From Bacillus sp. RO3 (GTDB lineage: Bacteria; Bacillota; Bacilli; Bacillales; Bacillaceae_B), in NCBI RefSeq assembly GCF_012911895.1, contig NZ_JAAXCV010000030.1:62001-126000 (forward strand): a stretch of 64,000 bases of DNA, read 5' to 3'. The notes under the pieces are model-generated. The model was given only the letters and a program-made list of their open reading frames with translations, searched no databases and had not been told where the DNA came from. A program made the position numbers and the translations under genes. Positions within the stretch are counted from its first letter, which is position 1. Each line of letters begins with the position of its first letter. Below, one piece after another: positions 1 through 64,000 of the stretch.

Positions 1-108
1 TAACTTGCTTTATCCCTCTGGATAGAACAAATGTTCTACCTCCAATAAAACTACTACTTATTATATAATGTTAGTTCTTTCTTATTTTTTATGGATAAAT
101 ATAACTGT

Positions 109-147
109 TAAAAAACCGTCATCCATTTATCAATCGAGATGACGGTT
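109..147 (-). terminator. Rho-independent terminator after pbuX
   Basis: A 10-bp perfect inverted repeat (AACCGTCATC at 114-123 with GATGACGGTT at 138-147) lies just downstream of the pbuX stop. Read on the minus strand it is followed by a run of Ts, as in an intrinsic terminator. It closes the xpt-pbuX operon. Bases 1-108 hold no gene. Confidence 0.85.
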
Positions 148-162
148 ATTACATTGTTATGT

Positions 163-2057
<1,895 letters not shown>

Positions 2058-2086
2058 TCATACACTCCCTTACCTTTTGTAGACAC

Positions 2087-2141
2087 TAAAAAACCCAAAG
2101 GAAAATTGCTCACACAGGAGTGAGACAATGACCTTTGGGTT
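2087..2141 (-). terminator. Riboswitch-controlled terminator of xpt leader
   Basis: On the minus strand the arms AACCCAAAGG and CCTTTGGGTT pair across about 33 nt and are followed by TTTTTTAG. The hairpin lies between the guanine aptamer and the xpt ribosome site, the usual position of the expression platform. A second small hairpin (CTCAC-GTGAG type) sits in the loop. Confidence 0.88.
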
Positions 2142-2180
2142 AGAGGAAGAGCGTCCATACAGACGAACCTATCATTGCTC

Positions 2181-2249
2181 ACTCATAGTCGGATCATTTA
2201 CGGTAATCCGGTAGAAACTCGCAGGCCATATCCCCGCTATTATATGAGT
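2181..2249 (-). promoter_or_regulatory. Guanine (purine) riboswitch aptamer
   Basis: The minus strand carries the whole purine aptamer core: closing stem CTCATATAAT/ACTATGAG, the loop segments GATATGG and GTTTCTACCGG, and ACCGTAAATGATCCGACTAT. The specificity base in the 3' junction is C (CCGACTATG), which in this class pairs with guanine, whereas adenine aptamers have T there. It closely resembles the B. subtilis xpt aptamer. Ligand binding should favour the downstream terminator. Confidence 0.95.
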
Positions 2250-2277
2250 GAAAACGAATATTGATTTGATATTGGAT

Positions 2278-2306
2278 AGTATACCGGCTGATTACGTATT
2301 TGTAAA
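2278..2306 (-). promoter_or_regulatory. Predicted sigma-A promoter of xpt-pbuX
   Basis: On the minus strand TTTACA (-35) and TATACT (-10) are separated by 17 bp, about 30 bp before the aptamer. This fits vegetative promoter spacing. No PurR box was identified with confidence nearby. Confidence 0.7.
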
Positions 2307-2351
2307 GACTCATTTCCTAACAATAAGACGAATTCATTCGTTAATGTTCGT

Positions 2352-2402
2352 AAATTAAGACAGAACGGATGTAAAGTCATCTCACTTTACATCCGTTCTG
2401 TC
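2352..2402 (-). terminator. Terminator of the cysH-sir-siroheme operon
   Basis: An 18-bp perfect stem (2359-2376 with 2385-2402) with an 8-nt loop. On the minus strand the tail is TTAATTTA, which is T-rich but weak. The upstream arm overlaps the last codons and stop of sirC (ACAGAACGGATGTAA), so the terminator begins inside the coding region. Confidence 0.8.
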
Positions 2403-2938
2403 AGTTCTTTTAAACGTTTCCTTTTCTCTCCATCAGATACATCTGAGGCTTTGATTTCTTTTCTTTTTTGAGAAATCTGATCGATCTTTTCTATATAGGC
2501 ATCATCAAATGGCTGGAAAAATTGATCCGTGAGTTTTTTGGCTAAGAATGGGCTTGCTCCACCGGTTGAAACAGCAACGGTCAAATTTCCTTTTTGCTTA
2601 TAGGAAACCATGTGTATATTCCCACAATCCCCATCATCCGCCACACATATTAGCTGATTATCTTTAGAGTACGCCTTCACCTGTGCATTTACACTTTGTT
2701 TATCCGTGGCAGCAATGACGATAAACGCCTGTGTTAAATCATTAGGCATCATTTTTCTCTTAATCCATAGTATTCTGCACTCTTCGTGTAACAGCCTGAT
2801 CTGTTCGACCACATCCGGGCTGATGACTGTAACCTTTGCTCCCTGCCCCAAAAATACAGAAAGTTTACGGTAAGCTACTCTTCCTCCTCCAATGATCGTC
2901 ACTTGTTTACCTTTGACATCAATCATGATAGGCAGCAT
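2387..2938 (-). CDS. sirC: Precorrin-2 dehydrogenase (SirC/YlnF type)
   Basis: This 183-residue protein should oxidise precorrin-2 to sirohydrochlorin using NAD+, the middle step of siroheme synthesis. The N-terminal Rossmann motif is visible as VTIIGGGRVAYRK, and the body (AKVTVISPDV, GNIHMVSYK, STGGASPFLAKKL) follows the N-terminal half of CysG and B. subtilis YlnF. I chose ATG 2938, which has GAGGTG six bases upstream; a GTG at 2947 lacks a good site. It overlaps sirB by about 20 bp and is the last gene of the sulfur operon. The C-terminal tail is short and charged. Confidence 0.9.
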   Translation of the reverse strand: MLPIMIDVKGKQVTIIGGGRVAYRKLSVFLGQGAKVTVISPDVVEQIRLLHEECRILWIKRKMMPNDLTQAFIVIAATDKQSVNAQVKAYSKDNQLICVADDGDCGNIHMVSYKQKGNLTVAVSTGGASPFLAKKLTDQFFQPFDDAYIEKIDQISQKRKEIKASDVSDGEKRKRLKELTERM

Positions 2939-3674
2939 GTGATTCACCTCTATTCCAAAGGGAGTCCTTTACCCGGTCCAGAAATGCTTCTTCGACAAGA
3001 GAGTCATATCCTAAATAATCCCCCAAAATGATCTGCTCGTTTTCCGTTCCGCGGATATCGGTTTCGATTCCTTTCATGAGCATCCCCGTAAACAAGAGAT
3101 ACGGGATGAAAATGATGTTTAAGTCCGTATTTCTTACGGATTCCAATGTTTCGGAGAAGCTTGGTGTGGCTGCTGTTAAATAGCATGTTTTTACCTCCCT
3201 TAACTTTGTTCCCTTCAGAACAAGGTCAGCAATGGCACTGAGATCCCTTTTGACATCGGGATCTGAACTTCCCCTTCCTATTAATATGGCAACTGATGAC
3301 GAATCAATGAAAGCAGCATCTTCTATCTTTTTGATCACACTTTCAGCCATTTTGTCGTGAACACCAATGGGACGCCCCACATTCACCTTTATTGCGGGAT
3401 ACGTTTCCCTGCATTTTTGAATTTCAACAGGAATATCCTTTTTGGCATGAACCGCCGTCAAAAGGAGGAGAGGAACGACTGAGATGTGAGTGGCTCCTTT
3501 TTTCACGCAGATGTCAAATCCTTGTTGAATGGAAGGGGAGGCAAGTTCCAGAAAGCTTATTTCCTGGATATCTGCCTCAATATGTTCCTGGCATCGTTTG
3601 ATGAAAGCGACGGCCTCCTCACAGGCTTCCGGTATCCGACTTCCATGGCAAACGTACAAGACTGCACGCTTCAT
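2919..3674 (-). CDS. sirB: Sirohydrochlorin ferrochelatase (CbiX family)
   Basis: The 251-residue product inserts ferrous iron into sirohydrochlorin to finish siroheme. It has two CbiX-like halves: the first opens with LYVCHGSR, containing the metal-binding histidine, and HISVVPLLLLTAVHAKKDIP carries a second conserved histidine; the second half has ILIGRGSSDP and IIFIPYLLFTGML. This matches B. subtilis YlnE in size and order. Its start abuts the sumT stop with no gap, and its end overlaps sirC. A cobaltochelatase role is formally possible in CbiX proteins, but the siroheme gene context favours iron. Confidence 0.9.
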   Translation of the reverse strand: MKRAVLYVCHGSRIPEACEEAVAFIKRCQEHIEADIQEISFLELASPSIQQGFDICVKKGATHISVVPLLLLTAVHAKKDIPVEIQKCRETYPAIKVNVGRPIGVHDKMAESVIKKIEDAAFIDSSSVAILIGRGSSDPDVKRDLSAIADLVLKGTKLREVKTCYLTAATPSFSETLESVRNTDLNIIFIPYLLFTGMLMKGIETDIRGTENEQIILGDYLGYDSLVEEAFLDRVKDSLWNRGESHAAYHD

Positions 3675-4439
3675 CTATAATGCCTCGCTCATGATCATTT
3701 TCTTTTCAAACCATTGAATTTTCTCACGATAACGGACCACTTCTCCCACGATGATCATGCTTGGATTTTCAATTTTCTCTTTCTTAACCATATCGACGAT
3801 TGTGTCCAGTGTACCTGTTACGGTTTTTTGCACGTCTGTTGTTCCCCAGTGGACAAGGGCCACTGGTGTATCCTTGCTTTTTCCATATTGGATAAGCTTT
3901 TCTTTAATATAAGGAAGGTTACTGACACCCATATAAATGGCAAGGGTATCGATACCCTTGGATAAGCTTTCCCACTTTTCATCTTCCTGCTGATGGTTTT
4001 GTTTGTGTCCAGTGACAAAGGCAACGCTTGAACTGGCATCACGATGAGTAACTGGAATCCCCGCATAGGCAGCAGCCGCTATTCCTGACGTAATACCTGG
4101 GACGATTTCAAAGGAAATCCCTTTTTTCGCGCATGCCTCTGCTTCTTCTCCACCCCTTCCGAATACGAAGGGATCTCCTCCTTTTAATCTCACCACCACT
4201 TTCCCGCTTGCTGCGTAACGGACAAGGAAATGATTGATCGTCTCCTGTTTCATCGTATGATAGTTTGGCAGTTTGCCGCAGTAGATTAAGTCAGCACCAT
4301 TCTTCGCATAAGAAAGGAGTTCTTTATTCACCAATCGGTCATAAAGAATGACGTCTGCTTTTTGGATTGCTTTCAGCGCTTTTACCGTGATCAATTCAGG
4401 ATCTCCAGGACCCGCTCCCACCAAATATACCTTTCCCAT
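3675..4439 (-). CDS. sumT: Uroporphyrinogen-III C-methyltransferase
   Basis: The 254-residue protein uses SAM to methylate uroporphyrinogen III twice, giving precorrin-2, the branch point to siroheme. Visible motifs are VGAGPGDPELITVKA at the N terminus, the YDRLV segment, VRLKGGDPFVFGRGGEEAEA near residue 85, and PGITSGIAAAAYAGIPVTHR. These are the standard SUMT/CobA signatures and the length fits a stand-alone enzyme without the CysG dehydrogenase part. An AAGGAGGA site precedes the ATG. The dehydrogenase and ferrochelatase follow immediately, so the three siroheme steps are co-transcribed with the siroheme enzyme. Confidence 0.95.
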   Translation of the reverse strand: MGKVYLVGAGPGDPELITVKALKAIQKADVILYDRLVNKELLSYAKNGADLIYCGKLPNYHTMKQETINHFLVRYAASGKVVVRLKGGDPFVFGRGGEEAEACAKKGISFEIVPGITSGIAAAAYAGIPVTHRDASSSVAFVTGHKQNHQQEDEKWESLSKGIDTLAIYMGVSNLPYIKEKLIQYGKSKDTPVALVHWGTTDVQKTVTGTLDTIVDMVKKEKIENPSMIIVGEVVRYREKIQWFEKKMIMSEAL

Positions 4440-4450
4440 TGTTTTCCTCC

Positions 4451-4675
4451 TTATGGTTTAATGATCGTTTCCTGTTCGTGCAGAACAAACCCTGCACCAT
4501 TTCCCCGGATCCTGCGTTTTTCATAAAGAGAGATGTCCAAGAGCTCCGGCTTTTTCAAGAAATACTTCTCGAGTTCAATCTCAACTAAATCAAAAGCTTT
4601 CTCATCTGATTCAGCGGCTACCACTACAATCGTAACGTATGCGTGAGCGGTGACTTCAAACCGATACAAGTTCAT
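4451..4675 (-). CDS. Small DUF3906-like protein
   Basis: The 74-residue product starts MNLYRFEVTAHAYVTIVVVAAESDEKAF and ends with a basic and then acidic tail. It looks like the small DUF3906 proteins found beside siroheme and sulfite reductase genes in Bacillus, though I assign this from memory and not from a search. It has no transmembrane segment or cysteine; the predicted fold would be a short beta-alpha-beta unit. AGGGGGGAAATCAG gives a strong ribosome site. Its place between the sulfite reductase and sumT suggests a helper role in reductase or siroheme assembly, but that is inference only. Confidence 0.75.
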   Translation of the reverse strand: MNLYRFEVTAHAYVTIVVVAAESDEKAFDLVEIELEKYFLKKPELLDISLYEKRRIRGNGAGFVLHEQETIIKP

Positions 4676-4688
4676 CTGATTTCCCCCC

Positions 4689-6299
4689 TCATGCTTCCTG
4701 AAGTGACTGATTCAGGGATTCCTGTAGCGTCGTTGTTCCAACTCGGTTGATGTAATCGTAAAATGCTTCACCCGGTTCCTTCGTATTCTTGAAATGAATG
4801 AGCAGCTCCCTGACAACCTCAGTCAGGTTTTCTGCCTCCACTTTTCCTTTTAACTTCTCATTCAACTTTCCTCCATCTTGAAGGGTACCACCGATGTAAA
4901 TCTCAAAAGCTTCGATCATTTTCTTATCTTTTGTTCTCATTTTTATTCCTTGAAGGCCAATATCAGCAATTTGGCGCTGACCGCATGAATTAGGACATCC
5001 CACCATATGAATTCTGACCGGCACGTCCAGTTCAAGCTCTTGATCCAGTTGATTGGCAACCTGTCTCATCCGTTCCTTCGTTTCCACTAATGCAAGATTG
5101 CAATATTCGATACCTGTGCAAGACACTGAATATCCGATAAACGATAGGGGGCTCGTTGAAATCCGGTCAAAGATTTTCTCGGAGAGTAAGGACTCCACGT
5201 GTTCATCCGGAATATTCGGAATGATGAGGTTCTGGGAATTGCAGTTGCGCAATTCACCGTTTCCATATTTCTTGGAGATCCTTGCAAGCTCATACACTTC
5301 ATCCGAATTGAGACGGCCTACAGGAACATTCAGTCCCACATAATTGAGCCCTTCCTGTTTCTGAGGATGAACACCATAGAAATATCCTGCGTTCCATCCT
5401 TTTACGGCACTAGTCCCCGCTGGTAGAAGCTTTACATATTCCACTAACTTCTCTTTGAACTTCTCCGGCCCCCAGTCAGCCATTAAAAATTTAAGCCTGG
5501 CTAAATGCCGCTTCTCCCGATAACCGTAGTCCCGGAAAATGGTCGTAACGGCAATGGAGACATCCTTCACTTGATGAGGAAGAACGAAAACGTCCAATTC
5601 CTGTGCAAGAAACGGTCTGGCAGACAATCCCCCTCCGATTTTCAAGTGAAAGCCGACTGCCTCCTTGCCATCGATCCATTTTTTTGCCGGAACAAAAGAT
5701 ACACAGTTGATCTCGGCATTTGAGGCATTGTTAACATTAGAGGAGATCGCGACTTTATATTTTCTCGGCAAATTTGAAAAATCTTCGTTATGCTGGAAGA
5801 AATCATACACTTCTTTCACAACACCTCTTGTATCAAATAGTTCATCAGGGTCGATACCAGCCAGAGGATTTCCAACAATGTTCCGGGTAATATCCCCGCA
5901 TGCACCTGCAGAAGATAGTCCCACTTCCTCCAAGCGTTTGAATATATCGGGAATCTGTTCGATCTTCAACCAGTGAAACTGTACTGCCTGCCGTGTGGTA
6001 ATGTCATAGACGTCCCTTCCATACTCTTTACAAATGGAAGCAAGTGCTCTTGCCTGATCATACGTTAAGATCCCTGATGGAACATTCACCCTCATCATGA
6101 AATACCCGTCTTCCTTTGGTCTCTGAAGGTATAGGCCGGCCCATTTGAATTTATCCCACTCTTCTTTCGGGATGGAAGAGAACCCATTTTCGGCATAATG
6201 GGGTATGTCTTCAAAGATTGACAATCCATCTTTCTCAAGCTTCCATAATTCCGTTTTGTTCAATTTCTCATTTGACTCCCATGATTTGGAATGCGCCAT
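4689..6299 (-). CDS. Siroheme nitrite/sulfite reductase, ferredoxin type
   Basis: The 536-residue enzyme carries six-electron reduction, here most likely sulfite to sulfide given the sulfate genes on both sides. The paired ferredoxin-like repeats are visible (YFMMRVNVPSGILTYDQARAL and YVGLNVPVGRLNSDEV). The [4Fe-4S]-siroheme cysteines appear as SCTGIEYC (C-x5-C) and GCPNSC (C-x3-C) in the C-terminal third. Length and layout match single-subunit ferredoxin-dependent reductases and not the CysI/CysJ pair used in B. subtilis. ATAAGGAGAG precedes the ATG. Nitrite reduction cannot be excluded from sequence; no nitrate genes are nearby. Confidence 0.92.
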   Translation of the reverse strand: MAHSKSWESNEKLNKTELWKLEKDGLSIFEDIPHYAENGFSSIPKEEWDKFKWAGLYLQRPKEDGYFMMRVNVPSGILTYDQARALASICKEYGRDVYDITTRQAVQFHWLKIEQIPDIFKRLEEVGLSSAGACGDITRNIVGNPLAGIDPDELFDTRGVVKEVYDFFQHNEDFSNLPRKYKVAISSNVNNASNAEINCVSFVPAKKWIDGKEAVGFHLKIGGGLSARPFLAQELDVFVLPHQVKDVSIAVTTIFRDYGYREKRHLARLKFLMADWGPEKFKEKLVEYVKLLPAGTSAVKGWNAGYFYGVHPQKQEGLNYVGLNVPVGRLNSDEVYELARISKKYGNGELRNCNSQNLIIPNIPDEHVESLLSEKIFDRISTSPLSFIGYSVSCTGIEYCNLALVETKERMRQVANQLDQELELDVPVRIHMVGCPNSCGQRQIADIGLQGIKMRTKDKKMIEAFEIYIGGTLQDGGKLNEKLKGKVEAENLTEVVRELLIHFKNTKEPGEAFYDYINRVGTTTLQESLNQSLQEA

Positions 6300-6311
6300 G
6301 ATTCTCTCTCC

Positions 6312-6914
6312 TTATATCAATTGTTTGTGTTTTAATTCTGACAGCAGGCTCTCTACACACTCTTCAATGGTATTCTTCTCTGTATCGAGAATGATTTCCG
6401 GATTCTCCGGTTCTTCATAGGGGGCACTGATTCCCGTGAAATGAGTAATTTCATGTTTTCTTGCTTTTTTGTATAAACCTTTTGGATCTCTCTTTTCACA
6501 TGTTTCGATTGAACAATGAACGTACACTTCCATAAATTCTTCTGGTCCGACTAATTTACGTACAACATCCCGATCTTCCCTGTACGGGGAGATAAAGGCG
6601 GTAAGGACGATTTGCCCGCTGTCAATGAACAGCTTGGAGACCTCGCCTATTCTTCTGATGTTCTCTTTGCGATCTTTCTCGTTAAATCCTAAATCATGAT
6701 TCAATCCATGACGAACATTATCCCCATCAAGAACATACACCTGCTTTCCCTGTTGAAATAGGGAATGGGCCAAGGCATTGGCAATCGTCGACTTTCCTGA
6801 GGCCGACAATCCGGTGAACCAGAGGATGAAGCTTTGGTGTCCATTCAGGGAGCGTCTCTCCTGTTTCGTTACGGTAGTTTCGTGCCAAACGATGTTTCTT
6901 TTTTTTTCACTCAA
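6312..6914 (-). CDS. cysC: Adenylylsulfate kinase
   Basis: About 200 residues. The enzyme phosphorylates APS to PAPS. The Walker A loop [14 protein letters not shown] lies near residue 37, followed by the APS-kinase signatures [25 protein letters not shown] and the ISPYREDRD loop. I chose the TTG start at 6914, with GAGGAGG eight bases upstream; a GTG at 6923 overlaps that site. It follows sat closely and precedes the sulfite reductase in the operon. Confidence 0.93.
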
Positions 6915-6927
6915 TCGATGCACCTCC

Positions 6928-8073
6928 TCAAAGCGTTTGTTTCGTTTCCTGTTTTAGTCCCCTGATCAACACTTCAATCACTTCTGGTCGACTAAAGGTT
7001 GAAGGTGGAATTTCTCCCCTTCGAAGCATCCCTCTCACTTTCGTTCCTGATAGGATGACGCGGTGTTCTTTTTCATGAGGACATGTCTTTGTCGTCGCCA
7101 TTCCTTCACATTTCTTACAATAGAAGCTATGCTCGAAGCAGAGCGGTATGATCCCGATTTCTTCCTCACTGAACTGATCAAATATTTTCTGAGCATCATA
7201 GGTTCCATAATAATCACCGACACCTGCATGATCTCTTCCGACAATAAAATGAGTGCAGCCATAGTTTTTTCGTACTAACGCATGAAAGATGGCTTCTCTT
7301 GGTCCTGCATATCTCATGGCTGCAGGAAAGACTCCCAGAAATACTCGGTCATCAGGGTAATAGCTCTTTAGTAAAACTTCATAACTTTCCATGCGGATCT
7401 CCGCTGAAATATCATCTGCCTTGGTTTCACCCACTAATGGGTTCAAAAACAAGGCATCCACCGTTTCCAAAGCGGTTTTTTGAATGTACTCATGTGCCCT
7501 GTGAACAGGGTTTCTCGTTTGAAAACCGACAACCGTTTTCCACCCCTTTTCCTGGAACAGCTTTCGTGTTTCATCAGGATCAAATGTATACTTCTGAAAA
7601 GGCTTAGTCAGTCTCTTAAGCAAGGTGACCTTGCCTCCTATATACACTTCCCCCCGCTGGAATAATTTCTTTACGCCAGGATGCTCTTCATCGTCCGTTC
7701 CGTATACTAGAAGGGCTTCTTTTAGTTTATCGGGTACATACACATCCTCTACGTCAATGAGCCCATACGTTTCTCCTTTATATACGAGCCTGCTCTTTAC
7801 CCCTATCTTTACGGAACCAGCTCGATCTCTATCAAGGGGAAGGGTAATAGGGATACTCCAAACACACCCGCTTTCAAGCCGCAATGTTTCTACAACGCTC
7901 TTATAATCTGCTTCTGTCAGGAATCCGTCTATTGGACTGTAAGCACCAATCGCAATGAGTTCCAAATCACTTACTGCGATTTCATCCAGTGGGATTTCCT
8001 GTTGAACGTCCTCGAATGATTCTTTAGGTAGATAGGAGTGAACCAGTACTCCACCGTGGGGTTGTAAACTCAT
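6928..8073 (-). CDS. sat: Sulfate adenylyltransferase (ATP sulfurylase)
   Basis: The 381-residue enzyme makes APS from sulfate and ATP. The catalytic [12 protein letters not shown] motif is at about residue 190 and [17 protein letters not shown] follows. A cysteine cluster ([19 protein letters not shown]) near residue 320 is typical of the homo-oligomeric bacterial/archaeal Sat type and probably binds zinc. The end carries [21 protein letters not shown] site precedes the ATG. It sits between cysP and cysC in the S-box operon. Confidence 0.95.
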
Positions 8074-8116
8074 TCTCCATTACCTCCTTAACATATTGAT
8101 TTAATCGGAATTAAAT

Positions 8117-9181
8117 TTATATACCGCCTCCATCTTCGTGGACGGACCGCCTTTCTTCACTCATGACCCGCATGAGGGAGAGTGCCCCCACAGTGGCAAT
8201 GATGACACTCAAAGGAACAACGATTGAGTAGACATCACTATGGATAAAAATTTTAACCAAAAAATATGAAATACTGAGGGAAATCAGTGGAGAAACCACC
8301 CAAATTTTTACGATTTTCTTTACAATCTTCTTTTGCAGCATACGTTTACCGTTTTTAGCCATTCCAAGACCGATGATGGAAGAGGACGTAACCTGCGTTA
8401 GAGGGATCGGCAATCCATAGAGTGAGCTCAACATAACGAGGAATGCTCCTGTGGATGAAATGACGATTCCTTCTGCTTTAGAGTATTGCGTGATCTTCTT
8501 TCCATTTGTCTCCACCACCTTTTTTCCCAGTAAAATGGCTCCCAGTGCAACAAATAAACCACCAATCAAGATCCCCCTTGAAGGTGAGAGTAACCCCGCA
8601 CCTACCAGAGGGCCCACAGCGTTTGCCACGTTATTCATCCCTGCTGAGAAAGCTTCAAAGAATCCGGCGGTAATTAAAAGGTAAGCAAGCCACCTTTTTT
8701 CAAATTGATACCCTCGCTTTTCAAGTCCAGCCAAACCTAGACCGAAAAGCCATGTAACCCCAAATGCGACAACCGGGACAATCACCCAGAATGACATGAT
8801 GGTGATCAGAGACTTTACATAAAGAACCTGATAGGCTACCCCCACTCCTACAACCGCCCCTACTGTGACTTCGCTGGTGGATAACGGAATGCCGATTACA
8901 TTCGCCAGGAACAATGAACTCGTCGCCGATAACAAAATGATGATGACAATTTTAATCGACAATACATTTTGTGGAATGATCCCTGAACTGATGGTCTTTA
9001 CTACCTCTCCTCCCCCCAGGACCGCTCCGCTCAGGACACCGGCGGCACATATCCATAATGCTGTCCTGATGTTCTTTATCGCTCCCGCACCATATGCAAC
9101 GCCCATCGATGCTGCCGCTCCACTGGCACCAATATTCATAGCAAAAAACAAGCTGATGATGAGGGCCGAAATTTCAAGCAA
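8117..9181 (-). CDS. cysP: Sulfate permease of the PiT family
   Basis: The 354-residue membrane protein has about ten to eleven hydrophobic helices and the two inverted PiT repeats, seen as NIGASGAAASMGVAYGAGAIKN near the N terminus and FSAGMNNVANAVGPLVGAG in the middle. It resembles B. subtilis CysP (YlnA), which takes up sulfate, and not the phosphate PiT proteins, and the operon supports sulfate. The start is TTG with AGGGGGAACACC upstream. It lies between cysH and sat. Confidence 0.9.
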   Translation of the reverse strand: MLEISALIISLFFAMNIGASGAAASMGVAYGAGAIKNIRTALWICAAGVLSGAVLGGGEVVKTISSGIIPQNVLSIKIVIIILLSATSSLFLANVIGIPLSTSEVTVGAVVGVGVAYQVLYVKSLITIMSFWVIVPVVAFGVTWLFGLGLAGLEKRGYQFEKRWLAYLLITAGFFEAFSAGMNNVANAVGPLVGAGLLSPSRGILIGGLFVALGAILLGKKVVETNGKKITQYSKAEGIVISSTGAFLVMLSSLYGLPIPLTQVTSSSIIGLGMAKNGKRMLQKKIVKKIVKIWVVSPLISLSISYFLVKIFIHSDVYSIVVPLSVIIATVGALSLMRVMSEERRSVHEDGGGI

Positions 9182-9196
9182 AGGTGTTCCCCCTTT

Positions 9197-9895
9197 TTAA
9201 TGAAGGCCGCATTCCGTCTTCCCCTTCCCCTTCCATCTTCCGGAGCGAAGATCATTCATATCGATGGCCGGTGCTGTGCAGTGGAAGCAGCCTATGCTCG
9301 GATACCCTTGATCATGGAGGGGATTATAGGACAGGTTATGTTTATGGGCATACCTCCAAATCTCCTTCCAAGTCCAGTGAATCAGTGGGCAGATCTTAAC
9401 GGATTGAAATTTATCATCTTTATTAATGAATTCAACGTCAGCCCTCGTCGAAGATTGTTCCCTTCTTAACCCTGATATCCAGGCATTCCCTTTGGATAAG
9501 GTTTCTTTCAATGGGTCAAGCTTTCGAATTTGACAACACATGTTCGGGTGTTTCTCCCATAGCTTATCCCCATATGCATCTGCCTGCTCTTTGATAGTCA
9601 GACTGGGCGTTTTCATGAGTATGTTCAGCCCCGGATAAGTGTCCTTCACTTTTTCAATGATTTCATACGTTTCCTTGAAATGAACCCCTGTATCCAGGAA
9701 AACAATGGTGGCAAGGGGTTGTACTTTGGATATGAGGTCAATGAGTACAATGCCCTCAATCCCGAAACTACACGCATACACTACACTTTCACCGTAATGG
9801 TTATAGGCCCATTTCAGGACGTGCAATGCCCCTTTATAGACCGGATCCACTTCAAAATCCAAGGTTGGTTGTTTCCAAGTTTCATAGGTTAACAT
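9197..9895 (-). CDS. cysH: Phosphoadenylylsulfate/adenylylsulfate reductase
   Basis: The 232-residue enzyme reduces PAPS (and perhaps APS) to sulfite with thioredoxin. It carries CC at 120-121 and CFHC at 203-206, the four ligands of the [4Fe-4S] cluster of plant/bacterial APS-type reductases, and ends with the catalytic ECGLH (Cys 229). The PP-loop region is [10 protein letters not shown] chose ATG 9895, which matches the B. subtilis start and has AAAGGTG upstream; an in-frame ATG at 9925 has no ribosome site. Because cysC is also present, both APS and PAPS are available as substrate. Confidence 0.95.
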
Positions 9896-9925
9896 GATAC
9901 ACACCTTTCCCTGATGCTTATCCAA

Positions 9926-9985
9926 CTAAAAAGAGGCGATAACAAGATAAAGGGGATCCCCTTTATCTAGCTATGCGCCTCTAGT
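9926..9985 (-). terminator. Second attenuator between yezD-like gene and cysH
   Basis: On the minus strand AGAGGCG and CGCCTCT pair, enclosing an inner palindrome around GGGGATCCCC, and are followed by TTTTTAG. It sits after the small yezD-like gene and about 30 bp before the cysH start. It should let yezD be made in excess over the rest of the operon. Confidence 0.85.
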
Positions 9986-9998
9986 TTGTCTAGTCAGC

Positions 9999-10154
9999 TT
10001 ATTTAATTCGGACTTTCTCATTTTTCTCTAATTGAATGACTTTACCATTCTGAACCACGATGGTTATCGATCCGAAATTCATCGTTTTCAACATAGAAGT
10101 GATTTTGTCCACGACTGCCTCATACCCAGCTTCATGATTATTATCGTTCGCCAC
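9999..10154 (-). CDS. YezD-like small protein (DUF2292)
   Basis: A 51-residue gene too short for most ORF filters: GTG start at 10154 with a run of seven Gs about five bases upstream, TAA at 9999-10001. The product has an acidic, Asn-rich N terminus and then KTMNFGSITIVVQNGKVIQL followed by a Lys/Glu tail. This is the pattern of the YezD/DUF2292 family of Firmicutes, which is linked to sulfur assimilation genes; the family name is from memory. It lies between the S-box terminator and a second terminator ahead of cysH, so it is the first cistron of the sulfate operon. Function unknown. Confidence 0.82.
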   Translation of the reverse strand: MANDNNHEAGYEAVVDKITSMLKTMNFGSITIVVQNGKVIQLEKNEKVRIK

Positions 10155-10189
10155 ATGATCCCCCCCATTTTCATCTTATCCAGAAAAAA

Positions 10190-10256
10190 ATCAAGAAAAA
10201 AACAACCCCCCATTTTGGAAAGTTGTACAGGTAAGTTTACCTTATCTTCCAAAATG
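10190..10256 (-). terminator. S-box-controlled terminator
   Basis: CATTTTGGAA (10211-10220) pairs with TTCCAAAATG (10247-10256). On the minus strand the hairpin is followed by GGGGGG and then TTGTTTTTTTC. The upstream arm overlaps the 3' edge of the S-box aptamer, as expected for a SAM-dependent switch. Confidence 0.82.
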
Positions 10257-10342
10257 ACTTTACATTTTGCTGGAATTAGCACCTTACAATACGTAGGTTG
10301 CTGGGCTTCACAGGGCCAGATCCCTCCACCTCTCTGGATAAG
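10241..10342 (-). promoter_or_regulatory. S-box (SAM-I) riboswitch
   Basis: The minus strand shows the S-box core in order: CTTATCCAGAGAGGTGGAGG, GATCTGGCCC, GTGAAGCCCAGCAACC, GGTGCTAATTCCAGC and the closing GATAAG. These are the conserved SAM-I segments. It leads into a terminator, so high SAM should stop transcription of the sulfate operon. An S-box before cysH is also known in B. subtilis. Confidence 0.95.
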
Positions 10343-10365
10343 AGTTATTCTTTTTAATATTCTAA

Positions 10366-10393
10366 ATAATATCACACTTCCAGGGAAAGTCAA
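10366..10393 (-). promoter_or_regulatory. Predicted sigma-A promoter of the sulfate operon
   Basis: On the minus strand TTGACT (-35, 10388-10393) and TATTAT (-10, 10366-10371) are separated by 16 bp. The S-box aptamer begins about 24 bp downstream of the -10 box. Confidence 0.7.
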
Positions 10394-10499
10394 CCCGAGT
10401 TTTTCTATCGGATTTATGTCTTTCTGCTTATTTTGTGGAAAAATTTCAATCCTACTTATCTCTATTCCTTTATTCGAAACTTTACTACACTATATTTAC

Positions 10500-10907
10500 T
10501 TAATGACGATAAAACTGAAATGTCAGTTTCCCGTCGATCACTTTCTTTTCGTCTTGATTTATGGCTGAAACGTTAAAACGTGCATGATCGATCCCTGTTT
10601 CAACTACTTCTGCTCTTAAGGTAATCACGTCGTGGAGGAAGACCATTCCTTTAAACCGTACTGAATACTCCCTCATATATCCTTCTTCAAAGTAATCACT
10701 GAAAAGCTTGGACAGATTGCCCATTGTCCACATTCCGTGGGCAATGATTCCACGGAGACCAAGTTTACGTGCTTCTTCATCTATTGTATGAATGGGGTTA
10801 TAATCCCCCGAAGCCCCTGCATATTTGATCAGGTCGATTCTCGTAACAGGTTCTAACTCAACTTCGGGAAGAAATTCACCGATACGATAGGACGATTGTA
10901 CAGTCAT
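10500..10907 (-). CDS. MaoC-like (R)-hydratase subunit
   Basis: The 135-residue product is a hot-dog fold MaoC dehydratase. The hydratase signature is visible as AGASGDYNPIHTIDEEARK with catalytic Asp and His, then GIIAHGMWTMG. It should hydrate enoyl-CoA or dehydrate (R)-3-hydroxyacyl-CoA. Its start overlaps the preceding gene by four bases (ATGA), and that gene encodes the partner half, so the two probably form a heterodimer. It ends the acyl-CoA cluster. The natural substrate cannot be read from sequence. Confidence 0.85.
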   Translation of the reverse strand: MTVQSSYRIGEFLPEVELEPVTRIDLIKYAGASGDYNPIHTIDEEARKLGLRGIIAHGMWTMGNLSKLFSDYFEEGYMREYSVRFKGMVFLHDVITLRAEVVETGIDHARFNVSAINQDEKKVIDGKLTFQFYRH

Positions 10908-11353
10908 TTCCCTAACCTCTCCCTTACTGCTTCTGTGATGATGACAATGGATTCCGCCGTAAAAATCCTGATCCCTGCCTGATCTTCACCAATGTCTTCT
11001 ATCACAAGGAAACCTAATGTTCCATCCGAGCCTTTACGTTCATAGTAATCTTTTATTTCGGTATGACAGTGAATACGTTCACCAACTTTAAGTGGTCTTT
11101 TATAGTGAAAAGTTTGTTCCCCATGGATTAACCCGATGTTTGGAAGATGAAACCCTTCAATCGTTCCAAAATCAAACACACGGGGAAATGTAGGGGGAGC
11201 GATATTGTCCTTGTAACGAGATCGTTTACCTGCTTTTTCATCAACATATAGAGGGTGGGGATCTTTGATGGCTTCTGCGAATTTCCGCACCGCCCCTCTC
11301 TCCACATCATTTGCTACGGATGTTGAACGCTTGCCTATATGAGATTGAAACAT
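10904..11353 (-). CDS. MaoC N-terminal-domain dehydratase (FAS1-type)
   Basis: This 149-residue protein resembles the non-catalytic MaoC_dehydrat_N half of two-part hydroxyacyl dehydratases (HadA/HadC-like). Visible are an N-terminal VERGAVRKFAEAIKDPHPLYVDE helix region, the PPTFPRVFDFG strand, and HYKRPLKVGERIHCHTEIKDYYERKG, a family hallmark. It lacks the D-x4-H catalytic pair present in the next gene, so the active enzyme should be a complex of both. Part of the acyl-CoA degradation cluster after the frameshifted SDR gene. Confidence 0.82.
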   Translation of the reverse strand: MFQSHIGKRSTSVANDVERGAVRKFAEAIKDPHPLYVDEKAGKRSRYKDNIAPPTFPRVFDFGTIEGFHLPNIGLIHGEQTFHYKRPLKVGERIHCHTEIKDYYERKGSDGTLGFLVIEDIGEDQAGIRIFTAESIVIITEAVRERLGK

Positions 11354-11368
11354 ACCATTCTCCTCCTG

Positions 11369-12126
11369 TTAAGCTTTGGGACCTCCGGCTACGTAAAGCA
11401 CTTGACCATTGACAAAAGATGACTTTTCATCTGCAAAAAACGCCACTGCATGTGCGATATCTTCCGGCTGTCCGCTTCTACCGACAGGAATCCCTTGAAG
11501 ACTAGCCTCTACCAGCTGTTCAAACGTGATTCCGATTCGCTTTGCCGTCTCCCTGGTCATTTCTGTTTCAATAAAACCTGGAGCTACTGCATTCGTTGTG
11601 ATTCCGAAAGGCCCCAACTCAATGGCAAGGGTTTTCGTTAACCCTTGTAACCCGGCTTTAGCGGTGGAGTAGTTTGCCTGTCCCCTATTCCCGAGTGCCG
11701 AGGTAGAAGAAATATTGATGATCCGTCCGAATTTTTTCTCACCATATACTCTTGAACTGCTTTTGCCACATTAAACGAACCCTTCAAATGGACATCCATG
11801 ACCGTCTGCCAGTCGTTGTCACTCATTTTAAATAGCAGGTTATCTCTGATGACCCCGGCATTATTGACGACAATATCAATGGAACCAAAGGTATCGACTA
11901 CTTCCTTGACAGCCATCTCCACTTCCTGGGACTGAACTACATTGGCCACTTTTATATAAACATCATATTGTTCTAACTCCGCACCCACATTACTTAAAGC
12001 TTTTTCATTTACATCAAGGATGGCTACTTTTGCACCTTCTTCCGCAAAGAAACTGGCGATTGATTTCCCGATTCCTCTGCTTCCCCCTGTCACTAAAGCT
12101 ACTTTTCCTTTAAATCGTTCACCCAT
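11369..12126 (-). pseudogene. 3-oxoacyl reductase-like SDR, one-base frameshift
   Basis: Two frames together give a full short-chain dehydrogenase of about 252 residues. The N-terminal frame (from ATG 12126) has the NAD(P) loop VTGGSRGIGK and NNAG; it leaves the correct frame at a run of six As on the minus strand (11732-11737). Adding one A restores GRIINISSTSALG, with the catalytic Ser, and YSTAK (Tyr-x3-Lys), and then continues to the normal C terminus ending VNGQVLYVAGGPKA at 11369. Everything else looks intact, so this is either a recent mutation or a homopolymer sequencing error. In context it would oxidise a 3-hydroxyacyl-CoA made by the MaoC pair. Confidence 0.85.
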
Positions 12127-12205
12127 ACATACAACCTCCCAGCCTTGTACAATTTGTCTTATTTCTCCGTTTTAATAGATACCTTAAAATGATCCGTTTT
12201 TAAAT

Positions 12206-13282
12206 CTATCCAAGACGATTTAATGCAGCCTCGTTCCCCAGGATGATCAAGGATTTCGCGAATCGGTCAAAATCCTTAAAGCGGGGATCTTTTGTTTGGC
12301 CCATTTTATACCGGTAGTAAATCTGCTGGACGATAACGGCGAGCTTAAAATAGGCAAAGGATAAATAGAAATGAATGTGATCCACATCCCTTCCACTCTT
12401 TCTGGCATATTCTTCGATAAATTGTGCTCTGCTGTAGAAGCCCTCCATCACCGTTACAGGAGGCTTACCAATTCCTAATTTCAATAATTCAGGGTCATCA
12501 TATTGGATCCAGTATCCCATGGCCACCCCCAAATCTGCCAGGGGATCTCCTACAGTTGCCATCTCCCAGTCAAATAGACCCACCATGGACTTCAGGTCAG
12601 AAGAGAACATGGCATTGTTCAATTTATAGTCGTAATGGATGATAGTGGCTTCAGCATTGCTCGGTACATTCTTCATCAGCCATTGTGTCAGTTGACCAAC
12701 CTCAAGGATTTCGCTGGTCTTCGCACGTTCGTACCTCCTAACCCACCCATGCACTTGCCTTTCCATAAAATGGTCAGGCCTGCTGATTTCATGAAGACCT
12801 GTCAGACGTGGATCGATGGAATGAAGTTCAACCAGTTTAGAAACCATCTCCTCTGAGATTCTCTTGCATACATCGGGTGTGACATGAAGGTGTGGAGGAA
12901 ATGAAGTATCAAATACTTCACCCTTTTTCCGTTCCATGATAAAGAATGGAGTGCCCACAATACTTTCTTCATCTGAGAATACGTACGGCTCGGGTGTAAC
13001 ACCGAATAAAGGTTGGATTTCCGACAGGATACGATATTCCCTTTTCATATCATGGGCCTTTGGCGCGACGGGTCCTAAAGGAGGACGCCTCAGAACCCCT
13101 TCCCAATCACCCATTTTTAATAGATACGTAAGATTGGAGTGCCCGGCAGAAAATTGCTGAATCAAAAGCTCTTCTTGCATCAGTTCAGGAAAATGTTCAT
13201 CCAGGAACTTTTTTATATTCGACCTATCCAATTCTTCTCCCTTTCGTACCGATACTGTTTCATACGCTGCTTGATCAGTCAT
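12206..13282 (-). CDS. APH-fold phosphotransferase of ACAD10/11 type
   Basis: The 358-residue protein has an aminoglycoside-phosphotransferase/kinase fold. Catalytic features are visible: HYDYKLNNAMF (Brenner-like loop) near residue 220 and LFDWEMATVGDPLADLG with the metal-binding Asp. It resembles the kinase domain of mammalian ACAD10/ACAD11, which acts with acyl-CoA dehydrogenase on 4-hydroxy acids by phosphorylating the 4-OH. The presence of a matching acyl-CoA dehydrogenase at 14551 supports the same route here. Antibiotic modification is unlikely. No strong regulatory signal was seen directly ahead of it. Confidence 0.83.
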   Translation of the reverse strand: MTDQAAYETVSVRKGEELDRSNIKKFLDEHFPELMQEELLIQQFSAGHSNLTYLLKMGDWEGVLRRPPLGPVAPKAHDMKREYRILSEIQPLFGVTPEPYVFSDEESIVGTPFFIMERKKGEVFDTSFPPHLHVTPDVCKRISEEMVSKLVELHSIDPRLTGLHEISRPDHFMERQVHGWVRRYERAKTSEILEVGQLTQWLMKNVPSNAEATIIHYDYKLNNAMFSSDLKSMVGLFDWEMATVGDPLADLGVAMGYWIQYDDPELLKLGIGKPPVTVMEGFYSRAQFIEEYARKSGRDVDHIHFYLSFAYFKLAVIVQQIYYRYKMGQTKDPRFKDFDRFAKSLIILGNEAALNRLG

Positions 13283-13315
13283 TTAACCCCTCCGAAATTA
13301 AGAATATTCAATTTT

Positions 13316-13714
13316 TTACGAACACAGATGTTCGGTTAACTGCGCCTTTAACAGTTCAGGAATCATTTGGCTTTGCTGCTGAAGAAAATCGAAATAAACC
13401 ATTACCGCACTTCCCCTGGCAATCAGTTGATCCGTTTTCCCACACAAAATATCATGCTCTAACTGAAAGCTCTTTGAACCGATTTTTGACAGGCAGGTGG
13501 TGACCTTCAACTCTTGATTAAAATAACCTTGAGAAACAAAGTCACATTTGGTTGAAGCCAAAATAAACCGCCAGTCCGTCGTGTCCATTTCGAATCCCAA
13601 GGCTTCAAAAAATTTAATTCTTGCTTCTTCCAAGTATATAAAATAGGTTATATTGTTGATATGACCTAATGCATCTGTTTCGCAAAATCGACTCGTTACC
13701 GTGATGCTTTCCAT
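13316..13714 (-). CDS. Acyl-CoA thioesterase, 4HBT family
   Basis: The 132-residue hot-dog thioesterase has the family pattern TSRFCETDALGHINNITYFIYLEEARIKFF, with Asp and the HINN loop near residue 15-22. It should hydrolyse acyl-CoA esters to free acid and CoA. It sits downstream of a TetR regulator gene, and a candidate operator lies 25-45 bp upstream of its ATG. YbgC/FcbC-like relatives act on short or branched acyl groups; the substrate here is unknown. Confidence 0.82.
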   Translation of the reverse strand: MESITVTSRFCETDALGHINNITYFIYLEEARIKFFEALGFEMDTTDWRFILASTKCDFVSQGYFNQELKVTTCLSKIGSKSFQLEHDILCGKTDQLIARGSAVMVYFDFLQQQSQMIPELLKAQLTEHLCS

Positions 13715-13739
13715 TATTTATTCCCTTCTCCCTTCGTAA

Positions 13740-13757
13740 AGACCAACCATTCAGTAT
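13740..13757 (-). promoter_or_regulatory. Candidate TetR operator, imperfect
   Basis: The sequence AGACCAACCATTCAGTAT agrees at 14 of 18 positions with the better palindrome at 16637-16654. It lies just upstream of the thioesterase gene and after the TetR gene, so it may control the downstream half of the acyl-CoA cluster. Confidence 0.45.
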
Positions 13758-13791
13758 GCTATGAAGGGGAGGTCTGTACTCCTCTTCCCTT

Positions 13792-14358
13792 TTAGCCCTC
13801 TTCAATTCCTCTTAAAATCATTTCGACGAAAGTCCCTGCAATTTCCCTTCCAGATTTCGAACCATCAGGTTTATACCATTGGTAGCTCCAGTTCATCATC
13901 CCGAGTATTCCGAATGTCACAATCGACACGTCAAAGTCCTTACGAAAGTCTCCTTTCCTTTTACCATCATCAAGAAGAGCTTCGATATTATATCGATACA
14001 TATCCCGCTTTGGCTCAATTATTTCCAGGCTTTCCTGACTCAGATGCCTGATTTCCCTGAAGAAAACTTTGGCGCTGCTCCCTTGTTCCTTAATGTCCAC
14101 TATGGAAAGATGGACGATGTCAAAAAGCTTTTCTCTGTAGCTTTTACCGTCATCTTTAAGTATACTTTCCTGTTTTGACAACAATTCATTTATATAGCGG
14201 ATGTGAATTTCACGTAAAAGCTCTTCTTTACTCGAGTAATAGTAATAAAATGTTCCCTTTGTTACCCCGATTGATTCTACTATGTCCTGAATGGAAGTAA
14301 CGGTAAAACCTTTTTCATCAAATAAACGTATAGCATGATCTGTCAGTTTCTCTTTCAT
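13792..14358 (-). CDS. TetR/AcrR-family regulator of the acyl-CoA cluster
   Basis: About 188 residues. An N-terminal helix-turn-helix is clear (IRLFDEKGFTVTSIQDIVESIGVTKGTFYYYYSSKEELL), followed by an all-helical ligand domain ending WYKPDGSKSGREIAGTFVEMILRGIEEG. I chose ATG 14358, with GAGAGGA upstream; a TTG at 14373 lies on that site. By position it should repress the surrounding acyl-CoA genes and respond to an acyl-CoA, like FadR or related regulators. The two palindromic sites at 13740 and 16637 are its likely operators. The 190 bp upstream hold no gene. Confidence 0.85.
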   Translation of the reverse strand: MKEKLTDHAIRLFDEKGFTVTSIQDIVESIGVTKGTFYYYYSSKEELLREIHIRYINELLSKQESILKDDGKSYREKLFDIVHLSIVDIKEQGSSAKVFFREIRHLSQESLEIIEPKRDMYRYNIEALLDDGKRKGDFRKDFDVSIVTFGILGMMNWSYQWYKPDGSKSGREIAGTFVEMILRGIEEG

Positions 14359-14550
14359 AAATAGTCCTCTCAATCTGTTAAAAGATCACATGGATGATAT
14401 CACATTCCTGTTTTTGTTTTGAAAGGGTCACCACCATTTACATACAGCGTGCAACGGTAATAAAAAGATTCCCTATGGACACCATTCTTTTCATCCGATT
14501 CCATCGGTGATGATGTTCACCCTCCTTTTAGCGTTATCTGCCCTCACTCT

Positions 14551-15780
14551 TTAGCTCACCACGGCAGAATCTTTATCATATTTTAGAAGTTCCAATTTGG
14601 CCAATTGTGCCCTGTGCACCTCATCGGGTCCATCGGCAAGACGTAATGTACGGGCATTTGCCCATTGTGCCGCCAGTGTAGAATCTTCTGAAACCCCGGC
14701 TGCCCCAAATGCCTGAATTGCCCTGTCAATCACTCGCAACGCCATGGATGGAGCCACCACCTTAATCATGGCGATTTCCTGTTTTGCAGCTTTATTACCC
14801 ACTGTGTCCATCATATGAGCCGCTTTCATCGTCAGAAGACGCGCCTGCTCGATTTCAATCCTCGAATCCGCAATCCATTCTTGTACAACGCCTTGTCCAG
14901 CCAGTGGTTTCCCAAATGCTTCACGCGTCCGAACGCGCTTACATAATTCTTCCAGGGCTCGCTCTGCTGCACCTATTAAACGCATGCAATGATGAATCCG
15001 TCCCGGACCAAGCCTTCCCTGAGCAATGGCAAACCCTTTTCCTTCTGCCCAGATCATATTCTCAAGAGGAACCCTGACATTCGTAAAAGTGATGTCTCCG
15101 TGGCCATGGGGGGCATGGTCGTATCCAAAAACCGGAAGCATTCGTTCTATTTTCACACCCTGTGTATTCAAAGGGACGATGATCATGGATTGTTGTTCAT
15201 GCCGAATTGCTGTAGGATCGGTTTTCCCCATTAAAATGGTAAAGCTGCATCGTGGGTCCCCGGCCCCGGAAGACCACCATTTCTTCGCATTTATGACATA
15301 TTCATCACCATCCCTTATAATACTTGCTTTAATATTCGTCGCATCGGATGACGCAATGTCAGGCTCTGTCATAGAGAAACAAGATCGGATCTCACCTTGA
15401 AGGAGGGGGCGAAGATATTGCTCTTTTTGGCTTGGTGTCCCGTAACGTTCCAGCACTTCCATATTACCTGTGTCAGGTGCGCTGCAATTAAAGATTTCAG
15501 GTCCGATCAGGGATCTGCCCATTATTTCGCAGAGAGGTGCATATTCAATATTCTTCAGTCCGGCTCCATATTGACTTTCAGGGAGGAATAGATTCCATAA
15601 ACCTTGTTTCCTTGCTGTTGCCTTTAACTCTTCCATGATTGCAGGAACGGCACTCCATCTGTTTTCCTGTTGATTTAATTGCTGTTCATAAACAGCTTCA
15701 CTCGGATATACGTATTCTTGCATGAACCGTGACAGTTTATTTTGATATTCTTGTACTTTGGGAGAATGGGAGAAATCCAT
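14551..15780 (-). CDS. Acyl-CoA dehydrogenase (ACAD10/11-like)
   Basis: The 409-residue flavoenzyme should introduce the 2,3 double bond into acyl-CoA. The acyl-CoA dehydrogenase signatures are visible: [36 protein letters not shown], and the C-terminal [43 protein letters not shown]. The C-terminal pattern and the neighbouring APH-type kinase are typical of the ACAD10/11 clade. It is co-directional with the SDR at 15817, 36 bp upstream, and likely shares its promoter. Confidence 0.92.
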
Positions 15781-15816
15781 TAAATCCTTCCTTTCCGGTT
15801 TTCATACATTCAGGAT

Positions 15817-16590
15817 TCACTTGGCTGATGAGCCGCCGTCAACGACTAGAACTGCACCAGTGACAAAGTCAGATGCGTTGGATGAAAGAAACAGGGCCGC
15901 TCCTTTGAGGTCATTTTCGTTACCAAAGCGGTTTAGCGGAGTTCCGTCCAAAATGGCTTCACCTGCCTGGGACAGGACACCTTTGGACATTTTGGTCGGG
16001 AAGAATCCCGGGGCTATGGCATTTACATGGATCCCCCGTGATCCCCATTTGACCGCCAAATCTTTCGTGAAATGTATGACAGCCGCTTTACTGGTACTGT
16101 AACCGATGGCATCCATATAGCGGGGGTCTGTCCCTTGTAGACCGGCTACGGATGCAATATTAATGATTTTCCCTGCTCCTTGTTCGATCATGAGTTTCCC
16201 GACTGTCTGAGACATGAGGAAGGTGCCGTTCACGTTCACATTCATGACTTTCTGCCAAGCTTTATAGGGCATCTCCTCTGCCGGCGCACCCCAGGAAGCA
16301 CCGCTGTTATTCACTAAAATATCTATTCTTCCAAACTTCTTTTTGGTTTCATCTACAACATGCTGTACGTCTTCGGGATTGGTGACATCGCACCTCATCG
16401 CAAGTGAACGGACGCCCATCCCTTCTAATTCTTTTTTCACGATTTCACACGCTTCCACATTCCTGGAACATAGAACAACGGTTGCCCCTGCTTCAGCAAA
16501 TCCCGTAGCGATCTGTTTTCCCAACCCCCTTCCTCCACCTGTGACGAGGGCCACCTTTCCTGAAAGATCGAATAATTCCTTTACATGCAT
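15817..16590 (-). CDS. Short-chain dehydrogenase/reductase
   Basis: The 257-residue protein is a classical SDR with VTGGGRGLGKQ (cofactor loop), NNSGASWG, catalytic Ser in INIASVAGLQG and YSTSKAA (Tyr-x3-Lys), and the C-terminal DGGSSAK. It probably acts on a hydroxyacyl- or oxoacyl-CoA in this cluster; glucose dehydrogenase-type names would be over-specific. It is the first gene of the unit and is preceded by a 16/18 palindrome at 16637-16654, the likely TetR operator. Confidence 0.87.
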   Translation of the reverse strand: MHVKELFDLSGKVALVTGGGRGLGKQIATGFAEAGATVVLCSRNVEACEIVKKELEGMGVRSLAMRCDVTNPEDVQHVVDETKKKFGRIDILVNNSGASWGAPAEEMPYKAWQKVMNVNVNGTFLMSQTVGKLMIEQGAGKIINIASVAGLQGTDPRYMDAIGYSTSKAAVIHFTKDLAVKWGSRGIHVNAIAPGFFPTKMSKGVLSQAGEAILDGTPLNRFGNENDLKGAALFLSSNASDFVTGAVLVVDGGSSAK

Positions 16591-16636
16591 GATTCAGCCT
16601 CCTTATTCTTACAGAAATTCCATTCACATACCCAAG

Positions 16637-16654
16637 ATACTAACCGGTTGGTAT
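16637..16654 (-). promoter_or_regulatory. Palindromic TetR-type operator
   Basis: The 18-bp ATACTAACCGGTTGGTAT is palindromic at 16 of 18 positions. It lies 47 bp upstream of the SDR start, within the expected promoter region. This kind of ACC(N)GGT palindrome is typical of TetR-family operators of fatty acid catabolism. The likely binder is the regulator at 13792. Confidence 0.6.
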
Positions 16655-16785
16655 GTACACTATCATCGTAAATAATATAGTCAGAATTTTCAATAATAAT
16701 GACTTGAAATCACCCTTTATTCTTACGTTATTCAGGTAGTGATCCCTACAGGACAAAAATTCCAATCACCTTATAAGCATAGTCA

Positions 16786-16827
16786 AATGCAAAGAAGCTA
16801 CCAGACGCCATTTCCTGGTAGCTTCTC
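16786..16827 (-). terminator. Terminator after tcyP
   Basis: GAAGCTACCAG (16794-16804) pairs with CTGGTAGCTTC (16815-16825), an 11-bp perfect stem. The minus-strand tail TTTGCATTT is a weak T tract. It lies about 95 bp after the tcyP stop. Confidence 0.7.
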
Positions 16828-16919
16828 GTACATACTGATATCTTTATTCATCTCCAGGGTTTGCCCTGGCACCATTCTAGTAGTGCACTTATCCTGTTCC
16901 ACCTTTAGGAAGCGTCTCT

Positions 16920-18305
16920 TTATGCTTCTGCTTCAACCATTTCTTTGTTATACGTTTCTGTGTCCAAGTCTCCCGTCACCTTACTTGTTATGATTCCTGA
17001 TGTCATTGCACCACTTACGTTTACCGCTGTTCGCCCCATATCGATTAATGGTTCAACAGAAATCAATAGACCCGCAAGTGCCACCGGAAGATCCATTGCA
17101 GAAAGTACCAGGATCGCAGCGAAAGTTGCTCCTCCCCCGACTCCGGCAACACCAAAGGAACTGATGGCCACAATGATGATAAGGGTAAAAATAAAAGAAG
17201 GTGTCAACGGATTGATACCTACCGTTGGAGCGATCATCACGGCAAGCATGGCAGGGTATACACCTGCACAGCCGTTCTGACCGATGGATAACCCGAATGA
17301 TCCTGAAAAGTTGGCTATTCCTTCTGAAACACCAAGCTGATTCTTTTGTGTTTGAATGTTGAGAGGTAAAGTTCCTGCGCTGGATCTTGACGTAAAAGCA
17401 AATGCCAATACCGGTAATACTTTTTTCATGTATGTCACAGGATTTAATCCTGCAAGTGTCAGCATCATTAAATGGATGGCAAACATTATCAGCAAGGCAA
17501 CATACGAAGCACCTACAAATTCACCCAGCTTCATAATGGCATCAAAATTGCTCAATGCCACCGTTTTAGCCATAATGGCTAATACACCGTATGGAGTAAG
17601 TCTCAACACCATCGTCACGATCCTCATAATGACAGCATAGAGTGATTCGACCATTTTTTTGAAGAAAGCAGCTGCTTCCGGTTCCTTGCGCTGGACCCCA
17701 AGGTATGCTATTCCGATGAATGCTGAGAAAATCACAACGGCAATGGTTGAGGTTGCTCTTTGGCCGGTGAAATCGAAGAATGGATTAGCAGGTAAAAGCT
17801 CCAGAATTTTTTGCGGATAACTTTGACCTTCCAGCGCAGTCGCTCTCTCCTCTAATTGCGCACCCCTTGCCGCTTCTGCATCTCCTTGATCGATCTGAAT
17901 GGCTTCGAGATCAAAAGCAACTGTGGTACCAATACCTACAGCTGCAGCTACTGCAGTGGTTCCTACCAGCAATCCAATAATCAGAATGGAAATCTTCCCT
18001 AAGTTATGAGAGCGCTTTAATTTAGTGAAAGCTGATAGAATAGAGATAAATACCAAAGGCATTACAATCATTTGCAGCAGTTTGATGTAGCCGGTCCCAA
18101 CGATATTGAACCACTCAATGGATTGGGTCAGATTTTCATCTGCTGCCTCATATACCCACTGGAGGCCAAAGCCAAATAATATCCCAAGTCCAAGTGCCGT
18201 AAACACCCGTTTGGAAAACGAAAACTTTTTCTTTTGCATATAAAGTAAAACACCAATGAGAACAAGAAACACCAAAATAGTTAACAATACAAACCAAACA
18301 TTCAT
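16920..18305 (-). CDS. tcyP: L-cystine symporter TcyP
   Basis: The 461-residue membrane protein belongs to the dicarboxylate/amino acid:cation symporter family and closely follows B. subtilis TcyP (YhcL), including FTSRSSAGTLPLN (serine-rich reentrant loop), the FGLSIGQNGCAGVYPAM segment and a loop rich in Glu/Ala between early helices. It should import cystine with sodium. GGGAGGGG precedes the ATG. It is transcribed alone between the thiamin operon and the acyl-CoA cluster. In B. subtilis this gene is controlled by CymR; I could not identify a CymR box with confidence here. Confidence 0.92.
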   Translation of the reverse strand: MNVWFVLLTILVFLVLIGVLLYMQKKKFSFSKRVFTALGLGILFGFGLQWVYEAADENLTQSIEWFNIVGTGYIKLLQMIVMPLVFISILSAFTKLKRSHNLGKISILIIGLLVGTTAVAAAVGIGTTVAFDLEAIQIDQGDAEAARGAQLEERATALEGQSYPQKILELLPANPFFDFTGQRATSTIAVVIFSAFIGIAYLGVQRKEPEAAAFFKKMVESLYAVIMRIVTMVLRLTPYGVLAIMAKTVALSNFDAIMKLGEFVGASYVALLIMFAIHLMMLTLAGLNPVTYMKKVLPVLAFAFTSRSSAGTLPLNIQTQKNQLGVSEGIANFSGSFGLSIGQNGCAGVYPAMLAVMIAPTVGINPLTPSFIFTLIIIVAISSFGVAGVGGGATFAAILVLSAMDLPVALAGLLISVEPLIDMGRTAVNVSGAMTSGIITSKVTGDLDTETYNKEMVEAEA

Positions 18306-18426
18306 TCTTACCCCTCCCTCTTATCTTTGATGATGATACAAGTCAGACCGAGGTCTACTGTATAGGTATGATGGGAGAGGGAGAGATATGTTTCCGTAAT
18401 GGATTATTTTTGCCATTGGACAACCC

Positions 18427-19068
18427 TCACGACTCAAGCAGGGTATCACGGACTGCACGCGCCAACATTCCCGCCCGGCAAGGATTCCTTGAAATGGCGG
18501 AAATGACCGCAACCCCGTCCGCACCTGCCTTCAACACCTGAGAGGCATTTTTTTCATGTATTCCACCGATCCCGACCAGGGGAATGCCAATGCCCCCGGC
18601 CCTTATAGACTGGATGACTCCCGGACCCCGAACCTTTCTGCAATCCTGCTTTGTATCCGTAGGAAACATGGGACCCACCCCAAGATAATCTGCACCAGAT
18701 TCCATAGCCAATCCGGCTTCTTTCCTATCATGGCACGAAACCCCGAGCAGCTTGCCCCCGATTTTCCGGCGCACACCTTCAATAGGTGCATCCTCCTGTC
18801 CGATATGTACGCCATCTGCATCGATAAACAGTGCCAGCTCTACGTCGTCATTCACGATGAATGGGACACTGTATTTCCGGCACATATGCTGCAGCTCAAT
18901 GGCAAGTTTCACTCTCGCATGTCCTTTTAACCCTTTCGTTCCTTTTTCCCGGAACTGAAACATCGTAATGCCTCCTACAATGGCTTCTTCCAACACCAGG
19001 ACGGGATGCTTCACACAATTTTGGCTCCCCATTATGAAATATAACTCCAGGCTTTCGCGGAGATTCAT
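18427..19068 (-). CDS. thiE: Thiamine-phosphate synthase
   Basis: About 213 residues. It couples HMP-PP to thiazole phosphate to form thiamin phosphate. The TIM-barrel motifs are present: FQFREKG, FIVNDDVELALFIDADGVHIGQED, GVSCHDRKEA, DYLGVGPMFPT and GIGGIHEKNASQVLKAGADGVAVISAI. I chose ATG 19068, which overlaps the thiD stop as ATGA; a TTG at 19095 would give nine more residues. It is the last gene of the TPP-regulated operon. Unlike TenI at 22964 it keeps the full catalytic set. Confidence 0.92.
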   Translation of the reverse strand: MNLRESLELYFIMGSQNCVKHPVLVLEEAIVGGITMFQFREKGTKGLKGHARVKLAIELQHMCRKYSVPFIVNDDVELALFIDADGVHIGQEDAPIEGVRRKIGGKLLGVSCHDRKEAGLAMESGADYLGVGPMFPTDTKQDCRKVRGPGVIQSIRAGGIGIPLVGIGGIHEKNASQVLKAGADGVAVISAISRNPCRAGMLARAVRDTLLES

Positions 19069-19874
19069 ATCTTCATTCCAGCCTGATAAGCCCAATGATT
19101 CGTGGGACCATGATGAGTTCCGATACCCAAAGTGTCGCTGATTGCTGCTGTTATAAAATGTTTTGCCGTTTGAACCGATTCATGGACCGTAAGACCCTTC
19201 GCCAATTGGGCTGTGATCACTGCAGAAAAGGTGCAGCCTGTACCATGTGTATGAGGTGTGGAGACCCTGGGGCTTGTATACGTATAAAACCTCTTCCCGT
19301 CAAAGAGTATGTCCGTTGCCAGATAAGATTCGGCTCCCGATTGGTGACCGCCTTTGATGACCACATGTTTTGCCCCCATATGGAATAATGCTTCTGCTGC
19401 TTTCATACAATCACCATCATTCTGGATGTCCATGCCTGTAAGTGCCTCAGCCTCTGGAATATTTGGGGTTATCACATAGGCAAGTGGAAGCAGTAAATGC
19501 TTAAGTGCATATACTGCTTCTTCTTCCAGCAACGGAGCTCCACCTTTTGCCACCATTACGGGATCCACCACCAGAATATCCCAGGAGTGTGAATGGAGAA
19601 ACGCGGCTGTTTCCGAAATGATATCCCCATTCACCAACATACCTGTCTTGACCGCTTGTGGCGTCAAATCTTCTGCAATGGAGTTCAATTGCTCTATGAC
19701 CGTCTCCGATGATAACGGATACACACTTTGTACTCCTTTTGTATTTTGCGCCGTAACCGCGGTCACAGCAGACATGCCATACACCTTCATTTCCTGAAAC
19801 GTTTTAAGATCCGCCTGAATACCTGCTCCTCCCCCGCTATCTGACCCAGCGATCGTCAATGCTTTTTGAATCAT
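19065..19874 (-). CDS. thiD: HMP / HMP-phosphate kinase
   Basis: The roughly 269-residue ribokinase-fold enzyme phosphorylates hydroxymethylpyrimidine twice to HMP-PP. Visible are the start TIAGSDSGGGAGIQADLKTF, YGMSAVTAVTAQNT, VVDPVMVAKGGAPLL, VIKGGH and the anion-hole HGTGCTFSAVI near the C terminus. I chose ATG 19874, with GGAGGCGG upstream; the in-frame TTG at 19892 overlaps the thiF stop. It acts just before ThiE, which overlaps its stop codon. Confidence 0.93.
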   Translation of the reverse strand: MIQKALTIAGSDSGGGAGIQADLKTFQEMKVYGMSAVTAVTAQNTKGVQSVYPLSSETVIEQLNSIAEDLTPQAVKTGMLVNGDIISETAAFLHSHSWDILVVDPVMVAKGGAPLLEEEAVYALKHLLLPLAYVITPNIPEAEALTGMDIQNDGDCMKAAEALFHMGAKHVVIKGGHQSGAESYLATDILFDGKRFYTYTSPRVSTPHTHGTGCTFSAVITAQLAKGLTVHESVQTAKHFITAAISDTLGIGTHHGPTNHWAYQAGMKI

Positions 19875-19888
19875 TTTTCCGCCTCCAA

Positions 19889-20911
19889 TCAACCTAAGTA
19901 ACGATGATAAATCGATTTTGCTTCCTTCATATCTTTGGTGCCGTGAATGAGGGTCCGCCCATCCTTGAAGAGAACCATCCGAAATGGCGGGACTTGAATG
20001 GAAACCAGGTAGGGAGTGACATCCGCCTGGACGCCTTTACTTTTTAGAGATTCTGCAATAGTACGAAGATTCACCTCCAGTGGTGATGATGGTCTTATTT
20101 GAACAGAATCCCTGCCACAAAGAACAGCCGTTTTCGTTTGATTTTCATACTTTAGAAAAGGATAAATCCGTTGTTCTCCACATGAAGCACACCCTTCTCT
20201 TTTTAGCTTCCTTACATCCATTTCCGTATGTTCATTTCTCCAAAGATCGAAGGAGAGTACTTTTTGACTCAATGCATCAAAATCTTCCACTAACAGTTTC
20301 AATGCTTCTGTTGTCTGGTATGAAGCTACCATGGAGACGGCAGGACTGATGATCCCGGCTGTATCGCACGTAAGTCCACCTATGGGAACCCTTTCGATTA
20401 AACACTGTAGACACGGGGTAATTCCCGGGATAATGGTGAATGAAACTCCGTAACTTCCTACACAGGCACCGTAAATCCAGGGAATTCCATATTTTTGAGA
20501 CACGTCATTGATCATCATCCTGGTATCAAAATTATCCGTAGCGTCCATGATAAGATCCACACCTTGGACAAGCCTGATCAGCTCTTCCGGCATCATGTCC
20601 ATGATGTGACCTTCGATATCAACAGCCGAATTAATCTCCCGCAACCTCTTTTCTGCTGCTACAGTTTTTGGGAGACGTTCTTTTGCATCATCTTCATTGT
20701 AGAGTTGCTGGCGCTGTAGATTGCTCCATTCCACATAATCACGGTCTACAATGGTCAGCTTCCCGATTCCTGCACGCACAAGGGCTTCGGCATTACTTGT
20801 TCCAAGTGCGCCGGCACCTATGATTAACACATGTTTTTCCTTTATTCTTTTCTGACCTCTTGATCCAATAGGACTGAACAACATTTGCCTTGAATATCTA
20901 TCCTCACTCAA
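19889..20911 (-). CDS. thiF: ThiS adenylyltransferase ThiF
   Basis: The 340-residue E1-like enzyme adenylates the C terminus of ThiS. The ATP-binding loop [27 protein letters not shown] is near residue 35, with LQRQQLY, DATDNFD and zinc cysteines in CLQC and CASCG. The C-terminal about 70 residues form a small extra domain typical of Bacillus ThiF. The start is TTG with AGGGGATGAG upstream, overlapping the thiG stop. MoeB is the close alternative; the thiS-thiG context settles it. Confidence 0.92.
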
Positions 20912-21672
20912 ACACTCATCCCCTCTGAAGGGCTGCTGGCTGTTGCATATCGTTTCTTCGGGATTCTCCCCGCTTCAAAACCGAACCTGCCCGCCTCAAT
21001 CGCAAGCCTCATGGCATGAGCCATTTTGACCGGGTCGACAGCAGAAGATACGGCCGTATTAAGTAATACGGCATCTGCACCGAGTTCCATAGCGAGAGCT
21101 GCATCTGCAGGAGAACCAATCCCGGCATCAATAATGACAGGGACCTTTGCCTGTTCAATGATAAAGCTTAAATTGACTGGATTAATGATCCCTTGCCCGG
21201 ATCCTATCGGGGATGCACCCGGCATGATGGCATGGGCCCCCAATTCTTCCAACCTTCTTGCAAGAACCACGTCATCAGAAGTATAAGGAAGAACCGTAAA
21301 CCCTTCTTTTATTAATTTTTCTGTCGCTTTCAATGTTTCAACCGGATCGGGGAGCAGTGTTTTATTGCACCCGATCACTTCCACTTTAATCATGTCACAT
21401 AGCCCTGAAGCCCTCGCTAATTGAGCATGCCTGACAGCTTCCTGTGCTGTTTTTGCTCCTGCAGTATTCGGTAATAATGAGTAGTTTTCAAGGTTCAGTT
21501 TTTCCAGGAAATTAGGCTGACCCGGTTCAAATATATTCATGCGCCTGACTGTAAACGTAAGTATTTCAGCTCCTGAAGCCTCTACTGCTTTCTTCTGGAT
21601 ATCAAAATCAGGATATTTACCTGTTCCTAATAATAGTCTTGAATGAAAGGTATACTTACCGATTTTCAACAT
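20908..21672 (-). CDS. thiG: Thiazole synthase
   Basis: The 254-residue TIM-barrel enzyme condenses DXP, dehydroglycine and ThiS-thiocarboxylate to the thiazole phosphate. Visible features are [18 protein letters not shown] (Schiff-base region), [33 protein letters not shown] and [14 protein letters not shown]. It starts two bases after thiS and overlaps thiF, so the three are translated together. Confidence 0.95.
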
Positions 21673-21673
21673 C

Positions 21674-21877
21674 TTAACCGCCTCCTACAAATTGGACAAG
21701 TTCAATCGTATCCCCGTTTTTTACTTCTGCTGTTTCATGATGACCTTTTTCAAGAATGATTCCATTCTGTTCAACGATTATCAACCGATTTACACTTTTA
21801 AGATGGTGGATTAAATCAGCGATGGTCCTTATTGTTTCTGGAACCGTCACCAATTGACCATTTAAGCGCAATTCCAC
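21674..21877 (-). CDS. thiS: Sulfur carrier protein ThiS
   Basis: About 67 residues with a ubiquitin-like fold ending in the required Gly-Gly (QFVGGG), which is adenylated and then carries sulfur for the thiazole. I chose GTG 21877 (product starting MELRLNGQL), which matches the family's N terminus and has AGGAGGGGG ten or so bases upstream; the GTG at 21886 would lie almost on that site. It sits between thiO and thiG. Confidence 0.92.
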
Positions 21878-21882
21878 TGTCT

Positions 21883-22980
21883 TCACCCCCTCCTATACTC
21901 TGCCAGTGGATAGGGAATGTCCTTTTCAATCATGTCTGCTACCAATTCACCTGTGATCGGGGCAAGAAGAATCCCATTCCGGTAATGTCCCGTGGCAACG
22001 GACAGGCCATCCCATTCCTCACTTCTCCCAATGAAAGGCATTCCCCCTTCAGTTTGAGGTCGTATACCTGACCAGGCTTTTTCCCATTCTGCATAGGATA
22101 AATCGGGGAGTATCCCTGTCGCAAGCTTCATGAGATGCATTAATCCATCTATGGAAATGGTTTCGTCGAAAGTATGTGATTTCTCTGTTGCACCGATTAA
22201 AAGCCTGCCTCCCATCTTCGGAACAATATAACAGTCCTCTGTGAATATGGTACGTTTCACCATTCTGGGTGAAGCTTTAACAGAAAAACATTCTCCTTTA
22301 ACTGGATAAGATTGAAAAGGAACATTTAGCTTAGTCAGCAGGGACTGACTCCAGGCGCCCCCCGCAATGACCGTTTCCTTTGCGCTAAAAGGACCTGCGG
22401 AGGTCTGAACACCCTCTATCCTGTTGCCTTTTATAATAAAATCATGAACGTCCGTAAATTCTTTTATTTCCGCACCCAATCTAACCGCCGCAAATCCCAA
22501 CCCCTGCACAATCATCGGAGCTGATATATTTCCATCCTTCGGGATCCATAGACCTCCTGTCATGTCCTTGGATAAATGAGGTTCATAGAAAGACAGACTG
22601 CCAGGGGATAACCACTCAAGCCCTTCTTCTTTTTCTGCAATGGATGTAAGCTCCAGTAAACCCTTCGCGTCTTCCTCTGTCTTCGCCAATTTAATCATCC
22701 CGTTTTCTACATATTGAATATCGATCCCTGTTAATTCTTTTAGCTCCTCAGCTAATCCTGGGTACATATCCCGACTCGCCTTTGCCAACTTGTATAGAGG
22801 GCTTCCGCCGTGTAATTCTGTCTGGACGCCAAGCATTCCTGCGGCGGCCTGAGATGCTTTTCCCCCGAGCTGATTCCTCTCAAGAAGGAGGACACTCCTT
22901 CCTCTTTTACATAACTGATAAGCGATGGAGCAGCCAATCACTCCTCCCCCCACAATCAGTACGTCATATGTCTTTACCAT
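21883..22980 (-). CDS. thiO: Glycine oxidase
   Basis: The 365-residue flavoprotein oxidises glycine to dehydroglycine for thiazole synthesis. The FAD-binding motif is VLIVGGGVIGCSIAYQLCKRG at the N terminus; later KASQAAAGMLG and the C-terminal SVATGHYRNGILLAP match the ThiO family of DAO-type oxidases. AAGGAGG precedes the ATG. Its presence (not ThiH) points to an aerobic route. Confidence 0.93.
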   Translation of the reverse strand: MVKTYDVLIVGGGVIGCSIAYQLCKRGRSVLLLERNQLGGKASQAAAGMLGVQTELHGGSPLYKLAKASRDMYPGLAEELKELTGIDIQYVENGMIKLAKTEEDAKGLLELTSIAEKEEGLEWLSPGSLSFYEPHLSKDMTGGLWIPKDGNISAPMIVQGLGFAAVRLGAEIKEFTDVHDFIIKGNRIEGVQTSAGPFSAKETVIAGGAWSQSLLTKLNVPFQSYPVKGECFSVKASPRMVKRTIFTEDCYIVPKMGGRLLIGATEKSHTFDETISIDGLMHLMKLATGILPDLSYAEWEKAWSGIRPQTEGGMPFIGRSEEWDGLSVATGHYRNGILLAPITGELVADMIEKDIPYPLAEYRRG

Positions 22981-23605
22981 ACCAGTTCACCTCCTTACGC
23001 AGTTCTTTATCATAAGAGCTGGCTGCCTTTACGGGATCCCCTGCAAGAAAAATTCCTGATAAGACCGCGATCCCCCTTGCTCCTGTCTGCATGACTTCCG
23101 CGACTCTCTCAGGTGTGATGCCACCGATCGCAATAGTGGGTACAGGTACGGACTGAACCACTCTCTTGAATCTTGCCAATCCAATACCCGCTTTCCCAGG
23201 TTTCGAAGAAGTCGCATACACATTCCCGCAAAGCAAAAAATCAGTTCCACCTGTAAATGCCTCCACTGCTTCTCCTTCAGAATGAACAGACGACCCCAAT
23301 CTTAGTGAGGGAAAGGCATTCTTCACTAAATGGATGTGGGCACTTTGATGGCCAAGCTGGACTCCTCCTGCGTTCTTCATAAGGGCTATGTCCGCACGGT
23401 CATTGATATGGATTTTCTCCAAAGGGATCCCTTCTTTCTCAAGCTTTTCAACGGCCACTATTATCTGTTTACTTGTCCATCGTTTTTCACGCAGGTGAAA
23501 CAGGTCTACAATTGGGGAAATGTGTTTCGAGATCTCCACGAACTCTTCCATTGATTGTTTCCCAGTGGATATGACATGAAGTTGTCCTTTGGATTCACCT
23601 CTCAT
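22964..23605 (-). CDS. tenI: Thiazole tautomerase TenI
   Basis: About 213 residues, with a ThiE-like TIM barrel. TenI aromatises the thiazole made by ThiG. Visible segments are LHVISTGKQSMEEF, HINDRADIALMKNAGGVQLGHQS, GSSVHSEGEA, LLCGNVYATSSKPGKAGIGLARF and IAIGGITPERVAEVMQTGARGIAVLSGI. I chose ATG 23605, which has GGGAGAT upstream and gives the usual length; the 32 residues before it belong to the overlapping ykoC end. It overlaps thiO by 17 bp. Confidence 0.9.
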   Translation of the reverse strand: MRGESKGQLHVISTGKQSMEEFVEISKHISPIVDLFHLREKRWTSKQIIVAVEKLEKEGIPLEKIHINDRADIALMKNAGGVQLGHQSAHIHLVKNAFPSLRLGSSVHSEGEAVEAFTGGTDFLLCGNVYATSSKPGKAGIGLARFKRVVQSVPVPTIAIGGITPERVAEVMQTGARGIAVLSGIFLAGDPVKAASSYDKELRKEVNWYGKDI

Positions 23606-24389
23606 GACGAACATCTCCCACGGGGAAAATGGGCAGGTGGGTGGAAGCATAAAGGCTGACCAATATGATGAGGAGAATGCTGCCAACAAAGTATCCATCA
23701 TATCTTGAAAACCCCACTCGATAGTAATAAGATCGTTCCCCTTCCCCTTTAAATCCTTTCGTTTCCATCGCCACGGCGATCCGGTGTGCCTTTCTGATGC
23801 TTTGGGCCAGGAGCGGGATCATGTAGCATTTCATTTTGTAGATCAGATTTCGACTTTCATCTATCCCCCTGACTTTCATGGCATTGCGGATCGTGACGAT
23901 TTCCTCTGCCATTATGGGGATGAGCCTGAAAGCAGCCATAAAGCTATAGGCGTACTTAGGCTTTACTTTCATCTGCTGCATAAGTGAATAAAAGAGAAGC
24001 ACAGGCTTTGTCGTTATCACAAATAATAAGCCCAATACAGCAAATACAAAGGCTCTGACCCCGACATGAATCCCACGGTAAAAGCTTTCTTCCGTTACCT
24101 GTATCAATCCCCACTTCAGCCATATCGTCTCCCCTTTACCGAAAAGGATCATCGATGAAGAAGTGGAAAGAAAAACAAACAGAAATGGCAGGATCATAAG
24201 TATCATGATCCTTCTAGGAAGCCCTGAGAAGAACCAGAGCATGAAAGAAATAAGCAGGGTCAAATAAACCAGCCAGTTGAGGTGATGAACAAATAGAATG
24301 AAAAGAAACACTCCGCTCAAGGCCAATAACTTGAAGCTTGGATTTAAGTGATGCAGCCATGTATCCTTATAGTTGATTTCTAGATTCAT
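23595..24389 (-). CDS. ykoC: ECF transporter transmembrane protein (YkoC)
   Basis: The 264-residue membrane protein is the T component of an energy-coupling factor transporter, with about five to six helices and the coupling helix pattern RNAMKVRGIDES and MAVAMETKGFKG, the Ala-Arg-Gly-type motifs that contact the ATPase. It overlaps ykoD by four bases. With ykoD and ykoE it forms an ECF importer for the thiamin precursor HMP, as inferred from the ykoFEDC system; ykoF is not present. Confidence 0.9.
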   Translation of the reverse strand: MNLEINYKDTWLHHLNPSFKLLALSGVFLFILFVHHLNWLVYLTLLISFMLWFFSGLPRRIMILMILPFLFVFLSTSSSMILFGKGETIWLKWGLIQVTEESFYRGIHVGVRAFVFAVLGLLFVITTKPVLLFYSLMQQMKVKPKYAYSFMAAFRLIPIMAEEIVTIRNAMKVRGIDESRNLIYKMKCYMIPLLAQSIRKAHRIAVAMETKGFKGEGERSYYYRVGFSRYDGYFVGSILLIILVSLYASTHLPIFPVGDVRHER

Positions 24390-25813
24390 AGTGCTTTTCT
24401 CCTAACAACTTCATTATCAAGATCTTGAACAAGCTTTCCTTTCTCAATCACCCATTTTCTTGTTGCATAGTGGTCCATAATCATCTGATCGTGCGTTACC
24501 ATTAGAATGGTATATCCTTCTTTTTGGTATACCTGGAGCATGTCAAGGAGGGCGAATGTATTGCTGGCATCCTGACCGAAAGTTGGCTCATCCAACAATA
24601 AAATTCCTTTGTCCATGACGATGGATGCTGCGACGCTTAATCTCCGCTTTTGGCCCATGGATAAATGATAGGGATGGTGAAATTTATAAGATAAGAGCTT
24701 GAATCGTTTCAGAAGTCTGTGAACCTTTCTCTTGACAGTTTCTTCCTCCATCCCCTGTAATCGATAGGTATACGCCACCTCTTCAAAAACAGAGTTTGTG
24801 ACGAACTGAAATTCAGGGTTCTGGAATACAAACGCACAATCTGGAGGCAAATCCCTTCCCCCTACCTGTATTCCATCCACTTCATAAGTTCCGGTCGTTC
24901 GAATAAAATGCATGAGACTATGCAGGAATGTTGACTTGCCTGCGCCGTTCTCCCCCTTGATGGCAATCCAGTCCCCAACATGGATTGTCGCTTTTGGGAT
25001 ATGTATTTTCACTTCTTTTTTCACATATCCCCTGAAGTCTTCCAAGTTTAATTTTATAGGTCCCGGAACCTTTAGCACCGAAGGGGGGCGGGATGACAAG
25101 TGGTCCTCCCACGCTTCGGGATACCAAACCCCGAGCTCCTTCAATGTGTCCCTGTATTTGGATAAAATGTTTTCCTTGGATCCATCCGCCAGGATATTCC
25201 CATGTTCATTGAACAGGATGATGCGATCAATGATTTCCAATACGTGATCCAGCTTGTGCTCAATGATAAGCAGTGTCTTATCCTGACATGTTTCCTTGAC
25301 GATATCCCAAATGGATTTCGTACTTTCCACGTCTAACATCGAAGTGGGCTCATCCAGGAACAGAGTATCAGGCTCAAGGGCCAATACTGAGGCTATGGCC
25401 AATTTCTGCTTCATTCCTCCAGAGAGTGTGGAGATTTTCGTATGTGGATCTTGTAGCTTTAACTTTACGCTATCCAACAGCAAATCAATCTTCCCCGGCA
25501 TTTCTTCACGGGGAACTTGTACATTTTCTAAAACAAAGGCGAGTTCCTCATCTGCATAAGGCATGCAAAATTGAGAGTCTGGATCTTGAAATACAAATCC
25601 CCATGAATCCGGATGTTCAATGGAAGAGCATTTCATCGGGACATCAACTGCTTGTGGGATTATTCCTGCCAATACATGAAGAAAGGTTGATTTCCCTGAT
25701 CCAGATGGTCCTAAAAGCAAAACTTTTTCTCCACTGCGAATAGCCAAATCTAAATCGTTAAACAACAATTTTTCTGATTTTGGGAATTTCAAGCGCAAAT
25801 TTTCCACATGCAT
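24386..25813 (-). CDS. ykoD: ECF transporter double ATPase (YkoD)
   Basis: The 475-residue protein carries two ABC ATPase domains in one chain. The first has Walker A GPSGSGKST (about residue 37), signature LSGGMKQK and DEPTSMLD; the second has GENGAGKST (about 295), signature LSMGQKRR and DEPTFGQD. It powers the YkoCDE importer. It is located in the inner face of the membrane complex and lies between ykoE and ykoC in the operon. Confidence 0.93.
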   Translation of the reverse strand: MHVENLRLKFPKSEKLLFNDLDLAIRSGEKVLLLGPSGSGKSTFLHVLAGIIPQAVDVPMKCSSIEHPDSWGFVFQDPDSQFCMPYADEELAFVLENVQVPREEMPGKIDLLLDSVKLKLQDPHTKISTLSGGMKQKLAIASVLALEPDTLFLDEPTSMLDVESTKSIWDIVKETCQDKTLLIIEHKLDHVLEIIDRIILFNEHGNILADGSKENILSKYRDTLKELGVWYPEAWEDHLSSRPPSVLKVPGPIKLNLEDFRGYVKKEVKIHIPKATIHVGDWIAIKGENGAGKSTFLHSLMHFIRTTGTYEVDGIQVGGRDLPPDCAFVFQNPEFQFVTNSVFEEVAYTYRLQGMEEETVKRKVHRLLKRFKLLSYKFHHPYHLSMGQKRRLSVAASIVMDKGILLLDEPTFGQDASNTFALLDMLQVYQKEGYTILMVTHDQMIMDHYATRKWVIEKGKLVQDLDNEVVRRKAL

Positions 25814-25828
25814 TACATCATCTCTCCC

Positions 25829-26407
25829 TTATCCATCCAATGCATCGAACTCTTTCTGATCCGCTCTTCTGACCAGGTTTGTGACGCCTGTGTTCTCCAA
25901 TGCCCTTACCAGATAATAGGAACCAATCCCCGCAATGACAATGGAGCCTATCAGTCTTGCAGCAATGAACAGGGATAAATTCCATACTGCCAAATCCCCC
26001 ATATACCCTTTAAAGTAGTCCAAGAGTATGGAGCCGAAAGCAGAGCCCACGGCTGCAGCACAGATCACCAGAAGGTCATACCGTTTATAACGGGTCAATA
26101 GAAAGACCAATTCTGCAAACAACCCCTGAATCATGCCGAACAGGAGTACTTCAAGGCCCCATTCAGAACCCATCAAAAATTCTCCGGAAGACGCTGCAAT
26201 CTCAGCTAATAGTGCCACACCGGGCTTTCTTAGGATCAAAAATGCGACAGTTGCGGCCATAAACCACATCCCGTAAATAAGTTGATCAGCATGTATCCCC
26301 AATGGTTTTAACACATTATAGAGAGGTCCCCAAAGCTTGTAAATAATCCCGAAACCAATTGAAATGACCACTGTTATTAAGATGTCCGTCAATTTTAATC
26401 TAGACAT
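25829..26407 (-). CDS. ykoE: ECF substrate-binding subunit for HMP (YkoE)
   Basis: About 192 residues with six hydrophobic helices. It resembles B. subtilis YkoE, the S component that binds hydroxymethylpyrimidine or thiamin; conserved features include LTDILITVVISIGFGIIYK at the N terminus and the GSEWGLEVLLFGMIQGLFAEL helix. I chose ATG 26407, which follows AAGGTG; longer starts at 26413-26416 overlap tenA further. Its place between tenA and ykoD supports precursor salvage. Confidence 0.88.
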   Translation of the reverse strand: MSRLKLTDILITVVISIGFGIIYKLWGPLYNVLKPLGIHADQLIYGMWFMAATVAFLILRKPGVALLAEIAASSGEFLMGSEWGLEVLLFGMIQGLFAELVFLLTRYKRYDLLVICAAAVGSAFGSILLDYFKGYMGDLAVWNLSLFIAARLIGSIVIAGIGSYYLVRALENTGVTNLVRRADQKEFDALDG

Positions 26408-27104
26408 GTACATCACCTTCGCTTCCCGAAGTCAGTACAGATTGAAATGACCACTCTTCCATGGTGTATGCCATTTCCCAAAACTGCAGCTCATAGATGC
26501 TGCTTACGATAAAATTCTCTCTCATTCTTACTTTGTCTGATTCAGACATCGTTTCCGCTAATTCATCGAGTCGGATGATTTGCTCCTCCACCAATTCCCT
26601 GAACCACTCCCCGCCATAAGCTGCAATCCATTCCTGGTAGATGGTCTCTTCTGGAGTACACGCCTTCAGCCTTTCTCCTATTTCGTAATAGAGCCAGTAA
26701 CAAGGAAGGATGGTGGCCAGTATGTCTGCGAGACCTCCAAGCTGTGCGGAACGATACATATGAGATGTGTATGCATAAGCCGTGGGAGAAGGTTTAAATT
26801 CCCTTTTTTCTACTTCCGTGATTCCTAATCGTTCAGAAAAATTCTTATGAAGGGAGAGCTCTGCTTCATTCGTTCCCACAGCATGTGCTGCCATTCGTGA
26901 TGTAGTATGTAAATCCATTGCCTTCGCAGCTCCCAGAGCCTGCACTTTGGAAAAATGAGTGAGGTAATAGGCATCCTGCAGGATGTAGTATCTGAAGTTC
27001 TCAATGGGGAGTGTTCCGTCACCGATTCCTTTGACGAAGGGATGTTGAAAGCTTGCTTCCCAGATTTCTTTCACTTCATTTCTTAAAAACATAGAAAATG
27101 ACAT
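26400..27104 (-). CDS. tenA: Aminopyrimidine aminohydrolase (thiaminase II)
   Basis: The 234-residue all-helical enzyme hydrolyses aminomethyl-HMP, a thiamin breakdown product, to HMP for salvage. Features include the N-terminal FVKGIGDGTLPIENFRYYILQDAYYL, the active-site cysteine in LPCYWLYYEIG, and the C-terminal FWEMAYTMEEW with the catalytic Glu. AAAGGAG precedes the ATG. It is the first gene after the TPP riboswitch. Confidence 0.94.
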   Translation of the reverse strand: MSFSMFLRNEVKEIWEASFQHPFVKGIGDGTLPIENFRYYILQDAYYLTHFSKVQALGAAKAMDLHTTSRMAAHAVGTNEAELSLHKNFSERLGITEVEKREFKPSPTAYAYTSHMYRSAQLGGLADILATILPCYWLYYEIGERLKACTPEETIYQEWIAAYGGEWFRELVEEQIIRLDELAETMSESDKVRMRENFIVSSIYELQFWEMAYTMEEWSFQSVLTSGSEGDVHV

Positions 27105-27141
27105 TGTCTCTTACTCCTTTTCCAGACGACCCGAACAGGCA

Positions 27142-27190
27142 ATAAAAAAAGCCACTTCCCGCTATGCATACAGCATACAGAAAGTGGCTT
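27142..27190 (-). terminator. TPP riboswitch-controlled terminator
   Basis: On the minus strand AAGCCACTTTC pairs with GGGAAGTGGCTT and is followed by TTTTTTT. The upstream arm can compete with the 3' part of the TPP aptamer (GGGAAGTGG). It lies about 40 bp before tenA. Confidence 0.88.
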
Positions 27191-27233
27191 GAGATCATAG
27201 GAATAAACGGATATTCTACGTGACCATCAAACA

Positions 27234-27324
27234 CCACTTCCCTCCGCTGGTCTCAACCAGATCAGGTTCAAAGGGTCTTAAAGTCACACTTTAATCTCAG
27301 CCTTTTACAAGGCACCCCTAGTGG
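27234..27324 (-). promoter_or_regulatory. TPP riboswitch (THI box)
   Basis: The minus strand reads, in order, CTAGGGGTGCC, GGCTGAGA, GACCCTTTGAACCTGATCTG and CAGCGGAGGGAAGTGG. These are the conserved TPP aptamer segments. TPP binding should terminate transcription before tenA and so shut down the tenA-ykoEDC-tenI-thiOSGFDE operon. Confidence 0.96.
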
Positions 27325-27354
27325 ATCGTCCAATTAAATTTTGTATTCGAAGCT

Positions 27355-27382
27355 ATCGTACCATGATTCTTTTACTTGTCAA
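27355..27382 (-). promoter_or_regulatory. Predicted promoter of the thiamin operon
   Basis: On the minus strand TTGACA (27377-27382) and TACGAT (27355-27360) are separated by 16 bp. The -35 box is perfect and the -10 box moderate. Confidence 0.65.
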
Positions 27383-27567
27383 TACTTTTTATCTATCTCT
27401 CACTGATTGATCATGAGTAAAAACCCATTGATATCATAGAACAGACCAACAAAAAACCCTATTTAAAATCCATAAAAAAATTTCTTCAGCAAATAAATTC
27501 ACTACTCTGCAAAAAAATGTATAAATATAATAAATAATGAATTAAAATTGATGATTTCCATGCTAAA

Positions 27568-27600
27568 ACAGGACGAACCTCCATCATCAAGGTTCGTCCC
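27568..27600 (-). terminator. Terminator after desR
   Basis: On the minus strand GGACGAACCTT and AGGTTCGTCC pair and are followed by TGTTTTAG, immediately downstream of the desR stop. Confidence 0.8.
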
Positions 27601-27607
27601 TGTCCCA

Positions 27608-28207
27608 TTATTTAAACCATCCCTTTTCTCTTGATTGGGTGATGGCTTCGATTCGATTTTTGACTTCCAATTTGTCCAGGATGGTTGAGATGTAGTTACG
27701 GACGGTACCCGTTTTAAGGCTGAGTTCGTCGGCGATTTCCTTAGTGTTTTTTCCGTCGGCAACAAGTTCCAGCACTTCTTTTTCCCGGTCAGTCAGGGGG
27801 TTTTCTTCCCCATACACATCATCCATTAGTTCAGGGGCATATATACGCTTTCCGTCCATCACAAGTCGGATGGAATTGGCCAGTTCCTCACTTGGGCTAT
27901 CTTTTAATAGATACCCTTTAACCCCACCCTTTAATGCACGCTGAAAATAACCTGACCGGGCAAAGGTGGTGAGGATAATGACTTTGCACTCTTCTCCCTT
28001 CAATTCCTCTGCTGCTTCGAGCCCCGTTTTTTCAGGCATTTCGATGTCCATGATACAGATATCGGGTTTAAGCTCGTGTACGAGAGCAATGGCTTCTTCA
28101 CCATTGCCCGCTTTTCCGACAACCTCCATATCATCTTCCAGGCTCAGCAGCGAGCCCAGGGCACCTAACAGCATCCTCTGATCTTCAGCGATTACAATCC
28201 GAATCAT
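27608..28207 (-). CDS. desR: Response regulator DesR
   Basis: The 199-residue NarL/LuxR-type response regulator has an N-terminal receiver domain (IVIAEDQRMLLGALGSLL, phospho-Asp in CIMDIEMPEKTG, Lys in YLLKDSPSEEL) and a C-terminal helix-turn-helix (LTDREKEVLELVADGKNTKEIADELSLKTGTVRNYIS). The sequence tracks B. subtilis DesR along its whole length. In that species DesR activates the fatty acid desaturase gene des on cooling. Its start overlaps the desK stop by four bases. No des gene is adjacent. Confidence 0.92.
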   Translation of the reverse strand: MIRIVIAEDQRMLLGALGSLLSLEDDMEVVGKAGNGEEAIALVHELKPDICIMDIEMPEKTGLEAAEELKGEECKVIILTTFARSGYFQRALKGGVKGYLLKDSPSEELANSIRLVMDGKRIYAPELMDDVYGEENPLTDREKEVLELVADGKNTKEIADELSLKTGTVRNYISTILDKLEVKNRIEAITQSREKGWFK

Positions 28208-29346
28208 TCCATTCCCTCCCTGTCAGTCTGTTTAATCACTTTAGGGACCCTCATAACCAAAGTGGTACCCTTTTCTGAAATAATCTCCAAACTTCCATTC
28301 ACAAACTCCAGCCGTTCCCTCATTCCGATCAGGCCGCTGCCTTTAGAGTGTGTATATTCTTCTCCAATCCCAACACCGTCATCCTTCACCACGATGGTCA
28401 TCTCTTTGTCTGTTTCTTCGATGGTGAGCTCACAGTATGATGCCTTGCTGTGTTTAACCACATTTGTAACGGCTTCTTTTAGGCACATGCTTAAAATATT
28501 TTCCAAAAACAGGGAAGTATGAGGGAAGATAAAGTCCTTTTCCACAACGAATTCGATTTCCGCGGCCTTTAACAACTGCCTGATACGGACGATTTCATCC
28601 TTCAGCCTAATCCCCCTCATTTGAGAAACCATTGTCCTGACTTCACTCAAGGCGGTTCTTGCCGTTTGTTGTACATCCTTTAATTCACTTCGGGCCTGCT
28701 CAGGATCTTTGTATACTAATTTCCGTGCCAAATCACTCTTCAAACCAATAAGAGAAAGCTTTTGCCCTAACGTATCATGCAGATCCCTGGCAATTCTCTG
28801 ACGTTCCTCCTGCTTGACCAGGTCAGAAATGCGTTTATTTGCATCTTCCAACTGATCCTCCAGCAATACCTGTTTGTTCCGATTATAAATATTGAAGGGT
28901 AATAGAATGACACTGATCCAGATAATAAGAATAAATGGGAATTGTGATAAAAACAATTCATCCTGTAAGACGAAATTATAATTGATAGATGCCGTGGTCA
29001 GTACCAGATGAATGATATAGAGGGTTAGAAACGCAACCCTGTTTTTGATATTTCCATTGTAGTAAGCAATGTAAAAAGCAAAATAGATAAAATTAAACTG
29101 AATGGTCATAATGATGGATATCCCGATCAAGATCGAGGTCCATAAATACACCGGCCAATCTTTTGAAAGAAACGCAAATCGTAAAGAAATAAAAAATACG
29201 ACTGTCAAGGATATCCCCACCACGATTTCAATCGTAGAGGAGGATTGAAAGATAAAATAAAAGGGGAGAATGCTGATGATGCTCCATATATATGGTGAGA
29301 TTCCAGACCCTTTTTGGATATTGATTATTTTTTTCGGCATTTGCAA
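28204..29346 (-). CDS. desK: Membrane-fluidity sensor kinase DesK
   Basis: The 380-residue protein has four to five N-terminal membrane helices, then a HisKA_3 dimerisation helix with phospho-His in RQRIARDLHDTLGQKLSLIGLKSDLARKL, and a HATPase domain (EAVTNVVKHSKASY, VVKDDGVGIG, GSGLIGMRERLEFVNGSL). This follows B. subtilis DesK closely. It senses membrane thickness or fluidity and phosphorylates DesR. A TTG start at 29346 has GAGGG upstream; ATG 29340 is the alternative. About 210 bp without a visible gene lie upstream. Confidence 0.92.
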   Translation of the reverse strand: MQMPKKIINIQKGSGISPYIWSIISILPFYFIFQSSSTIEIVVGISLTVVFFISLRFAFLSKDWPVYLWTSILIGISIIMTIQFNFIYFAFYIAYYNGNIKNRVAFLTLYIIHLVLTTASINYNFVLQDELFLSQFPFILIIWISVILLPFNIYNRNKQVLLEDQLEDANKRISDLVKQEERQRIARDLHDTLGQKLSLIGLKSDLARKLVYKDPEQARSELKDVQQTARTALSEVRTMVSQMRGIRLKDEIVRIRQLLKAAEIEFVVEKDFIFPHTSLFLENILSMCLKEAVTNVVKHSKASYCELTIEETDKEMTIVVKDDGVGIGEEYTHSKGSGLIGMRERLEFVNGSLEIISEKGTTLVMRVPKVIKQTDREGME

Positions 29347-29555
29347 GACAAAACCCTCTTTTACATTCAGTATTTAAACAATGTTAGCTTTAGTATCACA
29401 TAAAATCTCCCAACTTTCATTGAAAGCCATAAATTGTTCCGACCCAATTCTTCATGGAAGATCAAACCCTATGTAGGAGCGTACATTCAAATTCCTATCC
29501 TTGGCACTTCACAAGCTATCACTTAAATACACCGGATAAAAGGAAATGAAACAGG

Positions 29556-29753
29556 CTAATATTTCCTTTTTTGAATTAATTTTTGCTTCTGCATGACTTC
29601 ATAGGATTTGTGAATAATGTCCGTCAAGACATCCCCTTTATAAACCCTTCCGATTTTCGTATTTTGCTGATAGTATTCAACGATTTCATCCAATTTCTTT
29701 GATGTTTCCTTATCAACCCTTACATTAAGCTGCATTTTCCCTTGATCTGACAA
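29556..29753 (-). CDS. Small ribbon-helix-helix-like protein
   Basis: The 65-residue product begins with QLNVRVDKETSKKLDEIVEYY, a beta-strand followed by helices in the style of CopG/Arc ribbon-helix-helix DNA-binding proteins, and has a second helix DVLTDIIHKSYEVMQKQ and a basic end. The start is TTG with a strong AAAAGGGGGG site. An 8-bp inverted repeat with a 20-bp spacer lies in the promoter region, suggesting self-repression. No toxin partner gene is adjacent. I do not recognise the specific family. Confidence 0.65.
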   Translation of the reverse strand: MSDQGKMQLNVRVDKETSKKLDEIVEYYQQNTKIGRVYKGDVLTDIIHKSYEVMQKQKLIQKRKY

Positions 29754-29785
29754 GGTTCGCCCCCCTTTTCTATCAATATGTTATC

Positions 29786-29821
29786 ATTTGCTAGCATATT
29801 ATTATCACTAGTATAGCAAAT
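29786..29821. promoter_or_regulatory. Inverted repeat in promoter of RHH-like gene
   Basis: ATTTGCTA (29786-29793) and TAGCAAAT (29814-29821) are perfect inverted repeats, 20 bp apart, 33-68 bp ahead of the RHH-like start. They flank AT-rich sequence that could contain the -10 region. The layout suits dimeric ribbon-helix-helix binding. Confidence 0.45.
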
Positions 29822-29873
29822 GCTACCTTTTATATATACCGGCAAATGGTCTAAATAGGCATATTCCCATGGA

Positions 29874-29908
29874 AAAAAGCCCGAGCGTTTATGGACCCAG
29901 GCTTTCCT
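29874..29908 (-). terminator. Terminator after the cyanophycinase-like gene
   Basis: On the minus strand AAAGCCTGGG and CTCGGGCTT pair imperfectly around a loop and run into TTTTTTCC, directly after the stop at 29916. Confidence 0.7.
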
Positions 29909-29915
29909 TTCCATT

Positions 29916-32444
29916 CTATTGGTTTTTAATCGAGACTTTTACTGGTACGATATCCATTTTAACATTCAGATAAGAGTAATCATCTTTGTTCCCATCTTTA
30001 TAACCCCAAAAGCCTTCCGTTTGATTTCCTTTTTTGAACGTCAATTCGAATCCTTCATCTTCAGCGAAACTATAACTCTTTACTTCTTCCTGCCCAAAGT
30101 TATCAAGGAGGCTGTAGCTTACATAATTTGCAAGGGACGGATGCGGCGTTAATACACCTGTATGAGGAAGAGCTTTATATTCATAGTATTCATAGTCTTT
30201 GGTAGAAACCTTATGATCACTTATGTAATATTCCATTGTATTTAAATTAAATTGATCACCAGAGGTAATCCATGATAAATGTATGTTTTTATACGTATGA
30301 GATGATGGTGACAGGTCTGACTGACTCAAATCCACTACTGAAACACCGCCTCTTCCCTTTATTTCAATGGTCTTAGCTTCGTTATCCACTATCATAGCCG
30401 TATCTTCATCGATTCCATAAGACCATTCATTGTCTTCCCCGTGTTCGGCGGTGGCTGCTATCAAACGTCCCAATCGTGCTTTTTTATCAAAATGCTGATC
30501 CACGATACCGTACGGGAAGAATCCTAATCCCTTCTCGAGATATCCAGGTCCGCCTTCTTGTTGGAACATTCCGTTATACGTATCTGTAAAGCCATTTGTC
30601 AGCGTGTCGAAGCTTCCACCTCCAGCAATCATCACATCGCTCATGATCGCAGCCCCTGCACTCGTTCCTCCGAGAACGGCTCCCTCTCGATATATCTTCC
30701 AAATATTTTCAAGAGCCAATGATTTTGATCCATCTTGGTTTAACAATGACCGGGTGATATCTGTTTGATCTCCACCTACAAACCAAATGGCATCATAGTT
30801 CAAAATATTTTCTGCTACATCTGGATTATTTTTATTATTCATCCATTTAGACTCATCTTCTTCTGTTCCTTTAAAGTCATGATTCGATAGTGGAAGAATG
30901 TCAATATTTTCATCAGACACACCGTATGATGTCAGATCCACTTTAAATGCATGTGAAGACTTTAAGCTAGAACTTGCAGCCGGGATGATCCCTATCTTCC
31001 CGTTTACACCAGCCCTATTAATGAATTCGCTGTATACCTCTTCGTTACTACTCCCTAAAGCCCCCCCTGCGATTACCAGGCTTCCTTTGGTTTCGCTGAC
31101 AAAAGAACTTTCAGATACTTCTAATGAAGATGAATGAAAGTCTTTTGAAAGCTGACTATTCTTTTTAACATTCATTGATACAGGTGAGACATTCATTTCC
31201 ACATGTAACAGGGAGTAAGAATCCTTTTGTCCATCCTGATAACCCCAATACCCGTTTGTTTCATCTGTCTGCCTGAACTTCAGTTCAAAACCATTTCCAT
31301 CACTATCATATATATAACTGTAAACCTCTCTTACAGCCTCATTGTCCACAAGGGAATACGACAGGTAATGGGGTAATGTTCCATAGGATGATAGAACTCC
31401 AGTGGCGGGCAGTGGTTTGAAATGATAATATTCATAGCCTTTTGTTTCAACCTTATCCTCACTTATGTTGAATTCGTTCTCTTTCACATTAAGTACATCT
31501 CCGGGAGAGAGATAGCTGAGATCAATGTTCTTTATTTCTTTCCCTGTGAGGGCTGATCGGGATACATCCACTACCGTAATGTTGCTTCTGCCTACTACTG
31601 AAATGGTCTGTTTTTCATTGTTCACCACCATCGCCGTATCTTCATCAATTCCATAGGCAAAATGGGCTTTGTCCGTTTCATAGCGGATGGCTGATGCAGC
31701 CAGTCTGCCTAATCGTGATCTTTCATTAAAATGTTGATCTACGATTCCCCATTGAAAGAATCCCAGCCCTTTTTCAATGTAGACAGGTGCATATTCTTCA
31801 TCCGGATCGGATACGTCTTCAGTGACAAACTGTTGACGAAGCCCTCCTAGACTGTCACCCCCTGTAATCATCACATCACTCATGATGGCCGCTCCGGCAC
31901 TTGTCCCACCCAGGACGGCTCCCTTTCGATAAATATTCCACATCTCATTTAATGCTTTCGTGTTTTTCCCATTTTTCTTCACCAATGCCTCTGTGATCTT
32001 AAGCTGGTCTCCTCCGACAAACCAAATTCCTGTCAGCTTCTTGATTCTTTCTGTTATTTCTTTCTTTTGAGCATTATTTTTCCATTTGCTTTCGTCTTCC
32101 TCTGAACCTGAGAAATCGTGAGCTGAAAGAGGAAGGATTTCAATCGATTTTTCATCTACACCATACGAAATCAAATCTCTTTTGAATTGATTTGATGATT
32201 TCAGAGAGCCTGAAGCAGAAGGAACGATACCAATTTTTGCTTTCTCTTTCCCTCCTGACAATTTGATGAATTCTTCGTAAACAGCCGCGTTACTGCTGCC
32301 TAAAGCTCCTCCTACAATCACTAGATTCCCCTTGATGCTACTCTTGTTTTCGTTGGCATATGCGCTGGTTGCCAAGCTGATGATAACTGTAAATACGGTC
32401 AGCATAATAAATAAATTCTTTGCTTTACCCCAATAATCATTCAT
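29916..32444 (-). CDS. Secreted tandem cyanophycinase-like (S51) protein
   Basis: The 842-residue product has a signal peptide (hydrophobic LFIMLTVFTVIISLATSAYA, residues 11-30) and two full copies of a peptidase S51/cyanophycinase-like unit, about 37-425 and 450-840. Each copy has LVIVGGALGSSN or LVIAGGALGSSN at its start, WFVGGDQ, the nucleophile elbow GGTSAGAAIMSD (Ser 182 and Ser 595), GLGFF...IVDQHF and YGIDEDTAM, and then a beta-rich tail ending in NGYWGYQDG or EGFWGYKDG. Both copies appear catalytically complete. Family members cleave beta-Asp-Arg bonds; the substrate outside this cell is unknown. I chose ATG 32444 (GGGGG upstream). Confidence 0.85.
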   Translation of the reverse strand: MNDYWGKAKNLFIMLTVFTVIISLATSAYANENKSSIKGNLVIVGGALGSSNAAVYEEFIKLSGGKEKAKIGIVPSASGSLKSSNQFKRDLISYGVDEKSIEILPLSAHDFSGSEEDESKWKNNAQKKEITERIKKLTGIWFVGGDQLKITEALVKKNGKNTKALNEMWNIYRKGAVLGGTSAGAAIMSDVMITGGDSLGGLRQQFVTEDVSDPDEEYAPVYIEKGLGFFQWGIVDQHFNERSRLGRLAASAIRYETDKAHFAYGIDEDTAMVVNNEKQTISVVGRSNITVVDVSRSALTGKEIKNIDLSYLSPGDVLNVKENEFNISEDKVETKGYEYYHFKPLPATGVLSSYGTLPHYLSYSLVDNEAVREVYSYIYDSDGNGFELKFRQTDETNGYWGYQDGQKDSYSLLHVEMNVSPVSMNVKKNSQLSKDFHSSSLEVSESSFVSETKGSLVIAGGALGSSNEEVYSEFINRAGVNGKIGIIPAASSSLKSSHAFKVDLTSYGVSDENIDILPLSNHDFKGTEEDESKWMNNKNNPDVAENILNYDAIWFVGGDQTDITRSLLNQDGSKSLALENIWKIYREGAVLGGTSAGAAIMSDVMIAGGGSFDTLTNGFTDTYNGMFQQEGGPGYLEKGLGFFPYGIVDQHFDKKARLGRLIAATAEHGEDNEWSYGIDEDTAMIVDNEAKTIEIKGRGGVSVVDLSQSDLSPSSHTYKNIHLSWITSGDQFNLNTMEYYISDHKVSTKDYEYYEYKALPHTGVLTPHPSLANYVSYSLLDNFGQEEVKSYSFAEDEGFELTFKKGNQTEGFWGYKDGNKDDYSYLNVKMDIVPVKVSIKNQ

Positions 32445-32586
32445 CAATCTTTCCCCCTTCTATTAATCTGTCTTCCATTCATTATCATGCAATTTTCGTG
32501 CCAATTCTAAATTATCAGAATGATCGGCATTCCCAGAGACAAAGGGTTAATATGGGATATTTATGGTGAGATAAAAAATGAACCAA

Positions 32587-32628
32587 TAAAAAAACCTCAA
32601 CATTCGTAATGATACGAATGTTGAGGTT
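32587..32628 (-). terminator. Terminator after the 93-residue gene
   Basis: AACCTCAACATTCGTA and TACGAATGTTGAGGTT form a 16-bp stem. The minus-strand tail is TTTTTTTATTG. Confidence 0.9.
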
Positions 32629-32637
32629 AAAACTCGT

Positions 32638-32919
32638 TTACCTGATATTTTCCATGCAATATGAAAGAAGGAGACTTTCTTCATCTTCTTCTAATTCAAA
32701 ATCAAGATATGCTTCAGTGTTTCTTTCAACTATGGTCGACTGTACGATCCTGGAACCGCTCTCGTCACGAACAAAAATGGCTTTTATATATATACCCTGC
32801 TCGCTGTAAAGTTCATCATCCTCGGGTACTTCAATATCAAGTATAACTTCATAACGCTCTCCGCTAAGGATTCCGGTAGGATCTTTAAGTTCCTCTGCAG
32901 TATGCCTTGTAATGTTCAT
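32638..32919 (-). CDS. Hypothetical acidic protein (DUF6509-like)
   Basis: The 93-residue acidic product starts MNITRHTAEELKDPTGILSGERYE and contains SRIVQSTIVERNTEAYLDFELEEDEE. It resembles small Bacillus proteins labelled DUF6509, as I remember them. There is no membrane segment and only one cysteine near the C terminus. It is a single-gene unit with an AAAGGAAG site and its own terminator. Function unknown. Confidence 0.75.
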   Translation of the reverse strand: MNITRHTAEELKDPTGILSGERYEVILDIEVPEDDELYSEQGIYIKAIFVRDESGSRIVQSTIVERNTEAYLDFELEEDEESLLLSYCMENIR

Positions 32920-33088
32920 TTCTCTGACTTCCTTTCAATGTGAAACAAGTTTCGTTTATCACCCTATTATACACCTAAACCGGTGGATTTTAAAAACGTA
33001 TTCCTCTCATCACTCTTAACCAAATGAATGGGCTTGCTGCATAATCTTCGTTATAATAGAAAGAGATACGATTTAAGGAGAGAATTCA

Positions 33089-33385
33089 ATGAACTCTAAA
33101 GAAATGCAGGAAAAAATCATTCAAAATTATCAGAAGGACGAGCATATGATGATTCTCGTTTTCGCTCAGTGGTGCGTTAACCACGATCTTGATCCGGCTT
33201 TTCTCTACCGAAAGGCCTATCCCGATCAAGATGCTAATCCAGCCCTTTTGCAGGGGATCGACTTAACTGTACCTAAAGAAGAATCTGAATAAATCCCTGA
33301 TACGACCTTACTCGGTGTCCTCTCCCTGTTTGGAAACGATGATCTCGCACAGGTGGTGACAGAAGAGATCCGCAAACGGAAATGA
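33089..33385 (+). pseudogene. Small conserved-looking gene with in-frame TAA
   Basis: From ATG 33089 (AAGGAGAG upstream) the first 67 codons encode MNSKEMQEKIIQNYQKDEHM, MILVFAQWCVNHDLDPAFLY and a Lys/Glu end, stopping at TAA 33290-33292. The same frame then continues for 30 more codons (IPDTTLLGVLSLFGNDDLAQ, VVTEEIRKRK) to TGA 33383-33385. The extension has protein-like composition and periodic hydrophobics, so the original product was probably 98 residues. It may be a recent nonsense mutation, a sequencing error, or a real shorter protein. I do not recognise the family. Confidence 0.6.
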
Positions 33386-33421
33386 GGGGGACCCTTTTAA
33401 TCATTGAAACAGGCAGTATAT

Positions 33422-33456
33422 GCGGTGAAACACTTTCTGTGTTCCACCGCCATTTT
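33422..33456 (+). terminator. Terminator after the 33089 gene
   Basis: GCGGTGAAACAC and GTGTTCCACCGC pair with one mismatch around a five-base loop, followed by CATTTTAG. It lies after the distal stop at 33385, which fits the longer reading of the gene. Confidence 0.6.
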
Positions 33457-33526
33457 AGACCCTTCACTATTATTGCAGAAACTCACAGCTTCATAGCAGC
33501 AAGATGTATCATATTCCAGATTTCCT

Positions 33527-33922
33527 TTAGAAGAACATTCCGACACAATGCAACCCTGTTACTAAAAGGACAGCGCTTCCAGCGGTTACGATCAGCAACC
33601 CTCTCTTGAAATCCTCTTTCCATTCTTCTGCACCAATGAACACCAAGCCAAACCCCATCAAAACAAACGCAATGTATTTCAGGACATCAAAATCTAAAAA
33701 AAGCCCCATAAAAAGAGCCATAATACCAATATAAACCAATGCAATCAAGAGAAGCGTGACTGGGTTCCTAAGCTCCTCTTTTAATTTCTCCTTCTCCACA
33801 GAAGACAAATTACGGTATGTTCTCATGATGTATAAAGACACTATTACCATACAAAAAAAGATAATTGAGAGTTTAATCGCCAACAAGCCCATCCTCCGAC
33901 TCAAAAAAATTAGTAAATACAT
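33527..33922 (-). CDS. Small hypothetical membrane protein
   Basis: The product is up to 131 residues with four hydrophobic stretches: an N-terminal helix (IKLSIIFFCMVIVSLYIM), a pair in the middle (VTLLLIALVYIGIMALFMGLFL and YIAFVLMGFGLVFIGAEEW) and a C-terminal one (LLIVTAGSAVLLVTGLHCVGMFF). A charged linker (YRNLSSVEKEKLKEELRNP) follows the first. The start is uncertain: ATG 33922 has only a weak site, while GGAGG sits just before TTG codons near 33886. No family recognised. Confidence 0.6.
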   Translation of the reverse strand: MYLLIFLSRRMGLLAIKLSIIFFCMVIVSLYIMRTYRNLSSVEKEKLKEELRNPVTLLLIALVYIGIMALFMGLFLDFDVLKYIAFVLMGFGLVFIGAEEWKEDFKRGLLIVTAGSAVLLVTGLHCVGMFF

Positions 33923-34021
33923 CTTTCTTTCTATTCATCATGATGTTCTTTCTTCATTGCATTTGCACATTCTACCAAATTTTCTCATTTTACTATACCA
34001 TCTATCTCCACCGGTAAGAAG

Positions 34022-34059
34022 CAAAAAAAATCCCCTTCGTACACGGTAATACGAAGGGA
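34022..34059 (-). terminator. Terminator after the 34068 gene
   Basis: On the minus strand CCCTTCGTA and TACGAAGGG pair around a short loop and are followed by GATTTTTTTT. Confidence 0.88.
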
Positions 34060-34067
34060 GGGTCATT

Positions 34068-34649
34068 TCACCCTGCATCCACTGACTCCAGAAGGTGAAA
34101 AAGGAAATCATATACGAGCTCATAGGCTGCCAGCATGGTTAATCCTTCATGAAAATCAGGGTGATCATTTAAGGTGAAGTTCAGATCCCACAACCCGTCC
34201 TCCCCATTGAATAACAAATCATAGGAAGTATTTCCGTTAAGCGTTTCATCAAGGTATTTCTCGATAGGATCACGTTGTTTTTTCTGTAACTTTAATCCAA
34301 GCATCGCATCATATGTTCCAAACACATCGTCCACTTCCAATGAAACAGCATCCACTCCGATCACTTCGAACCACGCTGATTCAAGGAAAATGAACTCGTC
34401 TATGTGTTCCTTCAGGTAACTGATCGATTGTTGTTCAATAAATTGGTAAGACTCAACGTTAATCAATTCTTCTGTTTCCTTATGGCTTCGCTCAATGTAA
34501 GCTTCCTCAAACCGCGAAGCAGACGACGGGGGATGAATCTTATCAGTTCCTGTTAACCCTTGCTTAACTGCATAATCTTTTTCCAGTTGAAATAATGCCA
34601 CCTTACCATCCGACTCATCAATAAATTGCTGTAATCTTTTTGAAAGCAT
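34068..34649 (-). CDS. Hypothetical acidic protein, about 193 residues
   Basis: A soluble acidic protein with no clear motif. The N terminus (MLSKRLQQFIDESDGKVALF) is helical, and the C-terminal half contains LLFNGEDGLWDLNFTLNDHP and LAAYELVYDFLFHLLESVD. Similar Bacillus proteins are sometimes labelled branched-chain aminotransferase, but I see none of the PLP-enzyme features, so I would not use that name. A strong TGGAGGG site and its own terminator support a real gene. Function unknown. Confidence 0.72.
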   Translation of the reverse strand: MLSKRLQQFIDESDGKVALFQLEKDYAVKQGLTGTDKIHPPSSASRFEEAYIERSHKETEELINVESYQFIEQQSISYLKEHIDEFIFLESAWFEVIGVDAVSLEVDDVFGTYDAMLGLKLQKKQRDPIEKYLDETLNGNTSYDLLFNGEDGLWDLNFTLNDHPDFHEGLTMLAAYELVYDFLFHLLESVDAG

Positions 34650-34690
34650 CCTTTACCCTCCATTATCATATGGTCTACTTCTTGTATGTA

Positions 34691-35440
34691 CTACTCTAAC
34701 TCTAAGTATACAGGACAATGATCGCTGCCGAGGATTTCCGAATGAATCTGAGCTTCCTTAATCATTGGGGAGATCCGGCTCGAAACAATAAAATAGTCGA
34801 TTCTCCATCCTATATTCCGTTCACGGACATGATCCATATAAGACCACCAGCTAAATGCATCCTCCCTTTTAGGATGGACATGTCGGAAACTATCGACAAA
34901 CCCCTCCCTGAGAAGAATGGTCATTTTCTCCCGCTCTTCATCCGTAAATCCTGAATTTCCTCGATTGGACTTGTCGTTTTTTAAGTCGATTTCAGCATGC
35001 GCGACATTCAAATCCCCACAGAGAACGACAGGTTTCTCCTTGTCCAATTTTAGAAGATACTCTCTTAACGCATCCTCCCACTCAAGACGTTCACCAATCC
35101 TTGAAAGATCTCTTTTGGAATTAGGGGTGTACACATTAACCAAATAAAAAGAATCAAATTCACATGTGATGATCCTCCCTTCAGGTTCACTATCACCGTT
35201 CATTCCATATGCAACCGACAATGGCTTTTTTTTAGTAAATACGGCTGTTCCAGAGTACCCTTTTCTTATCGCATAGTTCCAATATTGATGATAACCTTTT
35301 AAATCCAACGAAATTTGTCCGTCTTGGAGCTTTGTTTCTTGCAGGCAAAAAACATCTGCATCCACCCGTTGGAAATAATCCAAAAATCCTTTTTTCACAC
35401 ATGCTCTTATACCATTTACATTCCAGGACACCAGATTCAT
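34691..35440 (-). CDS. exoA: Exodeoxyribonuclease III / AP endonuclease
   Basis: The 249-residue DNA repair enzyme cuts at abasic sites and removes 3' blocks. All exonuclease III signatures are present: VSWNVNGIRACVKKGF, DVFCLQETKLQ (metal Glu), VNVYTPNSKRDLSRI, CGDLNVAHAEIDLKN (Asp/Asn) and the C-terminal ILGSDHCPV catalytic Asp-His. It matches B. subtilis ExoA in length. Single-gene unit; 830 bp without genes follow upstream. Confidence 0.95.
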   Translation of the reverse strand: MNLVSWNVNGIRACVKKGFLDYFQRVDADVFCLQETKLQDGQISLDLKGYHQYWNYAIRKGYSGTAVFTKKKPLSVAYGMNGDSEPEGRIITCEFDSFYLVNVYTPNSKRDLSRIGERLEWEDALREYLLKLDKEKPVVLCGDLNVAHAEIDLKNDKSNRGNSGFTDEEREKMTILLREGFVDSFRHVHPKREDAFSWWSYMDHVRERNIGWRIDYFIVSSRISPMIKEAQIHSEILGSDHCPVYLELE

Positions 35441-35590
35441 TTTGTCTTATTTAACCCCTTTTTATAAAACATTTCTCTTAATTATCGTACCATAAAGCTG
35501 CACCTGATCCTTTATTATCCTAAAATAATATGTCATTTTTCGATTATTATTCTAAAATAGTTTCAAGTGCATTCCGACATTATCGCACAA

Positions 35591-35933
35591 AAAGAGGCTT
35601 GGACATAACTTAAAAACCCTCACATTAACACAAACAATTCCAGTGAGGCGTCTTTATACCTCTAATGATTTCCCTCCAATACTCCGCTTTCCGCAGGTAG
35701 CCCGTGAGCCTCCTGATAGGGATGCGGAATGGCTTTGCTCAGAGGCTGATAAGGTCTCACATATGCTTCCCTTCCCGCAGGAGTATGCGTCTTGTACTCC
35801 AGTCAACCTCTGGATAGAATTGAAATCTTAGGTGTATTTCAATAAACGCAAAACCCGAACTATATTCCGTTTTTTGCAGGAATATTAGTTCGGATTTTAT
35901 TTAGGTATAAATCCTTCTGTCCCCAACCTCTTT
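35591..35933 (+). repeat. Dispersed repeat element, copy A
   Basis: A 343-bp intergenic element beginning AAAGAGGCTTGGACATAAC and ending CCCCAACCTCTTT, so its ends form a 13-bp imperfect inverted repeat. Near the right end CCCGAACTATATTCC pairs with GGAATATTAGTTCGG. A diverged copy in the opposite orientation lies at 49939-50239, sharing both ends, the CACAT-AACAC-CAATT-CAGTG block and the internal hairpin. An open frame inside (62 codons) looks like a chance frame. Similar Cys/Pro/Ser-coding repeats are common in Bacillus genomes in my memory. Confidence 0.75.
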
Positions 35934-36271
35934 CACTTTTTTTCTTTCGTTAGGGAGCAATTGATTTCAAAGGGAGTTTCTTTCATCTTATCCAGATGCA
36001 GTTTCTGTTGTGATTACAGATATTTTGCTCTTTGTTGTTATGTTCATTTAGCTCTTTCACCTTTCACTCTTAAAGATGTTGAGGGGAACTTCGAAGTCAC
36101 CAACTGATATACTGGCGTCCCGATCAAGAGCAGTTCCCCTCATCTTCGGGGAGAACGTACGTTAAAAAAACATCATTTTTGTGAAGAGAGCGTTTTGGAA
36201 ATATATGAAATACAAGGGCAATAGCAAGCCCACTGTTCAGGTATCCTTGTTCTCTTACTGTTTTGACTTTT
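35934..36271. other. Gene-free stretch with one large hairpin
   Basis: No gene is visible. GAGGGGAACT (36081-36090) and AGTTCCCCTC (36132-36141) form a perfect 10-bp stem around a 41-nt loop, followed by a small CCCC/GGGG hairpin. There is no T tract on either side, so it does not look like a terminator. It might be a structured RNA or an operator; no promoter was convincing. Confidence 0.4.
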
Positions 36272-37366
36272 TTACCTATGAATAAATTCATTCATTCCCT
36301 GAAAAATGTCTTCTTTCAGGGAATTTACTTTTGAGAAGTCCATGGCATTTACATAGATGGATTCAAGTCGTTGACGCTGATTTTTCGCTTCTTTCAAATA
36401 CGAGACGGCTTCTTTCATTTTATCCTTATAACCTTGTGTCGTCCGTTCAATTTCATCAGCATATTTCTCGTCTGTCCCTTTCGTGATGCATCTTTCATAC
36501 ATGTCGATGATTTCATCAGAATTCCGATCTGGAAAGTATTCATGGGGTGCGGTACTATCGAAAATGGCGATTCCTTTCTCCCGGATGATCAACATATCAA
36601 GACTATTCGGATCAAATCCACAATGATAGACCTCTACATCGAAACCTCTTTCTTCTCCGGCAGCAGCAATTTTCTTTAACATCGTCGACTTCCCTGAACC
36701 TGCTCTCCCTTTAATGAAGTAACGTTTGGGAACATCCTCTGTTAAGTTCTGAATGAAGTCTACTGCCCCTTCGGGTGTCGCCGCTCCTAAAAACCGATGT
36801 TTAACTGCCGGGGTTTTAGACAAGTTCTGATTATGAAAGAAGAGGGATATCAACTCATCTGTTAATTCGTTCGCTTCCTTGAAGTCCATATTGGAAATAT
36901 ATATATCCTCAATTTCGTCATGTGCTCTCAAGGACGCGGCAAAGCTTGTGTAAGCTTTGTTAAAAAGGGAGGCAATATGATCATTCAATTTAAGAATCAC
37001 TTCTCTATGACGGGAAAGTTCCTCAGAGTCCCAGGCCACCCCTAAATTTACATATTCCTCGATGACTCCCGGAGCCTTCGGTTCTATCACATGAGGCGCT
37101 GTTCCATCAACAACTCCCACTCCAAACTCCGGAAGAAGGACACCATCGATGGATTGATTATCAGAAGCACAATGTAAATAGTCCACGTCTAATCCTTTTT
37201 CCTCAAAACGTTCTCCAATAGACTTCATCAAAGAGGATTTACCCGTACCCGGACCACCTTTTAATATATATAATCTTCCCAATCCTTCCAGAACGGAATC
37301 ATAAAGACTGTAAAAACCTTTAGCCGTATTCCCTCCAGCATAATAATGCCGAACCTTTCCTGCCAT
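36272..37366 (-). CDS. Two-domain P-loop ATPase (PRK06851-like)
   Basis: The 364-residue protein has two similar NTPase halves: Walker A ILKGGPGTGKSSLMKSIG (about residue 35) and FIKGRAGSGKSTMLKKIA (about 218). Each half continues with an HCxSDNQSIDGV or HCGFDPNSLDML stretch and a VVDGTAPHV or IFDSTAPHE motif. This internal duplication is typical of the PRK06851 group of uncharacterised Bacillus and Clostridium ATPases; the label is from memory. Role unknown, and neighbours give no hint. Confidence 0.8.
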   Translation of the reverse strand: MAGKVRHYYAGGNTAKGFYSLYDSVLEGLGRLYILKGGPGTGKSSLMKSIGERFEEKGLDVDYLHCASDNQSIDGVLLPEFGVGVVDGTAPHVIEPKAPGVIEEYVNLGVAWDSEELSRHREVILKLNDHIASLFNKAYTSFAASLRAHDEIEDIYISNMDFKEANELTDELISLFFHNQNLSKTPAVKHRFLGAATPEGAVDFIQNLTEDVPKRYFIKGRAGSGKSTMLKKIAAAGEERGFDVEVYHCGFDPNSLDMLIIREKGIAIFDSTAPHEYFPDRNSDEIIDMYERCITKGTDEKYADEIERTTQGYKDKMKEAVSYLKEAKNQRQRLESIYVNAMDFSKVNSLKEDIFQGMNEFIHR

Positions 37367-37442
37367 GCAATCACCCTTTCTACATCATTTCTTTAACGTA
37401 TGATGATGAATAGAAATAGGTGTATGCCTACTGCGAACCTGA

Positions 37443-37476
37443 ATAAAAAAACACTTCCAAGGGATGGAAGTGTTTT
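37443..37476 (-). terminator. Terminator after the AIM24-like gene
   Basis: AACACTTCCA and TGGAAGTGTT pair around a five-base loop; the minus-strand tail is TTTTTTTATTC. Confidence 0.9.
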
Positions 37477-37493
37477 ATAAGCTATTCTGCTCT

Positions 37494-38294
37494 TTAATCG
37501 TCACCGTTTAGGAAGTCACCAATTCCCCCAAGTAAACTTCCTTCACCTGTGGAACGGCCCCCGCCCTGAGGTGCACTCGCATAAATCCTTTCTGCCAGTC
37601 GGCTGAATGGAAGTGACTGGATCCATACGGTCCCTGGGCCGCGAACCGTGGCAAAAAATAACCCTTCTCCCCCCAGGAAGGCTGATTTTATTTTTCCGAC
37701 GTATTCGATGTTATAGTCGACATTTTTGGTCATAGCCACCAGGCACCCCGTATCGACCCGTAACAATTCTCCTGGCTGAAGTTCTTTCTTATGAATCGTT
37801 CCCCCAGCATGAAGAAAAGCTAACCCGTCTCCTTCAAGCTTCTGCATGATAAACCCTTCGCCTCCAAAGAAACCGGTACCTAACTTCTTTTGGAAATCGA
37901 TTCCGACTGATACTCCCTTTGCTGCACAAAGAAAGGCATCCTTCTGACACACAACCTTCCCGCCTAACTCACTTAAGTCGACAGGAATAATCTTCCCAGG
38001 ATAAGGGGCAGCAAAGGAGACATGCTTTTTCCCCATCCCCTCATTGGTGAACACGGTCATGAATAAACTTTCACCTGTTAATATGCGCTTTCCGGCACCC
38101 ACAAGTTTACCTAAGAATCCTCCTGAACTGCCACCTTGTGAGCCGTCACCGAAAATGGTTTCCATCCCGATTCCGTCTTCCATCATCATCATTCCACCAG
38201 CTTCTGCTACAGCGCTTTCGCCGGGATCCAGCTCTATTTCAACAAATTGCATATCATCTCCATGCAATACATACTCAATTTCATGTGAATTCAT
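37494..38294 (-). CDS. AIM24 / TIGR00266-family protein
   Basis: The 266-residue product has the beta-prism pattern of the AIM24/TIGR00266 family: [23 protein letters not shown] near the N terminus, the glycine-rich [25 protein letters not shown], and [29 protein letters not shown]. It has no signal peptide. The C-terminal [24 protein letters not shown] is low-complexity. Family members are found from bacteria to mitochondria without a firm biochemical role. Confidence 0.85.
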
Positions 38295-38446
38295 CCCTTG
38301 TTACCTCCTCTTGAATTTCAAGTATATTTACCTATTCTTCATGACCAATGGGATTCCCTTCCCCAAATCTATATTCGCAATAATGAGAATATAGCATTTT
38401 TATCCCATAGGATGAGGGAAATCTGTTTATTATTGGAGACAACAAT

Positions 38447-38488
38447 CAAAAAGAGCACCTCCCTCTTCATTTCGGTTGGGAGATGCTC
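38447..38488 (-). terminator. Terminator after speD
   Basis: On the minus strand GAGCATCTCCC pairs with GGGAGGTGCTC (one wobble) and is followed by TTTTTGATTG. Confidence 0.88.
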
Positions 38489-38497
38489 ATTTCATTA

Positions 38498-39310
38498 TCA
38501 TGCTTTCGGAATGTTCTTACCATAAAAGATTTCGTCCATTTCCATTTTTACTTTATCTGTGATTTCATCTTTTTCACTTTCATCCAGTACATCCTTTGTA
38601 TACCCAAATAAATAGTTGTTTAAATCGAACTCTTTCAATTTACATTTCGTATGGAAAATATTCTGCGGATACACATTGACATCAATCATGTCGTATTCAT
38701 CTTTAATTTCTTCTGGAATATAATTCTGAATGGAATTGATATCATGGTCGATAAATAATTTTTTCCCATTAATATCACGCGTAAATCCCCTCACCCGATA
38801 ATCCATGGTCATGATATCCGTGTCGAAGGAGTGAATAAGATAATTCAGTGCTTTCAGAGGAGAGATTTCCCCGCATGTCGAAACATCGATATCAGCCCTG
38901 AAAGTAGAGATCCCTTCATGTGGGTGATACTCAGGATACGTATGGACCGTAATATGGCTTTTATCCAGATGCATCGTAACGGCTGATGGTAATGGTCCGG
39001 GTGACTCATCAAAATGCTCGGTGGGAACTTCCACAATCGGCCCTTCTGAAACCAGGATCGTCACGCTTGCTCCCTGGGGCACATAGTCCTGCTTTGAAAC
39101 ATTCAATACATGGGCACCGATGATATCCGAAACATGTGTCAGTATCTTCGTTAACCTTTCTGCATTGTATTGCTCGTCAATATATTCGATATACGCCTCA
39201 CGCTCTTCCCGGGTCTTTGTATAGCAAATATCATACATATTAAAACTTAAAGATTTCGTCAAATTATTGAATTCATGTAATTGAATGCGTTCTTCATGTG
39301 ATAATTTCAT
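38498..39310 (-). CDS. speD: S-adenosylmethionine decarboxylase (SpeD type)
   Basis: The 270-residue protein resembles the larger E. coli-type SpeD and not the short B. subtilis SpeH (about 126 residues). The self-cleavage and pyruvoyl site is in [17 protein letters not shown], and [14 protein letters not shown] contains the conserved Cys. It makes decarboxylated SAM for spermidine synthesis. It is an isolated gene here; speE and speA/B are not in the window. The ATG follows a modest AGGGG site. Confidence 0.88.
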
Positions 39311-39501
39311 CGTGTATTTCCCCTTATATGTAAGTTTGTCTTCTGAACCTTATGCTATTATGTTACCCAGAGCCGTCCATACTAAAACAGCTTCCTTGGA
39401 TTGAAATTGGTTCAGGTTGGGTACTATCTAGTGGATAAGCATTTCTCTTTTTACAAATGCACCAAAATGGATACAATGGAAAGTAGAATGGGGTGTCATC
39501 A

Positions 39502-40635
39502 TTGAGACGATTATTTTTTATTATCCTATTGATTGGAATTGCCTATATATCCAAACCTGCTTGGGAAGAAAAAGTCCGTGCTACAGAATTCGAATCTGTA
39601 CTTTTAAAATTAGAGGAAATCAAAAACAGTCCTAAAGTTCAAGACACGTTTGATCGAATCTATAATGAAGTAACCCTTCTGCTTATTGAATTGGATGACT
39701 CATTCAGGGATCTGGAAACGCCATCTGATACATCAACTGAAGAGATTCCTAAAGAGAAGCCCCCTTTAAGTGTACCGACTGATCAAATGTTCTCTGTCCA
39801 TAATATTGAATTGGGCGATCCAAAAGAGGCGGTTGAGAAGGAACTCGGTGAAGCAATGAGAAAGACGACGAATGAATATGGGGGAGCATGGTATGCTTAT
39901 CATCAACAGTACCGTAATTTCCTTATGGTATCTTATGATGAAAATGATGCAGTGAATGGCCTTTATACAAATCAATCCCTCCTTTCTTCCTCATCAGGAA
40001 TAAAGATGGGAGTTTCCAAACAGGTGGTACAGGATGAGCTTGGAAAGCCATTGACCACTATCCGGAAAGGGTTAACCCTTTTCCAGCTCCAGAACAATGG
40101 AGAACAGGAAGTCTTTCAAGTGGATGGAAGCTATGTGACGGTGTTTTATGACAAGCACGAAGATGATACCGTCACCGCCATTCAAATTATCGATGAACGC
40201 CTGGAATCCCGAAAGAAGAATTTATATTCAGAGGGTAGTACCGAGTTAAAAGAAGGGTTTGAATTCCAGCTTTTCGACCTGACCAATGCAGCCCGCGTGG
40301 AAAAAGGGTTGGGGATCCTAGCCTGGGACGATCAAGTGAAGGATACTGCCAGGAAACACAGTATGGATATGGCTGAACAGGACTACTTCAGTCATACAAA
40401 TTTAAACGGGCAATCCCCCTTCGACCGCATGGAAGAAGATCAGATTGCTTTCCGTACAGCAGGGGAAAATCTAGCCTACGGTCAACTTAGTTCAATCTTT
40501 GCCCACGAGGGATTAATGAATTCAAAAGGTCACAGGGACAATATCCTCCAACCTCAATATGAGCAACTTGGTGTGGGAGTCGCATTTAACGAGAAAAATC
40601 AGCCATATTTCACAGAAAATTTCTTCAGCAATTAA
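39502..40635 (+). CDS. CAP-domain protein, secreted (YlbC-like)
   Basis: About 377 residues. A signal/anchor helix (RLFFIILLIGIAYIS) opens the protein, followed by a charged linker, a CAP-associated repeat domain (residues about 95-235: MFSVHNIELGDPKEAVEKELG and GIKMGVSKQVVQDELGKPL) and a C-terminal CAP/SCP domain (FDLTNAARVEKGLGILAWDD, ARKHSMDMAEQDYFSHTN, AGENLAYG, MNSKGHRDNILQPQYEQLGVGVAF). Layout matches B. subtilis YlbC/YkwD-type proteins. Start is uncertain: TTG 39502 with GGGGTG upstream is preferred over GTG 39493. Function of these Firmicute CAP proteins is unknown. Confidence 0.85.
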   Translation: MRRLFFIILLIGIAYISKPAWEEKVRATEFESVLLKLEEIKNSPKVQDTFDRIYNEVTLLLIELDDSFRDLETPSDTSTEEIPKEKPPLSVPTDQMFSVHNIELGDPKEAVEKELGEAMRKTTNEYGGAWYAYHQQYRNFLMVSYDENDAVNGLYTNQSLLSSSSGIKMGVSKQVVQDELGKPLTTIRKGLTLFQLQNNGEQEVFQVDGSYVTVFYDKHEDDTVTAIQIIDERLESRKKNLYSEGSTELKEGFEFQLFDLTNAARVEKGLGILAWDDQVKDTARKHSMDMAEQDYFSHTNLNGQSPFDRMEEDQIAFRTAGENLAYGQLSSIFAHEGLMNSKGHRDNILQPQYEQLGVGVAFNEKNQPYFTENFFSN

Positions 40636-40652
40636 AGCGAATCTATAAATAT

Positions 40653-40685
40653 GAAAAAGCAAGTGAGGTCTTCACTTGCTTTTTC
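40653..40685. terminator. Bidirectional terminator
   Basis: GAAAAAGCAAGTGA pairs with TCACTTGCTTTTTC around GGTC-like loop bases. It has A and T tracts on both sides and separates the convergent CAP gene and the DsbA-family gene. Confidence 0.92.
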
Positions 40686-40697
40686 ATTTATTAACCT

Positions 40698-41411
40698 TTA
40701 CTTCTCAGGGATGTCGCATCCATTTTCATCACATGCCATACCATCCGTCCCAAGTTGCTGAAGGGATGAAGATTCATTTTCCTCTTCCCATACTTTTTGG
40801 ATGGAATTTAAGAAAACGTCCTTAGGTTGAGCACCTGAAATCGCATATTTCCGATTGATCACAAAGAAAGGAACACCTTGCACACCAATTTGTCTCGCTT
40901 CTTCCTCATCGGATCGGACATCCTGGGAGAAATCACTTCCTTCAAGTACTGCTTTTGACTCTTCCCCGTCCAGACCAGCTTGTTTCGCTATCTCCACCAG
41001 GGTTTCCTTGTCACCTATATGCTTTGAAAGAGTAAAATGAGCGTGTAGCAGCAATTCGGTAAGCTTTTCCCCTTTTCCTTTTGTTTCCGCGTACTTTGTC
41101 AGGCGGTGAGAATCAAAGGTGTTTGTCGGTATACTGGTATCAAAGCGAAAATCGAGACCAACCGCTGCTGCTTGCTGCGTCATGCTATCAGTCATATTTT
41201 GGGCTTGTTCAAGGGAAGTTCTGTACTTCTTTGACAGAAGTTCCTGGATACTCATGTCCGTATCAACAGGCGCACTTGGGTCCAGTTCGAAGCTTCTAAA
41301 CTCAATCTCCACTTGATCACGTTGATGAAATTGCTCCAGTGCTTCCTCTAAACGGCGTTTTCCTATATAACAAAATGGACATACATAATCTGACCAAACT
41401 TCAATCTTCAT
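40698..41411 (-). CDS. DsbA-family oxidoreductase (FrnE-like)
   Basis: About 237 residues. The thioredoxin-fold active site is WSDYVCPFCYIGKRRLEEAL (Cys-Pro-Phe-Cys) at the N terminus, with a helical insert and the cis-Pro region GVQGVPFFVINRKYAISGAQP. This is the FrnE/2-hydroxychromene isomerase-like subgroup of cytosolic DsbA proteins. I chose ATG 41411, with GAGGTG six bases upstream. The tail has two further cysteines (ACDENGCDI). Probably a cytosolic disulfide isomerase or reductase; the substrate is unknown. Confidence 0.87.
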   Translation of the reverse strand: MKIEVWSDYVCPFCYIGKRRLEEALEQFHQRDQVEIEFRSFELDPSAPVDTDMSIQELLSKKYRTSLEQAQNMTDSMTQQAAAVGLDFRFDTSIPTNTFDSHRLTKYAETKGKGEKLTELLLHAHFTLSKHIGDKETLVEIAKQAGLDGEESKAVLEGSDFSQDVRSDEEEARQIGVQGVPFFVINRKYAISGAQPKDVFLNSIQKVWEEENESSSLQQLGTDGMACDENGCDIPEK

Positions 41412-41494
41412 CAATCGCACCTCTTTTACATTATTCACTCGTTAACGATCGTACCATAAATCCACTCATCTTCCATATGATTTGCTCAAGGGAA

Positions 41495-44077
41495 TCAGGA
41501 ATGAGGCGGGTTCCTTCTTGTTCTTCTTTTCACCCTTGTCCGGTGGCATCGGTCACAAATGGGAAATCCAAAGCCAGGAGGCAAATTCTTTCGACATTGT
41601 TTACATGTCTGGGTCATGGAGGTGACCTCTGTTCTTAGGCTTTCATGTACTCCATCGGCGATTTCGCTTCGAATCCGCTCCCAATAATAAGCTTCTGTTT
41701 GTCTTCCCATGCGATAGAGGAATAAGAGATGCAGTCCCACAGCCTTATAGGAAACCTCTTTTTCTTCAAGGTTTCTGCTTTTTACAGGGGGATCAGGTAG
41801 TTCTTCTCTGTTTACAATGGCATACATACTCTCTAACCACTGCTCGGTTAGCTCAGGCTCTTTTTTGGAAAAAGGAAGATGTAAAAATCCGTACAGATCA
41901 TTTAACGTAAGCTTAGCCTCAATATCGGTGCCGCGGATTAATTCATACAGCTCCTTTTCTTCCAACAGGGCCGCTTTCTCTGTTCCATAAGGACTTTCGA
42001 ATTTCTCCCAAAAATTAAAAAACATGTCCAGGTCATGATAATATCGCTGAAAACGTTCAAATACACCACTTGTCGGGGCGATGGCAAACGTTTGAAGAGA
42101 AGGGTCCTGCAGATTTAACAGATGTTTCATGACTTTAATATCCTTCGTAAAAGCCACTTTTCCTTCATTATATATTCCTTTTCTGCCTGCACGGCCTGCA
42201 ATCTGCTTTACTTCCTGTGATGTCAGTCTTCTCCTTCTCGTTCCGTCAAATTTATCTGTTTCAAGAAACACAATTCTTCGGATCGGCAGATTTAAACCCA
42301 TTCCGATTGCATCTGTAGCTACAATCATATTGGTCTTCCCTTGAATGAATTGCATCATCTGCTTCTTCCTGGTCTCAGGTGGCATACTTCCATAGATCAT
42401 GCTTACTTTGTGACCGTTATTCTGTAATCTTGAAGCCGTATCCAGGACCTTCTTACGTGAAAAGCAAACGAGTGCATCTCCTTTTTTGGCATGCCTGAGT
42501 TGAAATTCTTTCGATTCAACTTGAAGGGGGATATCCCTCTTATAATTATGGACCTGAACGTTTCCTTCTCCCAATAACTCCATCAGCAGGTCACGGACAT
42601 TTTCACTCCCGATGATATGTACTTCTTTCGCCCTTGCTTTTGTAATGGCCCGGTACCAGGAGAAGCCTCTGTCCTGATCGGCCAGCATTTGAGCTTCGTC
42701 AATCACAATCACTTCATACTCGTGTTTTTCATAGAACATCTCAACGGTAGAAGACACATGTTTCGCTCCGGCAACTTCTTTTTCCTCTTCTCCGGTTTTC
42801 AGATGACAAGGTACTCCCTCTGCATTTAATGTGTCAAATATCTCCAGAGCCAGAAGCCTGAGTGGTGCCAGATACATCCCGGTGGCGGCTTCCTTCATCC
42901 TGCTGATGGCGCGATGGGTTTTGCCTGTATTGGTTTCGCCGATATGGAGGATATACTTGATATCTCCACGAAACGAAGGACTATACTCCCGTCCAAAAAT
43001 ATCTTCCATCATCCTCTGTTCTTCTTCTTCCTTCCGCTTTAATTCAGCTAACTCAGCAGCCTTTTTCTTCTCCCGTTCTTCTAGATCCCTTTTGTAGATG
43101 GTAACGTGTGTCTTTTCATCAAATGGCTTTTCGGCAAGTTCAAAAAGATCCGCAACATCTTCATTTTGTATTTTGGTGAAGAAAGCTGTTTTCAGAGTCA
43201 GGAGTGTGTGATGACTCAGCCTGCTTAAGCGCTCCTCTGATAAGGGTTGTCCGAATACAGTGACGTAATCGGACGATAATCGTTCCGGTATTTGATTTAG
43301 TAATGAACGATAAACAATTTGTTCTAAATGGTAGTAGACAAACCTCTCATAGGGATAAAGAAAGGTTTCATATTCCCATACAGGACCGTCCCAGTGCTCA
43401 CTCTTCTTATGTATGGAACCGGTATATTCCTTAAGAAAACCAGAAACAGTTGTAAAGGATTCTCTTGTAAATTTTCCTTCTGCTTCTAATTTCTCTTCCA
43501 ACATATATGGTTCTGTTTGACCATACTTTGTTTTCGTCGTCATATCATGTACGATTTTCTTCGAAAATAGATAGCGCAGCTCCACATACCACTGGAGCTC
43601 ATGTTCTTCCAGCTCCTTGTTTATAAAGGCAAGAATATCTTTCCGGATTTCTTTTTGAAGGGCAGCCTGTTTTTTTTCTTCGTTTCTTTTCAGATAATTT
43701 TCCCTAACCCGTTTATGGCGTTCTTCCCAATCCCGGTCTGAAGGTTGATTTTCGTTAAGCCAATTTAGTATGTGGAACGGCTCATAATCTCTTATCTCGT
43801 TACGGAACAACTTATTAATCCATTTTTTGTCTGTTCCTTCGATATCGTAGCCTCTCTTTCTTAAGAAAGCCTTCTTATGGCTTCGAAGAACATCGTTCGT
43901 GACTTTGTTAAGCCAGATATTCGTCCAGATTTGATGAAAGAATGCGCTTCTTTCTGAAACATACTCATGAAAAGAAGGACAGTCGTCTCTTTTCTCTAAG
44001 AAACTGGTTATATCATCTTCTATTTTTTGTTTGGTTTCCTCTATTGCTTCTTCTTGAAGCAGGTGAAGATTTTGCAT
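41495..44077 (-). CDS. Suv3-like DExH RNA helicase
   Basis: The 860-residue protein has a long basic/acidic N-terminal region (about 370 residues, partly coiled coil around the EEREKKKAAELAELKRKEEE stretch), then helicase motifs: I HIGETNTGKTHRAI, Ia YLAPLRLLALEIFD, II VIDEAQML, III-like IIGSE, V TDAIGMGLNLPIRRIVF and VI QIAGRAGRKG. The helicase core resembles mitochondrial Suv3. The C terminus has a four-cysteine zinc-binding tail (CKQC...CDRC) and a basic end. AAGGGG precedes the ATG. It probably unwinds structured RNA, perhaps with an exoribonuclease; this is inference. Confidence 0.82.
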   Translation of the reverse strand: MQNLHLLQEEAIEETKQKIEDDITSFLEKRDDCPSFHEYVSERSAFFHQIWTNIWLNKVTNDVLRSHKKAFLRKRGYDIEGTDKKWINKLFRNEIRDYEPFHILNWLNENQPSDRDWEERHKRVRENYLKRNEEKKQAALQKEIRKDILAFINKELEEHELQWYVELRYLFSKKIVHDMTTKTKYGQTEPYMLEEKLEAEGKFTRESFTTVSGFLKEYTGSIHKKSEHWDGPVWEYETFLYPYERFVYYHLEQIVYRSLLNQIPERLSSDYVTVFGQPLSEERLSRLSHHTLLTLKTAFFTKIQNEDVADLFELAEKPFDEKTHVTIYKRDLEEREKKKAAELAELKRKEEEEQRMMEDIFGREYSPSFRGDIKYILHIGETNTGKTHRAISRMKEAATGMYLAPLRLLALEIFDTLNAEGVPCHLKTGEEEKEVAGAKHVSSTVEMFYEKHEYEVIVIDEAQMLADQDRGFSWYRAITKARAKEVHIIGSENVRDLLMELLGEGNVQVHNYKRDIPLQVESKEFQLRHAKKGDALVCFSRKKVLDTASRLQNNGHKVSMIYGSMPPETRKKQMMQFIQGKTNMIVATDAIGMGLNLPIRRIVFLETDKFDGTRRRRLTSQEVKQIAGRAGRKGIYNEGKVAFTKDIKVMKHLLNLQDPSLQTFAIAPTSGVFERFQRYYHDLDMFFNFWEKFESPYGTEKAALLEEKELYELIRGTDIEAKLTLNDLYGFLHLPFSKKEPELTEQWLESMYAIVNREELPDPPVKSRNLEEKEVSYKAVGLHLLFLYRMGRQTEAYYWERIRSEIADGVHESLRTEVTSMTQTCKQCRKNLPPGFGFPICDRCHRTRVKRRTRRNPPHS

Positions 44078-44224
44078 GGTAAGACCCCTTTAACCGTTTA
44101 GGCGATTTATACTTTGTACTCTATAGTGTATGTATCTTTACTTAAACTAACAATTCAGTTGCTTACAAATAGTTCATTATAGCATATTTAGCTGGCATGA
44201 ATGACTGATGAATCGAAACTAAAG

Positions 44225-44258
44225 CCGGCATGCCATCAAGATGAAATGGGCATGCCGG
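44225..44258 (-). terminator. Terminator after the SRPBCC gene
   Basis: CCGGCATGCC and GGCATGCCGG form a 10-bp perfect stem; the minus-strand tail is CTTTAGTTT, a weak T tract. It abuts the stop at 44259. Confidence 0.75.
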
Positions 44259-44708
44259 TTATTTGTTGTTTCTCTGTATTGCATCAGCAACTGCTTCAGT
44301 CAATTCCTTTGTAAGATTATGAATCATTTTATCAAATAGTGATTCCAAGAAGCCTGCCAGGACACTTGTGGATTGAATCTTTAAATATCCCGTCATATCA
44401 GTGGTGGTGTTGCTTATTTTTTCTGCTTTAAAATACCCTTCACCCGTCAGTGTTTGATTCACACCCTTTAACTTGAATTTCACTTGAACCGGTTCCATCC
44501 ATTCTGTAATCTCAACTTGAACATGTACCTTTTTTTTCACAACTCCATAATGAGCATTGAATTTCCACACTGATTGAGAAACTGAAAGGATTGTATGCTC
44601 AATATATCCAGGCACAAGATGAGCCCATGCATTCAGATCCCTGACGAATTCCCATACACGTGACTGGGGCGTATGAACACTTATTTGGTGTATTCCTATT
44701 CCATTCAT
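44259..44708 (-). CDS. SRPBCC / CoxG-like protein
   Basis: The 149-residue product has the START-like (SRPBCC) pattern, with IHQISVHTPQSRVWEFVRDLNAWAHLVPGY at the N terminus, beta strands in the middle and a long C-terminal helix. It is of the CoxG/polyketide cyclase-like type. No catalytic residues are obvious; such proteins bind hydrophobic ligands or help assemble enzymes. No cox genes are nearby. A monocistronic gene with its own terminator. Confidence 0.75.
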   Translation of the reverse strand: MNGIGIHQISVHTPQSRVWEFVRDLNAWAHLVPGYIEHTILSVSQSVWKFNAHYGVVKKKVHVQVEITEWMEPVQVKFKLKGVNQTLTGEGYFKAEKISNTTTDMTGYLKIQSTSVLAGFLESLFDKMIHNLTKELTEAVADAIQRNNK

Positions 44709-44790
44709 CCTAACTCTCCTTCTTACGTGTCATCCGTGAATAGTATGAAAAGCGGCAGACGATTATGACTGTAGTGAATAGATAAGAGAA

Positions 44791-44813
44791 GAGGCTTCAC
44801 TTTGAAGCCTCTC
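44791..44813 (-). terminator. Terminator after the HAD hydrolase
   Basis: GAGGCTTCA and TGAAGCCTC form a 9-bp hairpin next to the stop at 44818; the minus-strand tail TTCTCTTATC is only partly T-rich. Confidence 0.6.
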
Positions 44814-44817
44814 TAAA

Positions 44818-45606
44818 TCAACCCATGTCATTTACAATTCCAAGAACTTCATGAAGCTCGGTAATCTCATAATCAGGGACAATTTCTTTAGAATTTTCCA
44901 TGCGGCGGTTGATCCATACGGTTTTTATCCCGAGACTAGAAGCCCCAAGAATGTCTGTATGTAAATTATCACCTACCATGATGACCTCATCCCTTTCAAG
45001 ATTCAGCCTTTCTAATGCATGGTGAAACATGGCCGCATCAGGCTTCCCTTTTCCAATATCACCTGAAATGATAATTTCTTCAAAGAAAGGGACGAGTTCC
45101 GGGGTCTTATCAAGTTTTGTCCTTTGTAAATGCGGTGACCCATTCGTCAAGAGCAATAGTTTAAATTTCCCTTTCACTTCATTTAATACTTGAAACGTAT
45201 CTTCATACACAAAAGGTCTCTCTCTCCTTTCTTTGCGAAACCTTTCTGATAATTCTTCTCCAAGCTTTTCATTTATGATATTCAATGATTGCAATCCATC
45301 GGTCCAAGCCTTTTTCCGATAAGCAGGGACGATTTCTTTCATCAAACGGAATCCCTCATCATGCTCATCTAAAAAGTCCCCCCATAATCCCTCAAATGGA
45401 TTAATCCCAATATTCCGGGTAAACTCATAAGTATCATAATTCGCATACAGCTTTCTCGCATTCTCCCTGACACTTTGCTCTAAAGCCCCCGGGTCAACTC
45501 CGACTTTCGTTTCAGCATAATGGCAGGTTACTTTAAAAGCTTCTTCAATACTTTTTGAGTCCCATAATAACGTATCATCCAGATCAAACATAATGGCCTT
45601 TATCAT
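44818..45606 (-). CDS. HAD-superfamily hydrolase (YsaA-like)
   Basis: About 262 residues. The four HAD motifs are visible: FDLDDTLLW (I, with both Asp), LLLTNGSP (II), KGKPDAAMF (III Lys) and MVGDNLHTDILGASSLG (IV). The cap is of the helical C1 type. It resembles B. subtilis YsaA in length. I chose ATG 45606, with AGGGAG eight bases upstream; a GTG at 45615 overlaps that site. The physiological phosphate ester is unknown. Confidence 0.83.
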   Translation of the reverse strand: MIKAIMFDLDDTLLWDSKSIEEAFKVTCHYAETKVGVDPGALEQSVRENARKLYANYDTYEFTRNIGINPFEGLWGDFLDEHDEGFRLMKEIVPAYRKKAWTDGLQSLNIINEKLGEELSERFRKERRERPFVYEDTFQVLNEVKGKFKLLLLTNGSPHLQRTKLDKTPELVPFFEEIIISGDIGKGKPDAAMFHHALERLNLERDEVIMVGDNLHTDILGASSLGIKTVWINRRMENSKEIVPDYEITELHEVLGIVNDMG

Positions 45607-45761
45607 ATCTATCACTCCCTATTCTAAATGGTTAAACTTATCTATTAGATTACTAGCTATGTAGAATATAGTAAACAGCAGGTGAAATTAATTTTCCCGC
45701 GTTATTTTCATCCCATTTAGGGAATATAACTAAAAACAAAGTATATTGAGGTGAAAGTGAC

Positions 45762-46058
45762 ATGTGGGTGGTTTATGCTAGTATTGCGTTAATGGTGATT
45801 GCTTTGGTCATGCTGGGGACAGCACTCATGAAGACAGTCAAGACAACGAGACCCGTCATAAATGAAATGAATCAAACGGTGGGTCGAATTCAAGCCGGTA
45901 TGGATAAAATGACAGCGGAAGCAAATCAGTTACAAGAAACTCAGGGAGAAATTCAGGAAGATATAGAAAACAAAAAGACCACGATCAACCACGCAGTTGA
46001 AGAAGCGAAACGGACTCCAGAAGTACTGAAGGGGTTCATTTATAGTATGAAAAAATAA
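45762..46058 (+). CDS. Small membrane-anchored coiled-coil protein
   Basis: The 98-residue product has one N-terminal transmembrane helix (VYASIALMVIALVMLGTALM) and then a long helix rich in Gln, Glu and Lys that should form a coiled coil (MNQTVGRIQAGMDKMTAEAN). This is like DUF948/YtxG-type general stress proteins, but the match is only structural. GAGGTGAAAG gives a good ribosome site. A terminator follows. Confidence 0.7.
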   Translation: MWVVYASIALMVIALVMLGTALMKTVKTTRPVINEMNQTVGRIQAGMDKMTAEANQLQETQGEIQEDIENKKTTINHAVEEAKRTPEVLKGFIYSMKK

Positions 46059-46064
46059 TACCAC

Positions 46065-46095
46065 ATCACCTTGCATTATAGTGGGGTGATTTTTT
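46065..46095 (+). terminator. Terminator after the coiled-coil gene
   Basis: ATCACC (46065-46070) pairs with GGTGAT (46085-46090) and is followed by TTTTTT. Confidence 0.75.
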
Positions 46096-46203
46096 CACCA
46101 CCTAATAGTTTACATAATATTGTTATGGTTTATTAATAGACCCCTTCCTCCTCCGCATCTAACATGATACAATCGATTGGACTAGTCATGAGGAGGAGTC
46201 TGT

Positions 46204-46854
46204 ATGAAAAGATGGGCATTTGTTTCTGATTTTGACGGGACGATTTCTAAAAAGGATTTTTATCATCTGGTATTGGAGAAATACTTTGCAGAGGGACAAG
46301 AATTATTCAAACAATGGAAAGCTGGAGACCTAAAGGATATCGATTTCTTACGGAGTGTTTTCACATCCATACACCAAGACGAGAAACAAATCATCGAAGA
46401 CATCCATTCTCTCGAAATTGATGGACACGTCCCTTCCTTCATCCGTAAAGTTCAGGAGCAAGGTGGAGACTTTTACATTTTGAGTGCAGGGACAGATTAC
46501 TATATTCATCATATCCTGCAGCAGCATGGAATCAAGGATGTTAAAGTGTATTCTAATCAAGGCTATTATAAGGAGAAGAATGTTCACTTGAATATTGATC
46601 CTCATCATCCACATCACTCTGAAAGATATGGGATAGACAAATCAAAGGTTCTTACCGATCTTAAACAGGAATATGAAACGATTTATTTTGCAGGAGATAG
46701 TGAACCCGACAGTCATCCTGCATTAGTGGCAGATGTCACATTTGCAATGAAAGCACTTCAGTCAATTTTGTCAGAGAAAGATATTCCTTTTGTTAAAGTT
46801 CATGATTTCACAGACATTGATGTGTACCTTACAAGGTATGGCGTTCTGAACTAA
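46204..46854 (+). CDS. HAD-IB phosphatase, MtnX-like
   Basis: The 216-residue HAD phosphatase has FVSDFDGTISKKDFY (motif I), a helical cap, ILSAGTDYYIHHIL (II) and FAGDSEPDSHPALVADVTFA (IV). This pattern is that of MtnX (2-hydroxy-3-keto-5-methylthiopentenyl-1-phosphate phosphatase) and related Bacillus proteins. The methionine salvage genes that usually accompany mtnX are absent, so the exact substrate is open. AGGAGGAG precedes the ATG. A histidine-rich loop (DPHHPHHSERYG) is present in the middle. Confidence 0.78.
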   Translation: MKRWAFVSDFDGTISKKDFYHLVLEKYFAEGQELFKQWKAGDLKDIDFLRSVFTSIHQDEKQIIEDIHSLEIDGHVPSFIRKVQEQGGDFYILSAGTDYYIHHILQQHGIKDVKVYSNQGYYKEKNVHLNIDPHHPHHSERYGIDKSKVLTDLKQEYETIYFAGDSEPDSHPALVADVTFAMKALQSILSEKDIPFVKVHDFTDIDVYLTRYGVLN

Positions 46855-46860
46855 TTCATT

Positions 46861-46890
46861 TTGCAAAATAGGATTCATCCGTGTTACACT
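46861..46890 (+). promoter_or_regulatory. Predicted promoter of a small RNA
   Basis: TTGCAA (46861-46866) and TACACT (46885-46890) are separated by 18 bp, seven bases after the end of the preceding gene. Transcription would start at or near 46897. Confidence 0.5.
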
Positions 46891-46896
46891 ATAACT

Positions 46897-47003
46897 GCCC
46901 CTCCCGAACATTCGCTTGTTGCGGGACACTTAACCATGTACGGACGGGAGGGGCCTCGATACATAATCAACAAACCGGATCTCCTTGAGATCCGGTCTTT
47001 TTA
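46897..47003 (+). ncRNA. Candidate structured small RNA, about 107 nt
   Basis: GCCCCTCCCG (46897-46906) pairs perfectly with CGGGAGGGGC (46945-46954), enclosing a 38-nt region with a small AACA/TGTT hairpin and CGGGACACTTAACC. A second hairpin (ACCGGATCTC/GAGATCCGGT, 46974-46996) with CTTTTTAAT ends the unit as an intrinsic terminator. A promoter lies directly ahead. No open frame with a ribosome site fits. I do not recognise the RNA family. Confidence 0.55.
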
Positions 47004-47352
47004 ATGACCTCAACAGCATTTGGGCATATAAAAGCCAGCCCCCGATTGGGAACTGGCTTGAGATACTGCTATTAGGAGCCACATTTGCCGTAATGAGATA
47101 TAAGAAAGTTTTAAACCACCACTCCTCAAAGTGGGTGTTTGCAGAAGGTTTCCTGTCGTCCTCATGTCGTGGAGGCTTGACATTCCAACTTCGATGTAAA
47201 ACTCCCTATTACAGTTTAAAGGTTAAAACTTCGTTATGATTACGTACAACGCAGCCTGTATTAATATATTACAATATCGTCAAAGTCATTTCAACTATTG
47301 TTTTTGCTTGATCATGATCTTTTGACTGGAAATAAGGTCCGTCCCTCTTCCC
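47004..47352. other. Gene-free stretch with hairpins
   Basis: No gene is visible. Two hairpins stand out: AAGCCAG (47032-47038)/CTGGCTT (47053-47059) enclosing a C/G-rich pair, and an imperfect CCACCACT/AGTGGGTG near 47117-47138. The layout recalls the ends of IS200/IS605-type elements, but no transposase remnant could be shown. Confidence 0.3.
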
Positions 47353-47790
47353 TTAAGCGTCGAAAACTTCTACCTTCTCCATTACGTCGCCGTTTCGCAT
47401 TGACTTAGCGATGTCGATTCCCGACGTCACTTTACCGAATACTGTATGAACACCGTTTAGGTGAGGCTGTGGCTCATGCACGATGAAGAATTGGCTTCCT
47501 CCGGTATCTTTCCCCGCATGTGCCATTGAAAGTGAACCTTCTTCATGTTTATGCGGATTCCCTTCTGTTTCACACTTAATCGTGTATCCAGGTCCACCCA
47601 TTCCGTTTCCATTAGGGCATCCGCCTTGACTTACGAAACCAGGGATGACACGATGGAAACTTAAACCGTTGTAGAACCCTTCGTTTGCTAATTTTTCAAA
47701 ATTCGCTACTGTTCCTGGTGCTTCGTTAGGAAATAAATCAAATTCGATTTTTTCACCTGTCTGAAATTGTATGTATCCTTTTTTCGTCAT
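47353..47790 (-). CDS. ppiB: Peptidyl-prolyl cis-trans isomerase B
   Basis: About 145 residues of a compact cyclophilin. The active-site segments [62 protein letters not shown] match B. subtilis PpiB almost word for word. I chose ATG 47790, with AAGGAGC ten bases upstream; the frame remains open 45 bases further. It is a cytosolic folding helper and is transcribed alone. Confidence 0.96.
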
Positions 47791-48056
47791 TACTAACAGC
47801 TCCTTTTTATTATAGGTCAAACAATATAATATCATTGAAAAATTCTTATGTCACTTTAAAGGTATGATTTTCAAACAGAATATCGACTAGAAATGTTGAA
47901 CCCCTCATTATCCTTTCCCTTCATCGCTCACTATGATAACTAGACAATTAACCTATACCATCACTTTCACTCATTTTTAATACAGGCTGTCATGAAACAC
48001 TACCTGCTTCGAATAAGCTATAAGGAAGTCATATTTTTATTATAGGGGTGAAGTGT

Positions 48057-48353
48057 ATGATAGAGAACTTCCTAAGCGGTATTTCCATTGATCCTCAAGT
48101 CACTGTGCTTGTTCCTGTATTATGGGTGCTGGGGTATGCATTGAAAAGAACCCCCCATGTTCCAGATTGGCTGATCATTTGGATCTTATTACTGGCGGGT
48201 GTAGCTGCCAGCGGTTGGACCCTTGGGTTTGATTTCAATGGTATCGCCAATGGGTTCATTGCAACAGGTGCAGCCATTACGACCCATCAATCTGTTAAGC
48301 AGACTTTTTTTGCTCGGGTGCACGACCGTAATAAAAGGGAAAAAAAGAAGTGA
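48057..48353 (+). CDS. Holin-like small membrane protein
   Basis: About 98 residues with two or three hydrophobic helices (VTVLVPVLWVLGYALK, WLIIWILLLAGVAASGWTLGF, GIANGFIATGAAITTHQ) and a highly basic end. It resembles the small phage-holin-like family (holin_5_2 type), which also occurs outside prophages. AGGGGTG eight bases upstream supports ATG 48057. No lysin or phage gene is near. Confidence 0.65.
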   Translation: MIENFLSGISIDPQVTVLVPVLWVLGYALKRTPHVPDWLIIWILLLAGVAASGWTLGFDFNGIANGFIATGAAITTHQSVKQTFFARVHDRNKREKKK

Positions 48354-48360
48354 ACGAAAA

Positions 48361-48407
48361 AAAGACCGGTACATGAGAAAAACAAAGAGTTTTTCCATCC
48401 CGGTCTT
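48361..48407. terminator. Bidirectional terminator
   Basis: AAAGACCGG and CCGGTCTT form the outer stem and GAAAAAC/GTTTTTC the inner stem. It separates the convergent holin-like and DJ-1/PfpI genes. Confidence 0.75.
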
Positions 48408-48423
48408 CGATAGGATGATTCTG

Positions 48424-48945
48424 CTAATTTCCCAGCACTTCAATGAATTCTCTCATATAATCCGGTAAATCAGGCGGCCTTCTGCTTGAAACGATATGCC
48501 CGTCTGTTACGACAGGTTCATTCACCCAGGTTGCACCGGCATTCTCCATGTCATCTTTAATACCGGGTGTGCTGGTTACATTAACACCCTGGAGGATTTT
48601 GGCTGAAATCAACACCCAGCCTGCATGACAGATTTGTCCAATCGGTTTCTTACTCTTGTCCATTGACTGGACCATTGAAATGACGTCCTCATAGCGACGC
48701 AGCTTATCAGGTGACCAACCACCTGGAACAAGGATTGCATCATAGTCTTTTGGATTGATATCTTTAAAGGCATAATCTGAAACAATTGGAACCCCATACT
48801 TCCCAATGTATTCCTCACCGGCCTTTTCACCTACTATATGTACAGTTGCTCCTTCTTCACGCAAACGCAAGACAGGGTACCACAGCTCCAAGTCTTCGAA
48901 ATCTGCACTTACTAATTGAATCACTTTCTTACCCGTTAATTTCAA
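48424..48945 (-). CDS. DJ-1/PfpI-family protein
   Basis: About 173 residues. The nucleophile elbow is QICHAGWVL (Cys) with the Glu of ADFEDLELWYP near the N terminus, as in PfpI/YhbO-like enzymes. Such proteins act as glyoxalase III, deglycase-like or chaperone-like stress proteins; the exact activity is debated. I chose TTG 48945, with AAGGAGTGG upstream; the GTG at 48954 overlaps that site. Confidence 0.87.
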   Translation of the reverse strand: MKLTGKKVIQLVSADFEDLELWYPVLRLREEGATVHIVGEKAGEEYIGKYGVPIVSDYAFKDINPKDYDAILVPGGWSPDKLRRYEDVISMVQSMDKSKKPIGQICHAGWVLISAKILQGVNVTSTPGIKDDMENAGATWVNEPVVTDGHIVSSRRPPDLPDYMREFIEVLGN

Positions 48946-49014
48946 CAGGACCACTCCTTATTCATTGTTAGTTTTATTGTCTAGGTTAAAGATAGATATT
49001 GCAACCAATAAACT

Positions 49015-49155
49015 TCAATTATATGGACTATATTTCTTAATGGCTTTAATAATTGATTTTGTCTGGTAAAAAGATACGAGAAACGCAATTACTGTCATAA
49101 TTGAACCAAATGTGTATATTACTGTTGAAAATTGCTTAAATGACTTTTTAGTCAA
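49015..49155 (-). CDS. Possible 46-residue single-helix membrane peptide
   Basis: A short frame from TTG 49155, with AAAGGTG six bases upstream, encodes a basic start (MTKKSFKQ), one hydrophobic helix (VIYTFGSIMTVIAFLVSFYQ) and a Lys-rich tail. The frame stays open further upstream (to 49272), but those codons have no ribosome site. A perfect 15-bp hairpin lies directly ahead of the ribosome site. The layout recalls small membrane peptides or type I toxins; this is speculation. Confidence 0.4.
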   Translation of the reverse strand: MTKKSFKQFSTVIYTFGSIMTVIAFLVSFYQTKSIIKAIKKYSPYN

Positions 49156-49168
49156 GAGATTCACCTTT

Positions 49169-49215
49169 CCTTCTAATTGGGAAGAATACTCCTTGTATTG
49201 TTCCCAATTAGAAGG
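49169..49215. promoter_or_regulatory. Perfect 15-bp inverted repeat
   Basis: CCTTCTAATTGGGAA (49169-49183) and TTCCCAATTAGAAGG (49201-49215) are exact inverted repeats with a 17-nt loop. There is no T tract. It lies just before the ribosome site of the 46-residue frame and could regulate its translation or form an operator. Confidence 0.55.
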
Positions 49216-49307
49216 CATGTATGTGATAGGAAACAACTTTAGACCGTAACATAAAGGCCGGGGAACGGACATATGTTGTTAGTACTTTTAAAGAAAGGGG
49301 TGATTGA

Positions 49308-49937
49308 ATGTATAACCCACTCTATCCTTTTAATCCTGAAATGAGAAATGACGTTAACTCCATGCCATTTTGTGCACAAACCAATGATCCTGCTCCTCTC
49401 TTTATTGCTGATGCGTACGATCATTCACAAAAGAAGATATACAGAATCAACCTGGAATCATATCGCGGTAAATGGGTCATTTTATTTTTCTATTCGAGTG
49501 ATTTTACCTTTGTCTGACCAACAGAGCTGGCAGCGGTCGCTGCTATTCACCCCAGATTTAAAGAAAATCAAGCTGAAGTTCTCGGGATAAGTACTGACAG
49601 TGTATACTCTCACAAAGTGTTCACTGAAGTATCCCCTTCTGCATCTAAAGTGCAATTTCCTTTAGTGAGTGATCGAAATCATGAAATAAGTAAAGCCTAT
49701 CGGGTGTTAAATGAACGAGCAGGCGCTACGTTCAGAGCCACCATCATCATCGACCCTGAAGGCATGATATCATCAAAAATGATCTATCCGCCTGAGGTCG
49801 GTCGGAATAGCTATGAGATATTAAGAGTGCTGGAAGCCATAAAATATGGAAGAAAAACAGGTGAAGGAGTCCCGGCCAATTGGCTTCCAAACCTATCTGG
49901 AATTCAGAAAAATCCTGACAATATAGGGAAGATTTAA
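49308..49937 (+). CDS. prxU: Selenocysteine peroxiredoxin (TGA read as Sec)
   Basis: ATG 49308 (AAAGGGGTG upstream) opens a 209-residue peroxiredoxin, interrupted only by TGA at 49515-49517. That TGA is codon 70, in the motif SSDFTFV-U-PTELAAV, exactly where the peroxidatic cysteine of AhpC/Prx proteins stands. The frame on both sides is intact: VILFFY before it, and EVLGISTDSVYSH, FPLVSDRNHEISKAY, RATIIIDPEG and VGRNSYEILRVLEAI after. A SECIS-type hairpin with GGTC apical loop starts 11 nt after the TGA. The resolving cysteine of the usual VCPANW is Val (GEGVPANW), so this is a 1-Sec type; the usual Pro before Thr is Ser. It should reduce peroxides. A degraded gene is the alternative, but both position and hairpin argue against it. 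Confidence 0.85.
49515..49545 (+). promoter_or_regulatory. Sec TGA codon with bacterial SECIS hairpin
   Basis: After the TGA, TGGCAGC (49528-49534) pairs with GCTGCTA (49539-49545) around the loop GGTC (49535-49538): seven pairs including one G-U. The loop begins 17 nt after the TGA. In E. coli fdhF the SelB-binding hairpin also has a GGUC apical loop about 18 nt after its UGA, so type and spacing agree. Confidence 0.82.
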
Positions 49938-49938
49938 T

Positions 49939-50239
49939 AGAGGTTGGGGCAAAAGCATGAATATCTAAAAAATCGAACTATATTACCTGCATATTGGAAA
50001 TATAGTTCGGGTTTTATACTTTTTTAAATATATCTCATTTTTGGAGTGAAAGCCGTAGACTCTTGGCCAATTTTGCAGGCACCTCCTATTGTTTTTGGGG
50101 TGTCGGAAAACAGGGACAAGCTCACCGACTACCCCCGTAAAGCAGAGTCTTGCAAGGTAATCATTCCCTGTATCAAGAAAGTGCACTGAAATTGCTCGTG
50201 TTTATGTGAAGGTCTTTTTAGTTTTATTACAGCCTCTTT
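49939..50239 (-). repeat. Dispersed repeat element, copy B
   Basis: The minus strand begins AAAGAGGCTGTAATAAAAC at the ykwC stop and ends GCCCCAACCTCT at the prxU stop. It shares with copy A (35591-35933) both ends, the block CACATAAACAC with CAATTTCAGTG, the middle CGGTGAGC stretch, and the CGAACTATATT hairpin. It fills the space between two convergent genes. Its inner 68-codon frame looks like chance. Confidence 0.7.
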
Positions 50240-51122
50240 ATTGTGTTTCCAATAATTTAATCAATGCATGGGTCCCGCTATTCCCCTCTCCGCTTTGAGC
50301 TAACTCTTCATATAATGAAAGGGCCAGTTCTAAACCAGGGGTTTTGATTTCCATCCCCTGGGCTGAATCAAGGGCGATTTTAAGATCTTTGATAAAATGC
50401 TTTACATAAAACCCTGGAGCAAAATCTTCATCAATCATCCGCGGGACCAGGTTACTCAGTGACCAGCTCCCAGCTGCTCCCGAGGTGATACTCTTCAGCA
50501 CAGTTTCAGGATTCAAGCCTGAACGTTTGGCATAAAGCAGGGCTTCACTTACTCCCATCATATTCGAGGCAATTGTGATCTGATTACACATTTTCGTATG
50601 TTGACCTGCCCCGGCTTTTCCTTGATACACAACATTAGAACCCAGTAGATCCATCAGGGGGATCACGGCATCGAAAGCCCCCTTGTCTCCCCCCGCCATG
50701 ATAGAAAGTCTTGCTTCTTTGGCACCTATGTCTCCCCCTGAAACAGGAGCATCCAAAGTGTAGATCCCTTTATCCCGAGCGAATAAGTTGATTTCCTCTG
50801 CTAATTTAGGAGAGGAAGTAGTCATGTCTATAGCAATACATCCTTTTTTCATATGATGAAGGAGACCGTTCTCACCTAAATATATCTCTTCTACATCTGA
50901 GGGGTAGCCTACCATTGTAATGATTGTATCTGAAACATCAGCCACTTCTTTTGGTGAGTCCGCCCATTTTGCACCAATTTCAATAAGCTTTAATGCTTTC
51001 TCTTTCGTTCGATTGTAAACGACCACGGGAAACCCTGCATGGAGTAGATGGCATGCCATGCTTTCTCCCATTACACCTGTCCCTATAAATCCAATGACGC
51101 TCTTACTTGTTATTCCTTTCAA
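50238..51122 (-). CDS. ykwC: 3-hydroxyisobutyrate dehydrogenase-family protein
   Basis: About 294 residues. The protein has a Rossmann loop IGFIGTGVMGESMA, the substrate loop DAPVSGGDIGAKEARLSIMAGG, the catalytic-Lys region GAGQHTKMCNQITIASNMMG, and AAGSWSLSNLVPRM. It follows B. subtilis YkwC. I prefer TTG 51122 (GGAGG nine bases upstream); ATG 51131 abuts that site and ATG 51143 has none. Beta-hydroxyacid dehydrogenases of this group use NAD(P); the substrate is not defined. Confidence 0.9.
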   Translation of the reverse strand: MKGITSKSVIGFIGTGVMGESMACHLLHAGFPVVVYNRTKEKALKLIEIGAKWADSPKEVADVSDTIITMVGYPSDVEEIYLGENGLLHHMKKGCIAIDMTTSSPKLAEEINLFARDKGIYTLDAPVSGGDIGAKEARLSIMAGGDKGAFDAVIPLMDLLGSNVVYQGKAGAGQHTKMCNQITIASNMMGVSEALLYAKRSGLNPETVLKSITSGAAGSWSLSNLVPRMIDEDFAPGFYVKHFIKDLKIALDSAQGMEIKTPGLELALSLYEELAQSGEGNSGTHALIKLLETQ

Positions 51123-51288
51123 ATACCTCATCCTCCATTTCATACCGTCTAAGTTTATTTTTAACTAGAATGCTAGCATTGTCCACTCCTGGTTAGATAT
51201 GAAATCGCCAGCCAGGTTTATTTTCATGTAAGCCGGGAAAAGGATGAACATACTATACAAACAATTATGATGAACAGGAGGAGTAAAT

Positions 51289-51549
51289 ATGAAACTCAAT
51301 AAAACTTTACTTGTAGGTGCTACAGTCACGGCGGGTTCATTGGGATGGATTTTATCTTCGAAAGAGAAACGAAATCAGCTCCATAATGTTAAAGAAGGTT
51401 TAGTGACTAAATTTAAAAAGAGAAGAAAAGAAGACCTACCTGTTGAAAAAGGAGGCAACCCAGACCCTTCAAATATTGAAGATAATTCAATGGTAAGTGA
51501 AGGAGCCATGACATCTGTACAGTATTATAACGAGAAAAAACAAGATTAA
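51289..51549 (+). CDS. Small hypothetical membrane-anchored protein
   Basis: The 86-residue product has one short N-terminal hydrophobic helix (TLLVGATVTAGSLGWILS), a very basic middle (KFKKRRKEDLP) and an acidic, disordered end (NPDPSNIEDNSMVSEGAMTS). It resembles YtxH-like small proteins only in layout. AGGAGGAG precedes the ATG and a strong terminator follows, so it is likely real. Function unknown. Confidence 0.7.
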   Translation: MKLNKTLLVGATVTAGSLGWILSSKEKRNQLHNVKEGLVTKFKKRRKEDLPVEKGGNPDPSNIEDNSMVSEGAMTSVQYYNEKKQD

Positions 51550-51550
51550 A

Positions 51551-51595
51551 AAAGCTGAACGCAGGGATCAAACTCCACCTGCGTTCAGCTTTTTT
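51551..51595. terminator. Bidirectional terminator
   Basis: AAGCTGAACGCAGG and CCTGCGTTCAGCTT pair over 14 bp with A and T tracts on both sides. It serves the small gene at 51289 and the convergent DUF202 gene. Confidence 0.93.
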
Positions 51596-51950
51596 ACCTA
51601 AGAGAAAAAAAATAAACCGTGACGAATAAAAGAACAATTGTAGCCACAACAGCCATCATCTTTATGAAAGCATCTGCGGACACAAATGTTTGTGTGTTGA
51701 TATGTTTTCTTGTCCGGTAATAATGTAAGGTTGATCCAATAATGACAGCTAAACCTATGACGATAGAAACGCCGCTGATGGTTAAAGCAATCTTATCTTG
51801 AACAGGATTTTCTTGAAGTGAGTTATAATGCAAGCTTGTTGTTAAAAAACCAATCCCGATAATGGCAATAGCCGTTCGAATCCAGGCCAGAAACGTACGT
51901 TCATTGGCTAAGTGCTGCTGTATATATTTAGATTCATTCGTCTCCTTCAT
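51594..51950 (-). CDS. DUF202-family membrane protein
   Basis: About 118 residues. QQHLANERTFLAWIRTAIAIIGIGF is the DUF202 (YidH) signature, and three hydrophobic helices follow in all. I chose ATG 51950 with GAGGTG nine bases upstream, which gives the usual family length; codons further upstream are chance. It may belong to the same transcript as the persulfide gene upstream but a hairpin lies between. Function unknown. Confidence 0.82.
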   Translation of the reverse strand: MKETNESKYIQQHLANERTFLAWIRTAIAIIGIGFLTTSLHYNSLQENPVQDKIALTISGVSIVIGLAVIIGSTLHYYRTRKHINTQTFVSADAFIKMMAVVATIVLLFVTVYFFSLR

Positions 51951-51984
51951 GCCCTCGTCACCTCTGGTTGCTGCTGAATTCAAG

Positions 51985-52018
51985 AAATCATCCCTTCCAA
52001 TCACTGGAGGGATGATTT
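51985..52018 (-). terminator. Hairpin after the first cstB-like gene
   Basis: AAATCATCCCT and AGGGATGATTT form an 11-bp stem between the cstB-like stop and the DUF202 gene. T tracts are modest on both strands. Confidence 0.65.
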
Positions 52019-52058
52019 TTGTCATTAAGAAAAAAATCGGCACCTATTCTTTCATTCT

Positions 52059-53183
52059 TTACCTAACGGCACAACGGTTTGGACCTGTTTCCATTTCGCG
52101 CTTTTCATCTTCTCCGGGATCCACCTTACCCATATTCGTTTCACGGATTTTTTCATAACTATTGGGTTGTGGAGGAAGGTTTTCGGTAACGGTTTTTCTA
52201 AATTCCTCTTTATCTTCAATGTTCAATCCATGATTTTCCTTATAAAGGTTACTTAGAGGATGGGAAACGGACCCATCTTCATTCATCTCGTCTATGGTCA
52301 TGAAATGTGCAGGTAAGACCGTTAGATCAGGCTTAAGATCTTTGTATCTTGAATACAGTGTTTCTCTTAAATCCCCTACCCAATCTTCGGCTTTCCCTGC
52401 CAAATCTGGCCTTCCAATCGAATCAATAAAGAGAATGTCCCCCGTTAACAAATAACTGTCATCGACAATAAAAGATGTGCTGCCTATCGTGTGCCCCGGA
52501 GAATACAAAGCCTTTATCGTCGTATTGCCGATTTCAATGATTGTATCTTCATTTAACTCTGTATAGTGGTATTGAACTTCCGCTGCATCCTTGGGAGGTA
52601 AATAATATGGTGAATCGTAATCATTGCTTAAAGCTCTGCCCCCGGAAATATGATCTGCATGGAGGTGCGTGTCAAGGACTCCCATAACTGATACGTTATG
52701 CTCCCTAATAAATTCTTTATAAGGCTTCAAAAGGCGGCTGGGGTCAACGAAAGCTGCTTCTCCATTTGACACAATCGCATAAGATAAACATCCCTTGCCA
52801 ATACGGACAAATTGATAAATCGCTCCGCCTGATACGTCACCAATTTTAATTGGTTCTAAATGTTCACTCCAAGCCTGCATACCACCCTTAACGGAATAGA
52901 TGTTCTCCATTCCCGCTTCAACCAGCATTTCAGCTGTTTTGGTTGAAGAATGTCCTTTTGCACAAATAACATATATATCCTCATCACTTGGTAAAACTGA
53001 TTGAACCGATTCAAGATTATCTTTCAGTTCCGAAAAGGGTTTATTGATGATTTTCACGTTCTCCCCTTCTACTTTCCAATCATCGAAAGCATCTTTGGGT
53101 CTAACATCCAGGATGAACATGCCCTCTCCGCTCATTATTTTTTTAGTTAGTTCTTTCGCTGTCAATTCTTTTACTGTAGAAAT
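52059..53183 (-). CDS. CstB-like persulfide dioxygenase-rhodanese, copy 1
   Basis: About 374 residues: a rhodanese domain first ([13 protein letters not shown], active Cys in [10 protein letters not shown]) and then a metallo-beta-lactamase persulfide dioxygenase domain ([39 protein letters not shown]). It should oxidise persulfides to sulfite or thiosulfate. It is very like the gene at 59048. The best start is ATT 53183, with GGGAGGA upstream and an N terminus that aligns with copy 2 ([10 protein letters not shown] against TVKAMKSKE); the TTG at 53165 has no ribosome site. A CstR-type operator lies at 53249. Confidence 0.87.
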
Positions 53184-53248
53184 AATGAATTCCTCCCTTA
53201 CATTTTTATATCCTGTCCTAAATACATTATCCTCATTTTATATTTTTT

Positions 53249-53264
53249 AAACCTACAGGGGTAT
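53249..53264. promoter_or_regulatory. CstR-type operator before cstB copy 1
   Basis: Read on the minus strand, ATACCCCTGTAGGTTT fits the local consensus ATACCC(N5)GGTAT with the last half weaker. It is 66 bp upstream of the ATT start. Confidence 0.6.
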
Positions 53265-53305
53265 TCGGATGCATTCAACAACATTCAAGAGAGGAAGGAA
53301 CACGT

Positions 53306-53644
53306 TTACTCTTCTTTTCCTTCCCATGAATTCATTCCGCCATTCATATTTGTTACATGGAAACCATGATACTCCAGGAACTTAACAGCTTGACTACTTC
53401 GTCCCCCTGATTGGCACACCACTATATATTCTTTATTCTTATCCAATTCATTCATACGAAATTCCAATAGCCCCAATGGAAAATTCATACTATTGGGGAT
53501 TTTCTGGGACCTGAACTCTGCTGCTTCACGAACATCGATAATATTCACAACTTCTCCTGATGATATGCGTTTATTTAATTCAGCTGATGAAATTGTTTTC
53601 AAAATGACTGCCTCACTTTCAGATTTTTCGCGATGAGTGGTCAT
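53306..53644 (-). CDS. Single-domain rhodanese
   Basis: The 112-residue sulfurtransferase has NIIDVREAAEFRSQKIPNSMNFPLG and the active-site loop VVCQSGGRSSQA (Cys). It probably moves sulfane sulfur from persulfides to acceptors. It begins one base after the upstream rhodanese gene and has only a weak ribosome site, so coupling to that gene is likely. An N-terminal extension of about 20 polar residues precedes the domain. Confidence 0.85.
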   Translation of the reverse strand: MTTHREKSESEAVILKTISSAELNKRISSGEVVNIIDVREAAEFRSQKIPNSMNFPLGLLEFRMNELDKNKEYIVVCQSGGRSSQAVKFLEYHGFHVTNMNGGMNSWEGKEE

Positions 53645-53645
53645 A

Positions 53646-54005
53646 CTAGTACCAGGAATTCATACCACCCTTAACATTTGTGATCGATGTGAATCCTTTC
53701 TGTTTAAGCACTCGACAGGCGTTAGCACTTCTCATCCCGCTTTGACAGATTACGATGATTTCTTTATCTTTTGATAGTTTGTGGGCACTTTTCGATAATG
53801 ACTGTAAAGGCATATTCTTAAACTGTCTAATATGATTTTGCTTGAATTCTCCAGGGGTCCGTACATCAATAAACTGCCTTGAGTTGTCATGTAATAAAGG
53901 CTTTAATTCCTGAATGGAGATTTGTTTAATATTTTTACCGGGTTTCTTAAACACCATGTACATAGAAACAAGTAGAACCAGTATAAGTAATCCAATATAA
54001 TCCAA
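53646..54005 (-). CDS. Membrane-anchored rhodanese
   Basis: The 119-residue protein has one N-terminal membrane helix (YIGLLILVLLVSMYMVF) and then a rhodanese domain with QFIDVRTPGEFKQNHIRQF and the active loop IVICQSGMRSANA. It resembles YqhL/YrkF-type proteins. The start is TTG with GAGGTG upstream. A good CstR-type operator lies at 54069, so it is the first gene of a two-gene rhodanese unit. Confidence 0.85.
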   Translation of the reverse strand: MDYIGLLILVLLVSMYMVFKKPGKNIKQISIQELKPLLHDNSRQFIDVRTPGEFKQNHIRQFKNMPLQSLSKSAHKLSKDKEIIVICQSGMRSANACRVLKQKGFTSITNVKGGMNSWY

Positions 54006-54068
54006 AAAAACACCTCATTTTAACGTTTTGGTTGTGATTGCTCACATTTTTCCGTATGCACCTATAAT

Positions 54069-54084
54069 ATACCCCATTAGGTAT
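54069..54084. promoter_or_regulatory. CstR-type operator before the rhodanese pair
   Basis: ATACCCCATTAGGTAT matches the site before cstR at 15 of 16 positions. It is about 65 bp upstream of the TTG start. Confidence 0.68.
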
Positions 54085-54142
54085 TCAGTCAAGACTTTTC
54101 TCTCACTCCACTACACCCTTCTTTAGGGAGAAAAGAATTTAC

Positions 54143-54173
54143 AAAAAAAAAACGACCCTATCCAAGAGTCGGT
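54143..54173 (-). terminator. Terminator after the Gly/Pro-rich gene
   Basis: On the minus strand ACCGACTCT pairs with AGGGTCGT, imperfectly, and is followed by a run of about ten Ts. It lies just after the stop at 54183. Confidence 0.75.
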
Positions 54174-54182
54174 TTCATTTAT

Positions 54183-54596
54183 CTATAAATAGTAGAAGCA
54201 GCGTTTATACGGTCCCTTAAAACCTTTAAAAGGACTATTCACAATTTGTCCTCCAAGGAACCCAATCCCAAGACCGATTAACCCTGCGCCAAGTGGATTA
54301 ATACCGAATCCATATCCACCTGCTGGACCATAAGGAGGTGGTCCATACCCTGCCTGTGGGAATCCAGGTGGTGGAGGATACCCCTGCTGACCGTATCCCA
54401 CGGTGTTTGTTGCAGATGGAAACTGATTATAAGCCGCCACGGGACTGTTCCCCCCCTGCCCCCCCAATGGTGGCATTGACCCTAGATATCCATTAGGTAA
54501 ACTGTTGTCATATCCATTCCCAAGATTTGGAAGTCCGTTAGTGGAAGTTAATAAGCTCAATAAATTCTTTCTCTGTATGTTTCTCCTCTCATACAT
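54183..54596 (-). CDS. Gly/Pro/Tyr-rich protein of unknown role
   Basis: The 137-residue product is low in complexity: an Asn/Leu/Gly-rich first part (NGLPNLGNGYDNSLPNGYLG), a PPPPGFPQAGYGPPPYGPAGGYG repeat-like middle and one hydrophobic stretch (GAGLIGLGIGFLGGQIV) near the C terminus. This resembles spore-coat or surface Gly-Tyr-rich proteins in style. A possible sporulation role is inference. No recognisable domain; AGAGGAG-like site upstream. Confidence 0.62.
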   Translation of the reverse strand: MYERRNIQRKNLLSLLTSTNGLPNLGNGYDNSLPNGYLGSMPPLGGQGGNSPVAAYNQFPSATNTVGYGQQGYPPPPGFPQAGYGPPPYGPAGGYGFGINPLGAGLIGLGIGFLGGQIVNSPFKGFKGPYKRCFYYL

Positions 54597-54837
54597 CTCT
54601 CTTTCACTCCTCTTTATTAGCCTATTAAAGACCGGATAAAAGGGAAGGGCTTATGTCCCTGTTTCGTGAAAAGTAGTGACTGTAATGGATTTATACGCAA
54701 ACCTTTTTGCATCACTGTCTGAAACGAGTAAAGTCACTATGTGTGGTTAATGTATCTTATATCATAAAAAATTCACTTTTTTCGTCTATAATATAGCTGA
54801 TGAGGTGTCTGTGCAGAATCGATAGGAGTGATTCAAG

Positions 54838-55524
54838 TTGAAAAAATGGAATGTCTTAATTGTTGACGATGAACCCGACATGAGACAACTGATCAAACTT
54901 TATTTGAATAATGAGCAGTACTTCTGCATCGATGCAGAAAACGGTCTTGATGCCCTTGATCAAATGAAAAAAACCCAAGTAGATATCATGGTTGTGGATA
55001 TCATGATGCCCTTCATGGACGGTTATCAATTATTAAAAGAGGTCAGGGAAAGAAGTCAGGTTCCTTTTATCTTCCTGTCTGCAAAGGGAGATGATTTAGA
55101 TAAAGTGAAAGGACTCAAGCTTGGAAGTGACGATTATATGGTTAAGCCATTTAACGCAGAAGAACTGGTTGCACGGATCGAAACGATCCTGAGAAGATCT
55201 TATGGAAATCAAACCAGTCACCATCCGATGATTGAACGGTATGGACCAGTATCGTTTAATTTGGCATCCAGGACCGTATCTGTAGATGACCTTTCTCCTC
55301 GCTTAACCTTAAAGGAATATGAACTCTTTCTTTTTCTTGCCCGTAATCATGGAAGAGTATATACACGTGAACAACTCCTTGATCAGGTTTGGGGCAGAGA
55401 CTATGAAGGAAGCGACCGAACAGTAGACACACATATTAAAACGTTGCGGCTTAAATTAAAGAACTTCGGGCATTTGATTGTAACCGTGTGGGGCTTAGGT
55501 TATAAGTTCGAGGAATCGTCTTGA
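54838..55524 (+). CDS. OmpR-family response regulator
   Basis: The 228-residue protein has a receiver domain (VLIVDDEPDMRQLI, phospho-Asp in MVVDIMMPFMDG, Lys in DYMVKPFNAEELV) and a winged-helix C-terminal domain (RLTLKEYELFLFLARNHGRVYTREQLLDQVWG, VDTHIKTLRLKL, TVWGLGYKFE). The start is TTG with GGAGTG upstream. It overlaps the histidine kinase gene by four bases. The regulated genes are unknown; its place inside the sulfur region may be chance. Confidence 0.9.
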   Translation: MKKWNVLIVDDEPDMRQLIKLYLNNEQYFCIDAENGLDALDQMKKTQVDIMVVDIMMPFMDGYQLLKEVRERSQVPFIFLSAKGDDLDKVKGLKLGSDDYMVKPFNAEELVARIETILRRSYGNQTSHHPMIERYGPVSFNLASRTVSVDDLSPRLTLKEYELFLFLARNHGRVYTREQLLDQVWGRDYEGSDRTVDTHIKTLRLKLKNFGHLIVTVWGLGYKFEESS

Positions 55525-56924
55525 AAAATTCGAACCTGACACTTAATAAAAAAGTTTCTCTACTTCTATTAAGCAGTTTGCTGTTAACGATCGTCTTCTC
55601 GTTTTTATTTATTCACTTTCTGTACAAGGATCTCTATATCGGTACCGTTAAAGAATCCCTCCTGTACCAAGGACAGAGAACAGCAGACCATTATCATTAT
55701 GGAGACGTGAGCGGAAGTGTAAAGGATAAAATCCTCTGGTACAACGTCATTTCTCCTTACGAAGTAGCTGTTGTAGAGGACCTTGACGATTTAACGATCC
55801 GTTTTCCATACCTGATTGACCAGAAATCTTTAATCACTAACGAAGACAAACGAGAATTGGCCAAAGGGAACCGGATCATGAAGGAGGGGTATGTAGAGGA
55901 ATTTAATCGCAACGTGATAGGTGCCATCTTCCCTCTGATGAATGAAGAGAAATTAATGGGATATTTGCTCATTTATATCCCTCTTGCTGAAATGACTGAG
56001 GTTTTTAGCAGAGGGATCCCTATTTTGGTACTCACAGGAGTCATGTTTTACTTTGTATTGTTCTTGGTCATTCAATCTTCTTTAGGGTCACTTTTCAAAC
56101 CTATACGGGAAATGCAGCTGTTTTCGAATAAAGTGGCAAAGGGGGATTTTTCAGGCAGGCTCCATGTTCACTCTAAAGATGAAATGGCTGAGCTTGCGCT
56201 TACCTTCAACAGCATGGTCGAATCACTTCAACATCAAGAAGAACGAAAACGTCAGTTCCTAGCCAATGTTGCCCATGAACTAAGGACCCCGCTTACCTAT
56301 ATTGGAGGTTATGCTAAGGCATTGACCGACAGGGTGCAGACGAACCCTGAAGAAATGGAAGAAAGTCTTCATCTTATTCAAAAAGAATCAATCCGGATGC
56401 AGAGGTTGATCACTGAATTACTGGAATTGAATAAATTAGAAGATTCATCTTTTTCCTTAGATATCGAGCCCATCGTCCTTTCTCAGTTAATCATGGATAC
56501 ATTAACCCTTATATTCTCTCAGGCGAAAATGAAGAAAATCGAAATCAATCATCAGTTAAATGAAGAAAGTATTATTAATGGTGACCCTGACAGGGTCATG
56601 CAGGTTTTTTATAATGTTTTAGACAATGCCCTGAAATATTCCACTGAAAAAAGTCCCATCTTTATTCAATCCTATGAGGAAGATGGGATGGCCGTTGTGA
56701 AAATTCAGGATTCCGGGATCGGCATTCCTGAAGAATCACTTTCTCAGATCGGGGAAAGGTTCTACCGGTCGGATCTGTCCAGGACAAGGAATACTGGTGG
56801 ATATGGTCTAGGTTTGTCCATTGCGAAAGAAATCATGCATAAGCACGGTGGCTCTTTTTCCATTCAAAGTTCTGAAGGGAAAGGAACAACTGTGTATCTT
56901 CTATTTCCATTACTTGATATATAA
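55521..56924 (+). CDS. Sensor histidine kinase
   Basis: The 467-residue kinase has two membrane helices (about 12-33 and 168-190) enclosing an extracytoplasmic domain, then HAMP (LFKPIREMQLFSNKVAKGDFSG), HisKA with phospho-His in LANVAHELRTPLTYI, and HATPase with N-box DNALKYS, G1 IQDSGIGIPE and GYGLGLSIAKEIM. It has a TTG start with GAGGAATCG upstream, overlapping the regulator stop. Signal unknown. Confidence 0.9.
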   Translation: MKNSNLTLNKKVSLLLLSSLLLTIVFSFLFIHFLYKDLYIGTVKESLLYQGQRTADHYHYGDVSGSVKDKILWYNVISPYEVAVVEDLDDLTIRFPYLIDQKSLITNEDKRELAKGNRIMKEGYVEEFNRNVIGAIFPLMNEEKLMGYLLIYIPLAEMTEVFSRGIPILVLTGVMFYFVLFLVIQSSLGSLFKPIREMQLFSNKVAKGDFSGRLHVHSKDEMAELALTFNSMVESLQHQEERKRQFLANVAHELRTPLTYIGGYAKALTDRVQTNPEEMEESLHLIQKESIRMQRLITELLELNKLEDSSFSLDIEPIVLSQLIMDTLTLIFSQAKMKKIEINHQLNEESIINGDPDRVMQVFYNVLDNALKYSTEKSPIFIQSYEEDGMAVVKIQDSGIGIPEESLSQIGERFYRSDLSRTRNTGGYGLGLSIAKEIMHKHGGSFSIQSSEGKGTTVYLLFPLLDI

Positions 56925-56966
56925 AAACAGACTGAGTCCCGGTATAGTGGACTCAGTCTGTTTTTT
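56924..56966. terminator. Bidirectional terminator
   Basis: AACAGACTGAGTCC and GGACTCAGTCTGTT pair over 14 bp with A and T tracts on both sides, between the kinase and the convergent DUF1002 gene. Confidence 0.93.
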
Positions 56967-56979
56967 ATAAAGGATTGAA

Positions 56980-57900
56980 TTAGCTGAATATATTTTTAAT
57001 CGATTTAAAGAAAGCAGCGATTGCTTCTACTAATCCTGTGAAGAAATCGGATACTTTCTGCCCAAAGCCCTCATCATTCACTAAATCCTTAATTGTCGTC
57101 TGGATCTCTTTCGTTAAGTCATCCAATTGTTGTTGCACATTATCAAAATCTATATCAAGTGACCTCATTTTTTCAAAGAGATCTATTAATAGTTGACGAT
57201 CCTCTGGACTCAGTTCAATATTCAATGTCTTCAGCTTCTCTTCAACGATTTGTTCCACTTCTTCTTTCGTGGCGGGATCCTGCTCGGCAATCTCCTTCTT
57301 GATTTCAGTTAACAGCTTACTGACCTCTTCTTTATCAATGCCCGATTCCTTCGCAAGTTCTGTCGCGACATTCAATTCTTCATTTGCAACTTCCATCCGT
57401 ACCGTATCAAGCTTCTCTCCGCTCACATCATATGCTTTATAAATTCCCACCAATGCAGAATGTCCACTCACTTTTTTTGGAGAAGCAACATCCACTACGG
57501 CGTTTTCAACTCCTGCAGTGAGGAGAGCATTGGAATACATTGAATTAGTCACTTCCGTAATATGATCCGGAGTAACGATATTCACTGTTAAACCTTCTCC
57601 TTTGTCTTTACGTGTGATCATGGCAGATGAGAACATTCGTGCATTTCGGTCTTCACCCTCAATGTATTTCACCAAGTCTTCTCCTGTCGCCGTGAACTCA
57701 TCAACTTCTGTTCCTTCATCTAGTCCTAATTGCTTTTGAACCTCTTTCTTCTGTTCGGCAGTAAGAGTTTCTCCATATACGACGATAGGAAGTCCAAATT
57801 TTTCATTGATGCTTTCTTTATCATTATCTGCAGCAGATACTGGCTGAACGAAGAATCCCACCATGAGTGTAACAAGCAAAGCTATAGTCATTTTTCTCAT
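56980..57900 (-). CDS. Secreted DUF1002 protein (YpuA-like)
   Basis: About 306 residues. A signal peptide (IALLVTLMVGFFVQPVSAA) opens the protein. The DUF1002 region has VVYGETLTAEQKKEVQKQLG, SSAMITRKD, VNIVTPDHITEVT and SGHSALVGIYKAYD, and the C-terminal part is acidic and helical. I chose ATG 57900 (GGAGAAGG upstream). It resembles B. subtilis YpuA in order and length. Exported, function unknown. Confidence 0.87.
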   Translation of the reverse strand: MRKMTIALLVTLMVGFFVQPVSAADNDKESINEKFGLPIVVYGETLTAEQKKEVQKQLGLDEGTEVDEFTATGEDLVKYIEGEDRNARMFSSAMITRKDKGEGLTVNIVTPDHITEVTNSMYSNALLTAGVENAVVDVASPKKVSGHSALVGIYKAYDVSGEKLDTVRMEVANEELNVATELAKESGIDKEEVSKLLTEIKKEIAEQDPATKEEVEQIVEEKLKTLNIELSPEDRQLLIDLFEKMRSLDIDFDNVQQQLDDLTKEIQTTIKDLVNDEGFGQKVSDFFTGLVEAIAAFFKSIKNIFS

Positions 57901-58114
57901 AAAACCTTCTCCTTCTTTCTTTATGGATGGTAAAGCGATCATCCCATTCATCCATTGTACTTGTCATTATGAATAAGTTCATCCATCCAGAGGCTTATTT
58001 CCCCTTATCCATTAGACGATCAACACTTAAAAAAAGTTACATACAGCCTCTTACTACTCTATCATACATGCTTTGACCCCTGCTAAGTACTAATGATTAA
58101 AACATCTTACCATA

Positions 58115-58187
58115 CAAAAAAAGTTTAGTTCCTTTCACTGCAACCTTCCTTATAAATAGAAGGTTTACACGTGATTAGAACTAAACT
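58115..58187 (-). terminator. Terminator after tauE-like gene
   Basis: AGTTTAGTTC and GAACTAAACT form an outer stem around a second hairpin (AACCTTC/GAAGGTT type). On the minus strand a run of seven Ts follows at 58122-58115. Confidence 0.8.
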
Positions 58188-58195
58188 ATATCTTT

Positions 58196-58972
58196 TTATA
58201 ATATATCCAGCCAAATTTTAATAGCTGTAGCTAAAATCAACACAGCTAATATCATTTGAAGAATTTTTGTATTCATCTTCTTGCCTGCCATAGCCCCTAA
58301 TGGAGATGCAATTAAACTGGCTATCACCATGATCATTGCCGGTATATATTCCACCTGACCAGTTGATATCTTACCTACTGTTGATCCAATTGAAGAAATC
58401 AACGTGATGGCAAGGGAGGAAGCGATTGTCATTCTTGTTGGAATCTTTAAAACCACCAACATAATCGGTACTAATAGGAATGCTCCTGCCGCTCCGACGA
58501 TCCCTGCCCCAATTCCTACAATCAGTGCCAGTATCGCCGCTAACCACTTGTTAAAGGTTACATCTTCCATCTTTATATCATCTATGCCCTTTTTAGGAAT
58601 GAACATCATGATAGCTGCTATTAATGCAAGAATTCCATACACAATATTGATTCCGGACTCACTCATGAATTTCGAACCATATCCACCTATGAAGCTGCCG
58701 ATTAGAATACTTACACCCATGAAAGTGATGAGCGTTTTATTTAAATAGCCTCCTTTTCGGTAAGCCCAAACGCCACCAAGTGTGGCAAAGAATACTTGAA
58801 CTGCGCTGATACCCGAGACTTCGTGAGCGCTGAAAGTTGCAACCCCAAGCAATGGCGGGATATAAAGAAGCATGGGGTATTTAATGATGCTGCCGCCAAT
58901 GCCTACCATTCCTGATATATACGAGCCGACAAATCCGATTAGAAAGATTGTAATAATAAATGCCAAATCCAT
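58196..58972 (-). CDS. TauE/SafE-family sulfite exporter
   Basis: The 258-residue membrane protein has about eight helices in two repeats ([23 protein letters not shown] and [26 protein letters not shown]), the TauE/SafE pattern. It should export sulfite or a related sulfur anion made by the persulfide dioxygenases. It follows the second cstB-like gene, with a terminator between that may reduce but not abolish read-through. GAGGAGG precedes the ATG. Confidence 0.87.
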
Positions 58973-58993
58973 CGTGTTGTTCCTCCTCTTCTA

Positions 58994-59023
58994 ATAAAAC
59001 GGGAACCTCCTAGGTAGGTTCCC
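58994..59023 (-). terminator. Terminator between cstB copy 2 and tauE
   Basis: GGGAACCT and AGGTTCCC form a strong stem with a short internal mismatch. The minus-strand tail is GTTTTATT. Confidence 0.82.
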
Positions 59024-59047
59024 ATTTGTTTATTTCTAAAGATTAGT

Positions 59048-60175
59048 TTATCGAACAGCACAACGGTTAGGTCCAATTTCCATTTCACGCTGTTTCTCTT
59101 CATCTGGTGTTACTTTACCCATATTCGTTTCGCGAATTTCTTGATAAGCATTTGGCTGAGGTGGAAGGTTTTCAGATACCAGTTTTCTAAATTCTTCTTC
59201 ACTGTCAATATTTAACCCGTGGTTATTTGCAAACAATGTTCCCAGTTTTTCACCTACAGACCCATCTTCATTTAATTCTTCAATAATCATAAAGTGAGCG
59301 GGTAAAACCGTAAGCTCCATAGAGAGGTCTTTATACCGTTTGTAAAGACTTTCTCGTAGATCTGCAACCCAATCTTCTGCTTTCCCTGCAAGGTCTGGAC
59401 GTCCGATGCTATCCACAAATAGGATGTCACCTGATAATAGATATTTCTCATCAATAACAAATGACGTTGATCCAATGGTATGCCCCGGAGAGTACAGAGC
59501 CGTTATCTCGATGGTTGTATTTCCAATCACTACTTTATTCCCGTCTTCTAGTGCAGCGTATTCAAAGGTAACTTCTTCAGCATCTTTTGGAGGCAACCAA
59601 TAGGTAGCATTCGTTGCTTCTGCAATGTTACGCCCACCAGAAATGTGATCAGCATGTAAGTGAGTATCAAATACATTTGTGATCGTTGCACCTTTTTCTT
59701 TTGCAAAGTCAATAAAGATATCAGTCATACGGGTAGCATCGACGATTGCTGCTTCACCTTTTGACACGACCATGTAGGATAGACACCCTTTACCTAATCG
59801 TACAAATTGATATAGCTCTCCGCCATTTGATAATTCTCCCACTTTGACAGGTTCCAAATGTTCGCTCCACGCTTTCATTCCGCCTTCAAGGTAAGAAACG
59901 TTTTTCCCTTCATCTGAGAGCATCTCCGCGACCATAATAGAAGAACCTTCTTTTGCACACACGACAAGAATGTCTTTATCTTCTGGTAATTTTTCCATTA
60001 TTCCATCTACTCCATCTAAGAGATCGAAGTATGGGATGTTAAAATACTCAAATTTTTCACCTTCAATTTTCCAATCTTCAAAGGCATCCTCATTTCGGAC
60101 ATCCAAGATGAATAACTCTTCTCTATTCATAACTTTCTGAGCTACTTCTTTTGATTTCATTGCTTTAACCGTCAT
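59048..60175 (-). CDS. CstB-like persulfide dioxygenase-rhodanese, copy 2
   Basis: The 375-residue protein has the same build as copy 1: N-terminal rhodanese ([23 protein letters not shown]) and MBL persulfide dioxygenase ([39 protein letters not shown]), then a shared end [20 protein letters not shown] and a final conserved Cys. It lies in the operon with cstR, tusA, dsrE2 and cstA-like genes. It oxidises low-molecular-weight persulfides to sulfite/thiosulfate in the CstB model of Staphylococcus aureus. AGGAGGGG precedes the ATG. Confidence 0.9.
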
Positions 60176-60220
60176 TGTTTTCCCCTCCTAAATTTTAAAA
60201 TTCCTTATATAAGAACCACT

Positions 60221-60793
60221 TTATTTGATAGCAGATTCAACGTCTCCTGGCCAATCACTCATGCCTGGAATCACATTGATCACTTTTTCAAACCCTTTTT
60301 CAACAAGCAGCTGCGCTGCCATATCGCTTCTATTCCCAGTTCGGCAAACCACATAAATGTCCTTTTCTTTATCCAGTTCCCCTGCACGAGTCTCCAGCTC
60401 ACCAAATGGGATAGAGACAGCGCCTGGAATATGCTTAAACGCATATTCGGCTTTTTCCCGGACATCCAATACGATAATATTTTCATCGCCAAGTTTAGCT
60501 GACAATGTCTCATTATCTGCCACATATTCATGTTTGCGCTCAACAGTCTCTTCACCACTTGATTTACGGACAAAATGTTTGAGGACGTCTCCTTCTTCAA
60601 TCGTGCCCAGATAGTCATGTCCGGAACTTTTTGCCCACGCTTGAAGATCGGCCTTTGATCCTTTATCAGTTGCTTGAATTTCAATTACTTGGCCCGCTTC
60701 TAATTGATTCATGGCCTTTTTTGTTTTTACAATCGGCATGGGACATGCTAATCCCTTTGCATCTAATACGAAATTTGATTCAATCGTGTTCAT
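60221..60793 (-). CDS. CstA-like TusA-rhodanese fusion
   Basis: The 190-residue protein has an N-terminal TusA domain (LDAKGLACPMPIVKTKKAM, Cys 17) and a C-terminal rhodanese (VLDVREKAEYAFKHIPGAV, active loop VVCRTGNRSD, Cys 150). In S. aureus CstA a DsrE-type domain is also fused; here that domain is a separate gene just upstream (60842). It should collect sulfur from persulfides and pass it on. GGAGG precedes the ATG, and a CstR-type operator lies 16 bp further upstream. Confidence 0.88.
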   Translation of the reverse strand: MNTIESNFVLDAKGLACPMPIVKTKKAMNQLEAGQVIEIQATDKGSKADLQAWAKSSGHDYLGTIEEGDVLKHFVRKSSGEETVERKHEYVADNETLSAKLGDENIIVLDVREKAEYAFKHIPGAVSIPFGELETRAGELDKEKDIYVVCRTGNRSDMAAQLLVEKGFEKVINVIPGMSDWPGDVESAIK

Positions 60794-60808
60794 TCATTAA
60801 ACCTCCAA

Positions 60809-60824
60809 TTACCTTATAGGGTAT
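60809..60824. promoter_or_regulatory. CstR-type operator before cstA-like gene
   Basis: Read on the minus strand, ATACCCTATAAGGTAA fits the consensus ATACCC(N5)GGTAT with one changed end base. It lies in the 48-bp gap between the dsrE2-like and cstA-like genes. Confidence 0.58.
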
Positions 60825-60841
60825 ATTTAACTCCAAAAAAA

Positions 60842-61321
60842 TTAAATGAATAAATTCACATTACCGTCTTCAGCATCAGCCAAATACGCTGCTACTCCGG
60901 CATATTCTATTTCTTCCAATAACTCGTCTTTGTGCAAGCCTAATAAATCCATTGTCATGGTACAAGCCACGAGTTTCACCTCTTGTTCCTTGGCCATATC
61001 TATTAAATCGGGCAATGGCATTACATTGTGCTTCTTCATGACTCCTTTGATCATTTTTGGACCCATGCCCATCATGTTCATGTTTGATAATCCCATTTTA
61101 TCTGCACCACGGGGCATCATTTTCCCGAACATTTTTTCCATAAAGCCTTTTTTCACTGGTACCATTCCTTCTTTTCTTAGAGCATTCAATCCCCAGAATG
61201 TGTGAAATATCGTTACATCATGGTCGTAAGCCGCAGCTCCATTTGCAATGATATAGGCCGCCATCGCTTTATCATAATCTCCACTAAAGAGAATAATATT
61301 GGTTGTTTTTCTTTCTGACAT
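60842..61321 (-). CDS. DsrE2-family sulfur-handling protein
   Basis: The 159-residue protein has the DsrE/DsrF/DrsH-like fold: NIILFSGDYDKAMAAYIIANGAAAYDHDVTIFHTFWG, a Met/Lys/Gly-rich insert (FMEKMFGKMMPRGADKMG), and VKLVACTMTMDLLG with the conserved Cys. It corresponds to the third domain of S. aureus CstA. It should carry or bind sulfane sulfur. GGAGGAG precedes the ATG and a CstR-type site lies at 61337. Confidence 0.86.
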   Translation of the reverse strand: MSERKTTNIILFSGDYDKAMAAYIIANGAAAYDHDVTIFHTFWGLNALRKEGMVPVKKGFMEKMFGKMMPRGADKMGLSNMNMMGMGPKMIKGVMKKHNVMPLPDLIDMAKEQEVKLVACTMTMDLLGLHKDELLEEIEYAGVAAYLADAEDGNVNLFI

Positions 61322-61336
61322 TGTATCTCCTCCTAT

Positions 61337-61352
61337 TTACCATAAGGGGTAT
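61337..61352. promoter_or_regulatory. CstR-type operator before dsrE2-like gene
   Basis: On the minus strand, ATACCCCTTATGGTAA agrees with the consensus in both core halves (ATACCC and GGTA). It lies 16 bp upstream of the ATG. Confidence 0.62.
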
Positions 61353-61370
61353 AATTCCCCTTAAAAAAAT

Positions 61371-61601
61371 TTATCCTTTTTTAATCCAGAATGTAAATAC
61401 ATCACTTTCTTCTTTTGAGTCAAGTAATTCATGTCCCGTAGATTTTGCCCAGGCCGTCAAATCACTTTTTGCTCCTTTATCTGTTGTCTGCACCTCTAAA
61501 ATTTGACCGGAATCTATTTCTTTTATCGCCTTTCGTGTCTTCACGATCGGCATTGGGCAAGCTAACCCTTTTGCATCAAGTACTTTATCTGCATTCATCA
61601 T
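61371..61601 (-). CDS. TusA-family sulfur carrier
   Basis: About 76 residues. The TusA motif is LDAKGLACPMPIVKTRKAI, with the persulfide-bearing Cys, followed by VQTTDKGAKSDLTAWAKSTG, very like the TusA half of the gene at 60221. It passes sulfur between rhodaneses and DsrE-type proteins. I chose ATG 61601, with GAGGAGG about ten bases upstream; the ATG next to it is possible. An operator lies at 61627. Confidence 0.9.
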   Translation of the reverse strand: MMNADKVLDAKGLACPMPIVKTRKAIKEIDSGQILEVQTTDKGAKSDLTAWAKSTGHELLDSKEESDVFTFWIKKG

Positions 61602-61626
61602 TTCGTGATGCCTCCTCATTCTTTAT

Positions 61627-61642
61627 ATACCTATATGGGTAT
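61627..61642. promoter_or_regulatory. CstR-type operator before tusA
   Basis: ATACCTATATGGGTAT is nearly palindromic and fits the consensus in both orientations. It is 26 bp upstream of the tusA start, between cstR and tusA. Confidence 0.65.
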
Positions 61643-61678
61643 ATTATGTGATATAAAAAAAGATGTCAACCTATTTTC

Positions 61679-61939
61679 TTATCGACTCTTCACTAATAAA
61701 TTCACTGCTTCTTGTACAAGATCTTCTGTTCTTTCACCTGACTCCCTGGAATCCCTGACGCACTCGACAAGATTCATACTGACAATTAAGCCTGCCGAAC
61801 GGTCTAGAGCTGTTTTGGCTGCTGAAAGCTGCGTCATAACATCTTTACAATCTTCACCTTGCTCCATCATTCTGACTATTCCCCGGAGCTGCCCTTCAAC
61901 ACGTCTAATCCGATTCTTAATTTGTGAGTTGTATTCCAT
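61679..61939 (-). CDS. cstR: CstR-type persulfide-sensing repressor
   Basis: The 86-residue all-helical CsoR/RcnR-family repressor starts with NRIRRVEGQLRGIVRMMEQGEDC. Its two cysteines fall at 31 and 60 (EDCKDVMTQ and LVECVRD), the positions known in S. aureus CstR, while the copper-binding His of CsoR is Asn here (SMNLVEC). It should therefore sense persulfides and not copper. It heads the operon and has a strong operator upstream (61989). Confidence 0.9.
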   Translation of the reverse strand: MEYNSQIKNRIRRVEGQLRGIVRMMEQGEDCKDVMTQLSAAKTALDRSAGLIVSMNLVECVRDSRESGERTEDLVQEAVNLLVKSR

Positions 61940-61988
61940 CCAGACACCTCCTGTTGGCTTGTTGTTTTCTTGCTACATTCACTATATT

Positions 61989-62004
61989 ATACCCCACTAG
62001 GTAT
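61989..62004. promoter_or_regulatory. CstR-type operator before cstR
   Basis: ATACCCCACTAGGTAT, 50 bp upstream of cstR, is the best local match to the CsoR/CstR-class operator and nearly identical to the site at 54069. It implies autoregulation. Confidence 0.7.
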
Positions 62005-62112
62005 AAAGTCAAGTGGTTTTCTTATTTTTTTTACGATGTATGCATCTTCATTAGATCTCTCATTCTGCTTACTGATGTTATAAAGCACAATTCTCTTTAG
62101 AAGGATACAGTT

Positions 62113-62144
62113 ATATAAAAGAGTACAATCCTTCGATTGTACTC
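62113..62144 (-). terminator. Terminator after the M24 peptidase
   Basis: GAGTACAATC and GATTGTACTC form a 10-bp perfect stem around CTTC; the minus-strand tail is TTTTATATAA. Confidence 0.9.
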
Positions 62145-62154
62145 TTCACTCGGT

Positions 62155-63408
62155 TTATATAAGGTAGAATGATACTTGTCTCTTAGCCATGAATTCCAAT
62201 CGCTCTTTTATGAATGCGACGGGTTCTTCAAGGTAGATAGGGACCGACTGGTTCCATTCAGGAACGTATTGCCTGATGTTAAACTCCATGGCATAACATG
62301 TATTGCATGTGATAGGCAGATCTCCTCTAATGGGAATATCCCTTTGTTGATCATACAACCCGATTAAAGCACCTGTTTCATGGCAGTGATTTCCTATTGG
62401 ATGAGAATAAAGCATTGCTTCAATCCCTTCATCCCTCGCCTTTTTCATTGAACGGTGAAATACTTCGTTTCCTGTTCTGCCTACCTTCATTTCTTCGAAT
62501 ATAATGTCCTCGAACCTTAAAGCGGTTTGCAAGGCTGATTGAAGTCCTTCTGGTGCTTCCTCCTCACCAGGATAGCGAACGTAGGCAAGCTGCTGAGTAT
62601 CTGTTGCTAATCCTAGATATCGGATACCAAAGTCCATGTGCACGATGTCTCCACACCTGATGATTTCACCTTCCAACCGGTCCATATCTGCACCTTTTCG
62701 CTGCAAATCGACTGTAGGGTAAAAAGATGTTTCAAGTCCTAACCCCAAGACCCGTTGCCTGATCCAATCCACTACATCTTCAGTCGTTGTAATACCTGGA
62801 TGAATGACTCCTTGGGATAAAGCTTCTCCTGCTATGGACCTCGCCAGCTCTGCTATGGAAGGATAGGCAGTAAGCTCTTTTGGAGTCCTTACCGACAGCC
62901 AGTCCACGATGATTTGCTGAGCTGACACAAACTTATGGGAATACTCATCCAACAGCATGCTAATATGTTCAAACAAAGAATGGCTTATTCCATCACATGC
63001 GGCAAAGGTGGATGAGTAATTTAATGCAATTGAATCAGGGTCATGACTTTCTACAAGTCTTTTGAGGCATTCCCATTGATCGTATTCTTCCGGTGACCAA
63101 ATACGTTCATAAAATGGCTCAAAGCCCGGATTAGGGTGAAGCACCCATCTTTTCATTTGTTGATTTTCATCAAGATAAAACACGAGAATCGTCAATCTTC
63201 CCGAAGAATCAATAGTGGTGGGGAATAAAGTTTTAAGAATAGGATCTTCATTATATTCTCGTGAAGAGACAACCCACATGTCAACATCATGCTTTTTCAT
63301 CAAGGACGGTAACAGAGTATTCAGTCTATGGAACAGCCATCGATTCTGCGTTTCTTCTCTCTTCTTCAACGGAAGAATTCCCGTTACTTGTTTCCAATCA
63401 CTACCCAT
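62155..63408 (-). CDS. M24-family metallopeptidase (Xaa-Pro peptidase-like)
   Basis: About 417 residues. The C-terminal pita-bread catalytic domain shows IVHMDFGIRYLGLATDTQQL (metal Asp), YSHPIGNHCHETGALIG (metal His) and AMEFNIRQYVPEW (Glu). The N-terminal half is creatinase-like (VDMWVVSSREYNEDP). It resembles aminopeptidase P-type enzymes but the metal ligands deviate somewhat (FGIRYLGLATDT), so activity should not be assumed. I chose ATG 63408, with GAGGGAG upstream. It is followed by a terminator and preceded by the ArsA-like gene. Confidence 0.8.
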   Translation of the reverse strand: MGSDWKQVTGILPLKKREETQNRWLFHRLNTLLPSLMKKHDVDMWVVSSREYNEDPILKTLFPTTIDSSGRLTILVFYLDENQQMKRWVLHPNPGFEPFYERIWSPEEYDQWECLKRLVESHDPDSIALNYSSTFAACDGISHSLFEHISMLLDEYSHKFVSAQQIIVDWLSVRTPKELTAYPSIAELARSIAGEALSQGVIHPGITTTEDVVDWIRQRVLGLGLETSFYPTVDLQRKGADMDRLEGEIIRCGDIVHMDFGIRYLGLATDTQQLAYVRYPGEEEAPEGLQSALQTALRFEDIIFEEMKVGRTGNEVFHRSMKKARDEGIEAMLYSHPIGNHCHETGALIGLYDQQRDIPIRGDLPITCNTCYAMEFNIRQYVPEWNQSVPIYLEEPVAFIKERLEFMAKRQVSFYLI

Positions 63409-63535
63409 GGGTTTCACTCCCTCGTCCTTTTTGTTCACATTATCTTTTCGACAAAAAAGGAAGGGATTCCTTCAGGAATGTAAAAATGACCATTAGAGCT
63501 CATTGCTTTACGATCATTTTGAGAAGGGAGACAAC

Positions 63536-64000
63536 CTAAGTACAACCTTCTCCACTGAATATTTGTTCATCTAAATGGCCTACAAATTCATCCAGGTGAT
63601 GGAGGGTACAGATATCTTCTTCTAGTAGAGGAATTTGATAAAATGACTGATTTGTAAACTTCTTCTTCATAAGTTGTAAGTAAAGCTTCTCCTGATCTTT
63701 CCTTTTCTGAAGAAACTCTCCATCCGCCAGACTCGGGAGGACCTTATTAACGATCAACCCGTCTATATTCAATCCATGTTTACCCATGGATTCAACAGCC
63801 TTTTCAGTTTCTAATATTGGAAGTCTTTCAGGTATGAGGACAAAAATGAATCCTGTCCTTTTGGAATCAAGGAGGATCTCCCTGACTTTTGAAAACTTCT
63901 CACGCCGTTTTTGGAGCACATCATAAATGGGATCTTCAACCGGTTCACCATCATTAAGTAGCTGTGAATAGTTTTTGTTTGTTTTCTTCCTTCTTTCCAG
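63536..64000 (-). CDS. ArsA/Get3-family ATPase, partial (5' end beyond window)
   Basis: The reading frame is open to the window edge, giving at least 154 residues of the C-terminal part. It includes DPIYDVLQKRREKF, FIFVLIPERLPILETEKAVE and LNIDGLIVNKVLP, the ArsA-type switch and C-terminal segments. The Walker A region lies outside. ArsA-family proteins pump arsenite or act in related ion or protein targeting. An ArsB partner is not visible here, so a function in arsenic export is uncertain. Confidence 0.75.
   Translation of the reverse strand: MERRKKTNKNYSQLLNDGEPVEDPIYDVLQKRREKFSKVREILLDSKRTGFIFVLIPERLPILETEKAVESMGKHGLNIDGLIVNKVLPSLADGEFLQKRKDQEKLYLQLMKKKFTNQSFYQIPLLEEDICTLHHLDEFVGHLDEQIFSGEGCT

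Follow-up and report, generated by a model that had tools for sequence, protein, structure and literature searches.

PrxU of Eubacterium acidaminophilum, described, it is said, by Sohling in 2001, is reportedly the founding case of the peroxiredoxins that contain selenocysteine (Sec). Sec peroxiredoxins (Prx) with the motif TxxU are a catalogued family of bacterial selenoproteins (PMC9312934, PMC13188914), and a source of 2016 counts 91 such proteins in 78 organisms (PMC5029168). A survey of 2006 lists three selenoprotein families in Bacillales, and its Table 1 records for peroxiredoxins five Cys-to-Sec events and zero Sec-to-Cys events (PMC1794560). According to a 2026 review, selenoproteins are seldom kept by aerobic bacteria, Sec being too reactive in air (PMC13188914).

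The window analyzed here, a stretch of DNA 64,000 nucleotides in length, carries a peroxiredoxin gene with a TGA at the codon for the peroxidatic residue. The features of this gene and its surroundings are:

49294..49302, forward strand: probable ribosome-binding site, AAAGGGGTG, with the ATG 5 nt further on (read from the sequence)
49308..49937, forward strand: peroxiredoxin gene coding for 209 residues, one of them at the TGA, and ending in the stop codon TAA
49371..49373, forward strand: codon 22, Cys, the sole Cys of the window protein and a proposed resolving residue
49515..49517, forward strand: codon 70, a TGA at the site of the peroxidatic residue, predicted to encode selenocysteine (from the sequence and its orthologues)
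49528..49545, forward strand: predicted SECIS hairpin, 7-bp stem (49528-49534 / 49539-49545) and loop GGUC (49535-49538)
49974..50015, forward strand: putative terminator-like inverted repeat (arms 49974-49984 / 49999-50009), then a short T run (read from the sequence)

The TGA, in the context SSDFTFV-U-PTEL, is the only in-frame interruption of this reading frame, and similar ribosome-binding sites lie 5' of the chosen starts in most orthologues. An earlier sequence-only reading had joined the two frames around the TGA into one intact AhpC/Prx protein, which is borne out by a full-length translation that scores 117.6 bits against the Pfam AhpC-TSA model (cut-off 26) when the TGA residue is entered as Cys. 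Codon 70 aligns with the peroxidatic Cys of the AhpC-like relative P0121, a more distant AhpC-type protein with a C-terminal Cys, and the gene therefore has an in-frame TGA where relatives have Cys, the mark of a bacterial selenoprotein gene.

With an AhpC-TSA domain and TxxU, the protein belongs to the catalogued family Prx TxxU (catalogue example WP_011365628.1), which it resembles, by motif and domain, in a predicted Sec where the peroxidatic Cys would stand, in the motif T67-F-V-U70 and in the AhpC-TSA domain. Because this family is catalogued, the kind of protein is already known. The identification made in the sequence-only reading is supported, but overstated in that Sec peroxiredoxins of bacteria are already described (PMC9312934, PMC13188914). 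The protein falls outside the PrxU equivalog NF040737, against which it scores 154.9 bits where the cut-off is 270. It also departs from the pattern PxxxTxxU: the Pro that opens the motif PxxxT(S)xxC/U, a residue whose conservation a review rates as high, is replaced by Ser63 in the window protein and occurs in 10 of 69 orthologues. The fold, Thr67, Glu73, Arg143 and the C-terminal PANW region are shared with AhpC and Prx1-type 2-Cys peroxiredoxins, from which the protein differs in its predicted Sec at the peroxidatic position and in the Val, Ile or Leu found where those enzymes have the C-terminal resolving Cys. Its score against the typical 2-Cys AhpC equivalog TIGR03137 falls short of the family (143 bits, cut-off 272), with Val188 at the resolving position. 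The same genome (G000) also encodes a stop-free Cys relative at 40% identity (G000:C28:453807-454313).

Elsewhere in the window, all on the reverse strand, matches above the Rfam gathering score were obtained for a purine riboswitch (2166-2267), a SAM riboswitch (10239-10344), a TPP riboswitch (27222-27329) and a 6S RNA (47072-47260). Three adjacent open reading frames lie at 52059-54005 on that strand (52059-53165, 53306-53644, and 53646-54005), and from their translations they look like rhodanese or rhodanese-metallo-beta-lactamase proteins.

Orthologues of the peroxiredoxin gene are widespread and carry the same TGA. The genus draw yielded orthologues (66-100% identity) from 19 of its 36 genomes, each with one TGA (19/19). 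In genome_contigs, 32 loci were found, 27 of which are full-length orthologues (L050-L076) with TGA in every case, and the remainder includes the Cys relatives L077 and L081, at 45% and 24% identity. In the order draw, whose genomes overlap in part with those of the genus draw, 53 of 397 genomes match at E <= 1e-45, a threshold that the weakest order match passes easily (1e-66) and that excludes the genus's canonical Cys relatives (>= 1e-34); the gene has TGA in 52 of them, from 20 genera, and is without a stop in one. The phylum draw gave matches in 12 of 398 genomes, again with TGA in 12/12, ten of these lying outside the order at 48-58% identity. Across 69 distinct orthologous proteins, codon 70 is a stop/TGA in 68 and Cys in one; the assignment of the TGA to the peroxidatic Cys codon, and the comparison of homologues for Cys or Sec there that the sequence-only reading had proposed, thus both come out in its favor.

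Some matches are partial. The orthologue in G002 (L038) has an open frame from roughly residue 40 onward only, which may reflect a broken gene or a misassembly 5' of the TGA. Three further loci (L078, L079, and L080) retain only a C-terminal tail of the gene, about 30-37 residues, and for L078 and L080 the likeness extends to the first bases past the stop. The selA coordinates suggest that the genome of L078 (G417) is the same as G063, which has an intact copy too. These three loci were considered as lost gene copies and ruled out as instances of trait loss, since the matches are confined to the tail and selA is present in all three genomes.

The TGA could in principle be a nonsense mutation in a pseudogene, or an error of sequencing, and the public record has the look of it, in that gene finders take the codon as a stop: among the 120 listed of 651 protein matches, 104 begin at query residues 74-92, past the TGA. 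However, the TGA is kept at codon 70 in the orthologues counted above, with the frame intact on both sides, and the comparison of the window gene with L022 gives low dN/dS both before the TGA (0.12/1.23) and after it (0.06/0.59). The possibility of a sequence error, which had been raised with the original reading, is disfavored because Rossellomorea sp. AcN35-11, whose genome is complete and separate (CP128835.1), encodes an identical protein with TGA at codon 70. With the TGA conserved across the orthologues from the genus, the order and genome_contigs, a pseudogene or sequencing error was rejected, and its probability is negligible. Because 104 of the 120 entries represent only the fragment past the TGA, the enzyme is easily overlooked.

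The window belongs to a genome of 4.22 Mb in 34 contigs (G000), which is that of a Rossellomorea; Rossellomorea and related bacilli are aerobic. The sequence-only reading had proposed a search of the genome for selA, selB, selD and a tRNA-Sec, and G000 proves to hold all four components of a selenoprotein host, each found in the genome search:

G000 C22:86211-87587: selA
G000 C28:103715-105556: selB
G000 C22:84293-85219 (locus L009): selD, with its own in-frame TGA
G000 C28:116806-116898: tRNA-Sec

The product of selD is itself likely a selenoprotein, because its in-frame TGA sits in the context GUGCK. Adjoining it is an open reading frame of 79 residues with a TGA in the context CMRU (L009:2615-2854, G000 contig 22), which scores 74 bits against the Pfam family Rdx (cut-off 22.6), a SelW-like family, and is a candidate SelW-like selenoprotein. 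Together with the peroxiredoxin, G000 has at least three selenoprotein candidates. The formate dehydrogenase alpha model TIGR01591, which matched in 11 of 14 control genomes, gave no match in G000.

The TGA-containing gene is also tied to selA across genomes. In the order draw, selA scores above the cut-off in 181 of 397 genomes and is present in all 52 with the TGA gene, at E 2e-158 or better (Fisher 1.8e-20, a value taken without correction for kinship and from lists matched by eye). In the genus draw, selA occurs in 19/19 carriers and in 11/17 non-carriers (p 0.006); in one carrier (G024), selA is split into two overlapping frames.

Reading of the TGA as Trp, or unspecific read-through without selenium, was weighed against these observations. 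The codon is covered by 16 of the 120 listed among the 651 protein matches, and 14 of these, all of them protein entries, show Trp, while the other two (P0005 and P0121) show Cys. The Trp in those entries is most likely there because the gene finder applied a code in which TGA is Trp. Against such a reading, Cys is the only alternative at codon 70 that was verified in DNA, Trp is incapable of the peroxidatic role, and the gene is tied both to selA and to a conserved SECIS-type hairpin. Read-through as Trp was rejected on the co-occurrence with selA and on a TGT (Cys) form in one genome, G212, and is very improbable. Codon 70 is instead predicted to encode Sec, because a UGA stands at the position of the catalytic Cys in a genome with the genes for making and inserting Sec, and from these sequence features insertion of Sec at this codon is almost certain.

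The predicted hairpin agrees in its coordinates with what had been described from the sequence, namely a 7-bp stem starting at the 11th base after the TGA (a gap of 10 nt), a GGTC loop, and 17 nt between the TGA and the loop. The bacterial SECIS model, as set out in section 5 of the review, calls for a loop of 3-9 nt, a stem of 4-16 bp, a distance of 16-37 nt from UGA to loop, a G within the first two loop positions, and an energy of -7.5 kcal/mol or lower (PMC13188914). The window hairpin satisfies this model, with its 4-nt loop GGUC, 7 bp, 17 nt and -9.5 kcal/mol. Structures of this kind also arise by chance: the hairpin has z = -1.48 relative to shuffled sequences, 17 of 200 of which fold equally well or better, and when the peptide was recoded synonymously 20000 times, a hairpin of equal or greater stability arose in 1782 cases. 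Taken alone, the hairpin is weak evidence, and it is not improbable by chance. The argument that a nonsense mutation would hardly fall on the catalytic site and also bring a proper hairpin therefore stands as regards the site, which is conserved, but not as regards the hairpin by itself. Rfam searches of the whole window at gathering cut-offs, and of 49300-49950 up to E = 10, returned no SECIS-type match at the peroxiredoxin gene.

What is beyond chance is the conservation of the hairpin at synonymous sites. Over a set of 44 distinct loci, codons 75-78 show third-base conservation of 84, 100, 100, and 95%, compared with a mean of 47% and a maximum of 76% for 27 other fourfold codons downstream, a set that includes codon 79, also part of the stem. 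Stem pairing holds in 305 of 308 cells over the same loci, a level reached by 13 of 2000 shuffles and thus a modest excess; most pairs vary too little to be informative. Pair 18-27 is seen as A-U, G-U, and G-C. When the 45 nt from the TGA are folded, a different hairpin has the lowest energy in five of the 44 loci (L027, L029, L037, L067, and L068). When distant members are included, the 81 distinct TGA loci have the loops GGUC (68), AGUU (7), and CGUG (6), in which the central GU is invariant and the flanking bases N1 and N2, both at synonymous positions, can pair as G-C, A-U or C-G in 81/81 (counted per locus). The outer stem pairs are looser in the distant members (14-31 in 70/81, 15-30 in 73/81). 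These loops are of the N1-G-[G/U]-N2 type, with N1 and N2 paired, that is given for the published model in section 5 of the review (PMC13188914).

The gene is thus read, with very high confidence on sequence grounds, as encoding an AhpC/Prx1-type peroxiredoxin in which UGA codon 70 would be decoded as Sec through SelB and tRNA-Sec, with the hairpin 10 nt downstream as the guiding signal. The selenolate of Sec70 would then attack H2O2 or an organic hydroperoxide, with the help of Thr67, Glu73 and Arg143, leaving a selenenic acid intermediate. Resolution would not involve the usual C-terminal Cys; it may fall to Cys22, from the same subunit or from its partner, or to an external thiol, for example thioredoxin or bacillithiol.

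The predicted structure and the conserved residues fit such an enzyme. The AlphaFold model (pLDDT 84.2, pTM 0.81) places Sec70 in the first turn of helix 69-79, and its best matches in the PDB are tryparedoxin peroxidase, Salmonella AhpC and Prx1-4. The combination of AhpC-TSA domain and catalytic Thr, Glu and Arg that identifies a peroxiredoxin is present, with Glu73 and Arg143 found in 69/69 and Thr67 in 68/69 distinct orthologues. The product is very likely to have peroxidase activity.

The resolving residue is less clearly indicated. Position 188, that of the lost C-terminal resolving Cys, is Val in 61, Ile in seven and Leu in one of the 69 orthologues. Cys22 lies within an N-terminal tail otherwise variable in length and sequence; of the 67 distinct orthologues that align at this residue, 65 retain it, the Cys form of G212 among them. 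In the AlphaFold model, the N-terminal 22 residues fall below pLDDT 50, and Cys22 is not placed. From its conservation, Cys22 can be proposed tentatively as the residue that resolves the oxidized Sec, with the chances leaning slightly against it. It may be, alternatively, that Sec is inserted and resolved by an outside thiol only, as in 1-Cys-type enzymes, Cys22 serving some other role. The absence of a C-terminal resolving Cys from all 69 orthologues is consistent with this, as are the two Sec proteins L075 and L076, which have TGA, Tyr at the position of Cys22 and no Cys anywhere. In other Bacillota classes, a Cys at the same spacing is mostly missing as judged by eye, being present only in L114 among the ten loci outside the order (L121 is too short to judge). 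The retention of Cys22 in so variable a tail, even in the Cys form of G212, speaks against resolution by an outside thiol alone, and we consider that alternative evenly poised.

The Cys form deserves separate description. G212 is the only genome of the order draw in which the orthologue has Cys, encoded by TGT at codon 70, and searches of the order draw gave no selA match and no selB above the cut-off in this genome; two TGA genomes from its family group (G302 and G398) have both selA and selB. The region of the hairpin folds at -3.3 kcal/mol in G212 compared with -9.5 kcal/mol in the window, and the hairpin is absent. The protein entry P0005, from Alteribacter keqinensis, is the same protein. 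In phylogenetic trees, the Cys form falls within the Sec clade (support 100/98 with 79 rows and 94/85 with 75 rows), at a tentative position on a long branch, in trees that have long branches elsewhere as well. The direction of change is taken as Sec to Cys because of this nested placement and because the four outermost rows, which come from metagenomes and are printed with Trp, are taken as TGA.

While the family is known, this group is less ordinary in its spread through bacilli, in the lack of a formate dehydrogenase match in G000, in its near-invariant N-terminal Cys where a C-terminal resolving Cys is missing, and in its natural Cys form from a genome with no selA match. No description of a Sec-peroxiredoxin clade of bacilli was found in the literature searched, which lay mostly outside subscription journals. 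A wider interpretation, possible but on balance rather doubtful, is that a lineage almost exclusively of Sec form in air-living bacilli would serve in peroxide defense and would contribute to the upkeep of the Sec system without a selenium formate dehydrogenase, with a new layout in which the N-terminal Cys acts as resolver instead of the lost C-terminal one, and with one Sec-to-Cys rescue, in a relative that had lost the selenium system, accompanied by decay of the SECIS element. That 52 of 397 genomes from a single order of bacilli carry a predicted Sec peroxiredoxin bears on the review's statement that selenoproteins are rare in aerobes, and the Cys form without selA bears on the absence of Sec-to-Cys events in peroxiredoxins from the survey.
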